A DNA stretch of 49,012 nt from Bacillota bacterium (GTDB lineage Bacteria > Bacillota_I > Bacilli_A > RFN20 > CAG-826), in NCBI GenBank assembly GCA_030834445.1, contig JAURFC010000006.1:1-49012 (forward strand), in the 5' to 3' direction. The notes under the pieces were generated by a model, which saw nothing but the letters and a program-made list of their open reading frames with translations, ran no database searches and was not told the origin of the DNA. Below are positions 1 through 49,012 of this stretch, in pieces (positions within the stretch are counted from its first letter, which is position 1; each line of letters starts with the position of its first letter). The position numbers were made by a program, and so were the translations under genes.

Positions 1-633
1 GTTTTAATTCATGGTGGTATTCTCGCCAGCATGGCTTTAACTGGAAAAGTTAAAGAAGGCATTGCTGCTCTAGCAGTGTTCTTAGGGATTTCGTTTGGTG
101 TTTTTGTGGCGATCGCCGGTGGTAGTGGCGCTCACATTAACCCTGCAGTGACGGCCGCTTTCTTAGTGGAAGGTAGTGTTGATATCGTCGAAGCTTTAAC
201 CTATATCTTAGGTCAATTAGTCGGTGGTTTTGTTGGTGGTTTACTCCTTTGGGTGATTTACCGTCCTCAATTCGCTGCTGCGAAAGATCCTCTTGCCCCA
301 TTAACGGGTAACCCAGAACAAAAAGATGTGGTTCAAAATCTTATCACCTCGTTCTTAGGATCCTTTACGTTAGCCTTACTTGTTTTAATTACCGTGAATG
401 CTCTAGGTGGAAGTGAATTGACTCCTTTAGCTGTTGGTGCTGCTGTGTTAGCGGCGGCGCTTGCTTTCGGTGGTGCATCCTACGCGATGGTCAACGTAGC
501 TCGCGACTTAGGTCCTCGTTTAACGGCAACCGTTTTAAAATTAGGTCAACCTGTTTGGGTTCCAGCCTTACTCCTTGTGCTCGCTTCCTTAGCGGGTGGT
601 GCGTTAGCAGGATTTGTGGCTACGATTCTTTAA
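1..633 (+). CDS. Aquaporin/glycerol facilitator family (MIP) channel, 5' truncated by window edge
   Basis: The frame is open to base 1, and the residues before the first in-window ATG (base 31) already look like the first helix of a MIP channel, so the gene starts outside the window. MIP proteins are six-helix membrane channels for water, glycerol or similar small solutes. The first pore motif is intact (HINPAVT, about 15 codons before a long hydrophobic stretch). The second, normally NPARD, reads NVARDLGPRL, so its proline is valine. The rest is hydrophobic helices ending at TAA 631-633. It is followed at once by a hairpin terminator (653-682). Substrate cannot be told from the sequence. Family assignment is firm. 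Confidence 0.88.
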   Translation, partial: VLIHGGILASMALTGKVKEGIAALAVFLGISFGVFVAIAGGSGAHINPAVTAAFLVEGSVDIVEALTYILGQLVGGFVGGLLLWVIYRPQFAAAKDPLAPLTGNPEQKDVVQNLITSFLGSFTLALLVLITVNALGGSELTPLAVGAAVLAAALAFGGASYAMVNVARDLGPRLTATVLKLGQPVWVPALLLVLASLAGGALAGFVATIL

Positions 634-652
634 TCCACTAAAATTGATTAAC

Positions 653-682
653 AAAAAAGTAGGTATTATGCCTACTTTTTTT
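653..682. terminator. Bidirectional rho-independent terminator
   Basis: AAAAAAGTAGG (653-663), loop TATTATG, CCTACTTTTTTT (671-682). A-tract and T-tract flank the stem, so it can stop both the MIP gene (+) and the SRAP gene (-), whose stop codon (672-674) lies inside the stem. Confidence 0.85.
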
Positions 683-1355
683 GTTCTTCGATACATTGGG
701 AATCATTATTTGTGACTCGATTCACATACATACTGATGGGATGATGGCGCCACGGAGGGGCATTATACGGTTGAAATAAAAATGCAAGTTCATCGATGGG
801 GGTTGTTGATTTTGTCCAAAATTCGTATTGATCGGGGGCTAACACCACCGGGAGTCGATCGTGGATAGGGGCCATCGAGGTGCCATGAGAAGTAGTGGTT
901 AGTAAAGTAAGTGCAAATTTTTTCTGATTTTGTTCATCCAGGTATGAAGTCCAAAGCCCCGCAAAACAAAACGGTTGATAGTTTTCAAGATAAAAATAGT
1001 GAGGTTGACTTGGTTTTTGTTGGCGATCCCATTCATAAAAACCATCGGCAAGGATCAAGCATCGCTTTTGCCGAAAACTTTGTCGGAACGTCGGTTTTTC
1101 GTGTACAGTTTCACTTCGGGCATTGGCCATAAAACTTATTTTTTGAGAGGCGGTTTTGATAGGGAAGCCCCACGATAAATATCCCCCTTTAAATGCTTGA
1201 CCATCATGAAGAATCGTGATGACGGATTGTGAGGGAGCAATGTTGTAGGAAGACTGAAAGTTTTCAAGAAATTGATTATGGTTTAAATGAAAGGTTTTGT
1301 CGATGAACGCGACGACTTCATCTTGGTTTTTTGTTAAGGTAAAGCGACCACACAT
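672..1355 (-). CDS. yedK: SRAP family abasic-site DNA-protein crosslinking protein (YedK/HMCES-like)
   Basis: SRAP proteins bind abasic sites in single-stranded DNA and form a thiazolidine link through the N-terminal cysteine, shielding the lesion at replication forks. This 227-residue protein begins MCGRFT, giving Cys2 after Met removal. It also carries the conserved active-site set: Asn78 in NARSE, Glu108 in ADGFYEW and His165 in APIHDRLP. Length is typical. It stands alone, divergent from the nuclease gene at 1406. A TATAAT on the minus strand (1362-1367) ends six bases before the ATG with no ribosome-binding site, so the mRNA is probably leaderless. The assignment is strong; the exact damage-response role here is inferred from the family. 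Confidence 0.93.
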   Translation of the reverse strand: MCGRFTLTKNQDEVVAFIDKTFHLNHNQFLENFQSSYNIAPSQSVITILHDGQAFKGGYLSWGFPIKTASQKISFMANARSETVHEKPTFRQSFRQKRCLILADGFYEWDRQQKPSQPHYFYLENYQPFCFAGLWTSYLDEQNQKKFALTLLTTTSHGTSMAPIHDRLPVVLAPDQYEFWTKSTTPIDELAFLFQPYNAPPWRHHPISMYVNRVTNNDSQCIEEQKK

Positions 1356-1361
1356 AAAGTA

Positions 1362-1367
1362 ATTATA
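1362..1367 (-). promoter_or_regulatory. -10 box of SRAP gene, leaderless arrangement
   Basis: TATAAT on the minus strand, six bases before the ATG at 1355. No Shine-Dalgarno sequence fits between. No good -35 was seen. Confidence 0.7.
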
Positions 1368-1392
1368 ATATCTTTTGTAAAGTTAGCAGGTG

Positions 1393-1398
1393 TATAAT
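1393..1398 (+). promoter_or_regulatory. -10 box of nuclease gene, leaderless arrangement
   Basis: TATAAT followed by seven bases and then ATG at 1406. Transcription would begin at or next to the start codon. Confidence 0.7.
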
Positions 1399-1405
1399 TA
1401 AAGAA

Positions 1406-2158
1406 ATGAATTATCGCAGTGTCTCCACCATAATTTTGGTCACTTTTTTAACGAGTTCGTGTGATCTTGGTATTTCTTTTCCTAATTCATCGACTCCCTC
1501 TTCCCATTTTTCAAGTTCTGTTGAATCTTCGCAAACCAATTATTTTTATCCGCAAGTATTTCCTTATGATGGATTACGGATTGATTCATCGTATCTCGGT
1601 ACGAGTACGTTTTATGTCAATCAATCGGGAACAAAATGGGGGAATGGGGGAACCTTTAGCGTTCAATATAATCCTGCTAATGGAATCGGATCCTGCGTGG
1701 ATGGGGATACGACCGTCTTTGGCTTTCCGAGCGAGGTTGCTTCACTCATTGAAAGTAGTCCAAAACGAGTGCGTTATCTTAATATGGATACTCCAGAAAC
1801 CTCGGGAAATCCCGAGAAATGGGGATTACTAGCAAAACAATATACGTGTGATCGTTTATTACGTGCTGAAACAATTCTTATTCAAACCGATCCGGGTGAT
1901 AAATTACTCGATCCTTACGGGCGATTATTAGGATGGATTTGGATTCAAGATGCAGGGCAATCGGACTATGAACTGCTCAATTATTGGCTCGTTCGTCAAG
2001 GACTTGCCGAAGTAAAATATCTTTTTGGTGCGGGGGAAACAAGTGCCACCCAATATCAAGAAAAGACGTATACAGAGTGGATGTTCCTAGCCCAAGATCG
2101 CGCAATGCAAGATGAATATGGCATGCATTCATCGCTTCAAGATCCTTACACCAATTAA
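1406..2158 (+). CDS. Thermonuclease (staphylococcal nuclease family) lipoprotein
   Basis: This is a 250-residue SNase-family nuclease exported as a lipoprotein: a short signal peptide ends in LTSSC with Cys19 as the lipid-attachment residue, then a Ser-rich spacer to about residue 45. The nuclease core follows from about residue 80: VDGDTT (98-103), the RYLNMDTPET block (Arg123, Asp128, Thr129, Glu131) matching the SNase metal and catalytic residues, and the second catalytic arginine Arg173 in DPYGRLLG. The family cleaves DNA and RNA with calcium; a surface-anchored form would scavenge nucleic acids for nucleotides, a plausible need in reduced genomes (inference). A leaderless start is likely, since TATAAT ends seven bases upstream. 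The XRE regulator follows after 19 bases. Confidence 0.9.
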   Translation: MNYRSVSTIILVTFLTSSCDLGISFPNSSTPSSHFSSSVESSQTNYFYPQVFPYDGLRIDSSYLGTSTFYVNQSGTKWGNGGTFSVQYNPANGIGSCVDGDTTVFGFPSEVASLIESSPKRVRYLNMDTPETSGNPEKWGLLAKQYTCDRLLRAETILIQTDPGDKLLDPYGRLLGWIWIQDAGQSDYELLNYWLVRQGLAEVKYLFGAGETSATQYQEKTYTEWMFLAQDRAMQDEYGMHSSLQDPYTN

Positions 2159-2177
2159 CAAGAAAGTAGGCAGGACA

Positions 2178-3164
2178 ATGACATCGGGGGATAAGTTAAA
2201 ACGGTTACGCTTAGAGCGTGGACTCAGTCAAGAAGAGGTCGCAGCAGGTTTATACTTTTCGAATCGCACCATTAGTAGTTGGGAAAACAATTCACGACAA
2301 ATTAGTGCAGAAAATCTTAAAATGATTGCGGAGTATTTTCATGTTCCCATCACTTATTTCTATGAAGATGACGTTCAACCCCCTAAAGTTGATTCCCAAG
2401 CTTACCAACAAATTCGGCTCAAACAAATCCAAGTCAATGATCGATATTTTTTTCTCCTGCTTGGGCTCATCGTGATCCAAGCCATACTTATCTTTTTTCC
2501 TTTCCTTTCACGAATCAATACATTACTTATCACTTTTATTTTTTGGCTAGGTTTTTCCTTACTCACCGTGTTGCGATACATTCATCTCGATCGTCAGCGT
2601 ACCAAAGATTATTTACTTCCCTTAGACATCAAAGCTATTTATCAAACAACGGTGTCGGCCAAGGAGCGAAAACGTATTTTTATGATGATGTTAGGTACAT
2701 ATGTAGGTTCGGTTATACCTGTATTTATGTTTTATGCGGGTGTGTATTCGCTTTTTAATCTCAAAGGTGAAAGTTCCACGTTTCTCTTTTTTGTAGTCCT
2801 CTACTTATTATTCATGCTTATAGGTCATGGTATTGGATTTTTTTCAGTTCTTCGAAAAGGAATTCCTAAAGAACAACTTGATTATGATATTCATAAATAC
2901 GACTTTGGGGTGTATGTCCACCGAAGTTTTGTGACACTCCATTATATTGCCATTATCTTTTTATTAAATATGACCTCGGGTTTGCCCTTATTATCAACGG
3001 ATTACACGCTTGTCGCCATCATTGTTACTTCGGGATTATTACTTATTATTTACTTGCGACAATTTTTGAATATCGTTACGAAATTTTACTCATCCTATCG
3101 CATTGATCCGCTCTTTAGTTCTGCCAACAATAACCAAAAATCCACTCCACGGAATGTGGAATAA
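2178..3164 (+). CDS. XRE-family transcriptional regulator with C-terminal membrane domain
   Basis: Residues 5-58 form a Cro/CI-type helix-turn-helix (KLKRLRLERGLSQEEVA, then TISSWENN). The remaining 270 residues carry about six hydrophobic helices beginning near residue 95, so the DNA-binding domain is tethered to the membrane. I chose the ATG at 2178 over an in-frame ATG at 2112 because the latter lies inside the nuclease gene and the HTH begins right after 2178; a purine-rich AGGCAGGA precedes it. It sits 19 bases after the nuclease gene and may be cotranscribed. Membrane-bound XRE proteins usually sense envelope or peptide signals; the signal here is unknown. The stop codon forms the loop of a small inverted repeat (3155-3171). 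Confidence 0.85.
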   Translation: MTSGDKLKRLRLERGLSQEEVAAGLYFSNRTISSWENNSRQISAENLKMIAEYFHVPITYFYEDDVQPPKVDSQAYQQIRLKQIQVNDRYFFLLLGLIVIQAILIFFPFLSRINTLLITFIFWLGFSLLTVLRYIHLDRQRTKDYLLPLDIKAIYQTTVSAKERKRIFMMMLGTYVGSVIPVFMFYAGVYSLFNLKGESSTFLFFVVLYLLFMLIGHGIGFFSVLRKGIPKEQLDYDIHKYDFGVYVHRSFVTLHYIAIIFLLNMTSGLPLLSTDYTLVAIIVTSGLLLIIYLRQFLNIVTKFYSSYRIDPLFSSANNNQKSTPRNVE

Positions 3165-3230
3165 TTCCACACCTTACATGGTCCTCTTGAATACGTACTT
3201 TTTCATGTTTTAATGATGCCATGGGATAAC

Positions 3231-3340
3231 AATACCCACGAGATTGAATGGGGAACCCCGTATAAGAAAAACGTTGTCTTAATCCCGAGTTTATATTCAA
3301 CGACTATCTTATGTGGCGATCAATTCGTGGGTATTTTTTT
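3231..3340 (+). ncRNA. Candidate structured RNA (long-range closing stem, three-way junction, T-tract)
   Basis: The 192-base gap 3165-3356 holds no credible gene. It does hold a nested fold. The closing stem pairs AATACCCACGA (3231-3241) with TCGTGGGTATT (3325-3335), extended by ATTG (3243-3246) with CAAT (3321-3324) around one bulged G. Inside are a 5-bp hairpin (3248-3252 with 3257-3261, loop GAAC) and a second arm (3262-3267 with 3307-3312, then 3272-3276 with 3298-3302). A run of T (3336-3340) follows the closing stem, as at a terminator. A weak promoter is possible (TTGAAT at 3187-3192, TTTAAT at 3208-3213). I recognise no known RNA family. It could also be a leader or a terminator with a long loop. 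Confidence 0.4.
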
Positions 3341-3344
3341 ATGG

Positions 3345-3350
3345 TAAAAT
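3345..3350 (+). promoter_or_regulatory. -10 box of esterase gene, leaderless arrangement
   Basis: TAAAAT, then six bases, then GTG at 3357. It lies just downstream of the T-tract that closes the candidate structured RNA. Confidence 0.6.
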
Positions 3351-3356
3351 AACGCT

Positions 3357-4139
3357 GTGATAACCATTCAACGTACACCACGTTTCCTTCCGGAATTAAA
3401 GCGGGATGCCATTGTCTATGTGGCCTTACCGAAAGACTATTTTTCAAATACCAATCGCCGCTATCCGGTGCTTTATTGTCATGATGGTCATAACCTTTTT
3501 TATGAAGCGGATAGTTATGGGGGCGCAACCTGGGGCATGCAAGACGCCATGGCCTTATCGACGATGCCCTCCTTTATTGTAGTGTCCATCAGTTGTGCTC
3601 AAAAAGGCAATCAACGCTTGGAAGAATATAATATGTATCCTGGGCGTTTTCCTTCTCATCCTTTATGGAAAATTGAACCTCGTGGTAAACAATATCTTGA
3701 TTATGTCTTCGGTCCTTTCAAAAACGAAATCGATCAAACCTATCGAACGTTACCCGAGGCTCAGCATACGTTTATGATGGGTTCATCCATGGGAGGCGTC
3801 ATCTCCTTACAAGCCGCCTATCACTATGCTGACCGTGTTCACCATATTGCAGGTTTATCGAATGCGTTTTATGTTTCACCGAATGAACTTGAGTCCATGA
3901 TTCATCATGCGACCCACACGATTGAAACCGTTTATTTAGATACCGGCGATCAAGAAGAGGGATTAGAAGTCACCTCGAGTTATCTCGATTCAAACCGCCG
4001 TATTCATCACGCAATCGTAGAAAAAGGGAATGTTAAACGGTATCATTATGAAGAAATAACGGGTGGGATTCATCATGAATCCAGTTGGTGTAAACGCTTG
4101 CCATCCGTTTTAAAATTTTTATTTCAAGATTACCAATAA
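3357..4139 (+). CDS. Alpha/beta-hydrolase putative esterase (esterase D/Fes-like family)
   Basis: This is a 260-residue alpha/beta hydrolase of the putative-esterase family. The nucleophile elbow is GSSMG (residues 142-146, Ser144); likely acid and base partners are Asp195 or Asp198 and His239/His240 near the C-terminus (GGIHHESSW). There is no signal peptide or membrane helix, so it is cytoplasmic. The family hydrolyses carboxylic esters ranging from thioesters to siderophore esters; substrate is not predictable here. The start is GTG, six bases after a TAAAAT box, without a ribosome-binding site. It stands alone, between the candidate structured RNA and a lipoprotein gene. Confidence 0.8.
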   Translation: MITIQRTPRFLPELKRDAIVYVALPKDYFSNTNRRYPVLYCHDGHNLFYEADSYGGATWGMQDAMALSTMPSFIVVSISCAQKGNQRLEEYNMYPGRFPSHPLWKIEPRGKQYLDYVFGPFKNEIDQTYRTLPEAQHTFMMGSSMGGVISLQAAYHYADRVHHIAGLSNAFYVSPNELESMIHHATHTIETVYLDTGDQEEGLEVTSSYLDSNRRIHHAIVEKGNVKRYHYEEITGGIHHESSWCKRLPSVLKFLFQDYQ

Positions 4140-4181
4140 AATACATACCCCCGTTGTTTAATGAACGAAAAGGAGATTAGT

Positions 4182-5609
4182 ATGATAAACAAAAAACTAG
4201 TCGGAACTGCCTTTGCTGCCGTAGGATTAATGGTCAGCTGTGGCACCAATATCCCCAGTGTGAGCTCTTCACTCCCTGAAGAAACCACATTACTTTCCCA
4301 GGATGTCAAAGAAAAAGTGGGAATGAAAACCATTACTGGTTTAAGCATCTTATCCTCGAGTGCGTTTGTATCGACTGCAGGTGCGTTTCAAGATCAACCG
4401 TTTTTCGTTGAAGGTGAAACCGATCCAGTCACAGAAGAAGTTGCAGTGGAAGATTTCACGCAATACATTACCTTAATGGATTTATTGCTCAGTGAAGAAG
4501 GGGCTCCCTTTACCGTTGTAGAACGTGTCAGTGATCGTCCTGAATATGCGTATTTACTAGACATTACGACTCGTGATCTTGCCGGAGTATCCCTTACTTA
4601 CACAATGTACTTTAACTATTTGGGTGATCCAAATGAAGAAAATACCTCCTCAGAAACAAGCTCTGAAGTGGTCACCAGTGAGGACCCCGTAAGTTCGGAA
4701 GAAGCAAGCTCAGAAGCGGTTGTAAGTTCTGAAGAACCAAGTTCAGAAGTGATTGTGAGCTCCGAAGATGCGAGTTCAGAAACCATTGTCAGTTCGGAAG
4801 ACATTTCTAGCTCTGACGTTGTCACGAGTTCTGAAGACGTTGTCACTTCTTCGGAAGCAACGACGAGTGACGTCACAACTTCTGAAGATCCCACATCCTC
4901 TACGGAAACCCCTGCGCCTCGAATGCCAGGTCGGGATGATGACCACGACGATGAAGATAAAGACGATGATGAAGATCGCCAAGATCACGATGATTATGAT
5001 GACTCAGAACTTCGTGATGAATCAGATCGTGAAGAACATGACCGTTATAAAGATCGTGAATTAGGTGATGATATCGATGGTCAAGAAATCTTTATCGAAG
5101 GGGTTGCTATCTTTGATGGCGTCGAATATGCCTTGATTGGTGCCCAAGAAATCGATAATGATGACGATGAAATGGAAACGGAAACGAAATTCTTCATTAC
5201 GTTGGATGATCAAAATTGGATCAAGATCAAAACCGAAGTTGAAATTGATTTAGAAGATAACTCCACGGAAGAAAAATACAGTGTCGCGATGAAAAAAGAC
5301 GGTGAATTTTCAAAAATGAGTTTTAAATCGGAAACTGAAAGTGATGGCGAACTCAAAGTCAGTCTTAAAACCTTGATTCAAGGGGAACTCGTCTCCTATA
5401 CATTCCGTCGTCAAATCAATGACGAAACGGGTCAAGAATACATTCTTATTCGTGTCATTGAAAATGGGCAAGTCCTCCATATTGAAGCCGTTCCAACCTT
5501 GGATGAAGTCACAGGTGAAATTGTGTATGAATTCACGGTTCGTGAAACAGGAAAAGGTTATGAAGGTCGCCCTGGTCACGGGGATCATGGTCACCGAGAT
5601 CGCGATTAA
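4182..5609 (+). CDS. Lipoprotein with Ser/Glu repeat linker and Asp/His-rich segment
   Basis: This 475-residue surface lipoprotein has a signal peptide ending LMVSC (Cys20). An N-terminal region (about 20-150) is followed by a Ser/Glu/Val linker of 11-residue repeats (about 155-240), an extremely acidic Asp/His/Glu stretch (about 248-300) and a C-terminal beta-rich domain (about 305-455). The tail ends in Gly/His/Asp (GHGDHGHRDRD). The linker is like the Ser-rich stalks of other lipoproteins here. The acidic and His-rich parts could bind divalent cations (inference). The start at 4182 is preferred over 4161 because AAAAGGAG lies just before it and the signal peptide begins there. No known domain recognised. 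A terminator follows. Confidence 0.8.
   Translation: MINKKLVGTAFAAVGLMVSCGTNIPSVSSSLPEETTLLSQDVKEKVGMKTITGLSILSSSAFVSTAGAFQDQPFFVEGETDPVTEEVAVEDFTQYITLMDLLLSEEGAPFTVVERVSDRPEYAYLLDITTRDLAGVSLTYTMYFNYLGDPNEENTSSETSSEVVTSEDPVSSEEASSEAVVSSEEPSSEVIVSSEDASSETIVSSEDISSSDVVTSSEDVVTSSEATTSDVTTSEDPTSSTETPAPRMPGRDDDHDDEDKDDDEDRQDHDDYDDSELRDESDREEHDRYKDRELGDDIDGQEIFIEGVAIFDGVEYALIGAQEIDNDDDEMETETKFFITLDDQNWIKIKTEVEIDLEDNSTEEKYSVAMKKDGEFSKMSFKSETESDGELKVSLKTLIQGELVSYTFRRQINDETGQEYILIRVIENGQVLHIEAVPTLDEVTGEIVYEFTVRETGKGYEGRPGHGDHGHRDRD
4692..4823 (+). repeat. Four in-frame 33-base repeats encoding SSExxSSxxxV units
   Basis: Four consecutive imperfect 33-base units (4692-4724, 4725-4757, 4758-4790, 4791-4823), each coding an 11-residue Ser/Glu unit ending in two hydrophobic residues. 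Silent differences between copies suggest selection on the protein rather than recent DNA duplication. Confidence 0.75.
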
Positions 5610-5627
5610 ATCCTAAATTTTCTTAGT

Positions 5628-5653
5628 AAAAAGAGTGCCTCAGCACTCTTTTT
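5628..5653. terminator. Bidirectional rho-independent terminator
   Basis: AAAAAGAGTGC, loop CTCA, GCACTCTTTTT between convergent genes; the minus-strand gene's stop codon overlaps the 3' arm. Confidence 0.88.
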
Positions 5654-6200
5654 ATTTTAAAGAAAACAGCGTCTTTTTCGCGTAATGTTCTAGTGCAGTA
5701 TCAATTTCTGTTAAATCATAAATTTCATTCATGACCGCACTGTAAATGATTAAGTCAAAATAGTCACTGTGATTAAACGCGTACCCAGCACTTGCAAGAA
5801 ACGCTTCAGCTTCGTCAATCTTAAGACGGAAACCAATCACTAATTTGAACATCGTTGGTTTTTTAGGAAGCATATCATCGTTGGATTTTAGTTTGGACCA
5901 ATTGGAACGGGTAATTTGTATGTGGGTATAAAAAGCAACTTCGTCAAAGTCATCATTTTGGTCCATGAGTTCAAACAACATTTGGTTAAAGTTTTTCTTT
6001 TTTGGAAACGGTACAATGCTGCGATTTTCAAAAAGGGCATCAATGGAATGATCGACTTTATAGTTGGAACGTTGAGGCGTTTTCTCGGAGGGTGAGAAAA
6101 GTTTAAAATCTTCATTATCTTCAGGTAAATAATGACGTTTTGCAAAAGCGATTAATGCTTTAGCGACTACGGTTAGTGCTCGTTTCGGCGTTTTTTTCAT
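5652..6200 (-). CDS. Small protein with HTH-like domain resembling that appended to macro-domain proteins
   Basis: This is a 182-residue soluble, basic-then-acidic protein. Residues about 70-175 resemble, from memory, a helical XRE-like domain found alone or at the C-terminus of macro-domain or VWA proteins in Firmicutes. The points of similarity are an opening FNQMLFELMDQ, a helix-turn-helix-like middle (RSNWSKLKSNDDMLPKKPT), the AFLASAGYAF element, and the ending FDLIIYSAVMNEIYDLTEI. Its biochemical role is not established. The N-terminal 65 residues are not recognised. A minus-strand TATAAT ends six bases before the ATG (leaderless), and this -10 is shared in mirror image with the divergent aldehyde dehydrogenase promoter. 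Confidence 0.6.
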   Translation of the reverse strand: MKKTPKRALTVVAKALIAFAKRHYLPEDNEDFKLFSPSEKTPQRSNYKVDHSIDALFENRSIVPFPKKKNFNQMLFELMDQNDDFDEVAFYTHIQITRSNWSKLKSNDDMLPKKPTMFKLVIGFRLKIDEAEAFLASAGYAFNHSDYFDLIIYSAVMNEIYDLTEIDTALEHYAKKTLFSLK

Positions 6201-6206
6201 AATTTG

Positions 6207-6214
6207 ATTATACT
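6207..6214. promoter_or_regulatory. Shared near-symmetric -10 box for divergent genes
   Basis: ATTATACT. On the minus strand it reads TATAAT (6212-6207) six bases before the ATG at 6200; on the plus strand it reads TATACT (6209-6214), which would start a short leader carrying GAGGA (6221-6225) before the ATG at 6233. Confidence 0.6.
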
Positions 6215-6232
6215 ATTGAAGAGGACCGAATT

Positions 6233-7588
6233 ATGCAAACAAATACAACGACCGAGCAAACCATTTTAGACCAACAACGGACGTTTTTTCTTACTGATCA
6301 AACAAAATCATATGCCTTTCGTGTTCAACAATTAAGAACATTACGAAAAGCCATCTTAACGTTTCAAAAAGAAATTCTTGAGGCACTCATGCTGGATCTT
6401 CATAAAGGGGAATTTGAGGCGTACACAACCGAAGTGGGATTTAATCTTCGCTCGATTCGTGATACGTTAAAAAACTTAAAAAAATGGATGAAACCAAAAA
6501 AAGTGAAAGGCGAACTCTTTTTACCGTTTACGTCTTCCAAGGTCATGCTTGAACCCAAAGGTCAAGTCTTGGTTATCGGTCCCTTTAATTATCCATTCCA
6601 ACTCGTCATTGAGCCGTTGATTGGAGCGATGGCAGCGGGAAATACGGTGATATTAAAACCTTCTGAATTCACGCCTCACGTCTCGCGTGTCATTAAAAAA
6701 ATGGTGGAAGCTTTTTTTCCGTCGCATTATTTGGCTGTCATGGAAGGCGATGCGACGGTCACGCAAGCGTTATTAGCATTACGTTTTGACCATATTTTCT
6801 TTACCGGTTCCACCCGTGTGGGGCAAATCGTCTATGAAGCGGCGAGTAAACATCTCACGCCGGTTACGCTTGAATTAGGGGGGAAGTCACCTACCATTAT
6901 TGATGAAACAGCCAACTTAAAGATTGCTGCTGAAAGGATTGCGTTTGCCAAATTTACCAATGCGGGCCAAACATGTATTGCTCCTGATTATGTTTATGTC
7001 CATACTTCCGTCAAAGATGCTTTTTTAAATGCTTTTAACGCCGTCATTCAAAAACGTTATGCGGATCCTACAACGTTTGGGCATATTGTTTCTGACCGGC
7101 ATGTGGACCGTCTAAAAAAATTAGTAGGAACGAAAGAAGTCGCCGTGGAACATAAGTACTTTCCTCCGACGATAATTGACAACGCCTCCTGGCAAGATCC
7201 TGTCATGCAAGAAGAAATTTTTGGGCCGATTCTCCCCATCTTAACATTTGAATCTCTTGAAGATGTGATTGCCACTTTAAAAACCAAAGAAAAACCTCTT
7301 GCCTTATATTTCTTTAGTGAAAACAAAACGGCACAAAAACGTGTTTGGCAAGCGTTATCGTTTGGTAATGGCGCGATTAATGATGCCTTAATGCAAGTGG
7401 CATCAAGCCATCTCCCTTTTGGGGGTGTGGGTCAATCAGGGTTTGGCGCCTATCACGGCTATGCCTCGTTTGTAACCTTTTCCCATCAAAAATCATTTAT
7501 CCATAAATCAACGAAAGTGGATATTCCGGTTGCCTATCCACCTTATTCAAAGGCACAACTCAAAATCATTAAGCAACTCATTAAGTAA
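6233..7588 (+). CDS. NAD(P)-dependent aldehyde dehydrogenase, class 3 type
   Basis: This 451-residue aldehyde dehydrogenase oxidises aldehydes to acids. Visible active-site residues are Asn119 in GPFNYP, Lys142 in LKPSE, Glu214 in LELGGK and the catalytic Cys248 in NAGQTC. The length and the C-terminal FGGVGQSGFGAYHG element match the class 3 (fatty/aromatic aldehyde) branch, including bacterial YwdH/CalB-like enzymes. It likely detoxifies lipid-derived aldehydes (inference). The C-terminus runs slightly longer than the core fold and is Lys-rich. A short leader with GAGGA lies upstream. It is a single gene, with a repeat-rich gap before the next lipoprotein. Confidence 0.92.
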   Translation: MQTNTTTEQTILDQQRTFFLTDQTKSYAFRVQQLRTLRKAILTFQKEILEALMLDLHKGEFEAYTTEVGFNLRSIRDTLKNLKKWMKPKKVKGELFLPFTSSKVMLEPKGQVLVIGPFNYPFQLVIEPLIGAMAAGNTVILKPSEFTPHVSRVIKKMVEAFFPSHYLAVMEGDATVTQALLALRFDHIFFTGSTRVGQIVYEAASKHLTPVTLELGGKSPTIIDETANLKIAAERIAFAKFTNAGQTCIAPDYVYVHTSVKDAFLNAFNAVIQKRYADPTTFGHIVSDRHVDRLKKLVGTKEVAVEHKYFPPTIIDNASWQDPVMQEEIFGPILPILTFESLEDVIATLKTKEKPLALYFFSENKTAQKRVWQALSFGNGAINDALMQVASSHLPFGGVGQSGFGAYHGYASFVTFSHQKSFIHKSTKVDIPVAYPPYSKAQLKIIKQLIK

Positions 7589-7624
7589 GTTAAATGCAAC
7601 TTACCGTCTTACTTTGGCAACTTA
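7573..7624 (+). repeat. Three short direct repeats GCAACT(T/C)A with an overlapping inverted repeat
   Basis: GCAACTCA (7573-7580), GCAACTTA (7596-7603) and GCAACTTA (7617-7624), with starts spaced 23 and 21 bases, about two helical turns. The middle copy also forms an inverted repeat with GTAAGTT (7585-7591 with 7598-7604). No T-tract follows. It lies between the aldehyde dehydrogenase stop and the next lipoprotein promoter (TATAGT just before AAGGAG), so it may be an operator or 3' structure. Confidence 0.3.
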
Positions 7625-7683
7625 ACCAAGGTTTGCTTTTTTCTTGACGGACATGACTATAGTAAAGACAAGGAGAAATCAAA

Positions 7684-8763
7684 ATGAAAAAACTAGGATT
7701 AAGTTTACTCGGAGTGGGGTTGCTCGTTGCCGGTTGTGCAAGTACCTCTTCCACCCCCCTCATGGCGTTTGCCGACACGACAACAAGTACCAAAGAATTA
7801 GATACGGCAATGACGGAAATGAGTATGATCGACTCGTTTCAATCCATGGGGAGATTGGGACAAATGCCCATGGGTTTTGGTGTCGGTATGCACGATGACA
7901 CAGTGTCAGAAGATGTTTTGAACCTTCAAGAAACGTTAGGACAAATTCATGAAACGATGCAAACGGTCCATGCACTTCGTTTTTATGTGGTGTTAGAAGG
8001 GGATGTTTTTAAGACCCTTGCGATTGCTTTTGAAGATCAAGCGCTTCAATTTTCAGAAGCGGATGCCGTTGCTTTTAATGAACTTGTGGATACTTTTTCC
8101 CTCACGAAAGCTAATGTGAAAAGTATTCACGATGAAGGAAAATCCATCCGTCAGGAAATGGGATCGATTATTCGGTCGATGAATCGCCCCCGAACCTTTG
8201 ATGTGACGCAAATTGCTACCTTACAAGCGTTAGCGGATTCCTTATATGAAACGATCCTTCCTCTTCCTGAACTTGTGAGTTCGATGCTTGATCACGTTCA
8301 AGCAGGACAAGCGTTATTAGAACCTTACTTTTTAGAAGGGACTTCACCGATTTCCGTCGAAACACGTGACCAACTCCAACGAATTTATGAACTTAAAGTC
8401 CAGCTTGATGAAAAACAAGTGTTATTAAAACAAAACGCATTGGCGATTCGTGAGGCCATCCAAGCCATTCGAGAATCCTTGGCTGCCCTCAAAGATGCAG
8501 GTGTTTCCTTAACAGCAGAAGATCAAGCTCAATTAAATTTACTGCGAATCACATTACAAAATCGAATGGAAAATCATCGGGGTCAACGAGAAGGAATGCG
8601 TTCTCTCTTTGAAAGTTTACGCGGAAACGTACGTGTTGAATTCTTGGATATGATTGAAGAAAAATTCACTTTAATTAATGACGCGCTTGATGAAACGATA
8701 CTCACTTCACAATCGTGGTTGGCAACCCTTCAACAATGGGTTATGACACTGGCTGCTTATTAG
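7684..8763 (+). CDS. Helical lipoprotein of unknown function
   Basis: This 359-residue protein has a clean lipoprotein signal (LVAGC, Cys18). The mature part is almost entirely charged amphipathic helix with long Gln/Glu/Leu stretches (for example about 225-330), suggesting a coiled-coil or helical-bundle extracellular protein. A Met/Gly-rich segment (about 56-78) follows the Thr-rich start. No domain recognised. A good ribosome-binding site (AAGGAG) lies before the ATG. A strong terminator ends the unit, so it is probably monocistronic. A surface-exposed helical adhesin or stress protein is possible, but this is a guess. Confidence 0.75.
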   Translation: MKKLGLSLLGVGLLVAGCASTSSTPLMAFADTTTSTKELDTAMTEMSMIDSFQSMGRLGQMPMGFGVGMHDDTVSEDVLNLQETLGQIHETMQTVHALRFYVVLEGDVFKTLAIAFEDQALQFSEADAVAFNELVDTFSLTKANVKSIHDEGKSIRQEMGSIIRSMNRPRTFDVTQIATLQALADSLYETILPLPELVSSMLDHVQAGQALLEPYFLEGTSPISVETRDQLQRIYELKVQLDEKQVLLKQNALAIREAIQAIRESLAALKDAGVSLTAEDQAQLNLLRITLQNRMENHRGQREGMRSLFESLRGNVRVEFLDMIEEKFTLINDALDETILTSQSWLATLQQWVMTLAAY

Positions 8764-8793
8764 TTGTAATAAACCTATAAATAAGCCATTAAG

Positions 8794-8826
8794 AAAACAC
8801 ACGGTTATTCATACCGTGTGTTTTTT
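8794..8826 (+). terminator. Rho-independent terminator
   Basis: AAAACACACGGT, loop TATTCAT, ACCGTGTGTTTTTT: a 12-bp stem ending the lipoprotein unit. The following Nudix gene starts only 15 bases after the T-tract. Confidence 0.9.
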
Positions 8827-8828
8827 GC

Positions 8829-8834
8829 TACCAT
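8829..8834 (+). promoter_or_regulatory. Possible -10 box of Nudix gene (weak)
   Basis: TACCAT, seven bases before ATG 8842. It is a poorer match than the other leaderless promoters here, but no ribosome-binding site is present and the terminator upstream rules out read-through as the only source. Confidence 0.4.
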
Positions 8835-8841
8835 AGTAACC

Positions 8842-9243
8842 ATGATTACTCATGCGGTTGCTGCAGTCATTGTTCGTCCCGGAGCATTTTTGGCGGTACG
8901 ACGAAAAGCAACGATGAAGCGCGATCCCGGGGTTTGGGAATTTCCGGGAGGAAAAATTGAACCCGGTGAAACCATGGAAGCGGCTGTTCTTCGTGAAGTG
9001 AAAGAAGAACTCGGTGTTTCGATTTCGATCAAACAATCGTTGTTATTTTATCCGTTCACCGTTCATGATCAAACCATCCACTTAACCTATTATTTGTGTG
9101 AGCTTCTTTCCGATCCTTCAAAGATTCAATTAACAGATCATGATGCGTGGCAATGGTTTCAAGAAAAGGATTTTGTTGCTTCTGCTTGGTTAGATGGAGA
9201 TGAGCAAATCCTAGAGATTTTAAAAAAGATGAAGATTCTGTAA
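8842..9243 (+). CDS. Nudix hydrolase, MutT-like (8-oxo-dGTP diphosphatase candidate)
   Basis: This is a 133-residue protein with a complete Nudix box at residues 36-59 (GGKIEPGET, then REVKEELGV), which binds metal and cleaves nucleoside diphosphates linked to other groups. The WEFPGGK motif before the box and the short length fit the MutT branch that removes oxidised guanine nucleotides. I chose ATG 8842 over 8818 because 8818 falls within the upstream terminator. Leaderless translation is likely. A perfect cre-like sequence (9248-9261) lies just after the stop. Confidence 0.85.
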   Translation: MITHAVAAVIVRPGAFLAVRRKATMKRDPGVWEFPGGKIEPGETMEAAVLREVKEELGVSISIKQSLLFYPFTVHDQTIHLTYYLCELLSDPSKIQLTDHDAWQWFQEKDFVASAWLDGDEQILEILKKMKIL

Positions 9244-9247
9244 ATTT

Positions 9248-9261
9248 TGTAAGCGTTTTCA
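9248..9261 (+). promoter_or_regulatory. cre-like (CcpA operator) sequence
   Basis: TGTAAGCGTTTTCA fits the catabolite-responsive element consensus at all constrained positions. It lies about 240 bases before the oppA promoter and right after the Nudix stop, an unusual distance for control. A chance match is possible. Confidence 0.35.
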
Positions 9262-9371
9262 AGACGTGATGTAAATTTTCATTACTGATCAAAATGACAC
9301 CCTTATTTTTTAAACCCTATTCAATAGAATGGAATGCGTGTGTTATCGAAAATTAATTATTTTTTACGATA

Positions 9372-9396
9372 AATAACGCTTTATTGAGCGATTATT
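9372..9396. promoter_or_regulatory. Hairpin in the long oppA upstream region
   Basis: AATAACGCT, loop TTATTG, AGCG-A-TTATT: a 9-bp stem with one bulge in the 328-base gene-free stretch 9244-9571. That stretch otherwise contains the cre-like site, AT-rich sequence and the oppA promoter; no credible gene was seen in it. Confidence 0.3.
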
Positions 9397-9497
9397 AATC
9401 AATGATCTAAGTGAATAAAAGAAATGAACTCGGATTAGGATGTCAGTATCGGTTGCTAAAAAGCTTTTTGAGAAGAAAAAATATTAAATTATATGTA

Positions 9498-9525
9498 TTG
9501 ACACAATTTTGAGAGGTGTTAAGAT
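9498..9525 (+). promoter_or_regulatory. oppA promoter
   Basis: TTGACA (9498-9503), 16 bases, TAAGAT (9520-9525), predicting a start near 9532 and a 40-base leader with AAAGGAG before the ATG. It is one of few promoters in the window with a consensus -35. Confidence 0.7.
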
Positions 9526-9531
9526 AACTCT

Positions 9532-9546
9532 ACAATTTGAAATTGT
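9532..9546. promoter_or_regulatory. Palindromic operator candidate at the oppA transcription start
   Basis: ACAATT-TGA-AATTGT, exact 6-base arms, placed at about +1 to +15 of the predicted oppA transcript. The position suits a repressor site or a 5' hairpin. No regulator family assigned. Confidence 0.4.
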
Positions 9547-9571
9547 CATAAAGAAAGGAGAAAGTATTTTT

Positions 9572-12061
9572 ATGCACAATCAAAAGCTTACACTGTTAAC
9601 TACTTTTGGTGCAATGCTCTTAGTGGCATGTGGTGGCACGTCCTCCTCAACCGCTTCGTCAACGCCTGCAAGCTCAACCGCTTCTAGTGCTGTTAGCGAA
9701 ACCTCGAGTGAATTTGTCATCCCTAGTTCTGAAGCATTACCGGATTTACCATTGGCGGATGGTATCTTCGATTACACCGCAGCGAGCTTTACACAAAAAG
9801 GCGAAATTCTTGGTCAACTTGAAAAATTTGCTCAAGACGAATTTATCGCCGGTATTCCGATGTATGATAGCGCCGCGAACGTTCTCTATAACTCCCGTTT
9901 AACCATCCCAAGTGATGTCTTCATCCCTAACTATGGTTTCGGTGTTTCTGAAGGAACGATCACCGCACCATTAACCGCGGAACAAGAACCTGTTGAAGCC
10001 TATCGCAGCTATTTCCACAGCTGGCAACAAACCGAGCCAGCAACCTTAAATATCATGAATGACCAAACTTCGGTTGTTTCGGATATTGCATCCTTATTCA
10101 AACTTTCATACTGGAGCACACGCTTCAATGATGACAAGTCTGGATATGAATGGTTCCCGTTACTCGCCACAACGGAACGTCCTATTCCTTTAAACGCAAA
10201 CGCCAATGGTTTAGCCACACAATGGAGAGTCAAGGTGAGAACCGGTGCTCCTTTAGTGTACTCTACCCTCTCTGATGATTCAGCTTTAACTGGATTCAAT
10301 GGACGCGCAGTTGCGCTTGAAGACTACCTCACCCCATTCAAACTTATGCTCGACAACAACTTCGTTCGTGCAACTGATCTTGCTTCGGCAACATCTGGTT
10401 TCGCGGGTGTCGCTGAATACCTTGCAGAAGTTGCCAAAGGTGATGAAGGTAATCCTGATTTTGATTCAGTTGGTATCAAGTTGAATGAAGCTGAAAGTGC
10501 GATTGAGTTTACCCTCAACCGTCCCTTAAGCGAATTCTACGCAATGTATACCTTATCTTCGAACATCTACTCACCATTACCTCAAGCTTTCATCGATGCA
10601 ATCGGTGGACCTTTAGAATATGGTAAGCCAACCGAAGCGGTTGATAACTTATTATCCTTAGGTGCCTACACCATTGAAGAATGGGAACCACTTAAGCAAA
10701 TCGTTTTCAAGAAAAACACTGCTTCGATCGAAGCCGATCGTTATAACTTCGCTGGTTACATGTACACCATCATTCCTGGTGGTTCACTCGTTGCCTTCGA
10801 CGAATTCTTAGCCGGTAAATTAGATGGCGTTGGTATCCCAGCGACTCGTTTACAAGAATTCAAATCCGACCCACGTCGTCGTAAGACGCTTGGTGCTACC
10901 ACCTTCAAGATCCAAGTTAACGCTGCCGATCAAGAACGTTGGGAAGAACTCTTCGGTGTGAATGGTTCCGTCCTTCAAACCCCAGAAGCGGATTATTATG
11001 AAGTTGAACCGATTATGTCGAACAAAGACTTCTTAAACGCAGTCTACTTCGCCATTGACCGTGATTCCTTAGCGGATTACACCGGTCGTAACCCAGCTCA
11101 ATGGTTTATCTCTGAAGCTTACATGATTGACCCTGAAAACGGTGTCTCTTACCGTAGCTCGGAAGCTGGCCAAGGTGCTTATGCTGAACGCTTACCTGAA
11201 ACCAATGGTTTCTCGGAAGAATTAGCTCGTGCCTACTTCAAACGTGCGATTGATACCTTAGTGGAAGAAGGAACCTACTTCCCAGGTACTGCAGATGAAC
11301 CAACGGTGATCACACTTGACGTTCACATGCAAACCCAAACCTCCGTCGATATCGAAGGTGCTTTAATCAAAGACTACGTCGAATCTGTGTTCAACTCCGT
11401 TGATCCACGCTTCGAACTCGCCTTGAATACCTTTGCTACCGCGAACTGGTATGACGTTTACTATAACTCAATGCTCACAGGTCAATTCGATATGGCAGTT
11501 GGTGCGATCTCTGGTAACACCTTAGACCCACTTAACTTCATGGATGTCTTAGCCTCTGACCAACGTACTGGCTTCACCTTATCGTGGGGTGCTGACACTG
11601 CTGAACCAACGCAAGCAATTCGCTTTGATGGTAAAGCATGGTCCTATAACGCCCTCTACGAAGCGTCACAATCTGGTGCTGTTGTTGCGCAAGGTCGCTC
11701 TGCCTCCTTGTTCACCTTAGACAGTGCTGCAGTCCCAACCACACCAGTGGATGGTGCTTATGATGTGTCAATCGGTGGTACCTTATTAACGGGTGTCACG
11801 GGTGTTGAAGTTGAAATCGATGCCATTACCTTATGGAGCTATACCACAGGTGGAGACGAATACGTCTTTACAGGTGAAACGCTTGCTAATGTCTTGACTG
11901 TTAACCCAGATGGCTCGTTCACCGTTAACATCGAAGATGTGCCTGTTGCAGAAGGACCGTTCTCGGTTGACTTCTACTACACGGTCACCATCAATGGTAG
12001 CGCTGCTGCGCAATACACTTACCGTGACATTGCGTATCCAGACGGTTTCTTCGCAGCCTAG
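9572..12061 (+). CDS. oppA: Oligopeptide ABC transporter substrate-binding lipoprotein
   Basis: This 829-residue lipoprotein (LLVAC, Cys20, then a Ser/Thr stalk) is of the family 5 solute-binding type, which captures peptides for the OppBCDF permease. The binding fold spans roughly residues 130-710. A final segment of about 110 residues looks beta-rich, like an added Ig-type or carbohydrate-binding-like module. It is longer than walled-Firmicute OppA (about 550). Codon use differs from the neighbours: C-ending codons (TTC, AAC, GAC, ACC) dominate, a sign of very high expression. ATG 9572 is chosen over 9509 because AAAGGAG lies nine bases upstream and the signal peptide starts there. A terminator-like hairpin separates it from oppB. 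Confidence 0.88.
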   Translation: MHNQKLTLLTTFGAMLLVACGGTSSSTASSTPASSTASSAVSETSSEFVIPSSEALPDLPLADGIFDYTAASFTQKGEILGQLEKFAQDEFIAGIPMYDSAANVLYNSRLTIPSDVFIPNYGFGVSEGTITAPLTAEQEPVEAYRSYFHSWQQTEPATLNIMNDQTSVVSDIASLFKLSYWSTRFNDDKSGYEWFPLLATTERPIPLNANANGLATQWRVKVRTGAPLVYSTLSDDSALTGFNGRAVALEDYLTPFKLMLDNNFVRATDLASATSGFAGVAEYLAEVAKGDEGNPDFDSVGIKLNEAESAIEFTLNRPLSEFYAMYTLSSNIYSPLPQAFIDAIGGPLEYGKPTEAVDNLLSLGAYTIEEWEPLKQIVFKKNTASIEADRYNFAGYMYTIIPGGSLVAFDEFLAGKLDGVGIPATRLQEFKSDPRRRKTLGATTFKIQVNAADQERWEELFGVNGSVLQTPEADYYEVEPIMSNKDFLNAVYFAIDRDSLADYTGRNPAQWFISEAYMIDPENGVSYRSSEAGQGAYAERLPETNGFSEELARAYFKRAIDTLVEEGTYFPGTADEPTVITLDVHMQTQTSVDIEGALIKDYVESVFNSVDPRFELALNTFATANWYDVYYNSMLTGQFDMAVGAISGNTLDPLNFMDVLASDQRTGFTLSWGADTAEPTQAIRFDGKAWSYNALYEASQSGAVVAQGRSASLFTLDSAAVPTTPVDGAYDVSIGGTLLTGVTGVEVEIDAITLWSYTTGGDEYVFTGETLANVLTVNPDGSFTVNIEDVPVAEGPFSVDFYYTVTINGSAAAQYTYRDIAYPDGFFAA

Positions 12062-12083
12062 TACGCTTAACTTTCTGACGGAT

Positions 12084-12102
12084 TAGAGTGGTCTCCACTC
12101 TA
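12084..12102. promoter_or_regulatory. First hairpin in oppA-oppB gap
   Basis: TAGAGTGG-TCT-CCACTCTA, an 8-bp stem shortly after the oppA stop, without a T-tract. It could protect the 3' end of oppA mRNA after partial termination. Confidence 0.45.
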
Positions 12103-12128
12103 GTAAAGTGATATAGTTTAATTACGCA

Positions 12129-12161
12129 CAAACATTGCCGATCCGTCGGCAATGTTTGTTT
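12129..12161 (+). terminator. Partial terminator between oppA and oppB
   Basis: CAAACATTGCCGA, loop TCCG, TCGGCAATGTTTG then TTT: a 13-bp perfect stem with a short T-tract. Within an operon, such a structure lowers permease and ATPase expression relative to the binding protein. Confidence 0.75.
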
Positions 12162-12192
12162 CTAAAAATACATATATTTTGGAGAAAACGCT

Positions 12193-13221
12193 ATGTTAAG
12201 ATACACCCTGCAACGTATTGGTCTCATCTTCGTAACTGCATTTATTATTCTTACTTTGTCGTTCATTTTAATGAAGTTATTACCATTTGAACGTCCAGTC
12301 GGATTAATTGATCAGCTTATCGCTTTTTATGAAAAAGAAGTTGCTCTAGGGTATTTTACCCGCGTCGATCCTTCAACGCCGGAATTAGCCCAAGTTATTC
12401 TTACGCGTGGGGAAATTCAATATTTATATCGTCAAACCCCTGTTATTTCTCAATATTTTACGTGGTTAAATAACATTGTAACCCGTTGGGATTGGGGTAC
12501 ATCTACGGCCATTTCATTAAACGTAAGTGCCATTGAAATTATTGCTCAACGTTTGCCCTTCTCGATGCAACTAAACTTTGTTGCCTTATTTACGTCGGTC
12601 CCTTTTGGTTTTATCTTAGGAATCTGGGCAGCTCTCAAAAAGAACAAACTTACCGACCACGTTATTTCGACGTCGATTATGGTCTTTATTTCCATTCCTA
12701 GTTTCGTTGTTATCTCTTTCTTGATGGGCATCTTTGCATATGGTTTAGGATGGTTACCTTCCCAATGGCCATCAAGTTCTGCCGATGCAACCACGCGGAC
12801 CTTAGCCTTTGTCATTCCAGTCGCCGCATTAAGTTTTGGAACGATTGCTGGTTTTGCCCGATTTACGCGTGCTGAATTAACCGAAATTATGTCTTCTGAA
12901 TTCCTATTACTAGCGCGTACCAAAGGGTTAACGAAGGCACAAGCGATTATTCGTCATGCCATGCGAAACTCCTTAGTCCCTTTAGTTCCTGGCATTATTG
13001 GGCAATTTATTGGGATTCTTTCGGGGTCGATTGTTTTAGAACGACTTTATGGGATTCCGGGTATTGGTGGTTTATTTATTACCGCGATTCAACAAAAAGA
13101 CTATAACGTCGTTATGGTCGATATGGCGATTTATACATTAATTGGTTTATTTGCAACCTTATTAGTCGATTTAACCTACGGGATTGTGGATCCACGTATT
13201 CGTATGGGAGCGAGAAAATAA
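12193..13221 (+). CDS. oppB: Oligopeptide ABC transporter permease OppB
   Basis: This 342-residue inner permease has the first helix at about 9-30, then an extracellular loop, and five further helices. The cytoplasmic EAA loop that docks the ATPases is visible as ARTKGLTKAQAIIRHAMRN (about 242-260). It pairs with OppC to form the peptide channel. GGAG lies eight bases before the ATG. Length and order are as in other opp operons. OppC follows after two bases. Confidence 0.93.
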   Translation: MLRYTLQRIGLIFVTAFIILTLSFILMKLLPFERPVGLIDQLIAFYEKEVALGYFTRVDPSTPELAQVILTRGEIQYLYRQTPVISQYFTWLNNIVTRWDWGTSTAISLNVSAIEIIAQRLPFSMQLNFVALFTSVPFGFILGIWAALKKNKLTDHVISTSIMVFISIPSFVVISFLMGIFAYGLGWLPSQWPSSSADATTRTLAFVIPVAALSFGTIAGFARFTRAELTEIMSSEFLLLARTKGLTKAQAIIRHAMRNSLVPLVPGIIGQFIGILSGSIVLERLYGIPGIGGLFITAIQQKDYNVVMVDMAIYTLIGLFATLLVDLTYGIVDPRIRMGARK

Positions 13222-13223
13222 TT

Positions 13224-15164
13224 ATGGCAAACGAAAAGAAAACGACAATTTCCGAAAAAGACTTTGTTTTCGTTCAAGAAAAGAAAACCATTGTCGATGT
13301 CAAATTACAAACGAAACCTACCACATTCTTTAATGATGCAATGAAGCGCTTTGTGAAAAATAAAGCTTCGGTTATTGCTGCATCACTCATTGGGTTTTTA
13401 GTTTCTTTGTCTGTTTTAGTGCCGATTTTCAATACGAACAATATTGAAGCCGCTGCAAGTCACCAACGTTTCTTACCGCCACGTTGGGCAGGTTTTGAAG
13501 ATTTAGGCATCGCGGACGGAACGATTGTTTATAAAAATATTATTGTTGACTACATCACCAATCCAGAACAACCACGACCTGTGGGTTATGATTTATCTGC
13601 CGTTGTTGGTGGATCGGATGGCCTTGATATTTATGAAGACAAAATCAACGCAGCCTCTGAATATGCTACCGGAGGGATGCTCAACCTTCGTCCGGACAAG
13701 CGTGATCGTAATGGCGGGATTATTTCTCCTGCCGTTTTCTTAACGCGTTTCAGTGAATTTGAATTAACGATTGATTTACCCCAAGAAGAAAATGTGAGTC
13801 ATTCTGTGATTCCTGAATATCAACTTTCATTGGATGTTCGTTATGCGTCCAGCGGTACAGAATACACGCGCATCAATCTTAATGATTTCAATTCCGAATT
13901 TGGTGTTATCAAAGTCAATAACATCATGGCAACAATCATTGATAATGCACCGGAAGGCTTTAATATTAATTCCATTGGGGCATTCTCAGCCCGTTTCCGT
14001 ATTTCCGTGAAAACTGCGGCAGAAGGCGCCTTCCCAAGTTTATATATTCAATCGTTTGAAGTTTTGGATGTGAATAATGAAGAAAATGATGCCACATTCA
14101 ATATGAATTTCTACTCCGGAAATGAACTCATCTTACGTGATTTATCTACAGATACCTCCAATGCTTGGGCGTTCTCAGGAAGTGCCCAAAAAACCGTTTA
14201 TCAAGCAACGCTTTTCCGAGCGACCTTCCGTTATAATCCTTACCAAGCCGTCTTTGGTGAAAAGACACGTATTATTGGTGAAACCGACTTAAATCGTTAT
14301 ATTGCTGAAGGTTACCTTACCTATGATTTTAATGTAGGACCGAGTTCTCTTGTCTTACTCCGTGATGACTCTCCTGTTCGTGAAGTGCTTTCGCAAAAAA
14401 TCGTAACAGGTCCTGGCGGCGTTTCTGCCCGTGAAGTGACGGCCGTGTTATCGATGTATCGTTTTTATGGGTATGATTCGATGCCGTATTTCTTTTTTGG
14501 TACGAACCATATTGGTCACGATTATGCTAAAGTGGTTTTTTCCGGGTTATCCACCTCGCTTTTATTAGGTTTAGCAGGGATGCTCATTAACGTCTCGTTT
14601 GGGATGGTTTGGGGATCGATTTCTGGTTACTTTGGTGGCAACATTGACCTTGCGATGGAACGTTTTACCGAAATCCTAGGGGGGGTTCCTTGGATCGTCA
14701 TTATGACCCTTGCTATTCTTCACTTAGGTAATAATTTCTCTACCTTCTTATTAGCGATTACCCTTACGGGTTGGATTGGGATGTCGAGTTTAACGCGATC
14801 TCAATTTTATCGGTATAAGCGGCGAGAATATGTCCTTGCTTCACGGACACTCGGTGCGAGTGACTGGCGTCTTATCTTCCGTCATATTCTACCGAACTCC
14901 ATTGGTCCGATTGTCACCAGTTCGGTCTTACTCATTCCCGGGATTATCTTTACCGAAGCAACCATCTCTTACCTTGGTTTAGGGTTACAAGGTTTACCCA
15001 GTTTAGGGGTTGCACTTTCGGAAGCCCAAAACTACTTATCAACCTCTCCTTATCTCATCGGTTGGGGTTCAGTTATTATTTCGATTTTGATGATTTCCTT
15101 TAACTTGTTTGGTAACGGATTACGCGATGCGTTCAATCCTTCCTTAAAGGGGGTTGACCAATAA
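13224..15164 (+). CDS. oppC: Oligopeptide ABC transporter permease OppC with large extracellular insertion
   Basis: The protein has 646 residues, about twice the usual OppC length (about 300). Helix 1 lies at about 48-69; the normal downstream core resumes near residue 421 (FFFGTNHIGHDYAKVVFSG, matching the family's HxxGTDxxGRD region), followed by five helices and the EAA loop (ASRTLGASDWRLIFRHILPN). Residues about 75-415 are an inserted, polar, beta-rich extracytoplasmic domain. Enlarged OppC proteins occur in mollicutes; such a domain may dock OppA or bind peptide (inference). The stop codon overlaps the oppD start by one base. Confidence 0.9.
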   Translation: MANEKKTTISEKDFVFVQEKKTIVDVKLQTKPTTFFNDAMKRFVKNKASVIAASLIGFLVSLSVLVPIFNTNNIEAAASHQRFLPPRWAGFEDLGIADGTIVYKNIIVDYITNPEQPRPVGYDLSAVVGGSDGLDIYEDKINAASEYATGGMLNLRPDKRDRNGGIISPAVFLTRFSEFELTIDLPQEENVSHSVIPEYQLSLDVRYASSGTEYTRINLNDFNSEFGVIKVNNIMATIIDNAPEGFNINSIGAFSARFRISVKTAAEGAFPSLYIQSFEVLDVNNEENDATFNMNFYSGNELILRDLSTDTSNAWAFSGSAQKTVYQATLFRATFRYNPYQAVFGEKTRIIGETDLNRYIAEGYLTYDFNVGPSSLVLLRDDSPVREVLSQKIVTGPGGVSAREVTAVLSMYRFYGYDSMPYFFFGTNHIGHDYAKVVFSGLSTSLLLGLAGMLINVSFGMVWGSISGYFGGNIDLAMERFTEILGGVPWIVIMTLAILHLGNNFSTFLLAITLTGWIGMSSLTRSQFYRYKRREYVLASRTLGASDWRLIFRHILPNSIGPIVTSSVLLIPGIIFTEATISYLGLGLQGLPSLGVALSEAQNYLSTSPYLIGWGSVIISILMISFNLFGNGLRDAFNPSLKGVDQ

Positions 15165-16654
15165 TGAAAAAAGAAGAAGTCGTCATTTCGGCGAAAGATT
15201 TAAAGTTATCCTTTTACACGGATAAAGGGCGAGTGAAAGCCTTACGAGGCGTTTCCTTTGATCTCTACAAAGGGGAAGTTCTTTGTATTGTTGGCGAATC
15301 CGGTTCAGGGAAGTCGGTCACCGCAAAAATGATCATGGGAATTTTGCCAGGGAACGCGCGTATTGATGGCGGATCTATTTACTACCAAAACGAAGATTTA
15401 ACCAAAGTTTCTGAAGAAGAATTCCATAACATTCGTGGTAAAAAAATTGGTCTTATTTTCCAAGATCCATTATCCTCACTCAACCCCATTATGCGCATTG
15501 GTAAACAAATTACCGAAGCGCTCATCATCAACGGAGATAAAGTCAAACGTCTTTATAAAGACCTTATTTCTCCCGCGCTCATTAAATACAAAAACGCGAT
15601 CCAATTACGTAACTTAGAACTCGATCGTTTACGTAGTGAATTTTTAGACAGTCGTTTTGAAATACGTAATAATCCCGACATTAAATTTGTTGATGGCACC
15701 AAACAAATTCAAGCACTTCGTAAACAACTTCGTGTTGATCTAAAGAAAGTCATGGACGACACCAAAGGTAATATTGCTGCATTAAAAAAAGTACTCGATG
15801 AAAAGAAAGTCTTTGCTCAAAAAGAAGCGCAAGCTTTCAAGCAAAGTTTAGTGAATGCGTATAAGGAAAAGATTGCTCCGTTACAAGCGCAATTAAAAAC
15901 TGCATCTGAAGGTCAAAAGAAAGAAATTCAAGCACAATTGGATGCCGAAAAACTCGCATTTACGAATTCATTACGTTTAACCCCTGCAGAAGCCAAACGT
16001 CGTGCGATTAAAGTCATGGAAGAAGTTGGGATTCCCAATGCAACCCGTCGCTTCCGTCAATACCCCTTTGAATTTTCTGGAGGGATGCGACAACGGATTG
16101 TTATCGCGATTGCCTTAACACAAGATCCTGATGTTCTTATTTTAGATGAACCAACCACCGCGTTGGACGTTACCATTCAAGCCCAAATTTTAGATTTGGT
16201 AAAGAAACTTCAAAAAGATCGTCAATTATCGGCCATCTTTATTACCCACGATTTAGGCGTTGTTGCGAACATGGCCGACCGTATCGCCGTTATGTACGCC
16301 GGTAAGATTGTAGAATATGGAAAAGCGGAAGAAATCTTCTATAACCCTCAACATCCTTATACATGGGCGTTATTATCTTCCATCCCTGATATTGATTCTA
16401 AAGAACGTCTTGAATCGATTCCTGGGACACCGCCTAATATGATTTATCCTCCCAAAGGGGATGCCTTTGCTGAACGTAGTAAATATGCCATGGCGATTGA
16501 CTTTAAAGAAGAACCGCCTTATTTCCAATTATCAGAAACCCATTTTGCTGCGACATGGCTATTAGATCCGCGTTCTCCGAAGGCGGAATTGCCAAAGATC
16601 GTCTCGGAACGCATCAAAAATAGTTTGAAGAAGGCAGGAAAAGTCCATGGCTAA
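15164..16654 (+). CDS. oppD: Oligopeptide ABC transporter ATPase OppD with helical insertion
   Basis: The ATPase has 496 residues; a standard OppD has about 340. Walker A GESGSGKS (44-51), Q-loop Gln100, signature FSGGM (304-308), Walker B LILDEP (325-330) and H-loop His362 are all intact, as is the C-terminal oligopeptide-transporter extension (YTWALLSSIPD). Between Q-loop and signature, residues about 124-270 form a Lys/Glu/Gln-rich helical insertion of about 145 residues that probably makes a coiled-coil arm in the helical subdomain. The insertion lies after the Q-loop, unlike that of OppF. It overlaps oppC by 1 base and oppF by 8 bases. Confidence 0.93.
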   Translation: MKKEEVVISAKDLKLSFYTDKGRVKALRGVSFDLYKGEVLCIVGESGSGKSVTAKMIMGILPGNARIDGGSIYYQNEDLTKVSEEEFHNIRGKKIGLIFQDPLSSLNPIMRIGKQITEALIINGDKVKRLYKDLISPALIKYKNAIQLRNLELDRLRSEFLDSRFEIRNNPDIKFVDGTKQIQALRKQLRVDLKKVMDDTKGNIAALKKVLDEKKVFAQKEAQAFKQSLVNAYKEKIAPLQAQLKTASEGQKKEIQAQLDAEKLAFTNSLRLTPAEAKRRAIKVMEEVGIPNATRRFRQYPFEFSGGMRQRIVIAIALTQDPDVLILDEPTTALDVTIQAQILDLVKKLQKDRQLSAIFITHDLGVVANMADRIAVMYAGKIVEYGKAEEIFYNPQHPYTWALLSSIPDIDSKERLESIPGTPPNMIYPPKGDAFAERSKYAMAIDFKEEPPYFQLSETHFAATWLLDPRSPKAELPKIVSERIKNSLKKAGKVHG

Positions 16655-17873
16655 GAGCGTTAAATTTAAACAAGAACTCGTTGATCGCGATACGATTTTA
16701 TCCGTTCGTCATTTAAAACAATTTTTTACCGTCGGTGTTGGTAAAAATAAATTCCGCACCAAAGCGGTCCACGATATTTCCTTTGATATCCAACGTGGGG
16801 AAGTTTTTGGTCTTGTCGGTGAATCTGGTTGTGGAAAAACAACCACAGGGCGTTCGATTATTCGTCTTTATGACATTACCTCGGGAAGTGTGTATTTTAA
16901 AGGCCATCGCATCACTGCTGGTGACCGTTGGAATCGTAAAGAAATTAAGTTTTCAACTCTACGCACCCAACGCGCCATTAAAGACTTAAAACAAAAGATG
17001 AAAGACGATATCCAAGATGCACGATCAGAAAAACAAGAAAATAACGATGAAATAATTGCTAAAATTAAAAAGCAATACGATGATCAAATCAAAGCTTTAA
17101 CTTCAGAATTACAAACACTAATTAAAGTCCAAAAAGAAAAAATTCGCCAAATTGCGTATGACAACAAGCATATTGACCCTGCCCTTTTATCGAAGATTCA
17201 AATGATTTTCCAAGACCCGGTGGATAGTCTTGATCCACGCATGACGGTGGAAGATATTATTCAAGAAGGATTAATGATCCAAGGTCAACGCAACAAAAAA
17301 GAAAATAGTCAAAAAGTCGTTGAAGTGCTTAATCAAGTCGGATTAATCCCCGAATATGCGTCCCGTTATCCGCACGAATTCTCCGGCGGTCAACGGCAAC
17401 GTATTGGGATTGCCCGTGCGATTATTATGAATCCTGAATTACTTATTTGTGATGAACCGATTTCGGCTTTAGACGTGTCGATTCGTGCGCAGATCATTAA
17501 CCTTCTCAATGATTTGAAAGAACAATATAAGTTAACCATTTTATTCATTGCCCACGATTTGTCTGTGGTTAAATATTTCTGTGATCGTATTGCTGTTATG
17601 TATTATGGTGAAATCGTGGAATTAACGACGAGTGAAGAACTTTTTAAACATCCGCTTCATCCCTATACCAAAGCGTTACTTTCGGCGATTCCTAAACCCG
17701 ATCCGATTACCGAACGTAATCGTACGCGTATTCCTTATAATCCAATGACCGATCACGATTATTCCAAAGAAAAACCAACCCTTCAAGAAATTCGTCCTGG
17801 ACACTTTGTCTTAGCCAACTCTGCGGAAATTAAAAAATACAACGCAGAGATTAAGGCCATCGACGCGAAATAA
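16647..17873 (+). CDS. oppF: Oligopeptide ABC transporter ATPase OppF with helical insertion
   Basis: This 408-residue ATPase partners OppD. Walker A GESGCGKT (58-65), Q-loop Gln189, signature FSGGQ (245-249), Walker B LLICDEP (265-271) and the usual C-terminal extension ([14 protein letters not shown]) are present. A charged helical insertion of about 90 residues (about 92-180) sits between Walker A and the Q-loop, with a predicted coiled-coil pattern. Both ATPases therefore carry insertions at different points. It overlaps oppD by 8 bases and is followed after two bases by a DUF3899 gene. Confidence 0.93.
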
Positions 17874-17875
17874 CG

Positions 17876-18256
17876 ATGAACACCGTCCTTAAAGCGTGGG
17901 GCTTTCCTTTCGCGATAGGACTCATCCTGGCGTTATTTGTTTATGTCTTGCGCGGGCAATATGACTTATATGGTCTCTCCGATGCCTTTTTGTTCCCTGG
18001 CATGTTCATGGTGGGGATAATCTTACTGAGAATGATGAGCCGTACCGGGGTTTATGATGTTGCCGGTTATGGGGTTGCTTCCTTCCGAGATGCCTTTCGT
18101 CGTGATGGAAAAAAAGTCTATGATTCGATGCTAGATTACCGTGATAAACAAACGTCTTTACGAAAAAATAAACCACTCATGTTTTTACCAACATTGATGA
18201 TTGGTTTAGGTTTTATTGCGATTGCCTTTATTTTGGCCGAAATCGCACTCGCTTAA
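17876..18256 (+). CDS. DUF3899 family small membrane protein
   Basis: This 126-residue protein has three hydrophobic segments (about 8-25, 37-53 and 100-124) and a conserved-looking cytoplasmic loop with GVYDVAGYGVASFRD. This matches the DUF3899 family, small membrane proteins often next to opp genes in Bacilli and mollicutes. Function is unknown. The two-base spacing to oppF makes it the last gene of the opp operon, suggesting an accessory role in peptide transport (inference). Confidence 0.75.
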   Translation: MNTVLKAWGFPFAIGLILALFVYVLRGQYDLYGLSDAFLFPGMFMVGIILLRMMSRTGVYDVAGYGVASFRDAFRRDGKKVYDSMLDYRDKQTSLRKNKPLMFLPTLMIGLGFIAIAFILAEIALA

Positions 18257-18257
18257 C

Positions 18258-18803
18258 ATGAAAAAAACCTCCCTCACGTTTTTATTCAAACGTTTTTTTA
18301 TGTTGGGAATGACGACCTTTGGTGGGGGACTTGCGATGTTACCTGCAATGAAACTTCTTGCCATCGAACAAGGATGGATAACGGAAGAAGAGTGGACAGA
18401 TACCGTAACGCTTTCTCAACTTGTGCCTGGCGCGATTGCCATTAATGTGGTCCATTTACTAGGTTATCGAGCTCGCAAGCATCTTGGAGGCCTTGTGAGC
18501 GTTTTAGGCATGGTTTTACCTTCGGTGATTGTCATTATCCTTGTCGCCACCTTTTTGCAACCTTGGATTCAACATCCTCGCGTTCAAGGCGTACTAGAAG
18601 GTATTTTCCTTGCCGTCGTTTTACTTATTACAAAAGCATGGTTTGATTTAGCGAAGGTAACTAAGGGTCAATGGATCCCCATGGTCTTTGTGGGTTTTAT
18701 GTTTACCTTGGTGTATGTGGGTATCCTTAACGCGATGATGGCCTTGTTATTATCCTTGTTCCTTGGCTTGGGTATTGCATTGATGCCTCGGAGACGACGA
18801 TGA
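18258..18803 (+). CDS. Chromate transporter family, first half (ChrA N-half type)
   Basis: This 181-residue membrane protein is of the chromate-ion-transporter family. The half-domain signature is visible: FGGGLAMLPAM near residue 24, then a downstream VPGAIAINVVHLLGYR. Such short proteins occur as pairs that together equal a full ChrA. ATG 18258 is preferred over 18216, which lies inside the DUF3899 gene and adds no family sequence. It overlaps the second half by four bases (ATGA). True substrate in Firmicutes-type pairs is uncertain (chromate, sulfate or other anion). Confidence 0.87.
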   Translation: MKKTSLTFLFKRFFMLGMTTFGGGLAMLPAMKLLAIEQGWITEEEWTDTVTLSQLVPGAIAINVVHLLGYRARKHLGGLVSVLGMVLPSVIVIILVATFLQPWIQHPRVQGVLEGIFLAVVLLITKAWFDLAKVTKGQWIPMVFVGFMFTLVYVGILNAMMALLLSLFLGLGIALMPRRRR

Positions 18804-19333
18804 GTTTATTCGAATTGATGGTGGTTTTTTTTGGTGTGGGTCTTCTCACGATTGGGGGAGGCTTAGTATCCATTCCCCTTTTATTGAATATCTTTGTGGA
18901 AGGTGGTGTTTTAACGTCAACTTTCTTTTATCAACTTGTTTCGATTGCCGAATCGACACCAGGACCGATAGCAATTAACTTGGCCACCTATCTAGGGTAT
19001 ATACAGGCCAATGTTTTCGGTGCGTTACTTGCCACCGTATCCTTTATTTTTCCTTCGTATCTCTTGGTAGAATTGATGTATCCTTTTTTTATCAAATTTC
19101 GCCATCTTCACGTCATCGATATCACGATGAAAGTCTTGAAATTGACGGTTCTCAGTTTAATCGGCATTACCCTGGTGCGCATGATGGAACATCTGATTGA
19201 AGTGACATTCATCCAAGGGATAATGCCTTGGATTGGTTTTGGTATCTTGGCTGTTATTTATTTTTTCAATCAAAAACGCCCCTTCCTTTTGATCGGATGT
19301 GGGGCGCTTTTTGGACTTTTCTTTTTAGGCTAA
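18800..19333 (+). CDS. Chromate transporter family, second half
   Basis: This 177-residue partner of the preceding gene repeats the same half-domain pattern: IGGGLVSIPLL, then ESTPGPIAINLATYLGY. About four to five membrane helices are predicted. The two halves probably form a heterodimer with antiparallel topology (inference from the family). Translation is coupled through the ATGA overlap. It ends only three bases from the convergent groEL stop, with no terminator between. Confidence 0.87.
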   Translation: MSLFELMVVFFGVGLLTIGGGLVSIPLLLNIFVEGGVLTSTFFYQLVSIAESTPGPIAINLATYLGYIQANVFGALLATVSFIFPSYLLVELMYPFFIKFRHLHVIDITMKVLKLTVLSLIGITLVRMMEHLIEVTFIQGIMPWIGFGILAVIYFFNQKRPFLLIGCGALFGLFFLG

Positions 19334-19336
19334 GGT

Positions 19337-21233
<1,897 letters not shown>

Positions 21234-21247
21234 TTTGCATCCTCCTT

Positions 21248-21274
21248 TTAGCACTCTGCTACAATAAGTGCTAA
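21248..21274. promoter_or_regulatory. CIRCE operator (HrcA binding site) of groESL
   Basis: TTAGCACTC, nine bases, AAGTGCTAA: 17 of 18 arm bases match the CIRCE consensus. It lies just downstream of the groES -10 box, as expected for heat-inducible repression by HrcA. hrcA itself is not in the window. Confidence 0.93.
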
Positions 21275-21278
21275 CATT

Positions 21279-21307
21279 AATGTAATCAAATTTGAAAGAG
21301 GTGTCAA
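21279..21307 (-). promoter_or_regulatory. groES promoter
   Basis: TTGACA (21307-21302), exactly 17 bases, TACATT (21284-21279) on the minus strand. It starts immediately after the stop of the upstream ABC ATPase gene, so no long leader or shared terminator exists. Confidence 0.85.
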
Positions 21308-21319
21308 GAGGGACACTTA

Positions 21320-22024
21320 TTACATGATGTGAGAAATGAAAAATTGTAATTCTTTGGATTTAGGAAAGGTCAAAATCGTGGGTAAACCGTGTTCAATGAT
21401 GTTGCCTTGATCCATAAAAATGACATAGTCGGCAAATTCTTTTACAAAGCTCATCACATGAGTGACAAAAACAAAACTCTTGCCGAGTTTCTTTAAATCT
21501 TTGACTGCGGATAAGACTTCATAGGTTAAGACGGGATCTAAACTAGACGTTGGCTCATCGAGGAAAATTAAATCAGGATTTAAGGCAAACGCGCGGGCAA
21601 TCGAAGCGCGTTGGGCTTGTCCCCCTGAAACATTCTTAGGGAGTTTGTAGGTTTGATCAGACAGTTGCACTAACGCTAGACTTTCTAAGGCGATGCGTTT
21701 GGCTTCTATGGGATCAACACCCCGTGTTTTTTCAAGAATCAGGGAAATATTACGTTCAAGGGTTAGATGGGGAAATAAGTTATGTTGTTGGAAAACAAAA
21801 CCAATTTTTTTACGATAGACTTCATCATCGACCGCATAGTCATTCACGACTAACGAACCTTTAGTTGGTTTCTCTAAACCCGAAAGCAAACGTAGTAACG
21901 TGGACTTACCAGATCCGGATGCCCCGATGATGGCAATCGAATTATACCCTTCCAGTTCAAATTGAAGGTTTTTGCACACATCCGTATCATAGGTGTGAGT
22001 AACATTTTTGATCGATAGTTTCAT
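21320..22024 (-). CDS. Polar amino-acid ABC transporter ATPase (GlnQ/HisP type)
   Basis: This 234-residue ATPase energises the permease encoded just upstream. Walker A GASGSGKS (34-41), Q-loop Gln79/Gln80, signature VSGGQ (132-136) and Walker B LIFLDEP are intact, with the TSSLDP D-loop. The start is ATG 22024, overlapping the permease stop by four bases (ATGA); longer in-frame starts inside the permease gene add unrelated residues. It is the last gene of a binding protein-permease-ATPase unit. Confidence 0.92.
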   Translation of the reverse strand: MKLSIKNVTHTYDTDVCKNLQFELEGYNSIAIIGASGSGKSTLLRLLSGLEKPTKGSLVVNDYAVDDEVYRKKIGFVFQQHNLFPHLTLERNISLILEKTRGVDPIEAKRIALESLALVQLSDQTYKLPKNVSGGQAQRASIARAFALNPDLIFLDEPTSSLDPVLTYEVLSAVKDLKKLGKSFVFVTHVMSFVKEFADYVIFMDQGNIIEHGLPTILTFPKSKELQFFISHIM

Positions 22025-22755
22025 GTGCGTAACGCCCTTTCGATCCATTTGGTGAATTGCGATAACGGGATGGTAATGAGCAAGTACATCATCCATAAAA
22101 GCATGTACCCTTCCACAAATAAGAAGGTTTGGCTTTGCGCGACATTGATCACGTAATACAGTTCTGGGAACGCTAGTACATAAAGTAAGGCACTCCCTTT
22201 GATAATAAGCGAGAAGTTATTCATTAAAGGGGGCATGAGCACACGAATAACTTGCGGAATAATTAAATAGCGATACCGTTGAATCGGGGTAAAACCAAAT
22301 AAGTCCATCGCCATATATTGATCTTTGGAGATCGAAGAAAAAGAAGATTGGTACACATTTTTCATATACGGAGAAATGTAAAGAATAAGACCCAGGGTAC
22401 CCATCACAGGGCGGTTAAAGTTTCGAAATGCAGGTCCGATAAGGAACGCCATTAAGACAATCATGACCAGTAATGGGGTTCCGTAAATAACCTCGGTAAA
22501 GACATCGACAACGGCAACAAAATAAGGGATTTTGGAAATGGAAAGAAGATAAAGGATAAAACCGAATAAAAGACTTCCGACTAAAGTGATGAGGGAGACG
22601 AGAATGGTATTCCCAAACCCCGTGAGTAATAGACTACTGTACGTGGTGATTAAACGATCAAGCGTAAACTCGGCATCCCGAACAAAAATAACATAAAGAA
22701 CAAAGCTAACGATGGTTGCAATCGCAAGCACATAATTAAGGACTTTGTTCTTCAT
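22021..22755 (-). CDS. Polar amino-acid ABC transporter permease
   Basis: This 244-residue permease has about five to six helices and the family pattern GFGNTILVSLITLVGSLLF near the start, VIYGTPLLV in the middle, and the ATPase-docking EAA loop (AMDLFGFTPIQRYRYLIIPQ). It belongs to the His/Glu/Gln/Arg/opine permease family. A single permease gene implies a homodimer. It lies 18 bases after the binding-protein gene and is coupled to the ATPase by overlap. Confidence 0.92.
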   Translation of the reverse strand: MKNKVLNYVLAIATIVSFVLYVIFVRDAEFTLDRLITTYSSLLLTGFGNTILVSLITLVGSLLFGFILYLLSISKIPYFVAVVDVFTEVIYGTPLLVMIVLMAFLIGPAFRNFNRPVMGTLGLILYISPYMKNVYQSSFSSISKDQYMAMDLFGFTPIQRYRYLIIPQVIRVLMPPLMNNFSLIIKGSALLYVLAFPELYYVINVAQSQTFLFVEGYMLLWMMYLLITIPLSQFTKWIERALRT

Positions 22756-22773
22756 GGTTTAAATTCGTCTCGC

Positions 22774-23583
22774 TTATTCGGCGGTGATGTAAAAATCTAA
22801 ACCGTATCGTTCAAGTTGTTCAAGAATGACACTGTCATATTTTTCACGGAGCACATCGTACAAACCACCTTCATCATCAAAGGTTGCGATAAATTCGTTT
22901 GCTTGTTCTAAAAGTTCCGTGTTGCCCTTTTGAACGGCCATACCGATAGGACTGGCAACCCATGGATCCCAGACGACCATCGTCGTGTCACGGTTTGCTT
23001 TATAACCACTGACAACGGGGGAAGCTGACATGAGTAAAATATCCGCCGTGCCTTGGGCGACGTTTTCAATCGCCGTGCCTAAGTCAGGATATTCGGTGAC
23101 GGTTTTGCCATAACTTGCAGGAATGGTTGCAGAGACTTGCGAGGCAATCCCGGCAAAAGAAGCATCTTCAAGCGCAAGTAAATCTTCCACGGTGGAATCT
23201 TCCGTTAAGGAATTCGCATCCGCAAAGTCTTGATTCACTAACGTAATAATCTTGAAGTAGAAGTAAGGATTCGAGAAATCCACGACTTCTTGGCGAGCCG
23301 CCGTGATCGACATACTGGCAATCGCAATATCGACTTCTTCGGCTTGAATCGCAGGAATGATGCCGCCAAAGTTCGTATTGACGATTTCTGCATCACGGTT
23401 TAAAAATTCGCCGAATGCTAAGGCAATGTCCACCGAAATACCTTCTGGGGCATTTTCACTATTCACCGTTTCAAAGGGTGGATAGCGTAGATCCATCGCG
23501 ACGCGAAGCGGCGCTTCACCACCACAACTCGCAAGTGTGGATAAGGCAGCGACAGAAGCAAGTAAGAAAAATGTTTTTTTCAT
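22774..23583 (-). CDS. Amino-acid ABC transporter substrate-binding lipoprotein
   Basis: This 269-residue family 3 solute-binding protein is anchored as a lipoprotein (TLASC, Cys20). The start of the binding fold, RVAMDLRYPPFETVN, and the later GISVDIALAFGEFL and FSNPYFYFKI blocks are typical of binders for polar amino acids. A strong AGGAGG precedes the ATG. It is the first gene of the transporter unit, separated from the upstream ADP-ribosylglycohydrolase-like gene by 60 bases. Confidence 0.92.
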   Translation of the reverse strand: MKKTFFLLASVAALSTLASCGGEAPLRVAMDLRYPPFETVNSENAPEGISVDIALAFGEFLNRDAEIVNTNFGGIIPAIQAEEVDIAIASMSITAARQEVVDFSNPYFYFKIITLVNQDFADANSLTEDSTVEDLLALEDASFAGIASQVSATIPASYGKTVTEYPDLGTAIENVAQGTADILLMSASPVVSGYKANRDTTMVVWDPWVASPIGMAVQKGNTELLEQANEFIATFDDEGGLYDVLREKYDSVILEQLERYGLDFYITAE

Positions 23584-23643
23584 AAAAAACCTCCTTGTAA
23601 TACTTATCTATTTTGGACTTGGCGAACGACTATCTCAAATGAT

Positions 23644-24522
23644 TTACTCAAAGAATTTTCGACTAAGGCGTTGTTCGTGGACAGCTGGGAGACCAAAGCG
23701 TTGAGCCGTTAAGGCACCGAGTAACATCCCTCGTTCCGAGATAGCTCCGGAAATTAGAGCATTTTTTTCAAGCATATCTTCAAAGGATGTCACGCGAGAA
23801 AGAAGGTGAAATACAATCGGAATACTTTGTTGAATGGAACAGGCGGTTCCTGCATACGTTTTGACAAAGGTAGCGGTATCTTCCATTTCAACTGCCTTTT
23901 TCAACGTGATTTGAAAGCGTTTTGGCGCGATGGCCGCTGCTTCAAGTAAGACAGATTTTAAATCGGGTTCTTGAATACGTTGAAAGACAATTTCTAGCAC
24001 CTTCATTAAGCCTAGATAATCATCTTTTGAAGAAAATAATTGTGTCAATTCAAAGGCTTTTTCAGTGGGTAAACCGAGTTCTTGTGTGACAAGAAAAGGA
24101 AGAAAACCTACGAGATGATCATCATCGTTTTCAAACGGAGCATCAGGTCGCTTGAATTTAGATAATGTCGCATTGAACAGCAGCTTATAAATATATGTTT
24201 CGGCATAACCAACATACGTGCCACCGGGTTGAAATGCATCGAGGATTAGTTTTTGATAGTCTTCAACGGTAAGATTGGGATTTTCTTTCAGCGCCCGGTA
24301 AAGCCAAAATAGAATCATCCCTTGACTTGAAACATCCCCAATGTCTGCATGAGGATACGCAAAATAGGAAGGAGAAACCGATGCATAAAAAGTGGCATCT
24401 TGCTTTCGCCAAAATAAAGAAGCTTTCTTTGCCTCTTGTTTTAAAAATTCAGGATTATAAATCCAGTGAATACCTAAACCTGCCGCATTAGCGGTCAACG
24501 CGGGTAAAATGTATTTTTTCAT
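23644..24522 (-). CDS. ADP-ribosylglycohydrolase/J1-crystallin-like protein, metal site degenerate
   Basis: This 292-residue all-helical protein resembles the ADP-ribosylglycohydrolase superfamily, in the branch with an N-terminal HWIY element (ANAAGLGIHWIYNPE here). In active members a Gly-Asp-x-Thr-Asp-Asp-Thr type motif and a late Gly-Gly-Asp motif hold two magnesium ions. Here the first reads GDVSSQGM and the last reads ISGAISERGMLLGAL, so most metal ligands are missing. It is probably non-hydrolytic or a binding protein (inference). AGGAGG precedes the ATG. It lies 15 bases after the MATE gene and likely shares its transcript. Confidence 0.68.
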   Translation of the reverse strand: MKKYILPALTANAAGLGIHWIYNPEFLKQEAKKASLFWRKQDATFYASVSPSYFAYPHADIGDVSSQGMILFWLYRALKENPNLTVEDYQKLILDAFQPGGTYVGYAETYIYKLLFNATLSKFKRPDAPFENDDDHLVGFLPFLVTQELGLPTEKAFELTQLFSSKDDYLGLMKVLEIVFQRIQEPDLKSVLLEAAAIAPKRFQITLKKAVEMEDTATFVKTYAGTACSIQQSIPIVFHLLSRVTSFEDMLEKNALISGAISERGMLLGALTAQRFGLPAVHEQRLSRKFFE

Positions 24523-24537
24523 GAAGAAACCTCCTAT

Positions 24538-25890
24538 TTAAAGTGTAGACTTCAATAGGGGTTTTAACAACTTAGATACTAATGCCCATGCGAGAAATGT
24601 GGCAAGATAGTTGACGATGACAATTCCCCACCAGACACCGTTCATTCCTAGACCGAGGAGATCACCAAGAACATAAAACACGAGTATCGGGGATAATTGG
24701 CGAAGTAAACCAATGAGTAAGCCTAAGTAAGGTTTTTTAATCGCTTGTAAAATACTCGTAGAAATACCGATTAACGAATACGTAAAGATGGCTAAGCCTT
24801 CGATGCGAAGATAACCCACGCCCTCGGCGATCACTTGGGGATCGTTGTTGAAAAAGGCAACAAGTTGGGGAGCAAAAGGATATAAAATGAGTAAACCAAT
24901 GCCTAATAAAATGACCGCATACTTGATGGCCTGACGGTACGTTTGCTCGATACGGGCATACAACTGTGCCCCATAGTTTTGTCCGGCGATGGCCAGCGTG
25001 GCAATGTTAAGACCAATGGTCGGTAATAACGCAATTTGTTCAATGCGAACCGCGACGCCATAGCCTGCGAGGGTTTGGTCGTTTCCATAACGATAAATAA
25101 AAAATTGAATGACAAAGATACCAATGGCAATGGTCGCATTACTTAATGAGACCGGTAAGCCTTGTTTAAATAATGCCTTCATCGTTCCTTGATTAATTTT
25201 TACTTCACGAAACTGTTGCTTATCAAATAAGGGTGAACGGAAGAAACTCCATCCTAAATACAAGGTTCCTAACGCTTGAACGACCACGGTTGCTAGAGCA
25301 ACCCCTGCTGTTCCCAGTTCGGGTAAACCAAACCAGCCAAAGATAAATAAAGGATCGAGAAATAAATTTAATAAAAAACCAATAATGAGAAAGTTTCGAA
25401 AGGGTTTGGTATTGCCTTGTGCGGACAATAGACCATTAAACGTAAAATTAAGAATTTGGAAAATGGCAGCCCCCATGATGATGTACATGTAGGAGATACC
25501 CGCATCTAAGACGGCTCCTTCTGCACCAGAAATGGAGAAAAGCACGGGCAGGATAAAAGGCATCATAATGACGAGGAAGATCGCAATTAATGAGGAGAAG
25601 AAGAGGGCGTTTTTAGCAAGTTTGTGGTAATCATGATGATCTTTTTTCCCTAGACTAATCGCGGCTAAGGCGGTGGATCCTGTGCCCACTCCACTCGCTA
25701 AGGCAATGATAATAATAAAAATGGGGAAGGCTGCAGTAAGACCCGCTAATGCGGTGACAGAAAGTTGACCTGCATAAAAGGTATCTACGACATTGAATAA
25801 CGTATTAAACAAAAATCCAATCGAAGAAGGGATGGCAATCCGACGAAGGGCGTCTTTAATCGACCCTTGGGTTAAATCATTTTTATTCAT
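24538..25890 (-). CDS. MATE family multidrug/cation efflux transporter
   Basis: This 450-residue, 12-helix exporter uses an ion gradient to remove cationic compounds. The N-terminal motif (RIAIPSSIGFLFNTLFNVVDTFYAGQ) and the repeated second half with GQNYGAQ are typical of the DinF/NorM-like MATE branch. ATG 25890 is chosen because homologues begin near MNKNDLTQG; the extra residues from 25911 read through the promoter region. A minus-strand TACACT (25905-25900) ends nine bases before this ATG, without a ribosome-binding site. Confidence 0.9.
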   Translation of the reverse strand: MNKNDLTQGSIKDALRRIAIPSSIGFLFNTLFNVVDTFYAGQLSVTALAGLTAAFPIFIIIIALASGVGTGSTALAAISLGKKDHHDYHKLAKNALFFSSLIAIFLVIMMPFILPVLFSISGAEGAVLDAGISYMYIIMGAAIFQILNFTFNGLLSAQGNTKPFRNFLIIGFLLNLFLDPLFIFGWFGLPELGTAGVALATVVVQALGTLYLGWSFFRSPLFDKQQFREVKINQGTMKALFKQGLPVSLSNATIAIGIFVIQFFIYRYGNDQTLAGYGVAVRIEQIALLPTIGLNIATLAIAGQNYGAQLYARIEQTYRQAIKYAVILLGIGLLILYPFAPQLVAFFNNDPQVIAEGVGYLRIEGLAIFTYSLIGISTSILQAIKKPYLGLLIGLLRQLSPILVFYVLGDLLGLGMNGVWWGIVIVNYLATFLAWALVSKLLKPLLKSTL

Positions 25891-25899
25891 AACTTCACA

Positions 25900-25905
25900 A
25901 GTGTA
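25900..25905 (-). promoter_or_regulatory. Possible -10 box of MATE gene, leaderless arrangement
   Basis: TACACT on the minus strand, nine bases before ATG 25890. Four to five bases match the -10 consensus. Confidence 0.45.
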
Positions 25906-25942
25906 GCACAAATTTTCACACCCGAAGGCGTGATAAATCGCC

Positions 25943-25948
25943 TATAAT
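25943..25948 (+). promoter_or_regulatory. -10 box of membrane glycosyltransferase gene, leaderless arrangement
   Basis: TATAAT, eight bases, ATG 25957; no ribosome-binding site. Confidence 0.65.
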
Positions 25949-25956
25949 AAAAAACG

Positions 25957-27162
25957 ATGACGAAGTTTCAACATCTTATTACCAAACTACTATCCTGGCT
26001 TGACCGTTATCAATTTGAGGTGATTGCCTGCTTTTTACTTCTATTTGGTATCATCGTTCGCTTGAATGTGTCGTACTTTATTTCAGGAGACTATGTAAGT
26101 TTTCTTCGCCCATGGATGAATCAAATTGTTGAGAATGGTGGGTTTGCCTCGTTGCGATTAACGATTGGCGATTACACACCGCCTTACATGTACTTGTTAA
26201 CCATACTTTCGTATTTCCCTTCCGCCTCTGAGAATCATCCCTTTTTATTCGGTATAAAATTTTACTCCCTTGGTTTCGACCTACTTTTAGTGGTTGCCGT
26301 TTATTTGAATGTGCGACTCCTTCATAAAACGCATGGTCATCAATGGGGTGTTTTAGCGGGTTTATTAATTTTCTTTCTCCCTACCGTGATTCTCAATAGT
26401 GCGTATTGGGGTCAAATTGATGCGAGTTATACCGCGTTTTCCTTATTCGCCCTCTATTACTTACAAAAAGAAAGATTGATTCCTTCCATGCTTTGGTATG
26501 GTGTGGCGTTGTCGTTTAAACTCCAATCGATTTTCTTTCTCCCCGTCTTCATTCTTTATTTTTGGTTTAAATATCGCGGAAAACTCCATTATTTCTTTCT
26601 TTTACCCTTAGTCTATTACGGACTCGCGATTCCTTCATTGATCACGGGACGATCGTTTTTAGACATTACCTTGATTTATGTCAATCAAGCGGAAAATTAC
26701 CGAGCCTTAACACTCAATATGCCGAATTTATATCAATGGTTACCGAATCGTTATGATGATTTAAGTGGACTTGGTTTTGCTGTATTTACCTCTTTAATGG
26801 GTCTTGTCTTTTTAACGATGACGATGCAAAAAACCAAGTTATCTTCATCGATGGTTATTCCTTTAGCATTTTGGAGTGTCCTCATGGCAAACTTTTTCTT
26901 ACCCGCGATGCATGAACGTTATTTATTTGGCGCGGATATCACGAGTATCATTTTGCTCTTTATGATGCCGAAAGCTTGGATCTATCCTGTGGTCACACAG
27001 TTTATCTCCTTACTTGCGTATACACCGTTCTTATTTGGAACTGAGATTGTGAAACACGAAGAGGTTGCCGTAGTCTATTTACTATTCTTAGCATATGTTA
27101 ACTATCAATTCATTCGACCGCTAATAAACGTGTCGCTACCATCGCTTAAATTTCACGATTAA
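25957..27162 (+). CDS. Polytopic membrane mannosyltransferase-like protein (GT-C fold)
   Basis: This 401-residue protein has about ten membrane helices. Two features suggest a GT-C lipid-linked-sugar transferase of the PMT/PIG-M-like type. One is an acidic residue in the first outer loop (ISGDYVSFLRPWMNQI, with a following DYTPPYMYLL). The other is the AYWGQIDASYT motif after helix 4, plus MHERYLF near the end. Such enzymes use polyprenyl-phosphate sugars to glycosylate lipids or proteins outside the membrane. Substrate unknown. Its promoter is leaderless. It may serve the glycan genes further right (inference). Confidence 0.7.
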   Translation: MTKFQHLITKLLSWLDRYQFEVIACFLLLFGIIVRLNVSYFISGDYVSFLRPWMNQIVENGGFASLRLTIGDYTPPYMYLLTILSYFPSASENHPFLFGIKFYSLGFDLLLVVAVYLNVRLLHKTHGHQWGVLAGLLIFFLPTVILNSAYWGQIDASYTAFSLFALYYLQKERLIPSMLWYGVALSFKLQSIFFLPVFILYFWFKYRGKLHYFFLLPLVYYGLAIPSLITGRSFLDITLIYVNQAENYRALTLNMPNLYQWLPNRYDDLSGLGFAVFTSLMGLVFLTMTMQKTKLSSSMVIPLAFWSVLMANFFLPAMHERYLFGADITSIILLFMMPKAWIYPVVTQFISLLAYTPFLFGTEIVKHEEVAVVYLLFLAYVNYQFIRPLINVSLPSLKFHD

Positions 27163-27243
27163 ACGTGTTTGAAATTTTAATCAAATTTACTTATCTTTAC
27201 ACCTTTTTATGCTAAAATACAACTAACAAAAAGGTGGTTTTGT

Positions 27244-28113
27244 ATGAAAAAATTAGGCAATCTATTATTAGTTTTACTCGGCCTTGCATGGGTGGGAATT
27301 GTTGTCGGTTATGGTGCTGTCAATAATTTTGCGTTTGAACCTTTGCTTGATAGTCTTATCGCTCTTGGAACAGGGACAATCGACCATTTATTATCTTTTA
27401 TTAATCCGTTAACCCTTGGATTAAGATTGTACGTATATGCTGGCGTCCTCATCCTTGGGTTAGTTCTGGGTTTATTTATTTTTATTCGATTATTAAAACA
27501 AGGACGTATTTTCAAAGCATTACTTGGATTTGTAAGTCCACTGATTGTGGCAGGTTTAGGTATTGCCTTCGTTGCCCCAGACTATTTTTCAACCGGATTG
27601 GCATTTTACGAATATCTATTATCCGTAGTTACTACGAGTCTACCAACAGTTCTTTTCCTGGGTACATTAACGATTATTCCGGTTCTATTTTTTGGCATTG
27701 TCACTTTACAAGGTTTATTTTCAACACGTAATCGATTAGCTAAAGCCGGTAAACCTAAAAAAGTCGTTATAAAGAAAACAAAAGCTCAAGCGTTAGAATC
27801 ATCAGTAGCCGCTTCCGCAGTGCCACTTGCTCAAGCCACTCCAATCACTGCGCCCATTCCAGCTTCAGCGTCATCCAATTCAGATTTACAATTGACTGAA
27901 CTCGTTAAATTAGTGTTAGCGGAAGAACTCACCGGAGCTCGTCAACCCGCTTACAATCCGTATGCAACCCCCGCGATGGATCCCAATCTTATCCGCCGAA
28001 TTGTAGCGGAAGAATTAGCGAAATTCCAAACGCACTTCATTACGCGCGCTGAAGCACAAACGCTCGTTGCCCAAGAAATTGCTGCCTTAAAAGCCCAATT
28101 AAAAGTTAAATAG
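27244..28113 (+). CDS. Four-helix membrane protein with Ala/Pro linker and helical C-terminal repeats
   Basis: This is a 289-residue protein of unknown function. Four hydrophobic helices (about 4-26, 60-82, 93-111, 130-157) are followed by a basic segment (KKVVIKKTKAQ), an Ala/Pro/Ser-rich linker (about 188-215), and a cytoplasmic tail. The tail holds three similar short helices of the form xxLVxxEE(L/I): LVKLVLAEEL, IRRIVAEEL and AQTLVAQEIAAL. The tail could bind a partner or DNA-associated protein (guess). A good AAAAGGTGG lies before the ATG. The stop is inside the convergent Rieske gene (8-base overlap). Confidence 0.7.
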   Translation: MKKLGNLLLVLLGLAWVGIVVGYGAVNNFAFEPLLDSLIALGTGTIDHLLSFINPLTLGLRLYVYAGVLILGLVLGLFIFIRLLKQGRIFKALLGFVSPLIVAGLGIAFVAPDYFSTGLAFYEYLLSVVTTSLPTVLFLGTLTIIPVLFFGIVTLQGLFSTRNRLAKAGKPKKVVIKKTKAQALESSVAASAVPLAQATPITAPIPASASSNSDLQLTELVKLVLAEELTGARQPAYNPYATPAMDPNLIRRIVAEELAKFQTHFITRAEAQTLVAQEIAALKAQLKVK

Positions 28114-28441
28114 TTTCTTGCCAATCGACGTAAATTGAATCACCATCAATTCCTAACGGATAGGTGGTGATTTTTTCTGGTCCAAAATCAAAATAAAGCA
28201 TTTTACTCACTTCATCAATGTCCCCTGTCACAACATCAAACGTGGCTTTATGAAGCGGGCATGTCACACAATTTTCTTGAAGGGTACCTTCATAGAGGGA
28301 TGCATCTTGATGGGGACACGTATCGGGAATCATATAGGGTTTATCCCCGACCAAGACAATTAAGTAGGGTGTTTTACCAATCAAAACACGTCGTTTTTTT
28401 TCGGCTTGTAATTGCTGTAAGGTGGTTAATTGTATTTTCAT
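28106..28441 (-). CDS. Rieske [2Fe-2S] ferredoxin-like protein
   Basis: This 111-residue soluble protein has both cluster motifs: CPH (42-44) and CPLH (61-64), giving two Cys and two His ligands for a [2Fe-2S] centre. Small standalone Rieske proteins act as electron donors for oxygenases or are of unknown role; the small subunit of nitrite reductase (NirD) is related. No oxygenase lies nearby. A minus-strand TATGCT (28453-28448) ends six bases before the ATG, so it is probably leaderless. An additional Cys58 lies just before the second motif. Confidence 0.88.
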   Translation of the reverse strand: MKIQLTTLQQLQAEKKRRVLIGKTPYLIVLVGDKPYMIPDTCPHQDASLYEGTLQENCVTCPLHKATFDVVTGDIDEVSKMLYFDFGPEKITTYPLGIDGDSIYVDWQETI

Positions 28442-28447
28442 ACTTCA

Positions 28448-28453
28448 AGCATA
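28448..28453 (-). promoter_or_regulatory. -10 box of Rieske gene, leaderless arrangement
   Basis: TATGCT on the minus strand, six bases before ATG 28441. Confidence 0.5.
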
Positions 28454-28487
28454 GGGGATAAAAACAACGCGTATCAAGGAATATACA

Positions 28488-28590
28488 AAATAAAAACATC
28501 CATTATGGGGGATAATGGATGTTCTGTAGTGGCATACGCCATAACAGCAAATTAGTGTGGCACATGTTAAGTATTGCTTAACAGGAGCAA
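28488..28590 (-). ncRNA. Candidate small RNA with own promoter and terminator
   Basis: The gene-free stretch 28442-28613 contains, on the minus strand, TTGACA (28623-28618), 15 bases, TATACT (28602-28597), then about 100 bases ending in a strong terminator. Along the predicted RNA are three hairpins: TGTTAAG-CAATA-CTTAACA; TGGC-GTAT-GCCA closed further by TGT/ACA; and a 12-bp terminator stem with loop CCCCC followed by TTTTATTTT. A GCTCC segment near the 5' end and the all-C loop are complementary to Shine-Dalgarno sequences, a feature of known Gram-positive regulatory RNAs. No start codon with a ribosome-binding site and no sizeable reading frame is apparent. No family recognised. Confidence 0.6.
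28495..28523 (-). terminator. Rho-independent terminator of candidate small RNA
   Basis: AACATCCATTAT, loop CCCCC, ATAATGGATGTT then TTTATTTT on the minus strand. No plus-strand T-tract exists and no minus-strand protein gene ends here, which is the main reason to propose a small RNA. Confidence 0.8.
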
Positions 28591-28596
28591 CATAAG

Positions 28597-28623
28597 AGTA
28601 TAATATTTTTTAGATGTTGTCAA
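28597..28623. promoter_or_regulatory. Overlapping divergent promoters (small RNA minus, acetyltransferase plus)
   Basis: AGTATAAT (28597-28604) reads TATAAT on plus (nine bases before ATG 28614, leaderless) and TATACT on minus. The minus -35 TTGACA (28623-28618) lies inside the first codons of the acetyltransferase gene. The two promoters cannot easily be occupied together. Confidence 0.6.
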
Positions 28624-29135
28624 AAGAAATCATACGATTTGCAATCCCCTCCGATTTACCCCCTATTATGGAGGGGATAAATCGTTGTAAGAAGCAACTT
28701 TTTTTCCATGAAAGTGGGCAATGGCAATCTGGAGAACCGAGTGAAGAAACCATACTAAATGATATCGAAAATCACCAGTATATTGTGCTTGAAAGTGAAG
28801 GTCTTATCTTAGGTGGCATGGCAGTACTTATGCATGAACCAGCGTATGATCACCTCCTTGAAGGGGCATGGTTAAACGAAGACCCTTATGGGGTTCTGCA
28901 TCGCTTTTATATTCATCCGGATTATCAACAACAAGGCAATGCCCAGCGGTTATTCGCGTGGGCATGTGAATACCTTTCTCAGCAAGGCATCTTGAATATT
29001 CGAATTGATACCCATGAAAAGAATGTTCCAATGCGAAATTCGTTAACGAAGTTTGGTTTTTTGCATGTAGGGAAAGCATATTTACCCGGCGCAGGGGAAC
29101 GGTGGGTGTATCATAAAATGTATGAAAAAAAGTAA
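28614..29135 (+). CDS. GNAT family N-acetyltransferase
   Basis: This 173-residue acetyl-CoA-dependent transferase shows the acetyl-CoA-binding motif A at about 102-120 (RFYIHPDYQQQGNAQRLF, with Q-Q-G-N in place of the usual Q-x-x-G-x-G/A) and the late NSLTKFGFLHVG block. The acceptor (amine, antibiotic, protein) is unknown. The start ATG lies nine bases after TATAAT, without a ribosome-binding site. Its 3' end overlaps the SDR gene by 14 bases, so the two are cotranscribed. Confidence 0.85.
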   Translation: MLSKEIIRFAIPSDLPPIMEGINRCKKQLFFHESGQWQSGEPSEETILNDIENHQYIVLESEGLILGGMAVLMHEPAYDHLLEGAWLNEDPYGVLHRFYIHPDYQQQGNAQRLFAWACEYLSQQGILNIRIDTHEKNVPMRNSLTKFGFLHVGKAYLPGAGERWVYHKMYEKK

Positions 29136-30030
29136 CTATTCATCGCAGTCTTTAAAGGATAAGGTCGTCATTGTCACCGGGGGTAATTCCGGGATTGGTT
29201 TGTTTTCCGTTTTGGATGCACTTCACGATGGGGCGTATGTAGTCATGGCGTCCCGTTCGATGCAAAAAGCAGAAGAAGCAAAACAATTTCTTGCGACAAA
29301 AACATCCGTCGAACGGCTAACCATTCTTTCTCTTGATGTCAGTTCATTATCCTCCGTCCAAACCTTTGTACAAACATTTTTAAAAACGTTTCAACATGTT
29401 GATATTTTAGTGAATAACGCAGGCATTATGTTTGGTGATTATCACCGCACCGAGGACGGATTTGAACGGCAAATGGCAACCAACCACTTCGGTCATTTTG
29501 CCTTAACGGCTTCATTATTTCCGATGATGGCGAAAGATGCGCGCATTATTCAAGTCTCAAGCATTGCCCATAAACGGGCGGAAATGGATCTGAATCAACT
29601 CGCGTATGAGGATGGCAAAGGGTACACGCCCTGGGGGGCATATAGTCGGAGTAAACTTGCCAATCTTTGGTTTGCCTTCGCTCTCGCCGATCGCTTAAAA
29701 GCCTACAATCGTACGATAAAATCCCTGGTCGTTCACCCTGGTGTATCAAAGACCAATTTATTTTTCAAAGAAAAAGGCAAACAACCCCTTTACAATCTAT
29801 TAAAAGTACTCATGCCGTTACAATCAGCGGAAAAAGGCGCATTACCGACCTTGCGCGCGATGCATGATGTCGATGCACAAAATGGCGATTTCTTTGGTCC
29901 AGAAGGGTTGGCAGAATTTGGTGGAAAAGCGGTTCGCGTTCAGGCAAGTCGTCTGGCGCAAAATCGCTTGCTTGCAGACCAATTTTTTACGTTATCCGAA
30001 ACTTTAACCAAAACAAAATTTATTTTTTAA
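29122..30030 (+). CDS. Short-chain dehydrogenase/reductase (retinol-dehydrogenase-like)
   Basis: This 302-residue NAD(P)-binding oxidoreductase has the cofactor motif TGGNSGIG (19-26), NNAG (98-101), catalytic Ser146/147, Tyr174 and Lys178 in YSRSK. The length and the VHPGVSKTNLF segment place it near the RDH/WWOX-like SDRs; substrate is not predictable. It overlaps the acetyltransferase start-to-end by 14 bases and the convergent DUF2892 gene by 11 bases. Confidence 0.92.
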   Translation: MKKSNYSSQSLKDKVVIVTGGNSGIGLFSVLDALHDGAYVVMASRSMQKAEEAKQFLATKTSVERLTILSLDVSSLSSVQTFVQTFLKTFQHVDILVNNAGIMFGDYHRTEDGFERQMATNHFGHFALTASLFPMMAKDARIIQVSSIAHKRAEMDLNQLAYEDGKGYTPWGAYSRSKLANLWFAFALADRLKAYNRTIKSLVVHPGVSKTNLFFKEKGKQPLYNLLKVLMPLQSAEKGALPTLRAMHDVDAQNGDFFGPEGLAEFGGKAVRVQASRLAQNRLLADQFFTLSETLTKTKFIF

Positions 30031-30223
30031 CAGTCGGTTTGTAAGGGCATGTACGAATGCCTAAAAACGCATAAATTCCACAAAAACCAGTAAAGATCGT
30101 GATGGTTAACATCAGGGAAAATAAGAGTAACCACCATTGTTGGGTGAGCACTGCGGCGATTGTAATACCGACCACGAGAATGGCGCGAATTACTTTATCT
30201 TTTTTTCCTACATTGATATTCAT
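30020..30223 (-). CDS. DUF2892 small membrane protein
   Basis: This 67-residue protein has the DUF2892 signature: NVGKKDKVIRAILVVGI at the start, two hydrophobic helices, and a late CGIYAFLGIRTC with two cysteines. Members often accompany or are fused to rhodanese domains; function unknown. ATG 30223 is chosen because GGAGAA lies nine bases before it and homologues start at MNxNVGK. It overlaps the sugar-kinase stop by four bases (ATGA). Confidence 0.85.
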   Translation of the reverse strand: MNINVGKKDKVIRAILVVGITIAAVLTQQWWLLLFSLMLTITIFTGFCGIYAFLGIRTCPYKPTVKK

Positions 30224-31176
30224 TTTGCATTCTCCTTTATCCATTGGTGAACTTCCTCGACATGGGGAAACGCAGGAATGGCTCCGGGTCGTGTGCACAC
30301 GATAGCCGCCGCTGCATTGGCAAATTGTAAGGCTTCAATCAGTAATGTCGCATTGTGCGATAAAGTTTCTTTTGTCACATTGCCGGCAAGGAGTCGAGAA
30401 AGGAACGCGCCGAGTAATCCATCGCCTGCACCGGTTGTGTCTAACACTTTTTTTGGATAGGCAGGGAGATGAAATTCAAAGCCTTGATTAGTGTATAAAG
30501 AGACTCCTTCAGCCCCTTTGGAATAAATTAACACCCGTATCTTTTGTTGAAAAATGGTTTGAATGGCTTCTTTTTCGCTTGTATTTGGAAATAAGAAGGG
30601 TAACTCTTCATCAGAGATTTTTAGGATATCGACGCCGACCATATGTTCTAAGACGTTGTCACGTAACATCGTTTCATTCGGCCATAATGCAAACCGCAAA
30701 TTAGGATCAAACGAGAGGATAAGGTCATGCTGTTGCGCATAACGTTTTCCTTCGAGCGTTGCTTCTTTGGTGAGAGAAGGGACGAGATCTACCGAGCCAA
30801 AATGGTAAATATCGTTTTTATGAAAGGCACGTCGGGGAAGTTCTTCGGGTGTGATGAATAAATCGGCGGCATTACGGCGGTCAAATTGAAACGTCCGTTG
30901 TCCATCTGTTGCGACAGTAACTTCGGCAATGGTCGTGTTGTGCGTATTTGTCGTCAGGATCGAATGTTGATCAAGATGAAAGGGGGCTAACGTATCAAGA
31001 ATAAGTTTTCCTTCCGCATCCTCTCCGACTTTGGTAATCAGCATCGCCTCTTGACCAAGTTTACGAACCGCGACGGCGACATTCGCAGGCGCACCTCCCG
31101 GAAGTTGCATCACCCGTCCATCAGGATAGTAGATACGGTCGATGAGGGCTTCGCCAATACTAATGAGTTTTGCCAT
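30220..31176 (-). CDS. PfkB family sugar kinase (fructokinase-like)
   Basis: This 318-residue ribokinase-fold kinase phosphorylates a sugar using ATP. The N-terminal GGAPANVAVA (27-36) and the C-terminal DTTGAGDGLLGAF with catalytic Asp252 (anion hole GAGD, 249-252) are both present. The GGAPANVA form and overall length favour fructokinase (ScrK), though 2-keto-3-deoxygluconate kinase cannot be excluded. It overlaps the upstream glycosyltransferase by 17 bases and the following DUF2892 gene by four, so all three form one transcript. Confidence 0.88.
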   Translation of the reverse strand: MAKLISIGEALIDRIYYPDGRVMQLPGGAPANVAVAVRKLGQEAMLITKVGEDAEGKLILDTLAPFHLDQHSILTTNTHNTTIAEVTVATDGQRTFQFDRRNAADLFITPEELPRRAFHKNDIYHFGSVDLVPSLTKEATLEGKRYAQQHDLILSFDPNLRFALWPNETMLRDNVLEHMVGVDILKISDEELPFLFPNTSEKEAIQTIFQQKIRVLIYSKGAEGVSLYTNQGFEFHLPAYPKKVLDTTGAGDGLLGAFLSRLLAGNVTKETLSHNATLLIEALQFANAAAAIVCTRPGAIPAFPHVEEVHQWIKENAK

Positions 31177-32182
31177 GGTCGAGTGCTTCTTGATAAAACG
31201 ATTCCCATTGTTTGAGAATGGTTGATTTTTTATAGTGATTAACGAGCCATTTTGGATGCTCTAATGACGCTTCATAGAAGGAGGGATCGTCTGAGAGTTG
31301 TTTAAGTTGTTGAGTAAAACCCTCAACGGAATGAGCCGATAAATATTGATCATGAAAGACGGGTTTATAAAGAGGAAGATCACGTAAAAGAATCGGACAT
31401 TTTAAGACAGCCGCTTCTAAGACACTCATGGGCATGAGTTCGTCAAAGGAAGGTAAGAAGAACACATCCGCCGCTTTGTAGTATTCAATCAATTTTTCTC
31501 GAGGAATAATGCCGAGGAATTGGACGTTTTGGGGAGGGTTATCCATCACTTCTTTGAGCTCTTGATAACCGGCAGTGATTTCTTTAAAGGAGAAGCCTCC
31601 CGCCCAAATAAAATCGATGTGGGGTAAGCGACGAGCAACTTCCACAAAGTCTAAAATACCTTTACGATGTTGAACTTGACCGACCCCAAGAACGGTAAAA
31701 CGAGGAAGATTTAATGATTTTTTAAGCGTTGCCTTGGATTGCGGTAAGCTAAATTTATCATTGTCCACATAATTGGGAATAAAGATAATGCGTTCTTTGG
31801 GAATTTTAAGGTAAACAAGGGGTTCAATAAAGATAGGATTCACCACGATTAAGTAATCGGCGACTTGATAAAATCGTTTGATGTACCATTTAAAAACATT
31901 GAAGGCAAATTTAGGAAGCTTAATCGAGTTTTCTAACGTCGTTGGTAAAAAGTGAACATACACAATCGTGGTTTTTTTGGTAATCAATAATTTTAAGAAA
32001 TAACGAAAATTAATCGTATGAATGTGGATCAAATCATAATCTTTCGCATTTTTAGGAACAATCGTAATTTTGGACGATTGCTTGATGAGATTAATTTGTT
32101 CAAGATACGCAGAGCCTACGCCTTGTCCGGGAACGGAGGTAGCCGTAGAAAGAATTTTAAGTCGTATAGAATCAGAATTCAC
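31160..32182 (-). CDS. GT4 family glycosyltransferase
   Basis: This 340-residue GT-B enzyme transfers a sugar from a nucleotide donor. The C-terminal donor-binding half has VGQVQHRKG (about 171-179) and the E-x7-E motif (ELMPMSVLE, about 258-266). The N-terminal acceptor half begins RLKILSTATSVPGQGVGSAY. It is similar to enzymes making mono- or diglucosyl diacylglycerol in mollicutes and Bacilli, which is possible here. The start is GTG, six bases after a minus-strand TATAAT, leaderless. Confidence 0.85.
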   Translation of the reverse strand: MNSDSIRLKILSTATSVPGQGVGSAYLEQINLIKQSSKITIVPKNAKDYDLIHIHTINFRYFLKLLITKKTTIVYVHFLPTTLENSIKLPKFAFNVFKWYIKRFYQVADYLIVVNPIFIEPLVYLKIPKERIIFIPNYVDNDKFSLPQSKATLKKSLNLPRFTVLGVGQVQHRKGILDFVEVARRLPHIDFIWAGGFSFKEITAGYQELKEVMDNPPQNVQFLGIIPREKLIEYYKAADVFFLPSFDELMPMSVLEAAVLKCPILLRDLPLYKPVFHDQYLSAHSVEGFTQQLKQLSDDPSFYEASLEHPKWLVNHYKKSTILKQWESFYQEALDHGKTH

Positions 32183-32188
32183 AACGAC

Positions 32189-32194
32189 ATTATA
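32189..32194 (-). promoter_or_regulatory. -10 box of GT4 gene, leaderless GTG start
   Basis: TATAAT on the minus strand, exactly six bases before GTG 32182. Confidence 0.68.
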
Positions 32195-32296
32195 CCTTGT
32201 TTTTGGTGAATTAGATGAATCCGGTCTTCAAGAGTGATAAATGTTTAAGTTGAGGTGAACATTTTGTATAATATTGCTCGTGAAAGGATTCTTATT

Positions 32297-33496
32297 ATGA
32301 AAAACTTACTCTATTTTCAATCCGGCGGTCCAACTTCTGTGATTAACACGTCCCTCTATGGTGTCATTAAAGAAGCCAAAAAGCATCCTGAAATTGGGGG
32401 GATTTATGGGTCTCTCTATGGTGTTGAAGGTGTCCTCAATGACAATTTAATTGATTTACGAAAAGAAACCGAAGAAACGATTGAATTGCTTCAACAAACG
32501 CCTGGAGCGATTTTAGGAACGACCCGTTATAAATTAAGCGCGGATCTTTCGCATCCTGATTATCAAAAGATTTTAGCCACCTTAAAGAAACATAATATTG
32601 GATACTTGATGGTCAATGGGGGGAATGACTCCATGGATACATGCCATAAGTTATCTAAACTTGTTAAAGAAGCCAACTATGACTGCAACGTCATCGGGAT
32701 TCCCAAGACGATTGATAATGACTTAGCCAATACGGATCACTGTTTGGGATTTCCTTCTGCCGCTAAATTTGTCTTACAAACGTTACAAGATGTTGCGATT
32801 GATAACCTCGTTTATAACAAAGGAAAAGTGGCCATCGTCGAAGTCATGGGACGTAATGCGGGATGGTTAACTGCGGTCGCTGCCTTATTAGAAGGGGATG
32901 TCAAAGCAGATCGTATTTACTTACCCGAAGACCGTTTTGATTTAGAGGTTTTCTTGAGTGAAGTGAAAGCCGTCTACGAAAAGAAGAAAAAAGGTTTATT
33001 TGTGATTTCCGAAGGTATCCTTGCCCAAATGCCCGTCAATGTTAAAGAAGTGGATGGCTTTGGTCATATGCAAATGGGGGGTGCCGCGTATCAACTTGGA
33101 CAAATCGTCAAAGAACGTTTAGGGTTGAGTACTCGTCCCATTGAATTCTCCTTAATGCAACGTGCTGCTGCCCAATACATTTCCCTTGTCGACTCCAAAG
33201 AAGCGATTAAAGTTTCTTCCGTCGCGGTCAAAAAAGCGCTCGCAGGAAAAACCGATTCGATGGTGGTCATCGTCCGTAAACCTGGGGAAGAATACAAAGT
33301 GTCCTATAAATTATTTAAGCTAAATAAGATTGCAAACGTTGAAAAGAAACTTACGCCGGAACTCATCGCCGATGTTCATGGTGATGGTTCCCTCATGAAA
33401 GCCTACGTCCGTCCTTTACTCAAAGGCTCTCCAAAGTTTGTCTTTGATCAAGGGGTCGTTAAACGCGCGGTTCTTAAAAAAGTCAAAGTCGGTTAA
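32297..33496 (+). CDS. pfp: 6-phosphofructokinase, pyrophosphate-dependent type
   Basis: This 399-residue phosphofructokinase makes fructose 1,6-bisphosphate. Two positions separate ATP from pyrophosphate users: the GGDGS loop of ATP enzymes is GGNDS here (108-112, Asp111 in place of Gly), and the PGTIDND loop is PKTIDND (136-142, Lys137). Both point to pyrophosphate as phosphoryl donor, as reported for Acholeplasma. This makes the step reversible and ATP-saving. ATG 32297 is chosen over 32255 because GAAAGGA precedes it. It is a single gene between strong signals, followed by a terminator. Confidence 0.9.
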   Translation: MKNLLYFQSGGPTSVINTSLYGVIKEAKKHPEIGGIYGSLYGVEGVLNDNLIDLRKETEETIELLQQTPGAILGTTRYKLSADLSHPDYQKILATLKKHNIGYLMVNGGNDSMDTCHKLSKLVKEANYDCNVIGIPKTIDNDLANTDHCLGFPSAAKFVLQTLQDVAIDNLVYNKGKVAIVEVMGRNAGWLTAVAALLEGDVKADRIYLPEDRFDLEVFLSEVKAVYEKKKKGLFVISEGILAQMPVNVKEVDGFGHMQMGGAAYQLGQIVKERLGLSTRPIEFSLMQRAAAQYISLVDSKEAIKVSSVAVKKALAGKTDSMVVIVRKPGEEYKVSYKLFKLNKIANVEKKLTPELIADVHGDGSLMKAYVRPLLKGSPKFVFDQGVVKRAVLKKVKVG

Positions 33497-33499
33497 TGA

Positions 33500-33528
33500 A
33501 AAACCCATCAACATGATGGGTTTTCTTT
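33500..33528 (+). terminator. Rho-independent terminator of pfp
   Basis: AAAACCCATCA, loop ACA, TGATGGGTTTTCTTT. The next gene's TATAAT begins at the last T of the tract (33529). Confidence 0.9.
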
Positions 33529-33534
33529 TATAAT
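33529..33534 (+). promoter_or_regulatory. -10 box, leaderless arrangement
   Basis: TATAAT, nine bases, ATG 33544. The whole -35 region is the pfp terminator stem. Confidence 0.62.
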
Positions 33535-33543
33535 ATCGTTAAG

Positions 33544-34491
33544 ATGAAAAAGAAACTTCCTTTAAAGAAAGGTGTTTATTTTAACTATTTTTTACAAAGT
33601 TTACCGGCGGTCATTGCCTGGAAACTCTTGCGAATTAAACCTAATCCATCCCGGTTTCTTGAGCCTAAACAACTCGATTTAACCACCTCGGATACGATGT
33701 TAAAAAATGCCATTCTCACCGGAGAACCGTTTGCGGCTATTCGGATTGGTGCGGTCGAAATGGGCGCTATCCATAACTATGAGCGCATGCAACTAGGTTT
33801 AATGAAAACGTTTAAACCTTCCGTTCGCTATAGTATGAAAAACAATGCTGGATTCTTTCCTACCGATGATAAAAATTTAACGTATTACGCCAAACATTTT
33901 ATCAAGGATGCGCCGAAAACGGATTTACTTGGGATTTCTGGTTTGCATATGGAAAAATACATGGCAAAACGTTATTTTTCCAATGCGGAGTATCTCCTTT
34001 ATGAAGCTTTTGAACCATTACGAGGCACGTGGATTCAGGCGTTAGCAGGAAAAAAAGTGTTAGTGATTTCCCCCTTTGCCGATCAAATCAAACAACAATA
34101 TCAACACAAGGATAAACTATTTCCTCAAGGTGTATTACCTTCCTTTGAACTCATCACGTATCCTGCCGTTCTTTCCTTAGGAAAAGCGACACCCGAGTAT
34201 CCTTCGTGGTTTGAAGCATTGGATGCCATGAAAGTGGATATTCTCAAGCTCGATTTTGATGTCGCATTAATTGGGGCCGGGGCGTATGGATCTCATTTAG
34301 CCTGGTTTATTAAATCCTCGTTACGAAAACCTGCCATTCAAACGGGAGGAGCAACCCAAACCTTATTCGGCCTTTTAGGTCGACGTTGGGAAAAGCGTCC
34401 TCACGTCAGTCAGTATGTCAATGACTTTTGGAAACGACCAGAACGAAAGCCCGATGGGTATGAGGACGTAGAACATGGTGCGTATTGGTAA
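33544..34491 (+). CDS. Glycan-locus protein, GT-D-like putative glycosyltransferase
   Basis: This 315-residue soluble protein resembles a family found in polysaccharide gene clusters. Recognisable blocks are AAIRIGAVEMGAIHNYE near residue 63, VISPFADQIKQQY, LPSFELITYPAV, DFDVALIGAGAYGSHLA and a C-terminal GGATQTLFGLLGRRWE. The R-I-G-x-x-E element early in the protein is like the donor-site motif of GT-D-fold transferases. The biochemical role is inferred from context. Its 3' end overlaps the next membrane protein by 17 bases. Confidence 0.6.
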   Translation: MKKKLPLKKGVYFNYFLQSLPAVIAWKLLRIKPNPSRFLEPKQLDLTTSDTMLKNAILTGEPFAAIRIGAVEMGAIHNYERMQLGLMKTFKPSVRYSMKNNAGFFPTDDKNLTYYAKHFIKDAPKTDLLGISGLHMEKYMAKRYFSNAEYLLYEAFEPLRGTWIQALAGKKVLVISPFADQIKQQYQHKDKLFPQGVLPSFELITYPAVLSLGKATPEYPSWFEALDAMKVDILKLDFDVALIGAGAYGSHLAWFIKSSLRKPAIQTGGATQTLFGLLGRRWEKRPHVSQYVNDFWKRPERKPDGYEDVEHGAYW

Positions 34492-35764
34492 AACCACGCT
34501 CCTTCAAGGCATCACGCTTGGCCTTTTAGTTTCTTTTATCATCGATTTAGCCCATCTCCGTATCGTGTGGGGAATCTTGTTTTTTGCGTTAGCTATGATG
34601 CGCTACCAACAACAAAAGACACGCCTCAATAGCGATCAATGGACTGATCGATGGCTATTATTATCCCTGCTCGTTAGTTTTATATTATTTCTTGCGATTT
34701 CACCCTTAGGACTTGCAACCCAAACCCTTTGGTTCCGTATCATCGACATCAGCGTCATTGTCCTCGTCTTCTTGGGGACGAGCTTATTATCCTTTGTGAA
34801 TGCATTTTCGTTTCAACAATTTTATGGGACCGTGCTTATCGCGGTGAGTGTGGTTTTAGTGATCAGTGGCATCGCCACGCTGATACAATATGGTCCTTTT
34901 TATCGTCTGCTTTATGCAGGACAAGTGATCTATGTTGAAGGTGAACAATACTCCCTGACCCAAGAATTTCTTTTATGGCATGGTTGGGGTTGGATCACCA
35001 CGCGTTTGGATGCCTTACAAGGTTGGGTAATCCTTGGTTTATTACCGTTACTAAAACGGACGGTATTTCAGCATAAAATAACTCGGTTAGAATGGGTACC
35101 GCTCATCGTATCGTTCACCATAATCGGATTTTTAACGTATTGGACACCACTCATCTATGTCGGACTTATCGTGCTTTTTTGGGGCGTTGCAAGCTGGCTA
35201 AATTGCTATTCAGCAAAAACACAAAAACGTATCCTTTTCGGGATACTTGCTTTGGTTGTTCTTGGTATCAGCATCGGTATTCTTGATACATTTAACGTCT
35301 TTGGTATTGGGGATGTTCTCGCTTCCACCCCGTTAAATATGGTGTTGAATCATCCTTTTGTGAATCGATATCAAGCCATTATTTTCTTTGTAAGTCAACA
35401 TGTCTTTAGTGCCTATGGCCAACTTATATTCCAAAATCAGTTTATAGAAGCAACCGGAAGCTTTTTCTTTGATGTTGTTTATCAAGGGGGTTGGTTATCG
35501 TTTGTTTCGCTTCTTATTGGGATGATTTTTGTACCTTTGTTTATTCACAAAGCAGCGATAAGCAATGTTGAAAAACGAGTGGGTTATACCGTCCTGCTTG
35601 CCATTTACTTACCGTGGCTTTTTCAATACCCATTATTCCCGTATGTTCGGGAAGTCAATGGGTGGACAGCGCAATTATTATTCACGCATCCTTTATTTAT
35701 GGTGAGTCTTGTTCTTGCAGCGATGGTCGCTCAAGATCCTTTTAACGTGTTAAAAAAAGTTTAA
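34475..35764 (+). CDS. Polytopic membrane protein, O-antigen polymerase/ligase-like
   Basis: This 429-residue protein has about 11 hydrophobic helices and one larger outer loop (about 300-325, with FVNRYQAIIFFVSQHVF). The topology and genomic context fit Wzy polymerases or O-antigen ligases, families too divergent for firm motif support. It would polymerise or transfer lipid-linked glycan units on the outer face (inference). Translation is coupled to the preceding gene by a 17-base overlap. The stop codon shares TTAA with the stop of the convergent lipoprotein gene. Confidence 0.55.
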   Translation: MVRIGKTTLLQGITLGLLVSFIIDLAHLRIVWGILFFALAMMRYQQQKTRLNSDQWTDRWLLLSLLVSFILFLAISPLGLATQTLWFRIIDISVIVLVFLGTSLLSFVNAFSFQQFYGTVLIAVSVVLVISGIATLIQYGPFYRLLYAGQVIYVEGEQYSLTQEFLLWHGWGWITTRLDALQGWVILGLLPLLKRTVFQHKITRLEWVPLIVSFTIIGFLTYWTPLIYVGLIVLFWGVASWLNCYSAKTQKRILFGILALVVLGISIGILDTFNVFGIGDVLASTPLNMVLNHPFVNRYQAIIFFVSQHVFSAYGQLIFQNQFIEATGSFFFDVVYQGGWLSFVSLLIGMIFVPLFIHKAAISNVEKRVGYTVLLAIYLPWLFQYPLFPYVREVNGWTAQLLFTHPLFMVSLVLAAMVAQDPFNVLKKV

Positions 35765-36489
35765 GCCCAGCGTGCGTTGGGAAATAATACTTCGTATAAA
35801 AAGATTCCCGTTTTATCTTGCATTGGTTCAAGCGGAATCGGATCAAGAATGGTGTAAGTAAATCCAAAAGCCACACTGTCTTGGACGATTTCGTTCGGTA
35901 AATCGATGCTGTAATATCCGGGAAAGTTTGAAGGAACGAGATTTTCAATCGTCACGTCAAAGGTGTGACGGACATACCCATTCTCAACAGGGCGGTAAAA
36001 CGAAAGATGAACGATAAAATCTTGAATTTTCTCCGCTCCGGCATTCGTGTCGGCACCTGCTTTCATAAACAAGACGAGGTTTTGAATTTCCTTTAAGGGG
36101 CGGGGAAAATGAAAACCCGTACCTGTTGGTAAGAGTTGTAAGCGCGATTTAGAAAGACGTTGGGCATCTGTGCAATACAAGATTCCATCAAATAATTTGG
36201 ATTCATAACCATATTTAAGGGAGGAAAAGCGATTGGAAAGACGGTACTGCATGGCAAAGCTATCCCCATTAGGATCATTGGAGAGTGGTTGGTTTGTATC
36301 ATAGGTTAGTCCTTGATACGTTTCCGTGGTTTGTAATTGAGTATTCATGGCGTCAAAAAATACATCTTCATAAAAGTTCGCGGAAAAATCTTGGGTATGG
36401 TAAAGAAGTGGATCATAGGTTCCTTGTGAGGGAATACATCCCACAAGTAGTGGGAGAACAAGTAATGATATTTTTTTTAATAATGTCAT
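35761..36489 (-). CDS. Lipoprotein of unknown function
   Basis: This 242-residue protein has the lipobox LLVGC (Cys18). The mature part is mixed alpha/beta without recognised domain; it contains FHFPRPLKEIQNLVLFMKAGAD and a DVTIENLVPSNFPGYYSIDLP segment suggestive of a beta-sandwich (carbohydrate-binding-like) fold. The start is ATG 36489, whose A is the last base of the upstream TAA (TAATG), so translation is coupled to the TupA-like gene. It lies within the glycan region, so a surface-glycan-associated role is possible. Confidence 0.7.
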   Translation of the reverse strand: MTLLKKISLLVLPLLVGCIPSQGTYDPLLYHTQDFSANFYEDVFFDAMNTQLQTTETYQGLTYDTNQPLSNDPNGDSFAMQYRLSNRFSSLKYGYESKLFDGILYCTDAQRLSKSRLQLLPTGTGFHFPRPLKEIQNLVLFMKAGADTNAGAEKIQDFIVHLSFYRPVENGYVRHTFDVTIENLVPSNFPGYYSIDLPNEIVQDSVAFGFTYTILDPIPLEPMQDKTGIFLYEVLFPNARWA

Positions 36490-37370
36490 TAAGGTAACCA
36501 AACCCCCATCATCACATCAACCTGTGGATCAAGCATGTTAAGCGTGCCTTTCGCAGGTGTAAACGTGAGTTCTGATAAATATATTTTATCGTGAATGACA
36601 TACATATCAACACGGACAAACGGAAAAGGTTTAGCAAGTTTTTCTGCGTAGGCAATCATCTCGTCAAATACTGTGGGTTGAAGGATCGGATAATCCGACG
36701 ATTGCCATCCATTAAACTGGGCACCCGGTAACGGTGACCAATCGCGCAGGAAGTGGGTATAACGAATATCATGACCGCGACCGGACACGACGTATAAATA
36801 TTTCATTTCGCCTTGAAAACAGTGCAATTTGTATTCTAGGGGTAAACTTTTTTCTTGCCCTAGATAGGTTTCAATGAGGATACGAGGGGGAATCGAAGAA
36901 TAGTGAGGTTCTAAGGTCTTTTTACCATAATCCGTTTTGAGCCAACGGTTAAACTGGCGTTTTAATTTTGGGAGATCGATCTCGTTTTTATCGTAAATAA
37001 TTTTGTTAAATCCCGAGGCGTGGGTGCATTTCATGACAAAAGAAGAAGGTAATGAAGCAAAAGGAATATCATCAAATCGATGGTATGTACCAAGAATGGG
37101 AACTTGAATCGCAGAGAGATCATTTTCTTGAAGATAATCCTTGAGACCCAAACGATCGGTACAACGAATCACAAGAGGGTCAAAAGGATATTGCTTTAAT
37201 CGGTAGTATTGTAATTTTTCGGTATATGTTTTAGGATGCGTCAACGATAAAGATCTTCCGGTGATATACCGATATTGCATCCGTAAATAATGGGTTGGAA
37301 AAATACGTATCCATAACCAGCGGATCGGTGAGAAGAGAAAGCGAATCATCGCAGGAAGACGTCGATTCAT
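36489..37370 (-). CDS. TupA-like ATP-grasp protein of glycan biosynthesis
   Basis: This 293-residue protein belongs to the TupA-like ATP-grasp family, found in polysaccharide and teichuronopeptide loci and thought to ligate amino acids or similar groups onto glycans. Visible blocks are LTHPKTYTEKLQYYRL near the start, DRLGLKDYL, VMKCTHASGFNKII, a central EYKLHCFQGEMKYLYV, and VRVDMYVIHDKIYLSELTFTPAKG at the end (metal and ATP ligands). ATG 37370 is chosen because AAGGA lies ten to fifteen bases upstream and the family starts here; 37394 is possible. The promoter is shared symmetrically with the divergent GT gene. Confidence 0.8.
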   Translation of the reverse strand: MNRRLPAMIRFLFSPIRWLWIRIFPTHYLRMQYRYITGRSLSLTHPKTYTEKLQYYRLKQYPFDPLVIRCTDRLGLKDYLQENDLSAIQVPILGTYHRFDDIPFASLPSSFVMKCTHASGFNKIIYDKNEIDLPKLKRQFNRWLKTDYGKKTLEPHYSSIPPRILIETYLGQEKSLPLEYKLHCFQGEMKYLYVVSGRGHDIRYTHFLRDWSPLPGAQFNGWQSSDYPILQPTVFDEMIAYAEKLAKPFPFVRVDMYVIHDKIYLSELTFTPAKGTLNMLDPQVDVMMGVWLP

Positions 37371-37392
37371 GGTGAGGTATGGTCCTTGTTCC

Positions 37393-37400
37393 ATTATAAT
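37393..37400. promoter_or_regulatory. Perfectly symmetric -10 box for divergent glycan genes
   Basis: ATTATAAT reads TATAAT on both strands. Plus: nine bases before ATG 37410 (leaderless). Minus: a start near 37386 gives a 16-base leader with AAGGA before ATG 37370. Confidence 0.65.
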
Positions 37401-37409
37401 TTAAATACG

Positions 37410-38612
37410 ATGAAAATCCTCATGGTATCCAATTACTACGCTCCAGAAAATTTTTCCATCACACCCTTGTGTGAAGCCATGGTGGCACTAGGTCATGAGG
37501 TCACGGTTATCACGGGCTATCCCCAATACGGGTTTCCTAAACGAAAATCAAACGATGCATTAATTTATGAAGAAATATTAAATGGGGTGCGAGTTGTTCG
37601 GTTAAAGACGCATTCTCCCGTGGGAAGTTTTTTGCATCGGTTATGGCATTATGGCTCGTTTTTGTCGGCATCCAAACGTTATTTAAAATATCATCATGGC
37701 GGCTATGATCTTGCTATGGCGATGTCCTTGTCGCCGCTTATGAGTATTTCTGGCGTCCTAACTTTTGCGAAAAAACATGCCATTCCTGTCGGTTTATACT
37801 GTGTAGACCTTTGGCCAGAATCGTTAGTGGCAACAGGGTTATTAAAAAAGCATTCCCTTTTGTATCGCGTCATTAACCGCTGGAGTCGAACCCTTTATGT
37901 TCGCTTTGATCGCATCTGGGTGGGTTCCCCATCGTATCAAACCTATTTACGGGATTATCATCAGTTAAAAAATGTTGCCAGAAAGACGCTCTACCAACCC
38001 GTCCTCCCCATCTCAACCGAAATCAGTCCCTCCAAAGACAGTCGTTTTCAACTTGTTTATACCGGTCATGTTGGACGGGGTCATACGATAATCCCAATCC
38101 TTCAATGTATTGATGACCATGCTCTCCCCATTCAACTTCACATCGTGGGTCATGGAGAAGGAATTGCAACTTTAAAACATCTTCAACAACAAAAAGGATG
38201 GGCCCATTTACGGATACATTCTCCCGTTCCTTCTCATGAACTTGGTCCATTGATTGCCCAAGCCGATGCTATGTTCGTCACGCTTGATTTGCCGACCGTA
38301 GTCGGTGAAACGATGCCCCATAAATTATTACAAGCTTTCCAACTACAAAAACCTGTGCTTGCCTACTTGCGCGGGGATGGGGCATATCATCTTCAACAAA
38401 GTAAAGGAGGATGGCTAATATCTCCTGGCGCAACAAAAGAAGACATAAAAAATCAATTAGTCAAAATGCTAGAAGCTAGCGAGGAACAACGGAAAACAAT
38501 GGGACAATATAACAAAGATTATTTTGAAAAAGAACTCAATGGACTAGTTTATTTACCCCAGGTTTTAGACGAACTCACGGCATTCAAAAAATCTGTCAAG
38601 GTTGACGAATAA
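37410..38612 (+). CDS. GT4 family glycosyltransferase (WcaI/WbuB-like)
   Basis: This is a 400-residue GT-B enzyme. The N-terminus (MKILMVSNYYAPENFSITP, then GHEVTVITGYPQYG) matches the WcaI-type transferases of exopolysaccharide pathways, and the donor half shows YTGHVGRGH and ETMPHKLLQAFQLQKPVLA. It transfers a sugar to a growing lipid-linked unit. ATG 37410 is chosen as the family start; leaderless mRNA is likely. Its last 64 bases overlap the convergent GT gene on the minus strand, an unusually long 3' overlap. Confidence 0.85.
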   Translation: MKILMVSNYYAPENFSITPLCEAMVALGHEVTVITGYPQYGFPKRKSNDALIYEEILNGVRVVRLKTHSPVGSFLHRLWHYGSFLSASKRYLKYHHGGYDLAMAMSLSPLMSISGVLTFAKKHAIPVGLYCVDLWPESLVATGLLKKHSLLYRVINRWSRTLYVRFDRIWVGSPSYQTYLRDYHQLKNVARKTLYQPVLPISTEISPSKDSRFQLVYTGHVGRGHTIIPILQCIDDHALPIQLHIVGHGEGIATLKHLQQQKGWAHLRIHSPVPSHELGPLIAQADAMFVTLDLPTVVGETMPHKLLQAFQLQKPVLAYLRGDGAYHLQQSKGGWLISPGATKEDIKNQLVKMLEASEEQRKTMGQYNKDYFEKELNGLVYLPQVLDELTAFKKSVKVDE

Positions 38613-39688
38613 CGACTCGGTTCATAGTCTTTTAAAATCATGGCTTTTAAGCGTTGGGCTTTTTCCATCGCTAAAAGGCGATCACCAGAAAGAAAGTTTC
38701 GTAACTGCTGGGTCCATGCTTCGGGGGTATTCATTTCAATCCATTCGCTTTCTTTGGCAAAACGAGGGAAAAAGAAAGGATGAAGTGTACTCATTGTCGG
38801 GGCACCCGAAGAAAAATATTCAAAAAGTTTACTAGGAATGGAATCCATATCCCTTTGGGCATCCAAAGGCCGAGGATGAAGATTGAGTAAGGTATTGCCT
38901 TGATATTGATACACTTTTTGATGATCGATTAAACCTAAATAGCGAATATGAGCATGTTGCATCGCAAGCCGTTCAATCAGCGAGGATTCAGGGCCGTGAC
39001 CCGCAATAATCAAGTCGATATCGTTTCGATTTAGTTGGAGAAATGCTTGTAGAAGAATGTTAATCCCGTATTTTTCATACAAGGCGCCGGAAAAGAAAAA
39101 ATAAGGACGTTTTTGAGGTGAAGATACTTGTCTTGCTTCGGCAAATCCTGGGACAATCAAAGAAGGTTTTCCTTGGCGGTTAAACGCATCATTTAACGAA
39201 GGTGTAAGACAAAGATAACCATCGAAACCAGAAACATGTTGGAAGAATTTCTTGATGGAACGAGGCTTGGCATGTTCAAGCTGTTGGGGATGATCGGTGA
39301 TGATGACAATTTTAGGAGAAGTCGTGATTTTTTTTGCTAGGTTTAAAAGTAGACGTGAGGCGCTATCAACGATGATGATAAACGGTTCTTTGATCGATTG
39401 AAGTGCAGTAAATACTAAACGACGGTATCGCCACCACCGGAGGATAAACGAGGCGGTCGGCTGTGCATAATGAAACGTTGCTTTTTGAAAACCACGTTTC
39501 GATTTCATCATGTTAGGAACCCGTGTTCGAGGAAATAAGGAATAGACTGCTACATCATGCTGAAGACCCAACGCTTTAATTAATGATACGTAGTAATGTT
39601 GATGCGATGGATTTAATGATATCCCCGAACGAATCACATTATCAAAGTCGATGGGATGTAGGACCGAACTTAAGAGGACAACTTTCAT
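38549..39688 (-). CDS. GT4 family glycosyltransferase
   Basis: This is a 379-residue GT-B-like transferase. The donor-binding half includes FFFSGALYEKYGINILLQAF, IAGHGPESSLIERLA, and a late SIPSKLFEYFSSGAPTMSTLH that fits the P-x-K-x-x-E-Y element. Acceptor unknown. Its start overlaps the upstream GT gene by four bases (ATGA), so it is the second gene of a two-gene transcript. It overlaps the opposite-strand GT by 64 bases at the 3' ends. Confidence 0.8.
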   Translation of the reverse strand: MKVVLLSSVLHPIDFDNVIRSGISLNPSHQHYYVSLIKALGLQHDVAVYSLFPRTRVPNMMKSKRGFQKATFHYAQPTASFILRWWRYRRLVFTALQSIKEPFIIIVDSASRLLLNLAKKITTSPKIVIITDHPQQLEHAKPRSIKKFFQHVSGFDGYLCLTPSLNDAFNRQGKPSLIVPGFAEARQVSSPQKRPYFFFSGALYEKYGINILLQAFLQLNRNDIDLIIAGHGPESSLIERLAMQHAHIRYLGLIDHQKVYQYQGNTLLNLHPRPLDAQRDMDSIPSKLFEYFSSGAPTMSTLHPFFFPRFAKESEWIEMNTPEAWTQQLRNFLSGDRLLAMEKAQRLKAMILKDYEPSRYSSTLTDFLNAVSSSKTWGK

Positions 39689-40779
39689 GGTTGAAGTATT
39701 TCCTTAAGCACGATGCGATGGGCTTCAACCATCGTTTCAAAAGTATTTTCTTTGGCTTTATTAAGACAAGGTTGAATGTTTTTAATGCGCAAGAGGGCTT
39801 CGAACGCTGATCGCCAGGAAGCAGGTTGATGGACATCTACCAATTGCCCGATTGTCTCGTTAAGAAGTTGTTTTCCTGAAATGGTTTGAAACGTTGTCAT
39901 GACCGGTAAACCCTGGGATAACGCTTCATTGATCACATGACCATAGATATCTTCTTTACTAAGTAAAATAAACGCATCGGAAGCTTGATACATTTCGAGA
40001 AGGGAATATTTTGGTTGGAACGGTTTTAGGGTGACGTTATACATGTGATTTTTACGAATAAAGGTTTCATAGCGCCGTAGTAAAGGACCATCACCCACAA
40101 GTAATAAATGAAAAGAGGATGGAAGCGTCTTCCAAAAATGGAGTAATGCTAAAAAGTTTTTACGGGGAATAAATTGTCCAACTGAAATGGTCAAATGGTC
40201 GTGCGATAGTTGATACCGATCTCGTAAGGGCATTTTGGCTTCTCGCGATAAAGGTTGTTTGAGGACATCGTCTGCAAAAATGGTCGCGTAAGGATAATGA
40301 TAAATATGCTTTGGATTTGCACCATAGTGAATCAGATAAGGATCTACAAAGGAAGACGGCGAAAAGTATCCTTTTGCGTGGGAAATAAGAAAACGTTTAA
40401 TGCGTTTTTTGAGAGGATTTTCTCGACGAATGACGCCGCCATTCACATAAAGATAATAAGGAATACGGTGTTGGATTAAATAACGTATGGTTATTATTTC
40501 CGTTAATGAAGAATAACCATTCATGATGATAAGGTCATAGCTATTTTTTTTGAGATGCTGAATAAGACTACGAGAAAAATGGTTTTCTTTGCCAAGCGTT
40601 AATCCAACCAAATCGAGTGCTTGAAAAGCAAAAGGAGGGTTGTTTTGATATTGTTTTTTGCTGTACGAACCGAGTTGGCGCTCAAAGGCTACGGTTAAAT
40701 TTACGTATTGAGAAAGCATATTAAAAAAATGAACTTTATAGGGAGCCGGGTGAGAAAAAACAAACAAGACTTTTTTCAT
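39685..40779 (-). CDS. GT4 family glycosyltransferase
   Basis: This is a 364-residue GT-B transferase. N-terminal FVFSHPAPYKVHFFNML is typical of a capsular-type GT4; the donor half has SVGQFIPRKNFLALL, VGDGPLLRRYE and the E-x7-E-like EDIYGHVINEAL with SQGLPVMTT. It lies at the head of a two-gene minus-strand unit. A minus-strand TATAAT (40794-40789) ends nine bases before the ATG with no ribosome-binding site. Confidence 0.83.
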   Translation of the reverse strand: MKKVLFVFSHPAPYKVHFFNMLSQYVNLTVAFERQLGSYSKKQYQNNPPFAFQALDLVGLTLGKENHFSRSLIQHLKKNSYDLIIMNGYSSLTEIITIRYLIQHRIPYYLYVNGGVIRRENPLKKRIKRFLISHAKGYFSPSSFVDPYLIHYGANPKHIYHYPYATIFADDVLKQPLSREAKMPLRDRYQLSHDHLTISVGQFIPRKNFLALLHFWKTLPSSFHLLLVGDGPLLRRYETFIRKNHMYNVTLKPFQPKYSLLEMYQASDAFILLSKEDIYGHVINEALSQGLPVMTTFQTISGKQLLNETIGQLVDVHQPASWRSAFEALLRIKNIQPCLNKAKENTFETMVEAHRIVLKEILQP

Positions 40780-40788
40780 CTTAATTTA

Positions 40789-40794
40789 ATTATA
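40789..40794 (-). promoter_or_regulatory. -10 box of GT4 gene, leaderless arrangement
   Basis: TATAAT on the minus strand, nine bases before ATG 40779. Confidence 0.62.
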
Positions 40795-40825
40795 CAAAAA
40801 CCCATACAAATCCACGGATTTTTAT

Positions 40826-40831
40826 TAAGAT
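40826..40831 (+). promoter_or_regulatory. -10 box of ung, leaderless arrangement
   Basis: TAAGAT, nine bases, ATG 40841; no ribosome-binding site. Confidence 0.5.
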
Positions 40832-40840
40832 AGTAGCAAG

Positions 40841-41512
40841 ATGATTAAAACGTGGTCGGTGTTTATGGATTCAATTAAACAAAAACCATACTTTTTGTTA
40901 TTGGAAACGCTCACGGAAGCGGCGTATCAAAACCAATCGATTTATCCTAAAAAAGAAGATCGATTTGCGGCGTTCGCATTAACCCCATTAGAAAAAGTCC
41001 GCGTCGTTATTTTAGGGCAAGATCCATACCATCAACCCCATCAAGCTCATGGTTTAGCGTTTTCGGTTCCTTCAGGCATTGCTTTGCCACCAAGTCTAAG
41101 AAATATTTATCGAGAGATTGAATCCGATTTAAGCGTCACGATGAATTATCAGTTAGGAGACTTAACGCATTGGGCCAGCCAAGGGGTACTTTTGTTAAAC
41201 ACGTCCTTAACCGTAGAGGAAGGAAAGCCATTATCTCACTATGATTGGCCTTATCCATTGTTGATCAAAGACATATTTGATGTTCTCAATGAACAAAATC
41301 GCCCGATGGTCTTTTTACTTTGGGGAAAGCATGCCCAATCGTATGAAAAAATGATTGCTTCTCATCACTCTATTTTGAAGGCAAATCATCCTTCTCCTTT
41401 AAGCGCCAACCGTGGTGGGTGGTTTGGTTGTAAACACTTCTCGAAGACCAACCACTGGCTCATTGAAAAAGGAGAAATTCCGATTCAATGGCAAAACGCT
41501 ATTTTACTTTAA
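40841..41512 (+). CDS. ung: Uracil-DNA glycosylase
   Basis: This 223-residue family 1 enzyme removes uracil from DNA. The water-activating loop GQDPYHQPHQAHGLAFS (Asp61), uracil-specificity Asn120 in LLLN and the C-terminal HPSPLSA motif (His183) are all present, as is HFSKTN. Length is standard. Together with the SRAP protein and Nudix hydrolase it makes a small set of base-damage functions scattered in the window. A weak hairpin with a TTCG loop (41511-41528) begins in the stop codon. Confidence 0.97.
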   Translation: MIKTWSVFMDSIKQKPYFLLLETLTEAAYQNQSIYPKKEDRFAAFALTPLEKVRVVILGQDPYHQPHQAHGLAFSVPSGIALPPSLRNIYREIESDLSVTMNYQLGDLTHWASQGVLLLNTSLTVEEGKPLSHYDWPYPLLIKDIFDVLNEQNRPMVFLLWGKHAQSYEKMIASHHSILKANHPSPLSANRGGWFGCKHFSKTNHWLIEKGEIPIQWQNAILL

Positions 41513-41544
41513 ACTTTTTCGAAGGTTTGTTATATTACCTTTAT

Positions 41545-41623
41545 CGGGAGCTAAGTGAACTTGGCTGAGAGGATAATGATACATTATCGACCGGACCTGA
41601 ACTAGGTAATGCTAGCGTAGGAA
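41545..41623 (+). promoter_or_regulatory. TPP (thiamine pyrophosphate) riboswitch
   Basis: The conserved THI-box elements occur in order: GGGAGC (41546-41551), GGCTGAGA (41563-41570), then ACCTGAACTAGGTAATGCTAGCGTAGGA. The consensus 3' part has ACCTGAxCTxGxTAATxCxxGCGTAGGGA. Downstream are a terminator (41639-41661) and a strong AAAAGGAGG, so TPP binding should end transcription before the transporter gene. Confidence 0.95.
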
Positions 41624-41638
41624 AGAAAACCCTTCTTT

Positions 41639-41661
41639 TCCTTGCTAAGCAAGGATTTTTT
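41639..41661 (+). terminator. Riboswitch-controlled terminator
   Basis: TCCTTGC, loop TAA, GCAAGGA, then TTTTTT. It lies between the TPP aptamer and the ribosome-binding site of the transporter gene. Confidence 0.88.
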
Positions 41662-41682
41662 CTTAAAAGGAGGAAGAAAATC

Positions 41683-42240
41683 ATGCTTCGCAAACCCATT
41701 ATAACCATCAAGGAAATGACCTTAATGGCTGTCTTAGTCGCAATTACGATTGCTTTAGATGCAATAAAATTACTCCCCATGATCAATGGCGGATCGATTA
41801 ACGGAGCAATGATTGGTTTAGCCCTCATTGCTTTATGTTTTTCACCCATCAAAACGTTCATTGCCACTTCGCTCATTTTTGGATTACTGACCGCACTTTT
41901 AGATGGGTATCTTGCTTTTTACGTGTTTGATTATTTCTTTGCATTAAGTGGATTTTTTATGATTTCACTTTTTCGAGAACTTATTTTAAAAGGCGATAAG
42001 CGTGTTGCAATCCCCACCTTATATGTTGCTTTTTTCTTTGCTTTCTTAGTGCGATTTACGAGCCATGTCATTAGCGGAATCCTTTATTTTGAAGTCGATT
42101 TTGCCGGTTCAGTTGCGTATAACATCACCTATCTTGCCCCAAGTTTTTTATTAACCCTTATTGCCTTGGGCTTTTTTATGCTTTCAAGCTTAAGGAATCA
42201 AATCGCCAAAATAACCCTTGTTAGTTATTTTGACCGCTAA
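41683..42240 (+). CDS. thiT: ECF transporter S component, thiamine (ThiT-like)
   Basis: This 185-residue, six-helix membrane protein would bind thiamine and work with shared ECF ATPase and T subunits encoded elsewhere. Helix 1 (EMTLMAVLVAITIALDAIKLLP) and the loop INGGSINGAMIGLALIAL match S components, and YVFDYFFALSGFF matches the thiamine-site helix of ThiT. The TPP riboswitch immediately upstream strongly supports thiamine or a precursor as the ligand. No thiamine biosynthesis gene is near, suggesting salvage. Confidence 0.87.
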   Translation: MLRKPIITIKEMTLMAVLVAITIALDAIKLLPMINGGSINGAMIGLALIALCFSPIKTFIATSLIFGLLTALLDGYLAFYVFDYFFALSGFFMISLFRELILKGDKRVAIPTLYVAFFFAFLVRFTSHVISGILYFEVDFAGSVAYNITYLAPSFLLTLIALGFFMLSSLRNQIAKITLVSYFDR

Positions 42241-42245
42241 AATGC

Positions 42246-42273
42246 TATAATTTTTCTTGTCCGTTAGGATAAG
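42246..42273 (+). promoter_or_regulatory. ntdp promoter and start-site hairpin enclosing the ribosome-binding site
   Basis: TATAAT (42246-42251) predicts transcription from about 42257. The whole leader is then one hairpin, CTTGTCC-GTTA-GGATAAG (42256-42273), with the GGAT ribosome-binding sequence in its 3' arm, four bases before the ATG. Confidence 0.5.
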
Positions 42274-42276
42274 AAA

Positions 42277-42810
42277 ATGTCATCACAAGGTTCTTGGTTA
42301 AAAATTCAAAGTTATAAACATGACGGATCTCTTCATCGGTGTTGGGAACGCAATTATGTTCTCATCGATGATGATGATTTTTTTGTTACTGCCAATCATA
42401 AAACCAAAGTGACTGAAGCGAATGGGCGACGTTGGTTTTCCAAAGAACCTGCGATTTCCTTTTTCTCCAAAAAAGACTGGTTTAATGTCATTGGCATGAT
42501 TAAAGATCGTGGGGTTGTTTTTTATGTCAATATTGCCACCCCCACCTTACTTCATAACGGAATCTTGAAATACATTGATTACGATTTAGACTACAAACTC
42601 TTTCCGGACGGTTACATCATGACCCTAGATGAACGTGAGTTTGAAAAACATAAAATTCAATATGGGTACCCTCAAGCATTAGTCGATGCCTTGAAGAAAA
42701 CCACCCAACAACTCTTTAAGAAGCTACAAGAACGGGAATATCCGTTTCAAATGCATATGATTCAAACGCTTTATCAACAATTCATCAAAGAAAAGAAGTT
42801 TATTTTCTAA
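42277..42810 (+). CDS. ntdp: Nucleoside tri-/diphosphate phosphatase, DUF402 (Ntdp/YgaC-like)
   Basis: This 177-residue DUF402 protein is close to Bacillus YgaC and Staphylococcus SA1684 (Ntdp), metal-dependent phosphatases of nucleoside tri- and diphosphates. Conserved blocks are IQSYKHDGSLHRCWE near the start, EANGRRWFSKEPAI, and YVNIATPTLL plus KYIDYDLDYKLFPDG with the acidic metal ligands. It overlaps tsaE by one base (TAATGG), making it the first gene of the t6A transcription unit. Confidence 0.9.
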   Translation: MSSQGSWLKIQSYKHDGSLHRCWERNYVLIDDDDFFVTANHKTKVTEANGRRWFSKEPAISFFSKKDWFNVIGMIKDRGVVFYVNIATPTLLHNGILKYIDYDLDYKLFPDGYIMTLDEREFEKHKIQYGYPQALVDALKKTTQQLFKKLQEREYPFQMHMIQTLYQQFIKEKKFIF

Positions 42811-43271
42811 TGGAACACAACGTCATTACCTACTCCGTGGAAGAAACGCATGCGTTAGGAATTCGTCTTGCTTCGGTTTTACGATTAGGGGATATTATTG
42901 CCCTTTCAGGATCCTTAGGTGTTGGAAAAACAGTTTTTGTTCATGGGATTGGCAAAGGCTTAGGCATCGAAGGTGCAATGCCTTCGCCGACGTTTGCCAT
43001 TATGCGTTCTTATCCCTTACAACCCAAAGGCGAGTTATTACACCTTGATGCATATCGTCTGCATCAACAAGATACTGACCACGGTTTGGATGATACCCCA
43101 CCCATGTCCATCTTGTGTGTCGAATGGCCAGAACATGTTCCGTATCTTTTTCAACAAGCGACATTATTTGTCCAGATTCACTTACTCGGACCCACTCAAC
43201 GACATTTTCGTTTTACGTATACCGATGTTCGTTTTGAAAGGCTCTTTCATCATGAAAACGCTCGTTCTTGA
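42810..43271 (+). CDS. tsaE: tRNA t6A synthesis ATPase TsaE
   Basis: This 153-residue P-loop protein is needed for threonylcarbamoyl-adenosine (t6A) at tRNA position 37. Walker A GSLGVGKT (about 35-42), the switch-like PSPTFAIM and the Walker B-like LLHLDAYRL are visible, as is the late ILCVEWPEH. It acts with TsaB and TsaD, encoded downstream. The 3' end overlaps tsaB by 20 bases. Confidence 0.95.
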   Translation: MEHNVITYSVEETHALGIRLASVLRLGDIIALSGSLGVGKTVFVHGIGKGLGIEGAMPSPTFAIMRSYPLQPKGELLHLDAYRLHQQDTDHGLDDTPPMSILCVEWPEHVPYLFQQATLFVQIHLLGPTQRHFRFTYTDVRFERLFHHENARS

Positions 43272-43833
43272 TACATCAACCCCCTACTTAGTCATGGGGA
43301 TTTTGCAACATGATCATTGTTTAGCATCTTCGGTACATTTGCTTGAGCGGCAACACGCTGAACAACTCCTTCCCACACTCCAAGCGTTACTCGAACAAGC
43401 CCAAAGCTCCCTTGAAGAGATTCAAGAAATAATCTTTTCGCATGGACCGGGTTCCTTTACCGGCATTCGCTTAGCATTAACGATGGTCAAAACACTCGGA
43501 TTAACCCAAACGATTGATGTTTATGCGATACCTTCTCTTTACTTTTTAGCCTTGCCGAATCAAAAAGTTATCGCGACGATGGATGCACGTGGACATCGTT
43601 ATTATGTGGCGATATTGGATGGTTATCACATGATTCAAGCACCCCACATCGTGGATGAATCATCCCTTGAAGCAAGGTTAATAGAGGATCCAGAATGGAA
43701 AAAACGGTCGATAGAAACAGCGTTTCATGAACCAAAAACATTATTTAACGCCGCGTATCACGCTAAACAGCAATTCCCGAAAGTGACTTCATTAGGAACG
43801 CTTGTTCCGATGTATTTAAAGGATATTCAATGA
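43252..43833 (+). CDS. tsaB: tRNA t6A synthesis protein TsaB
   Basis: This 193-residue member of the ASKHA fold partners with TsaD in threonylcarbamoyl transfer. The start ILDTSTP-like motif (LVLDTSTPYLVMGI) and GPGSFTGIRLALTMVKTLG are diagnostic. A longer in-frame reading from 42973 is rejected since it runs through tsaE in another frame. ATG 43252 overlaps tsaE, and its stop overlaps rimI by four bases. Confidence 0.95.
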   Translation: MKTLVLDTSTPYLVMGILQHDHCLASSVHLLERQHAEQLLPTLQALLEQAQSSLEEIQEIIFSHGPGSFTGIRLALTMVKTLGLTQTIDVYAIPSLYFLALPNQKVIATMDARGHRYYVAILDGYHMIQAPHIVDESSLEARLIEDPEWKKRSIETAFHEPKTLFNAAYHAKQQFPKVTSLGTLVPMYLKDIQ

Positions 43834-44264
43834 TTATTCGGCCCGCAACCAAAGATGATTTACCCGCGATTCTACGCATTGAATCGGTGACCTTTGATGC
43901 CCCGTGGACAGAGGCCCATTTTCTTTATGAACTTGAAAAAAATCCGTTTAGTTTTCTTTTTGTCGCGATGGAAGAACAACACCTTGTTGGTTATGTCGAC
44001 TGGTGGAAAACATTTGAAGTCGGTCAACTGAACAACCTTGCGGTGGCTGGACCCTTACGGGGGAAAGGTATCGGCCGTATTTTGTTGAAGGATACCTTGC
44101 AACGCATGAAAGAAGCGGGATGTGATAAAGCTATTCTTGAAGTTCGAGTGAGTAATGAGACCGCAATTGCCCTATACCAGTCCGAAGGGTTTCAAACCTC
44201 ACATCGAAAACCTCACTATTATGAAAATGGAGAAGACGCATGGGCGATGATCAAAACTTTATAA
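43830..44264 (+). CDS. rimI: Ribosomal protein S18 alanine N-acetyltransferase RimI
   Basis: This 144-residue GNAT enzyme acetylates the N-terminus of protein S18. The acetyl-CoA motif (RGKGIGRILLKDTL, about 73-86) and the C-terminal LEVRVSNETAIALYQSEGF are typical of RimI. It sits between tsaB and tsaD, the usual arrangement in Firmicutes. It overlaps tsaB by four and tsaD by 25 bases. Confidence 0.93.
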   Translation: MIIRPATKDDLPAILRIESVTFDAPWTEAHFLYELEKNPFSFLFVAMEEQHLVGYVDWWKTFEVGQLNNLAVAGPLRGKGIGRILLKDTLQRMKEAGCDKAILEVRVSNETAIALYQSEGFQTSHRKPHYYENGEDAWAMIKTL

Positions 44265-45274
44265 AACCACGCATTCTTGCCATTGAGTCATCCTGTGATG
44301 ATACCAGTGTTTGTTTACTGCATGATGGTAAAGTTCACGCGTTAGTGACAGCATCCCAAATCGATCATGTTCAATTTGGCGGTGTTTTTCCAGAACTTGC
44401 GAGTCGTCTCCATGCCGAAAAAATCACATTAATCATTGAAAAAGCGCTTTTAGACGCAAAATGGAAGCTCGATGATGTCGATGCATTTGCTGCCACGTCT
44501 GGCCCTGGATTAATTGGGTCGCTTCATATTGGCGTCATGGCCGCAAAAACACTCGCGTTTCGATATCAAAAACCGTATATTCCCGTCCATCATCTTGCTG
44601 CACATATTGAAGCAGGGCGGTTTGTTCAACCTTTTCAATATCCCTTGCTTTCCTTACTCGTTTCTGGCGGTCATACGATGTTGATTGAAATGGAAAAATC
44701 TTTTCATTATCGGTTGATCGGTCAAACGAGGGATGATGCTGCAGGAGAAGCGTTTGATAAAGTCGCTCGGATGATGGGATTGCCCTATCCCGGTGGTCCT
44801 CATATCGATGCGCTTGCCCATCAAGGAAAACCGCATTACGCCTTACCGCTCCCGTTAGATGATGACAGTTTTGATTTTTCATTTTCGGGGTTAAAAACAT
44901 CCGTACAACAACGCCTTCAAGCGAGTGAACGTGACAAGCAACCGCTTAATCAAGCAGATCTAGCATATGCCGTTCAAAACACGATTATTGAAGCGCTACT
45001 TCGTAAGACAAAACGTGCTTTTGCCCAAAAACCCTATAAAATGCTTGTCCTCGCAGGGGGTGTTGCAAGCAATAAAGGACTACGCCATGCGTTTCAAGCA
45101 TGGGCCAACGAATCTAACTTACCGCTTGTTATTCCTCCCTCGTGGGCATGCACGGACAATGGCGCGATGATTGCTCTGGTTGCAGAAACGCTTTATTCCC
45201 ATGGAGGTGCCCAACCTCTTTCTCATAAAGTTGATCCAAATTGGTCCTTAACGGACGTACATTTTGAGGTATAA
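44240..45274 (+). CDS. tsaD: tRNA t6A threonylcarbamoyltransferase TsaD
   Basis: This 344-residue catalytic subunit transfers threonylcarbamoyl to A37 of ANN-decoding tRNAs. LAIESSCDDTSV at the start, metal-binding His118 and His122 in VHHLAAHIEAG, LLVSGGHT and the late ACTDNGAMIAL (metal Asp) are all intact. The start follows GGAG inside rimI. Its stop TAA (45272-45274) is part of the TATAAT of the asnS promoter. Confidence 0.97.
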   Translation: MGDDQNFIKPRILAIESSCDDTSVCLLHDGKVHALVTASQIDHVQFGGVFPELASRLHAEKITLIIEKALLDAKWKLDDVDAFAATSGPGLIGSLHIGVMAAKTLAFRYQKPYIPVHHLAAHIEAGRFVQPFQYPLLSLLVSGGHTMLIEMEKSFHYRLIGQTRDDAAGEAFDKVARMMGLPYPGGPHIDALAHQGKPHYALPLPLDDDSFDFSFSGLKTSVQQRLQASERDKQPLNQADLAYAVQNTIIEALLRKTKRAFAQKPYKMLVLAGGVASNKGLRHAFQAWANESNLPLVIPPSWACTDNGAMIALVAETLYSHGGAQPLSHKVDPNWSLTDVHFEV

Positions 45275-45275
45275 T
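45270..45275 (+). promoter_or_regulatory. -10 box of asnS overlapping the tsaD stop codon
   Basis: TATAAT with the tsaD TAA at its bases 3-5, then six bases and ATG 45282. A TTAACG lies 16 bases upstream as a partial -35. Confidence 0.62.
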
Positions 45276-45281
45276 ATCGCT

Positions 45282-46664
45282 ATGAAATTAAAACAAACTC
45301 ACTCCATTCGCCAACTTTATGCTCAATTTTCATCCCTTCATGGCGAAACCAATGTTTTGCGTGTCAGTGGATGGATTCGCACTAATCGCATCAATGGTTC
45401 GATTGGATTTATTGAACTCAATGATGGCAGTGGTTTTAAAAACCTACAATGTGTTTATGATAAAAATCGTGTCACCGATTTTGATACCATCACGAAATGG
45501 GGTACGGGAAGTGCCATTACGGTCGAAGGACATCTTGTTTTAACACCGACGATGAAGCAACCTTTTGAACTTCATGTGACTCAAGCTGAACTGGTTGGAA
45601 GAGCTCCGGAAGAATATCCCTTACAAAAGAAACGACATGGTTTTGATTTTTTACGGGAAATCGCTCATTTACGAACACGAACGAATACCTTTACGGCGTT
45701 ATTTCGTTTACGTTCTGTGGTCGCGATGGCGATTCATCAATTTTTTCAAGAACGGGAATTTGTGTATGTACATACGCCAATTTTAACGGGGAACGATGCG
45801 GAAGGAGCAGGACAAGTTTTTCAAGTGCTCGTCGATCCCAAAGATCCAACCGCCTTCTTTAAAAAACAAGCATCCCTAACGGTTTCTGGACAACTGCATG
45901 TCGAAGCTTTTTCCGAAGCCTTTAAAAAAGTATATACCTTTGGACCAACGTTCCGGGCAGAACCGAGTAACACGACGCGCCATGCGTCTGAATTTTGGAT
46001 GATTGAACCGGAAATTTCTTTTGCCGATCTCCAGGACGACATGGAACTCATTGAAGCCTGTGTTCGTTATGTGATTGACTACACCCTTCGGGAATGTCCA
46101 CAAGAAATTGAATTCTTTAACACGTTTATTGATACGAACCTAAAAGAACGCCTTCACGCAGTTTTAAAAACGCCTTTTGTCAAAATGACGTATACCGAGG
46201 CCATTGAAAAACTGAAAGAAGCGGTTGCCCAAGGGGTTCGCTTCGAGAAAGCATCGATTACGTGGGGCATGGATTTACAAACCGAACACGAACGTTATTT
46301 AGCAGAACAACTCGTCAAGGGTCCGGTTTTCCTCACGAATTATCCAAAAGAAATTAAGGCATTTTATATGCGCCTCAATGACGATCAAAAGACCGTTGCT
46401 GCCTGTGATTTACTTGTCCCCGGTGTCGGGGAACTCGTCGGTGGTTCCCAACGGGAAGAACGCCTTGATCAATTGACCGCTCGCATGGAAAAAGAAGGTA
46501 ATCTTGAAGGATTACAGTGGTATGTGGATTTACGTAAATACGGGGGCACACCTCATGCCGGCTTTGGCATTGGCTTTGACCGCTTACTGATGTATTTAAC
46601 GGGTATGAATAATATTCGGGATGTCCAACCCTACCCGCGTACACCCGGGAGTTTACTTTACTAA
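45282..46664 (+). CDS. asnS: Asparaginyl-tRNA synthetase
   Basis: This 460-residue class II synthetase charges tRNA-Asn. The N-terminal OB-fold anticodon domain is at about 20-115, motif 2 region is FRAEPSNTTRHASEFWMIEPE and motif 3 is GFGIGFDRLLMYLTG, with the Asn-specific ending NNIRDVQPYPRTPG. ATG 45282 is chosen over 45264, which lies inside tsaD. It is probably transcribed both by read-through and from its own leaderless promoter. It overlaps a downstream 58-codon gene by one base. Confidence 0.97.
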   Translation: MKLKQTHSIRQLYAQFSSLHGETNVLRVSGWIRTNRINGSIGFIELNDGSGFKNLQCVYDKNRVTDFDTITKWGTGSAITVEGHLVLTPTMKQPFELHVTQAELVGRAPEEYPLQKKRHGFDFLREIAHLRTRTNTFTALFRLRSVVAMAIHQFFQEREFVYVHTPILTGNDAEGAGQVFQVLVDPKDPTAFFKKQASLTVSGQLHVEAFSEAFKKVYTFGPTFRAEPSNTTRHASEFWMIEPEISFADLQDDMELIEACVRYVIDYTLRECPQEIEFFNTFIDTNLKERLHAVLKTPFVKMTYTEAIEKLKEAVAQGVRFEKASITWGMDLQTEHERYLAEQLVKGPVFLTNYPKEIKAFYMRLNDDQKTVAACDLLVPGVGELVGGSQREERLDQLTARMEKEGNLEGLQWYVDLRKYGGTPHAGFGIGFDRLLMYLTGMNNIRDVQPYPRTPGSLLY

Positions 46665-46840
46665 TGGATCAACAACCCCCGTTAGAAGCACTCGAATCCA
46701 TTGATGTTGAAAAAGTTCGTTATCAACGAAAAAAACTTTCGTTACAACGATTGACGTTTCTTTTTATTGGACTGGATATTATTTTACTCGTAATGGTGAT
46801 CATTGAACTGATTCAATGGATTAATCGTCTTGCAAACTAA
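46664..46840 (+). CDS. Small single-helix membrane peptide (58 residues)
   Basis: A short reading frame starts on the last base of the asnS stop (TAATG), so it is translationally coupled. It begins MDQQPPLEALESIDVEKVRY, continues with a basic stretch (QRKKLSLQR), then one membrane helix (about 31-50, FLFIGLDIILLVMVIIELI) and a short tail. The coupling, the basic-then-hydrophobic design and the stop placed 4 bases into the convergent neighbour support a real gene. Function unknown. Confidence 0.6.
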   Translation: MDQQPPLEALESIDVEKVRYQRKKLSLQRLTFLFIGLDIILLVMVIIELIQWINRLAN

Positions 46841-47487
46841 AGATTTTTAGCGACGTCTTTTAGGGATTTCGTAAAAAATGTATTCGCATCGCGGTAAATG
46901 CGTGTGGTTCGTGCATAAAGCGCGAGTACCGCGCGAATGAGTAATAAAATTCCGATGACGGTAATGAAGAAAAGCACATAAGAAATCATCGCCGCAGGCA
47001 CAAAACGTGGTGAATTAAGTAAGGGTGGGAAGTCCGACCAAATGGTGAACCCAAAAAATTCATTCTTGGGAATATTATCCCAATCCACGATGGGAAATAA
47101 TGTGTTAAACCCTCGACCCGTGTAATCAAATAAGTCTGCAAAGGTTAACGTCGGATCAATCCATTGTTGATAGCCTAAAAAGATCACAGTCACAAGGGCG
47201 AATAAAAGATACGGCCAAAAGAAATCTTTTAAGGCATGACGATGGCTTTTTTTTAAGGCAATGCGCTTGAATTGTTGAGGAGAAGTCACAATACGTGTAT
47301 CAATAAGTTTCCATGTATCCGCATCCACTTGTCGTTCTAAGCGGGCGATGTAGCGTTCAAAAAGCCAGCCAATGCCTCCGATAAGGGTAAAGAGTAAGAG
47401 GATAATACTAATAATCCAAAAAAGAATTTGATTTCGTTGATTCGCGGTGATGGGAGCGGCGACAAGCCAATACATCCAAATTATCAT
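46837..47487 (-). CDS. Membrane protein of unknown function
   Basis: This 216-residue protein has three or four helices: about 19-43, 91-108 and 167-192. A charged cytoplasmic loop (ERYIARLERQVDADTWKLID) and an outer loop with a Phe/Pro/Asp-rich sequence (about 110-160) separate them. No family recognised. Its start overlaps the preceding 93-residue gene by four bases (ATGA), so they are coupled and may form one complex. The stop overlaps the 58-codon gene by four bases. Confidence 0.7.
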   Translation of the reverse strand: MIIWMYWLVAAPITANQRNQILFWIISIILLLFTLIGGIGWLFERYIARLERQVDADTWKLIDTRIVTSPQQFKRIALKKSHRHALKDFFWPYLLFALVTVIFLGYQQWIDPTLTFADLFDYTGRGFNTLFPIVDWDNIPKNEFFGFTIWSDFPPLLNSPRFVPAAMISYVLFFITVIGILLLIRAVLALYARTTRIYRDANTFFTKSLKDVAKNL

Positions 47488-47765
47488 GATTGGGTTTCTC
47501 CTTCTGAAGGAGTGGTTTGTCGATGAGAAGACGGGTGATTGCGTTGCATAAAATCATACCGCGTCGCGGCTTTTAAATCTTCTTCAAAGGGTGAAAACAC
47601 CCCTTGACCGGAAAAGAATAAATAAATCGATTGAATACTCGAAAAAAGGAAAACAAGGGTTCCATACAACCAAAACAAGATAAAGACCATGGCAATAATG
47701 GGAGAGCCAAGGACATAAGCAACTCCGATAAAAGTTCGTTTGATAAAGCCTGCTAATTCTTTCAT
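47484..47765 (-). CDS. Small membrane protein of unknown function
   Basis: This 93-residue protein has one or two hydrophobic helices (about 9-50) and a polar C-terminal tail rich in Ser, His, Thr and Gln. No family recognised. It is coupled to the 216-residue membrane protein. A minus-strand TAAACT (47777-47772) ends six bases before its ATG and covers the stop codon of the upstream gene, the same layout as asnS. Confidence 0.65.
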   Translation of the reverse strand: MKELAGFIKRTFIGVAYVLGSPIIAMVFILFWLYGTLVFLFSSIQSIYLFFSGQGVFSPFEEDLKAATRYDFMQRNHPSSHRQTTPSEGETQS

Positions 47766-47771
47766 GCTATT

Positions 47772-47777
47772 AGTTTA
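47772..47777 (-). promoter_or_regulatory. Possible -10 box overlapping an upstream stop codon
   Basis: TAAACT on the minus strand, six bases before ATG 47765; its TAA is the stop of the upstream gene (47777-47775). Weak match. Confidence 0.35.
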
Positions 47778-48635
47778 GCCGATTTTTGGGTGAGATGGTG
47801 AACGACTTATCAAGGGTAAAACGATGGCAACAAAAGGAATCGCTAATAAACTCCAAGGTAACGCCCACGAGGTAAGATAGGTTGCGATCAGCGCGTGAAG
47901 CATGGGATAAAAAAGGAAGACACCGATCAAAATCCATAACGTCGTTTTCTTTGAACTGAATGCGTAAATTAGAATCTGATGGGTTGAAAGTAAAAGCAAA
48001 GGACCTATTAACCATAAGAAAGGTGTTTGGGGTAACCAAAGCGTTCCGGCATAAACAACGATGAGGATAAGAAGTTCCCATGAAGTTTTAAAGGGTTTAG
48101 TTTCCGTATGCTTAAATGAAAATACATGAGGTATCGCGTGGATCAACGTCCATAAAAGCATCATTTGAAATAAGCCTAGCGCATAAAGTAAGACGTAAAG
48201 AAGTGATGGATATAATGAAAAATCCAGACCGAAAAGTCCAAGGAAAAGGGTTTGATAATTCACACCATAAAGCCATAGGGTTGCTTCGTTGAGGATGACT
48301 ACCATCAAAAATTGGACCACGGTGATACGAGAAAACGTGAGGATGGATTCAGTAGATTGAACTACGCGCAAAAAACCACCTAATAAAATGGCCGGAACAA
48401 TCAATAACACGTACCAATCGATCGGCATACCAAAGACACCCACTTGGATGGAAAAGGTAGCAACACCATAGACAATCCATCCTCGAAAGCGTGTGACTTC
48501 AACCACTTTGTAGGCAAAATAAGGAAGGATGAGGGTGCTAAGAAACGAAAACTGAGGCAACGCTTGAATCCAACTCGAAAAAATAACATGCAATCCAATC
48601 CAAAGACTCAGCCACGTCAACTGCTTCGTTTTCAT
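47775..48635 (-). CDS. Polytopic membrane protein of unknown function
   Basis: This 286-residue protein has about eight to nine hydrophobic helices and almost no soluble domain. I do not recognise the family; the size and pattern could fit a transporter or lipid enzyme, but no motif supports this. ATG 48635 is chosen over 48701 because a minus-strand TATAAT (48648-48643) ends seven bases before it and the hydrophobic region starts here. Confidence 0.7.
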   Translation of the reverse strand: MKTKQLTWLSLWIGLHVIFSSWIQALPQFSFLSTLILPYFAYKVVEVTRFRGWIVYGVATFSIQVGVFGMPIDWYVLLIVPAILLGGFLRVVQSTESILTFSRITVVQFLMVVILNEATLWLYGVNYQTLFLGLFGLDFSLYPSLLYVLLYALGLFQMMLLWTLIHAIPHVFSFKHTETKPFKTSWELLILIVVYAGTLWLPQTPFLWLIGPLLLLSTHQILIYAFSSKKTTLWILIGVFLFYPMLHALIATYLTSWALPWSLLAIPFVAIVLPLISRSPSHPKIG

Positions 48636-48992
48636 GCTTCTTATTATACCTTGATTGTCGTGTTGCTTGGTTTGGTTTCTTGCCAATCGATGTCGTATCA
48701 CGTCTATCCGTTTTCAAGAACTCCCCAAGCGATTCGCTTGGAGTGGCATCGTTATGCGCATTGTCACTACGCTGATGAAGTTCAACCCTATTGGGACGCT
48801 TATCGAAAAGGGGATAAGTTTTATCAATGGGAGGTTTTTCCTTCCCATTATTTTCCATCCCCAACATTGGTCATTGATTTTGGGGAAAATGTCGAAATTT
48901 ATTCGGGAGTGAATAAAATAAAAAATGCGTTTCAAACGCATTTTATTTTTCAACATTTGGTTAGTAATTCACCCTTAATATTGCTAAAATAG
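48588..48992 (+). CDS. Small putative lipoprotein, start uncertain
   Basis: From ATG 48588 the product has 134 residues: a basic n-region (KTQPRQLLRF), a hydrophobic core and a lipobox LGLVSC (Cys32), then a polar domain rich in Tyr, Trp and His (for example RLEWHRYAHCHYADEVQPYWDAY). This start lies inside the divergent membrane-protein gene (48-base overlap). A TTG or GTG at 48651 or 48660 would avoid the overlap but leaves no basic n-region. A hairpin terminator (48922-48950) lies inside the last 24 codons, so the true end may be earlier. No family recognised. Confidence 0.45.
   Translation: MQSNPKTQPRQLLRFHASYYTLIVVLLGLVSCQSMSYHVYPFSRTPQAIRLEWHRYAHCHYADEVQPYWDAYRKGDKFYQWEVFPSHYFPSPTLVIDFGENVEIYSGVNKIKNAFQTHFIFQHLVSNSPLILLK
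48643..48648 (-). promoter_or_regulatory. -10 box of membrane protein gene, leaderless arrangement
   Basis: TATAAT on the minus strand, seven bases before ATG 48635. The plus strand reads TATTAT (48642-48647) at the same place, which may serve the divergent lipoprotein gene. Confidence 0.65.
48922..48950. terminator. Rho-independent terminator, likely bidirectional
   Basis: AAAATGCGTT, loop TCA, AACGCATTTT then ATTTTT, with an A-rich tract on the other side. It overlaps the 3' end of the lipoprotein reading frame. Confidence 0.78.
48985..48990 (+). promoter_or_regulatory. -10 box of a gene starting at the window edge
   Basis: TAAAAT, six bases, GTG 48997: same spacing and start codon as the esterase gene at 3357. 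Confidence 0.4.
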
Positions 48993-48996
48993 AAGG

Positions 48997-49012
48997 GTGG
49001 AAATTTCATTAA
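48997..49012 (+). CDS. Start of a further gene, cut by window edge
   Basis: GTG followed by five sense-codon bases in frame (Val/Met-Glu-Ile-Ser-Leu). Called only from the promoter spacing; AGAAGG lies directly before the GTG and could instead act as a poorly spaced ribosome-binding site. Nothing can be said about function. Confidence 0.3.

Follow-up and report, generated by a model that had tools for sequence, protein, structure and literature searches.

The LhrC small RNAs of Listeria can pair with the Shine-Dalgarno region of a target leader through any of three sites, namely the terminator loop, loop A and a single-stranded stretch (PMC4132741). A precedent of another kind is offered by bidirectional promoters, in which a near-symmetric -10 element gives rise to divergent starts about 18 bp apart (PMC10268837). 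Here we describe a locus that resembles both systems in part. It lies in a window of 49,012 nucleotides, the whole stretch of DNA that was analysed (assembly GCA_030834445.1, contig JAURFC010000006.1), from a genome of the Bacilli that we designate G000.

Like LhrC, the RNA predicted at this locus is short and ends in an intrinsic terminator with a C-rich segment in its loop (PMC4132741). Unlike LhrC, which has three redundant CU-rich motifs and five copies, it is a single-copy element with one conserved C-rich site, the invariant terminator loop, and this reads CCCCC instead of the CUCCC of LhrC; no Hfq gene was found in this genome. The RNA also has the terminator-ended hairpin structure and the typical size of small RNAs in Rfam release 15, but in the window it matches none of these families at the gathering threshold, and with permissive thresholds the Rfam matches at the locus do not rise above chance. 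With the bidirectional promoters it shares a near-symmetric -10 element on both strands and, for two of the relatives, a predicted distance of about 18 bp between the starts; it differs from them in that the reverse RNA would have a conserved, structured body and a terminator of its own, and the starts used in this comparison are predicted ones (PMC10268837).

Organization of the locus

Two genes diverge from the intergenic region 28442–28613 of the window: a gene for a GNAT acetyltransferase (Pfam PF00583; 28614–29135, plus strand) and a gene for a Rieske [2Fe-2S] domain protein (PF00355; 28106–28441, minus strand), the latter being the downstream neighbour of the element studied here. The predicted small RNA, bounded by a promoter and a terminator, occupies 28486–28593 on the minus strand and is about 105–108 nt long, depending on whether its 5′ end is placed at 28593 or at about 28590. 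The initial annotation had recognized a minus-strand terminator with a 12-bp stem at a place where no minus-strand protein gene ends, and the terminator scan, the fold and the gene neighbours all confirmed this. The terminator hairpin (28523–28495, minus strand) consists of AACATCCATTAT-CCCCC-ATAATGGATGTT followed by TTTTTATTTTG; the arms around CCCCC can also be written AACAUCCAUUAU and AUAAUGGAUGUU, with UUUUUAUUUUG as the T-run. Its stem has 14 pairs according to the terminator scan and 12 according to the fold, and only this one of the two terminator-like sites listed in 27000–30000 has both a long stem and a full T-run. It belongs to no protein gene: no minus-strand gene ends there, and the Rieske gene starts downstream. 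Because the T-tract is present on one side only, the element has a minus-strand direction.

The CCCCC loop of the terminator (28507–28511) is preceded by hairpin A (28524–28547), which is formed by CUGU/ACAG and UGGC/GCCA helices separated by a 2x2 internal loop and closed by a GUAU or GAAU apical loop. Hairpin A and the terminator together make up a 66-nt 3′ core (28486–28551). Closer to the 5′ end is a further hairpin, TGTTAAG-CAATA-CTTAACA (28565–28583), which is also a DNA dyad. In the window, the small-RNA stretch folds with a z-score of about -6, and none of 200 shuffled sequences was equally stable; across the four genomes that hold the locus, z-scores range from -4.5 to -6.8 and the predicted RNA lengths from 105 to 113 nt, even though the 5′ part differs in sequence.

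Predicted promoters of the divergent genes

The promoter proposed earlier for the small RNA, TTGACA/TATACT, is indeed present, with its -35 element at 28623–28618 (minus strand), inside the GNAT start region, and TATACT at 28602–28597. The spacer of 15 is short for sigma-70, and the promoter is therefore not listed by a scan that requires spacers of 16–18. Matches of at least 11/12 with spacers of 15–19 occur at 0.023 per strand-kb in G000, and each of the four genomes has one in the corresponding position, 43–53 nt upstream of the core. A caution applies to this figure: TTGACA shares bases with the first codons of GNAT, as does the small-RNA -10 with that of GNAT (TATAAT, 28599–28604, plus strand), and these two features account for part of the conservation of the putative promoter. 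The -10 region (28597–28605) can be read on the minus strand either as TATACT or as TATTAT (28605–28600), and the latter is the symmetric form: in 4/4 genomes TATAAT on the GNAT strand is matched by TATTAT on the opposite strand. TATAAT stands 6 nt before the GNAT ATG in the homologous loci L003 and L004, where the gene would be leaderless, and 9 nt before it in the window. For L003 and L004, the -10 symmetry predicts divergent starts separated by about 18 bp.

A -10 box 6 nt before the start codon is common in this genome. In the start regions of 629 genes of G000, TATAAT-like boxes are most frequent at distances of 6 nt (33 genes) and 7 nt (20 genes) upstream of the start codon, compared with about 5 per position elsewhere, and a Shine-Dalgarno-like motif precedes 263 of the 629. 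The two features coincide in a single gene, where their frequencies (53 and 263 of 629) would lead one to expect about 22. The split between leaderless and leadered genes that the initial annotation had assumed is thus real in G000, where roughly one in ten of the genes tested appears to be leaderless.

The Rieske gene has a similar arrangement. A promoter-scan match, TTGATA-18-TATGCT (28448–28477, minus strand), ends 6 nt before its ATG; in all four genomes a TA...T box, weak in L003, is found at this distance directly behind the terminator, with TTGACA or TTGATA upstream of it. Since leaderless genes with the same 6-nt spacing are common here, the Rieske gene most likely has its own promoter, judging from these motifs, and the terminator would therefore not be its simple attenuator.

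Conservation within the genus

A DNA search of 58 relatives matched the stretch in three other genomes, all of the same genus. One is a close relative with 94% identity over the whole stretch (locus L002); two distant ones match part of it only. The 66-nt core, which is present in a single copy per genome in all four genus members holding the locus, is identical at 66/66 positions between the window and L002, at 60/66 between the window and each of L003 and L004, and at 64/66 between L003 and L004. The terminator hairpin (29/29) and its CCCCC loop are invariant in the four genomes, and so are all pairs of hairpin A, in which the differences lie in the loops only. Outside L002 the sequence of the 5′ hairpin differs and the other genomes have different short hairpins at that place; the 5′ half of the small RNA shows no conservation in this sample, which comprises four genomes from two main lineages.

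These findings bear unevenly on the initial annotation. It had placed two further hairpins upstream of the terminator, both of which exist, but only that at 28524–28547 is conserved, the one at 28565–28583 not being kept beyond the closest relative. Its C-rich segments fare likewise: CCCCC is invariant, whereas the nearest relative has GCTCG in place of the GCTCC near the 5′ end, and the two distant genomes lack this segment. The conservation that it called for in related genomes thus extends to two of the three hairpins and the loop, and its reading is not refuted by this test. Comparison of the genomes strongly supports a small RNA gene: all four keep the promoter sequence, hairpin A, the terminator with its CCCCC loop and roughly the total length. 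The covariance search that it had also suggested gave about 98 bits for each of the four genus members. As none of the 20 base pairs varies among them, covariation neither supports nor opposes the structure.

The neighbouring proteins have diverged far more. Protein identities are 42–48% for GNAT and 53–56% for Rieske (42–43% and 56% between the window and L003, which belongs to genome G004), and L003 and L004 are themselves distinct, with 58% identity in GNAT and 80% in Rieske. Synonymous positions of conserved amino acids are about 33% identical between G000 and G004 orthologs, that is, near saturation. That the core stayed nearly unchanged under these circumstances points to selection on its bases. 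We note that the GNAT gene of L002 (G002:C33 26101–26718) matches as two pieces joined at residue 122, an indication of a frameshift or of a fault in the assembly.

As a control we compared 46 pairs of terminators located behind orthologous genes of G000 and G004. Their median identity is 65% and the 95th percentile 90%; the 29-nt hairpin of the element is 100% identical, a value reached by only one other pair, at contig C4. Among G000 intergenic stretches shorter than 450 nt, without tRNA and with at least 78% identity, only four gave higher-scoring G000–G004 alignments, which places the candidate among the five most conserved non-tRNA intergenic stretches of this length. One of the four is RNase P, and another is a TPP riboswitch that lies in the same window, upstream of a thiamine transporter gene. 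The third is located between genes with infA- and rpsM-like starts, a place usually occupied by rpmJ, and the fourth is at the start of G000 contig C11 (L041 136–274). In this genome the class B RNase P RNA (L085 19156–19400, minus strand) scores 161.6 bits. The TPP riboswitch (RF00059; 41534–41640, plus strand) scores 53.3 bits, is missed at the default threshold because the gathering score is 54.3, and is followed by the transporter gene (PF09515) at 41683. The stretch on contig C11 comprises 139 nt of intergenic sequence that is 83% identical to G004, and it has no Rfam match at E 0.1.

Distribution

Searching 224 genomes of the family with the covariance model returned those four genus members and, in the other 220, matches of at most 27.4 bits. 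We rejected these weak matches: the one in L014 is a lone hairpin with no terminator behind it, and the others are terminator-like hairpins unrelated to the element. The pattern of the loop and inner stem was found in three records of the genus among 84,980 species, each represented by one genome; three further matches in that set lack hairpin A and were discarded as chance. The exact loop-and-stem pattern was found in none of the viral contigs. The three genus records are titled as MAGs of Bacilli, Bacillota and Staphylococcus epidermidis; from the isolate names, all three presumably come from lakes. The record titled Staphylococcus epidermidis (CAMBSI010000029.1, L025) contains a locus of the present genus, and its label is probably wrong.

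Relatives of the GNAT and Rieske genes in other genera have no recognizable element adjoining them, and no divergent Rieske/GNAT pair was seen there. In a fifth genome of the genus, G003 (70% complete), none of the Rieske, GNAT and orthologous SDR genes is present, which makes it uninformative on whether the element by itself can be lost. No account of this RNA was found in the literature searched. The best reading of these comparisons is that the putative small RNA is restricted to the genus, with no relative found outside it.

Probable function of the element and alternative explanations

The element at 28486–28605 very probably does something, judging from its 3′ 66 bases, which are nearly unchanged while the adjoining genes diverged. 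We consider it probable that it is a functional, genus-restricted gene for a small non-coding RNA. The strongest competing explanation, which we regard as unlikely, is that an ordinary terminator shields the Rieske gene from unwanted divergent transcription that the symmetric GNAT promoter would send towards it, with the short RNA as a by-product. The -10 symmetry in 4/4 genomes and the start geometry of about 18 bp in L003 and L004, as in PMC10268837, agree with such an insulator, and the placement of the terminator between the symmetric -10 and the Rieske promoter would explain both its position and its direction. An insulator, however, needs a stem and a U-tract only, as illustrated by the other orthologous terminators at their median identity of 65%, and the conservation of the sequence of the terminator and hairpin A is left unexplained. 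The sequence invariance could be accounted for if the 12-5-12 palindrome, which is perfect, acted at the DNA level as an operator or recombination site, given that RNA structure alone would not require invariance; yet the palindrome exists in a single copy, the next best match being 17/24 in G000 and 18/24 in G004, and neither the one-sided T-tract nor the adjoining conserved hairpin would be explained, which makes a DNA site improbable.

A cis-acting leader of the Rieske gene, either an attenuator or a riboswitch, is more improbable still. It would fit the position of the terminator about 45–50 nt upstream of the Rieske start in 4/4 genomes, where synteny is kept, but in all four the terminator is followed by a separate promoter sequence of the leaderless type, inspection revealed no conserved sequence that could pair with the 5′ arm of the terminator as an antiterminator, and there was no match to a riboswitch family in Rfam. 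The remaining candidate is a conserved gene for a small peptide on the minus strand (which reads MAYATTEHPLSPIMDVF in the window), as an open frame of 22–30 codons overlaps the core in 4/4 genomes. Within its first 20 codons, each distant comparison has 0 synonymous and 4 amino-acid-changing codon differences, and no Shine-Dalgarno sequence was seen before the frame. The absence of synonymous changes is the reverse of coding constraint and argues against a peptide gene, a reading to which we give hardly any credence. The anatomy of the predicted RNA gene, its single copy, its conservation at the nucleotide and not the protein level, and the apparently independent promoter sequence downstream come from sequence comparison; its transcription and its pairing mechanism we infer.

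Possible mode of action and targets

For the small RNA, we propose that the -10 region, which by its symmetry would serve both this RNA and the divergent GNAT gene, directs RNA polymerase to begin a minus-strand transcript at about 28593. This transcript of about 105 nt would consist of a variable 5′ part, hairpin A and the intrinsic terminator, and would end just before the Rieske promoter. The invariant 66-nt 3′ core would be its functional part, and the terminator loop, CCCCC (core UAUCCCCCAUA), may pair in trans with G-rich leaders, without Hfq. Such pairing is the leading mode of action, although we put it forward tentatively. Among the unpaired segments, only the CCCCC loop and small loops within hairpin A are invariant. 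A CCCCC-loop hairpin with a stem longer than 8 bp is unique in G000, and one of at least 7 bp is unique in the fetched part of G004. Neither Hfq (PF17209) nor CsrA (PF02599) has a match in this genome, which is estimated to be 93% complete.

The initial annotation had envisaged pairing with Shine-Dalgarno sequences as a class, so that the leadered genes would form a defined class of targets. This is not supported: the 5′ GCTCC is not conserved, CCCCC is a poor fit to the prevailing AGGAGG and fits only rare GGGGGA signals, and conserved complementarity is at the level of shuffled seeds. Screening the loop seed against 619 ortholog pairs, with shuffled seeds as the control, yielded 13 conserved duplexes at or below -9 kcal/mol where 13.0 were expected, and a slight excess at or below -12 kcal/mol (2 against 0.7). 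By an automated count, just 5 of 619 G000 genes have GGGGGA, and a single ortholog shares it between G000 and G004.

The best candidate targets would be genes with such rare GGGGGA ribosome-binding sites, for example glmS and glnA. The former is the top target match and has GGGGGA as its ribosome-binding site in 4/4 genomes that possess the gene; glnA has it in four of five genomes (G000, G002, G003 and G001), with GGAGGGG in G004. That both concern glutamine is suggestive, but they were chosen after the list had been viewed and are statistically inseparable from chance. A C5 loop that recognizes only the rare GGGGGA sites and so co-regulates glutamine use through glnA and glmS, in an organism with no recognizable Hfq and many leaderless genes, is a speculative and rather improbable scheme.

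Two other genes with GGGGGA were set aside. In uppS (G000:C20, about 29800), the upstream sequence GGGGGA(A)GTTGTATAAT is kept in G004. This gene, one of the two matches at or below -12 kcal/mol, looks leaderless: between GGGGGA and the ATG there is a TATAAT box at a distance of 6 nt from the start codon, and the upstream sequence resembles a leaderless promoter whose spacer contains a G-run. In zwf, where GGGGGA is kept in three genomes, the bases appear on inspection to be the coding end of the upstream gene. Another CCCCC is found inside the GNAT coding sequence (28643–28681, plus strand), where a 9-bp inverted repeat, ATCCCCTCC/GGAGGGGAT, surrounds it (ACCCCCTATTAT); GGGGATAA at this place is complementary to 8 bases at the loop of the small RNA and, by inspection, is absent in L003.

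Implications

The element would represent a small RNA family without an Rfam match in an uncultivated lake lineage of Bacilli with genomes of about 1 Mb, conserved with a strength on par with that of RNase P and the TPP riboswitch of the same genome. Were it only an insulating terminator, its unusual sequence conservation would itself need explaining. The many leaderless mRNAs of this organism, in which neither Hfq nor CsrA was found, limit the mRNAs on which an RNA can act, and the small RNA would be a clean case for studying how Hfq-independent small RNAs choose their targets among many leader-free mRNAs.
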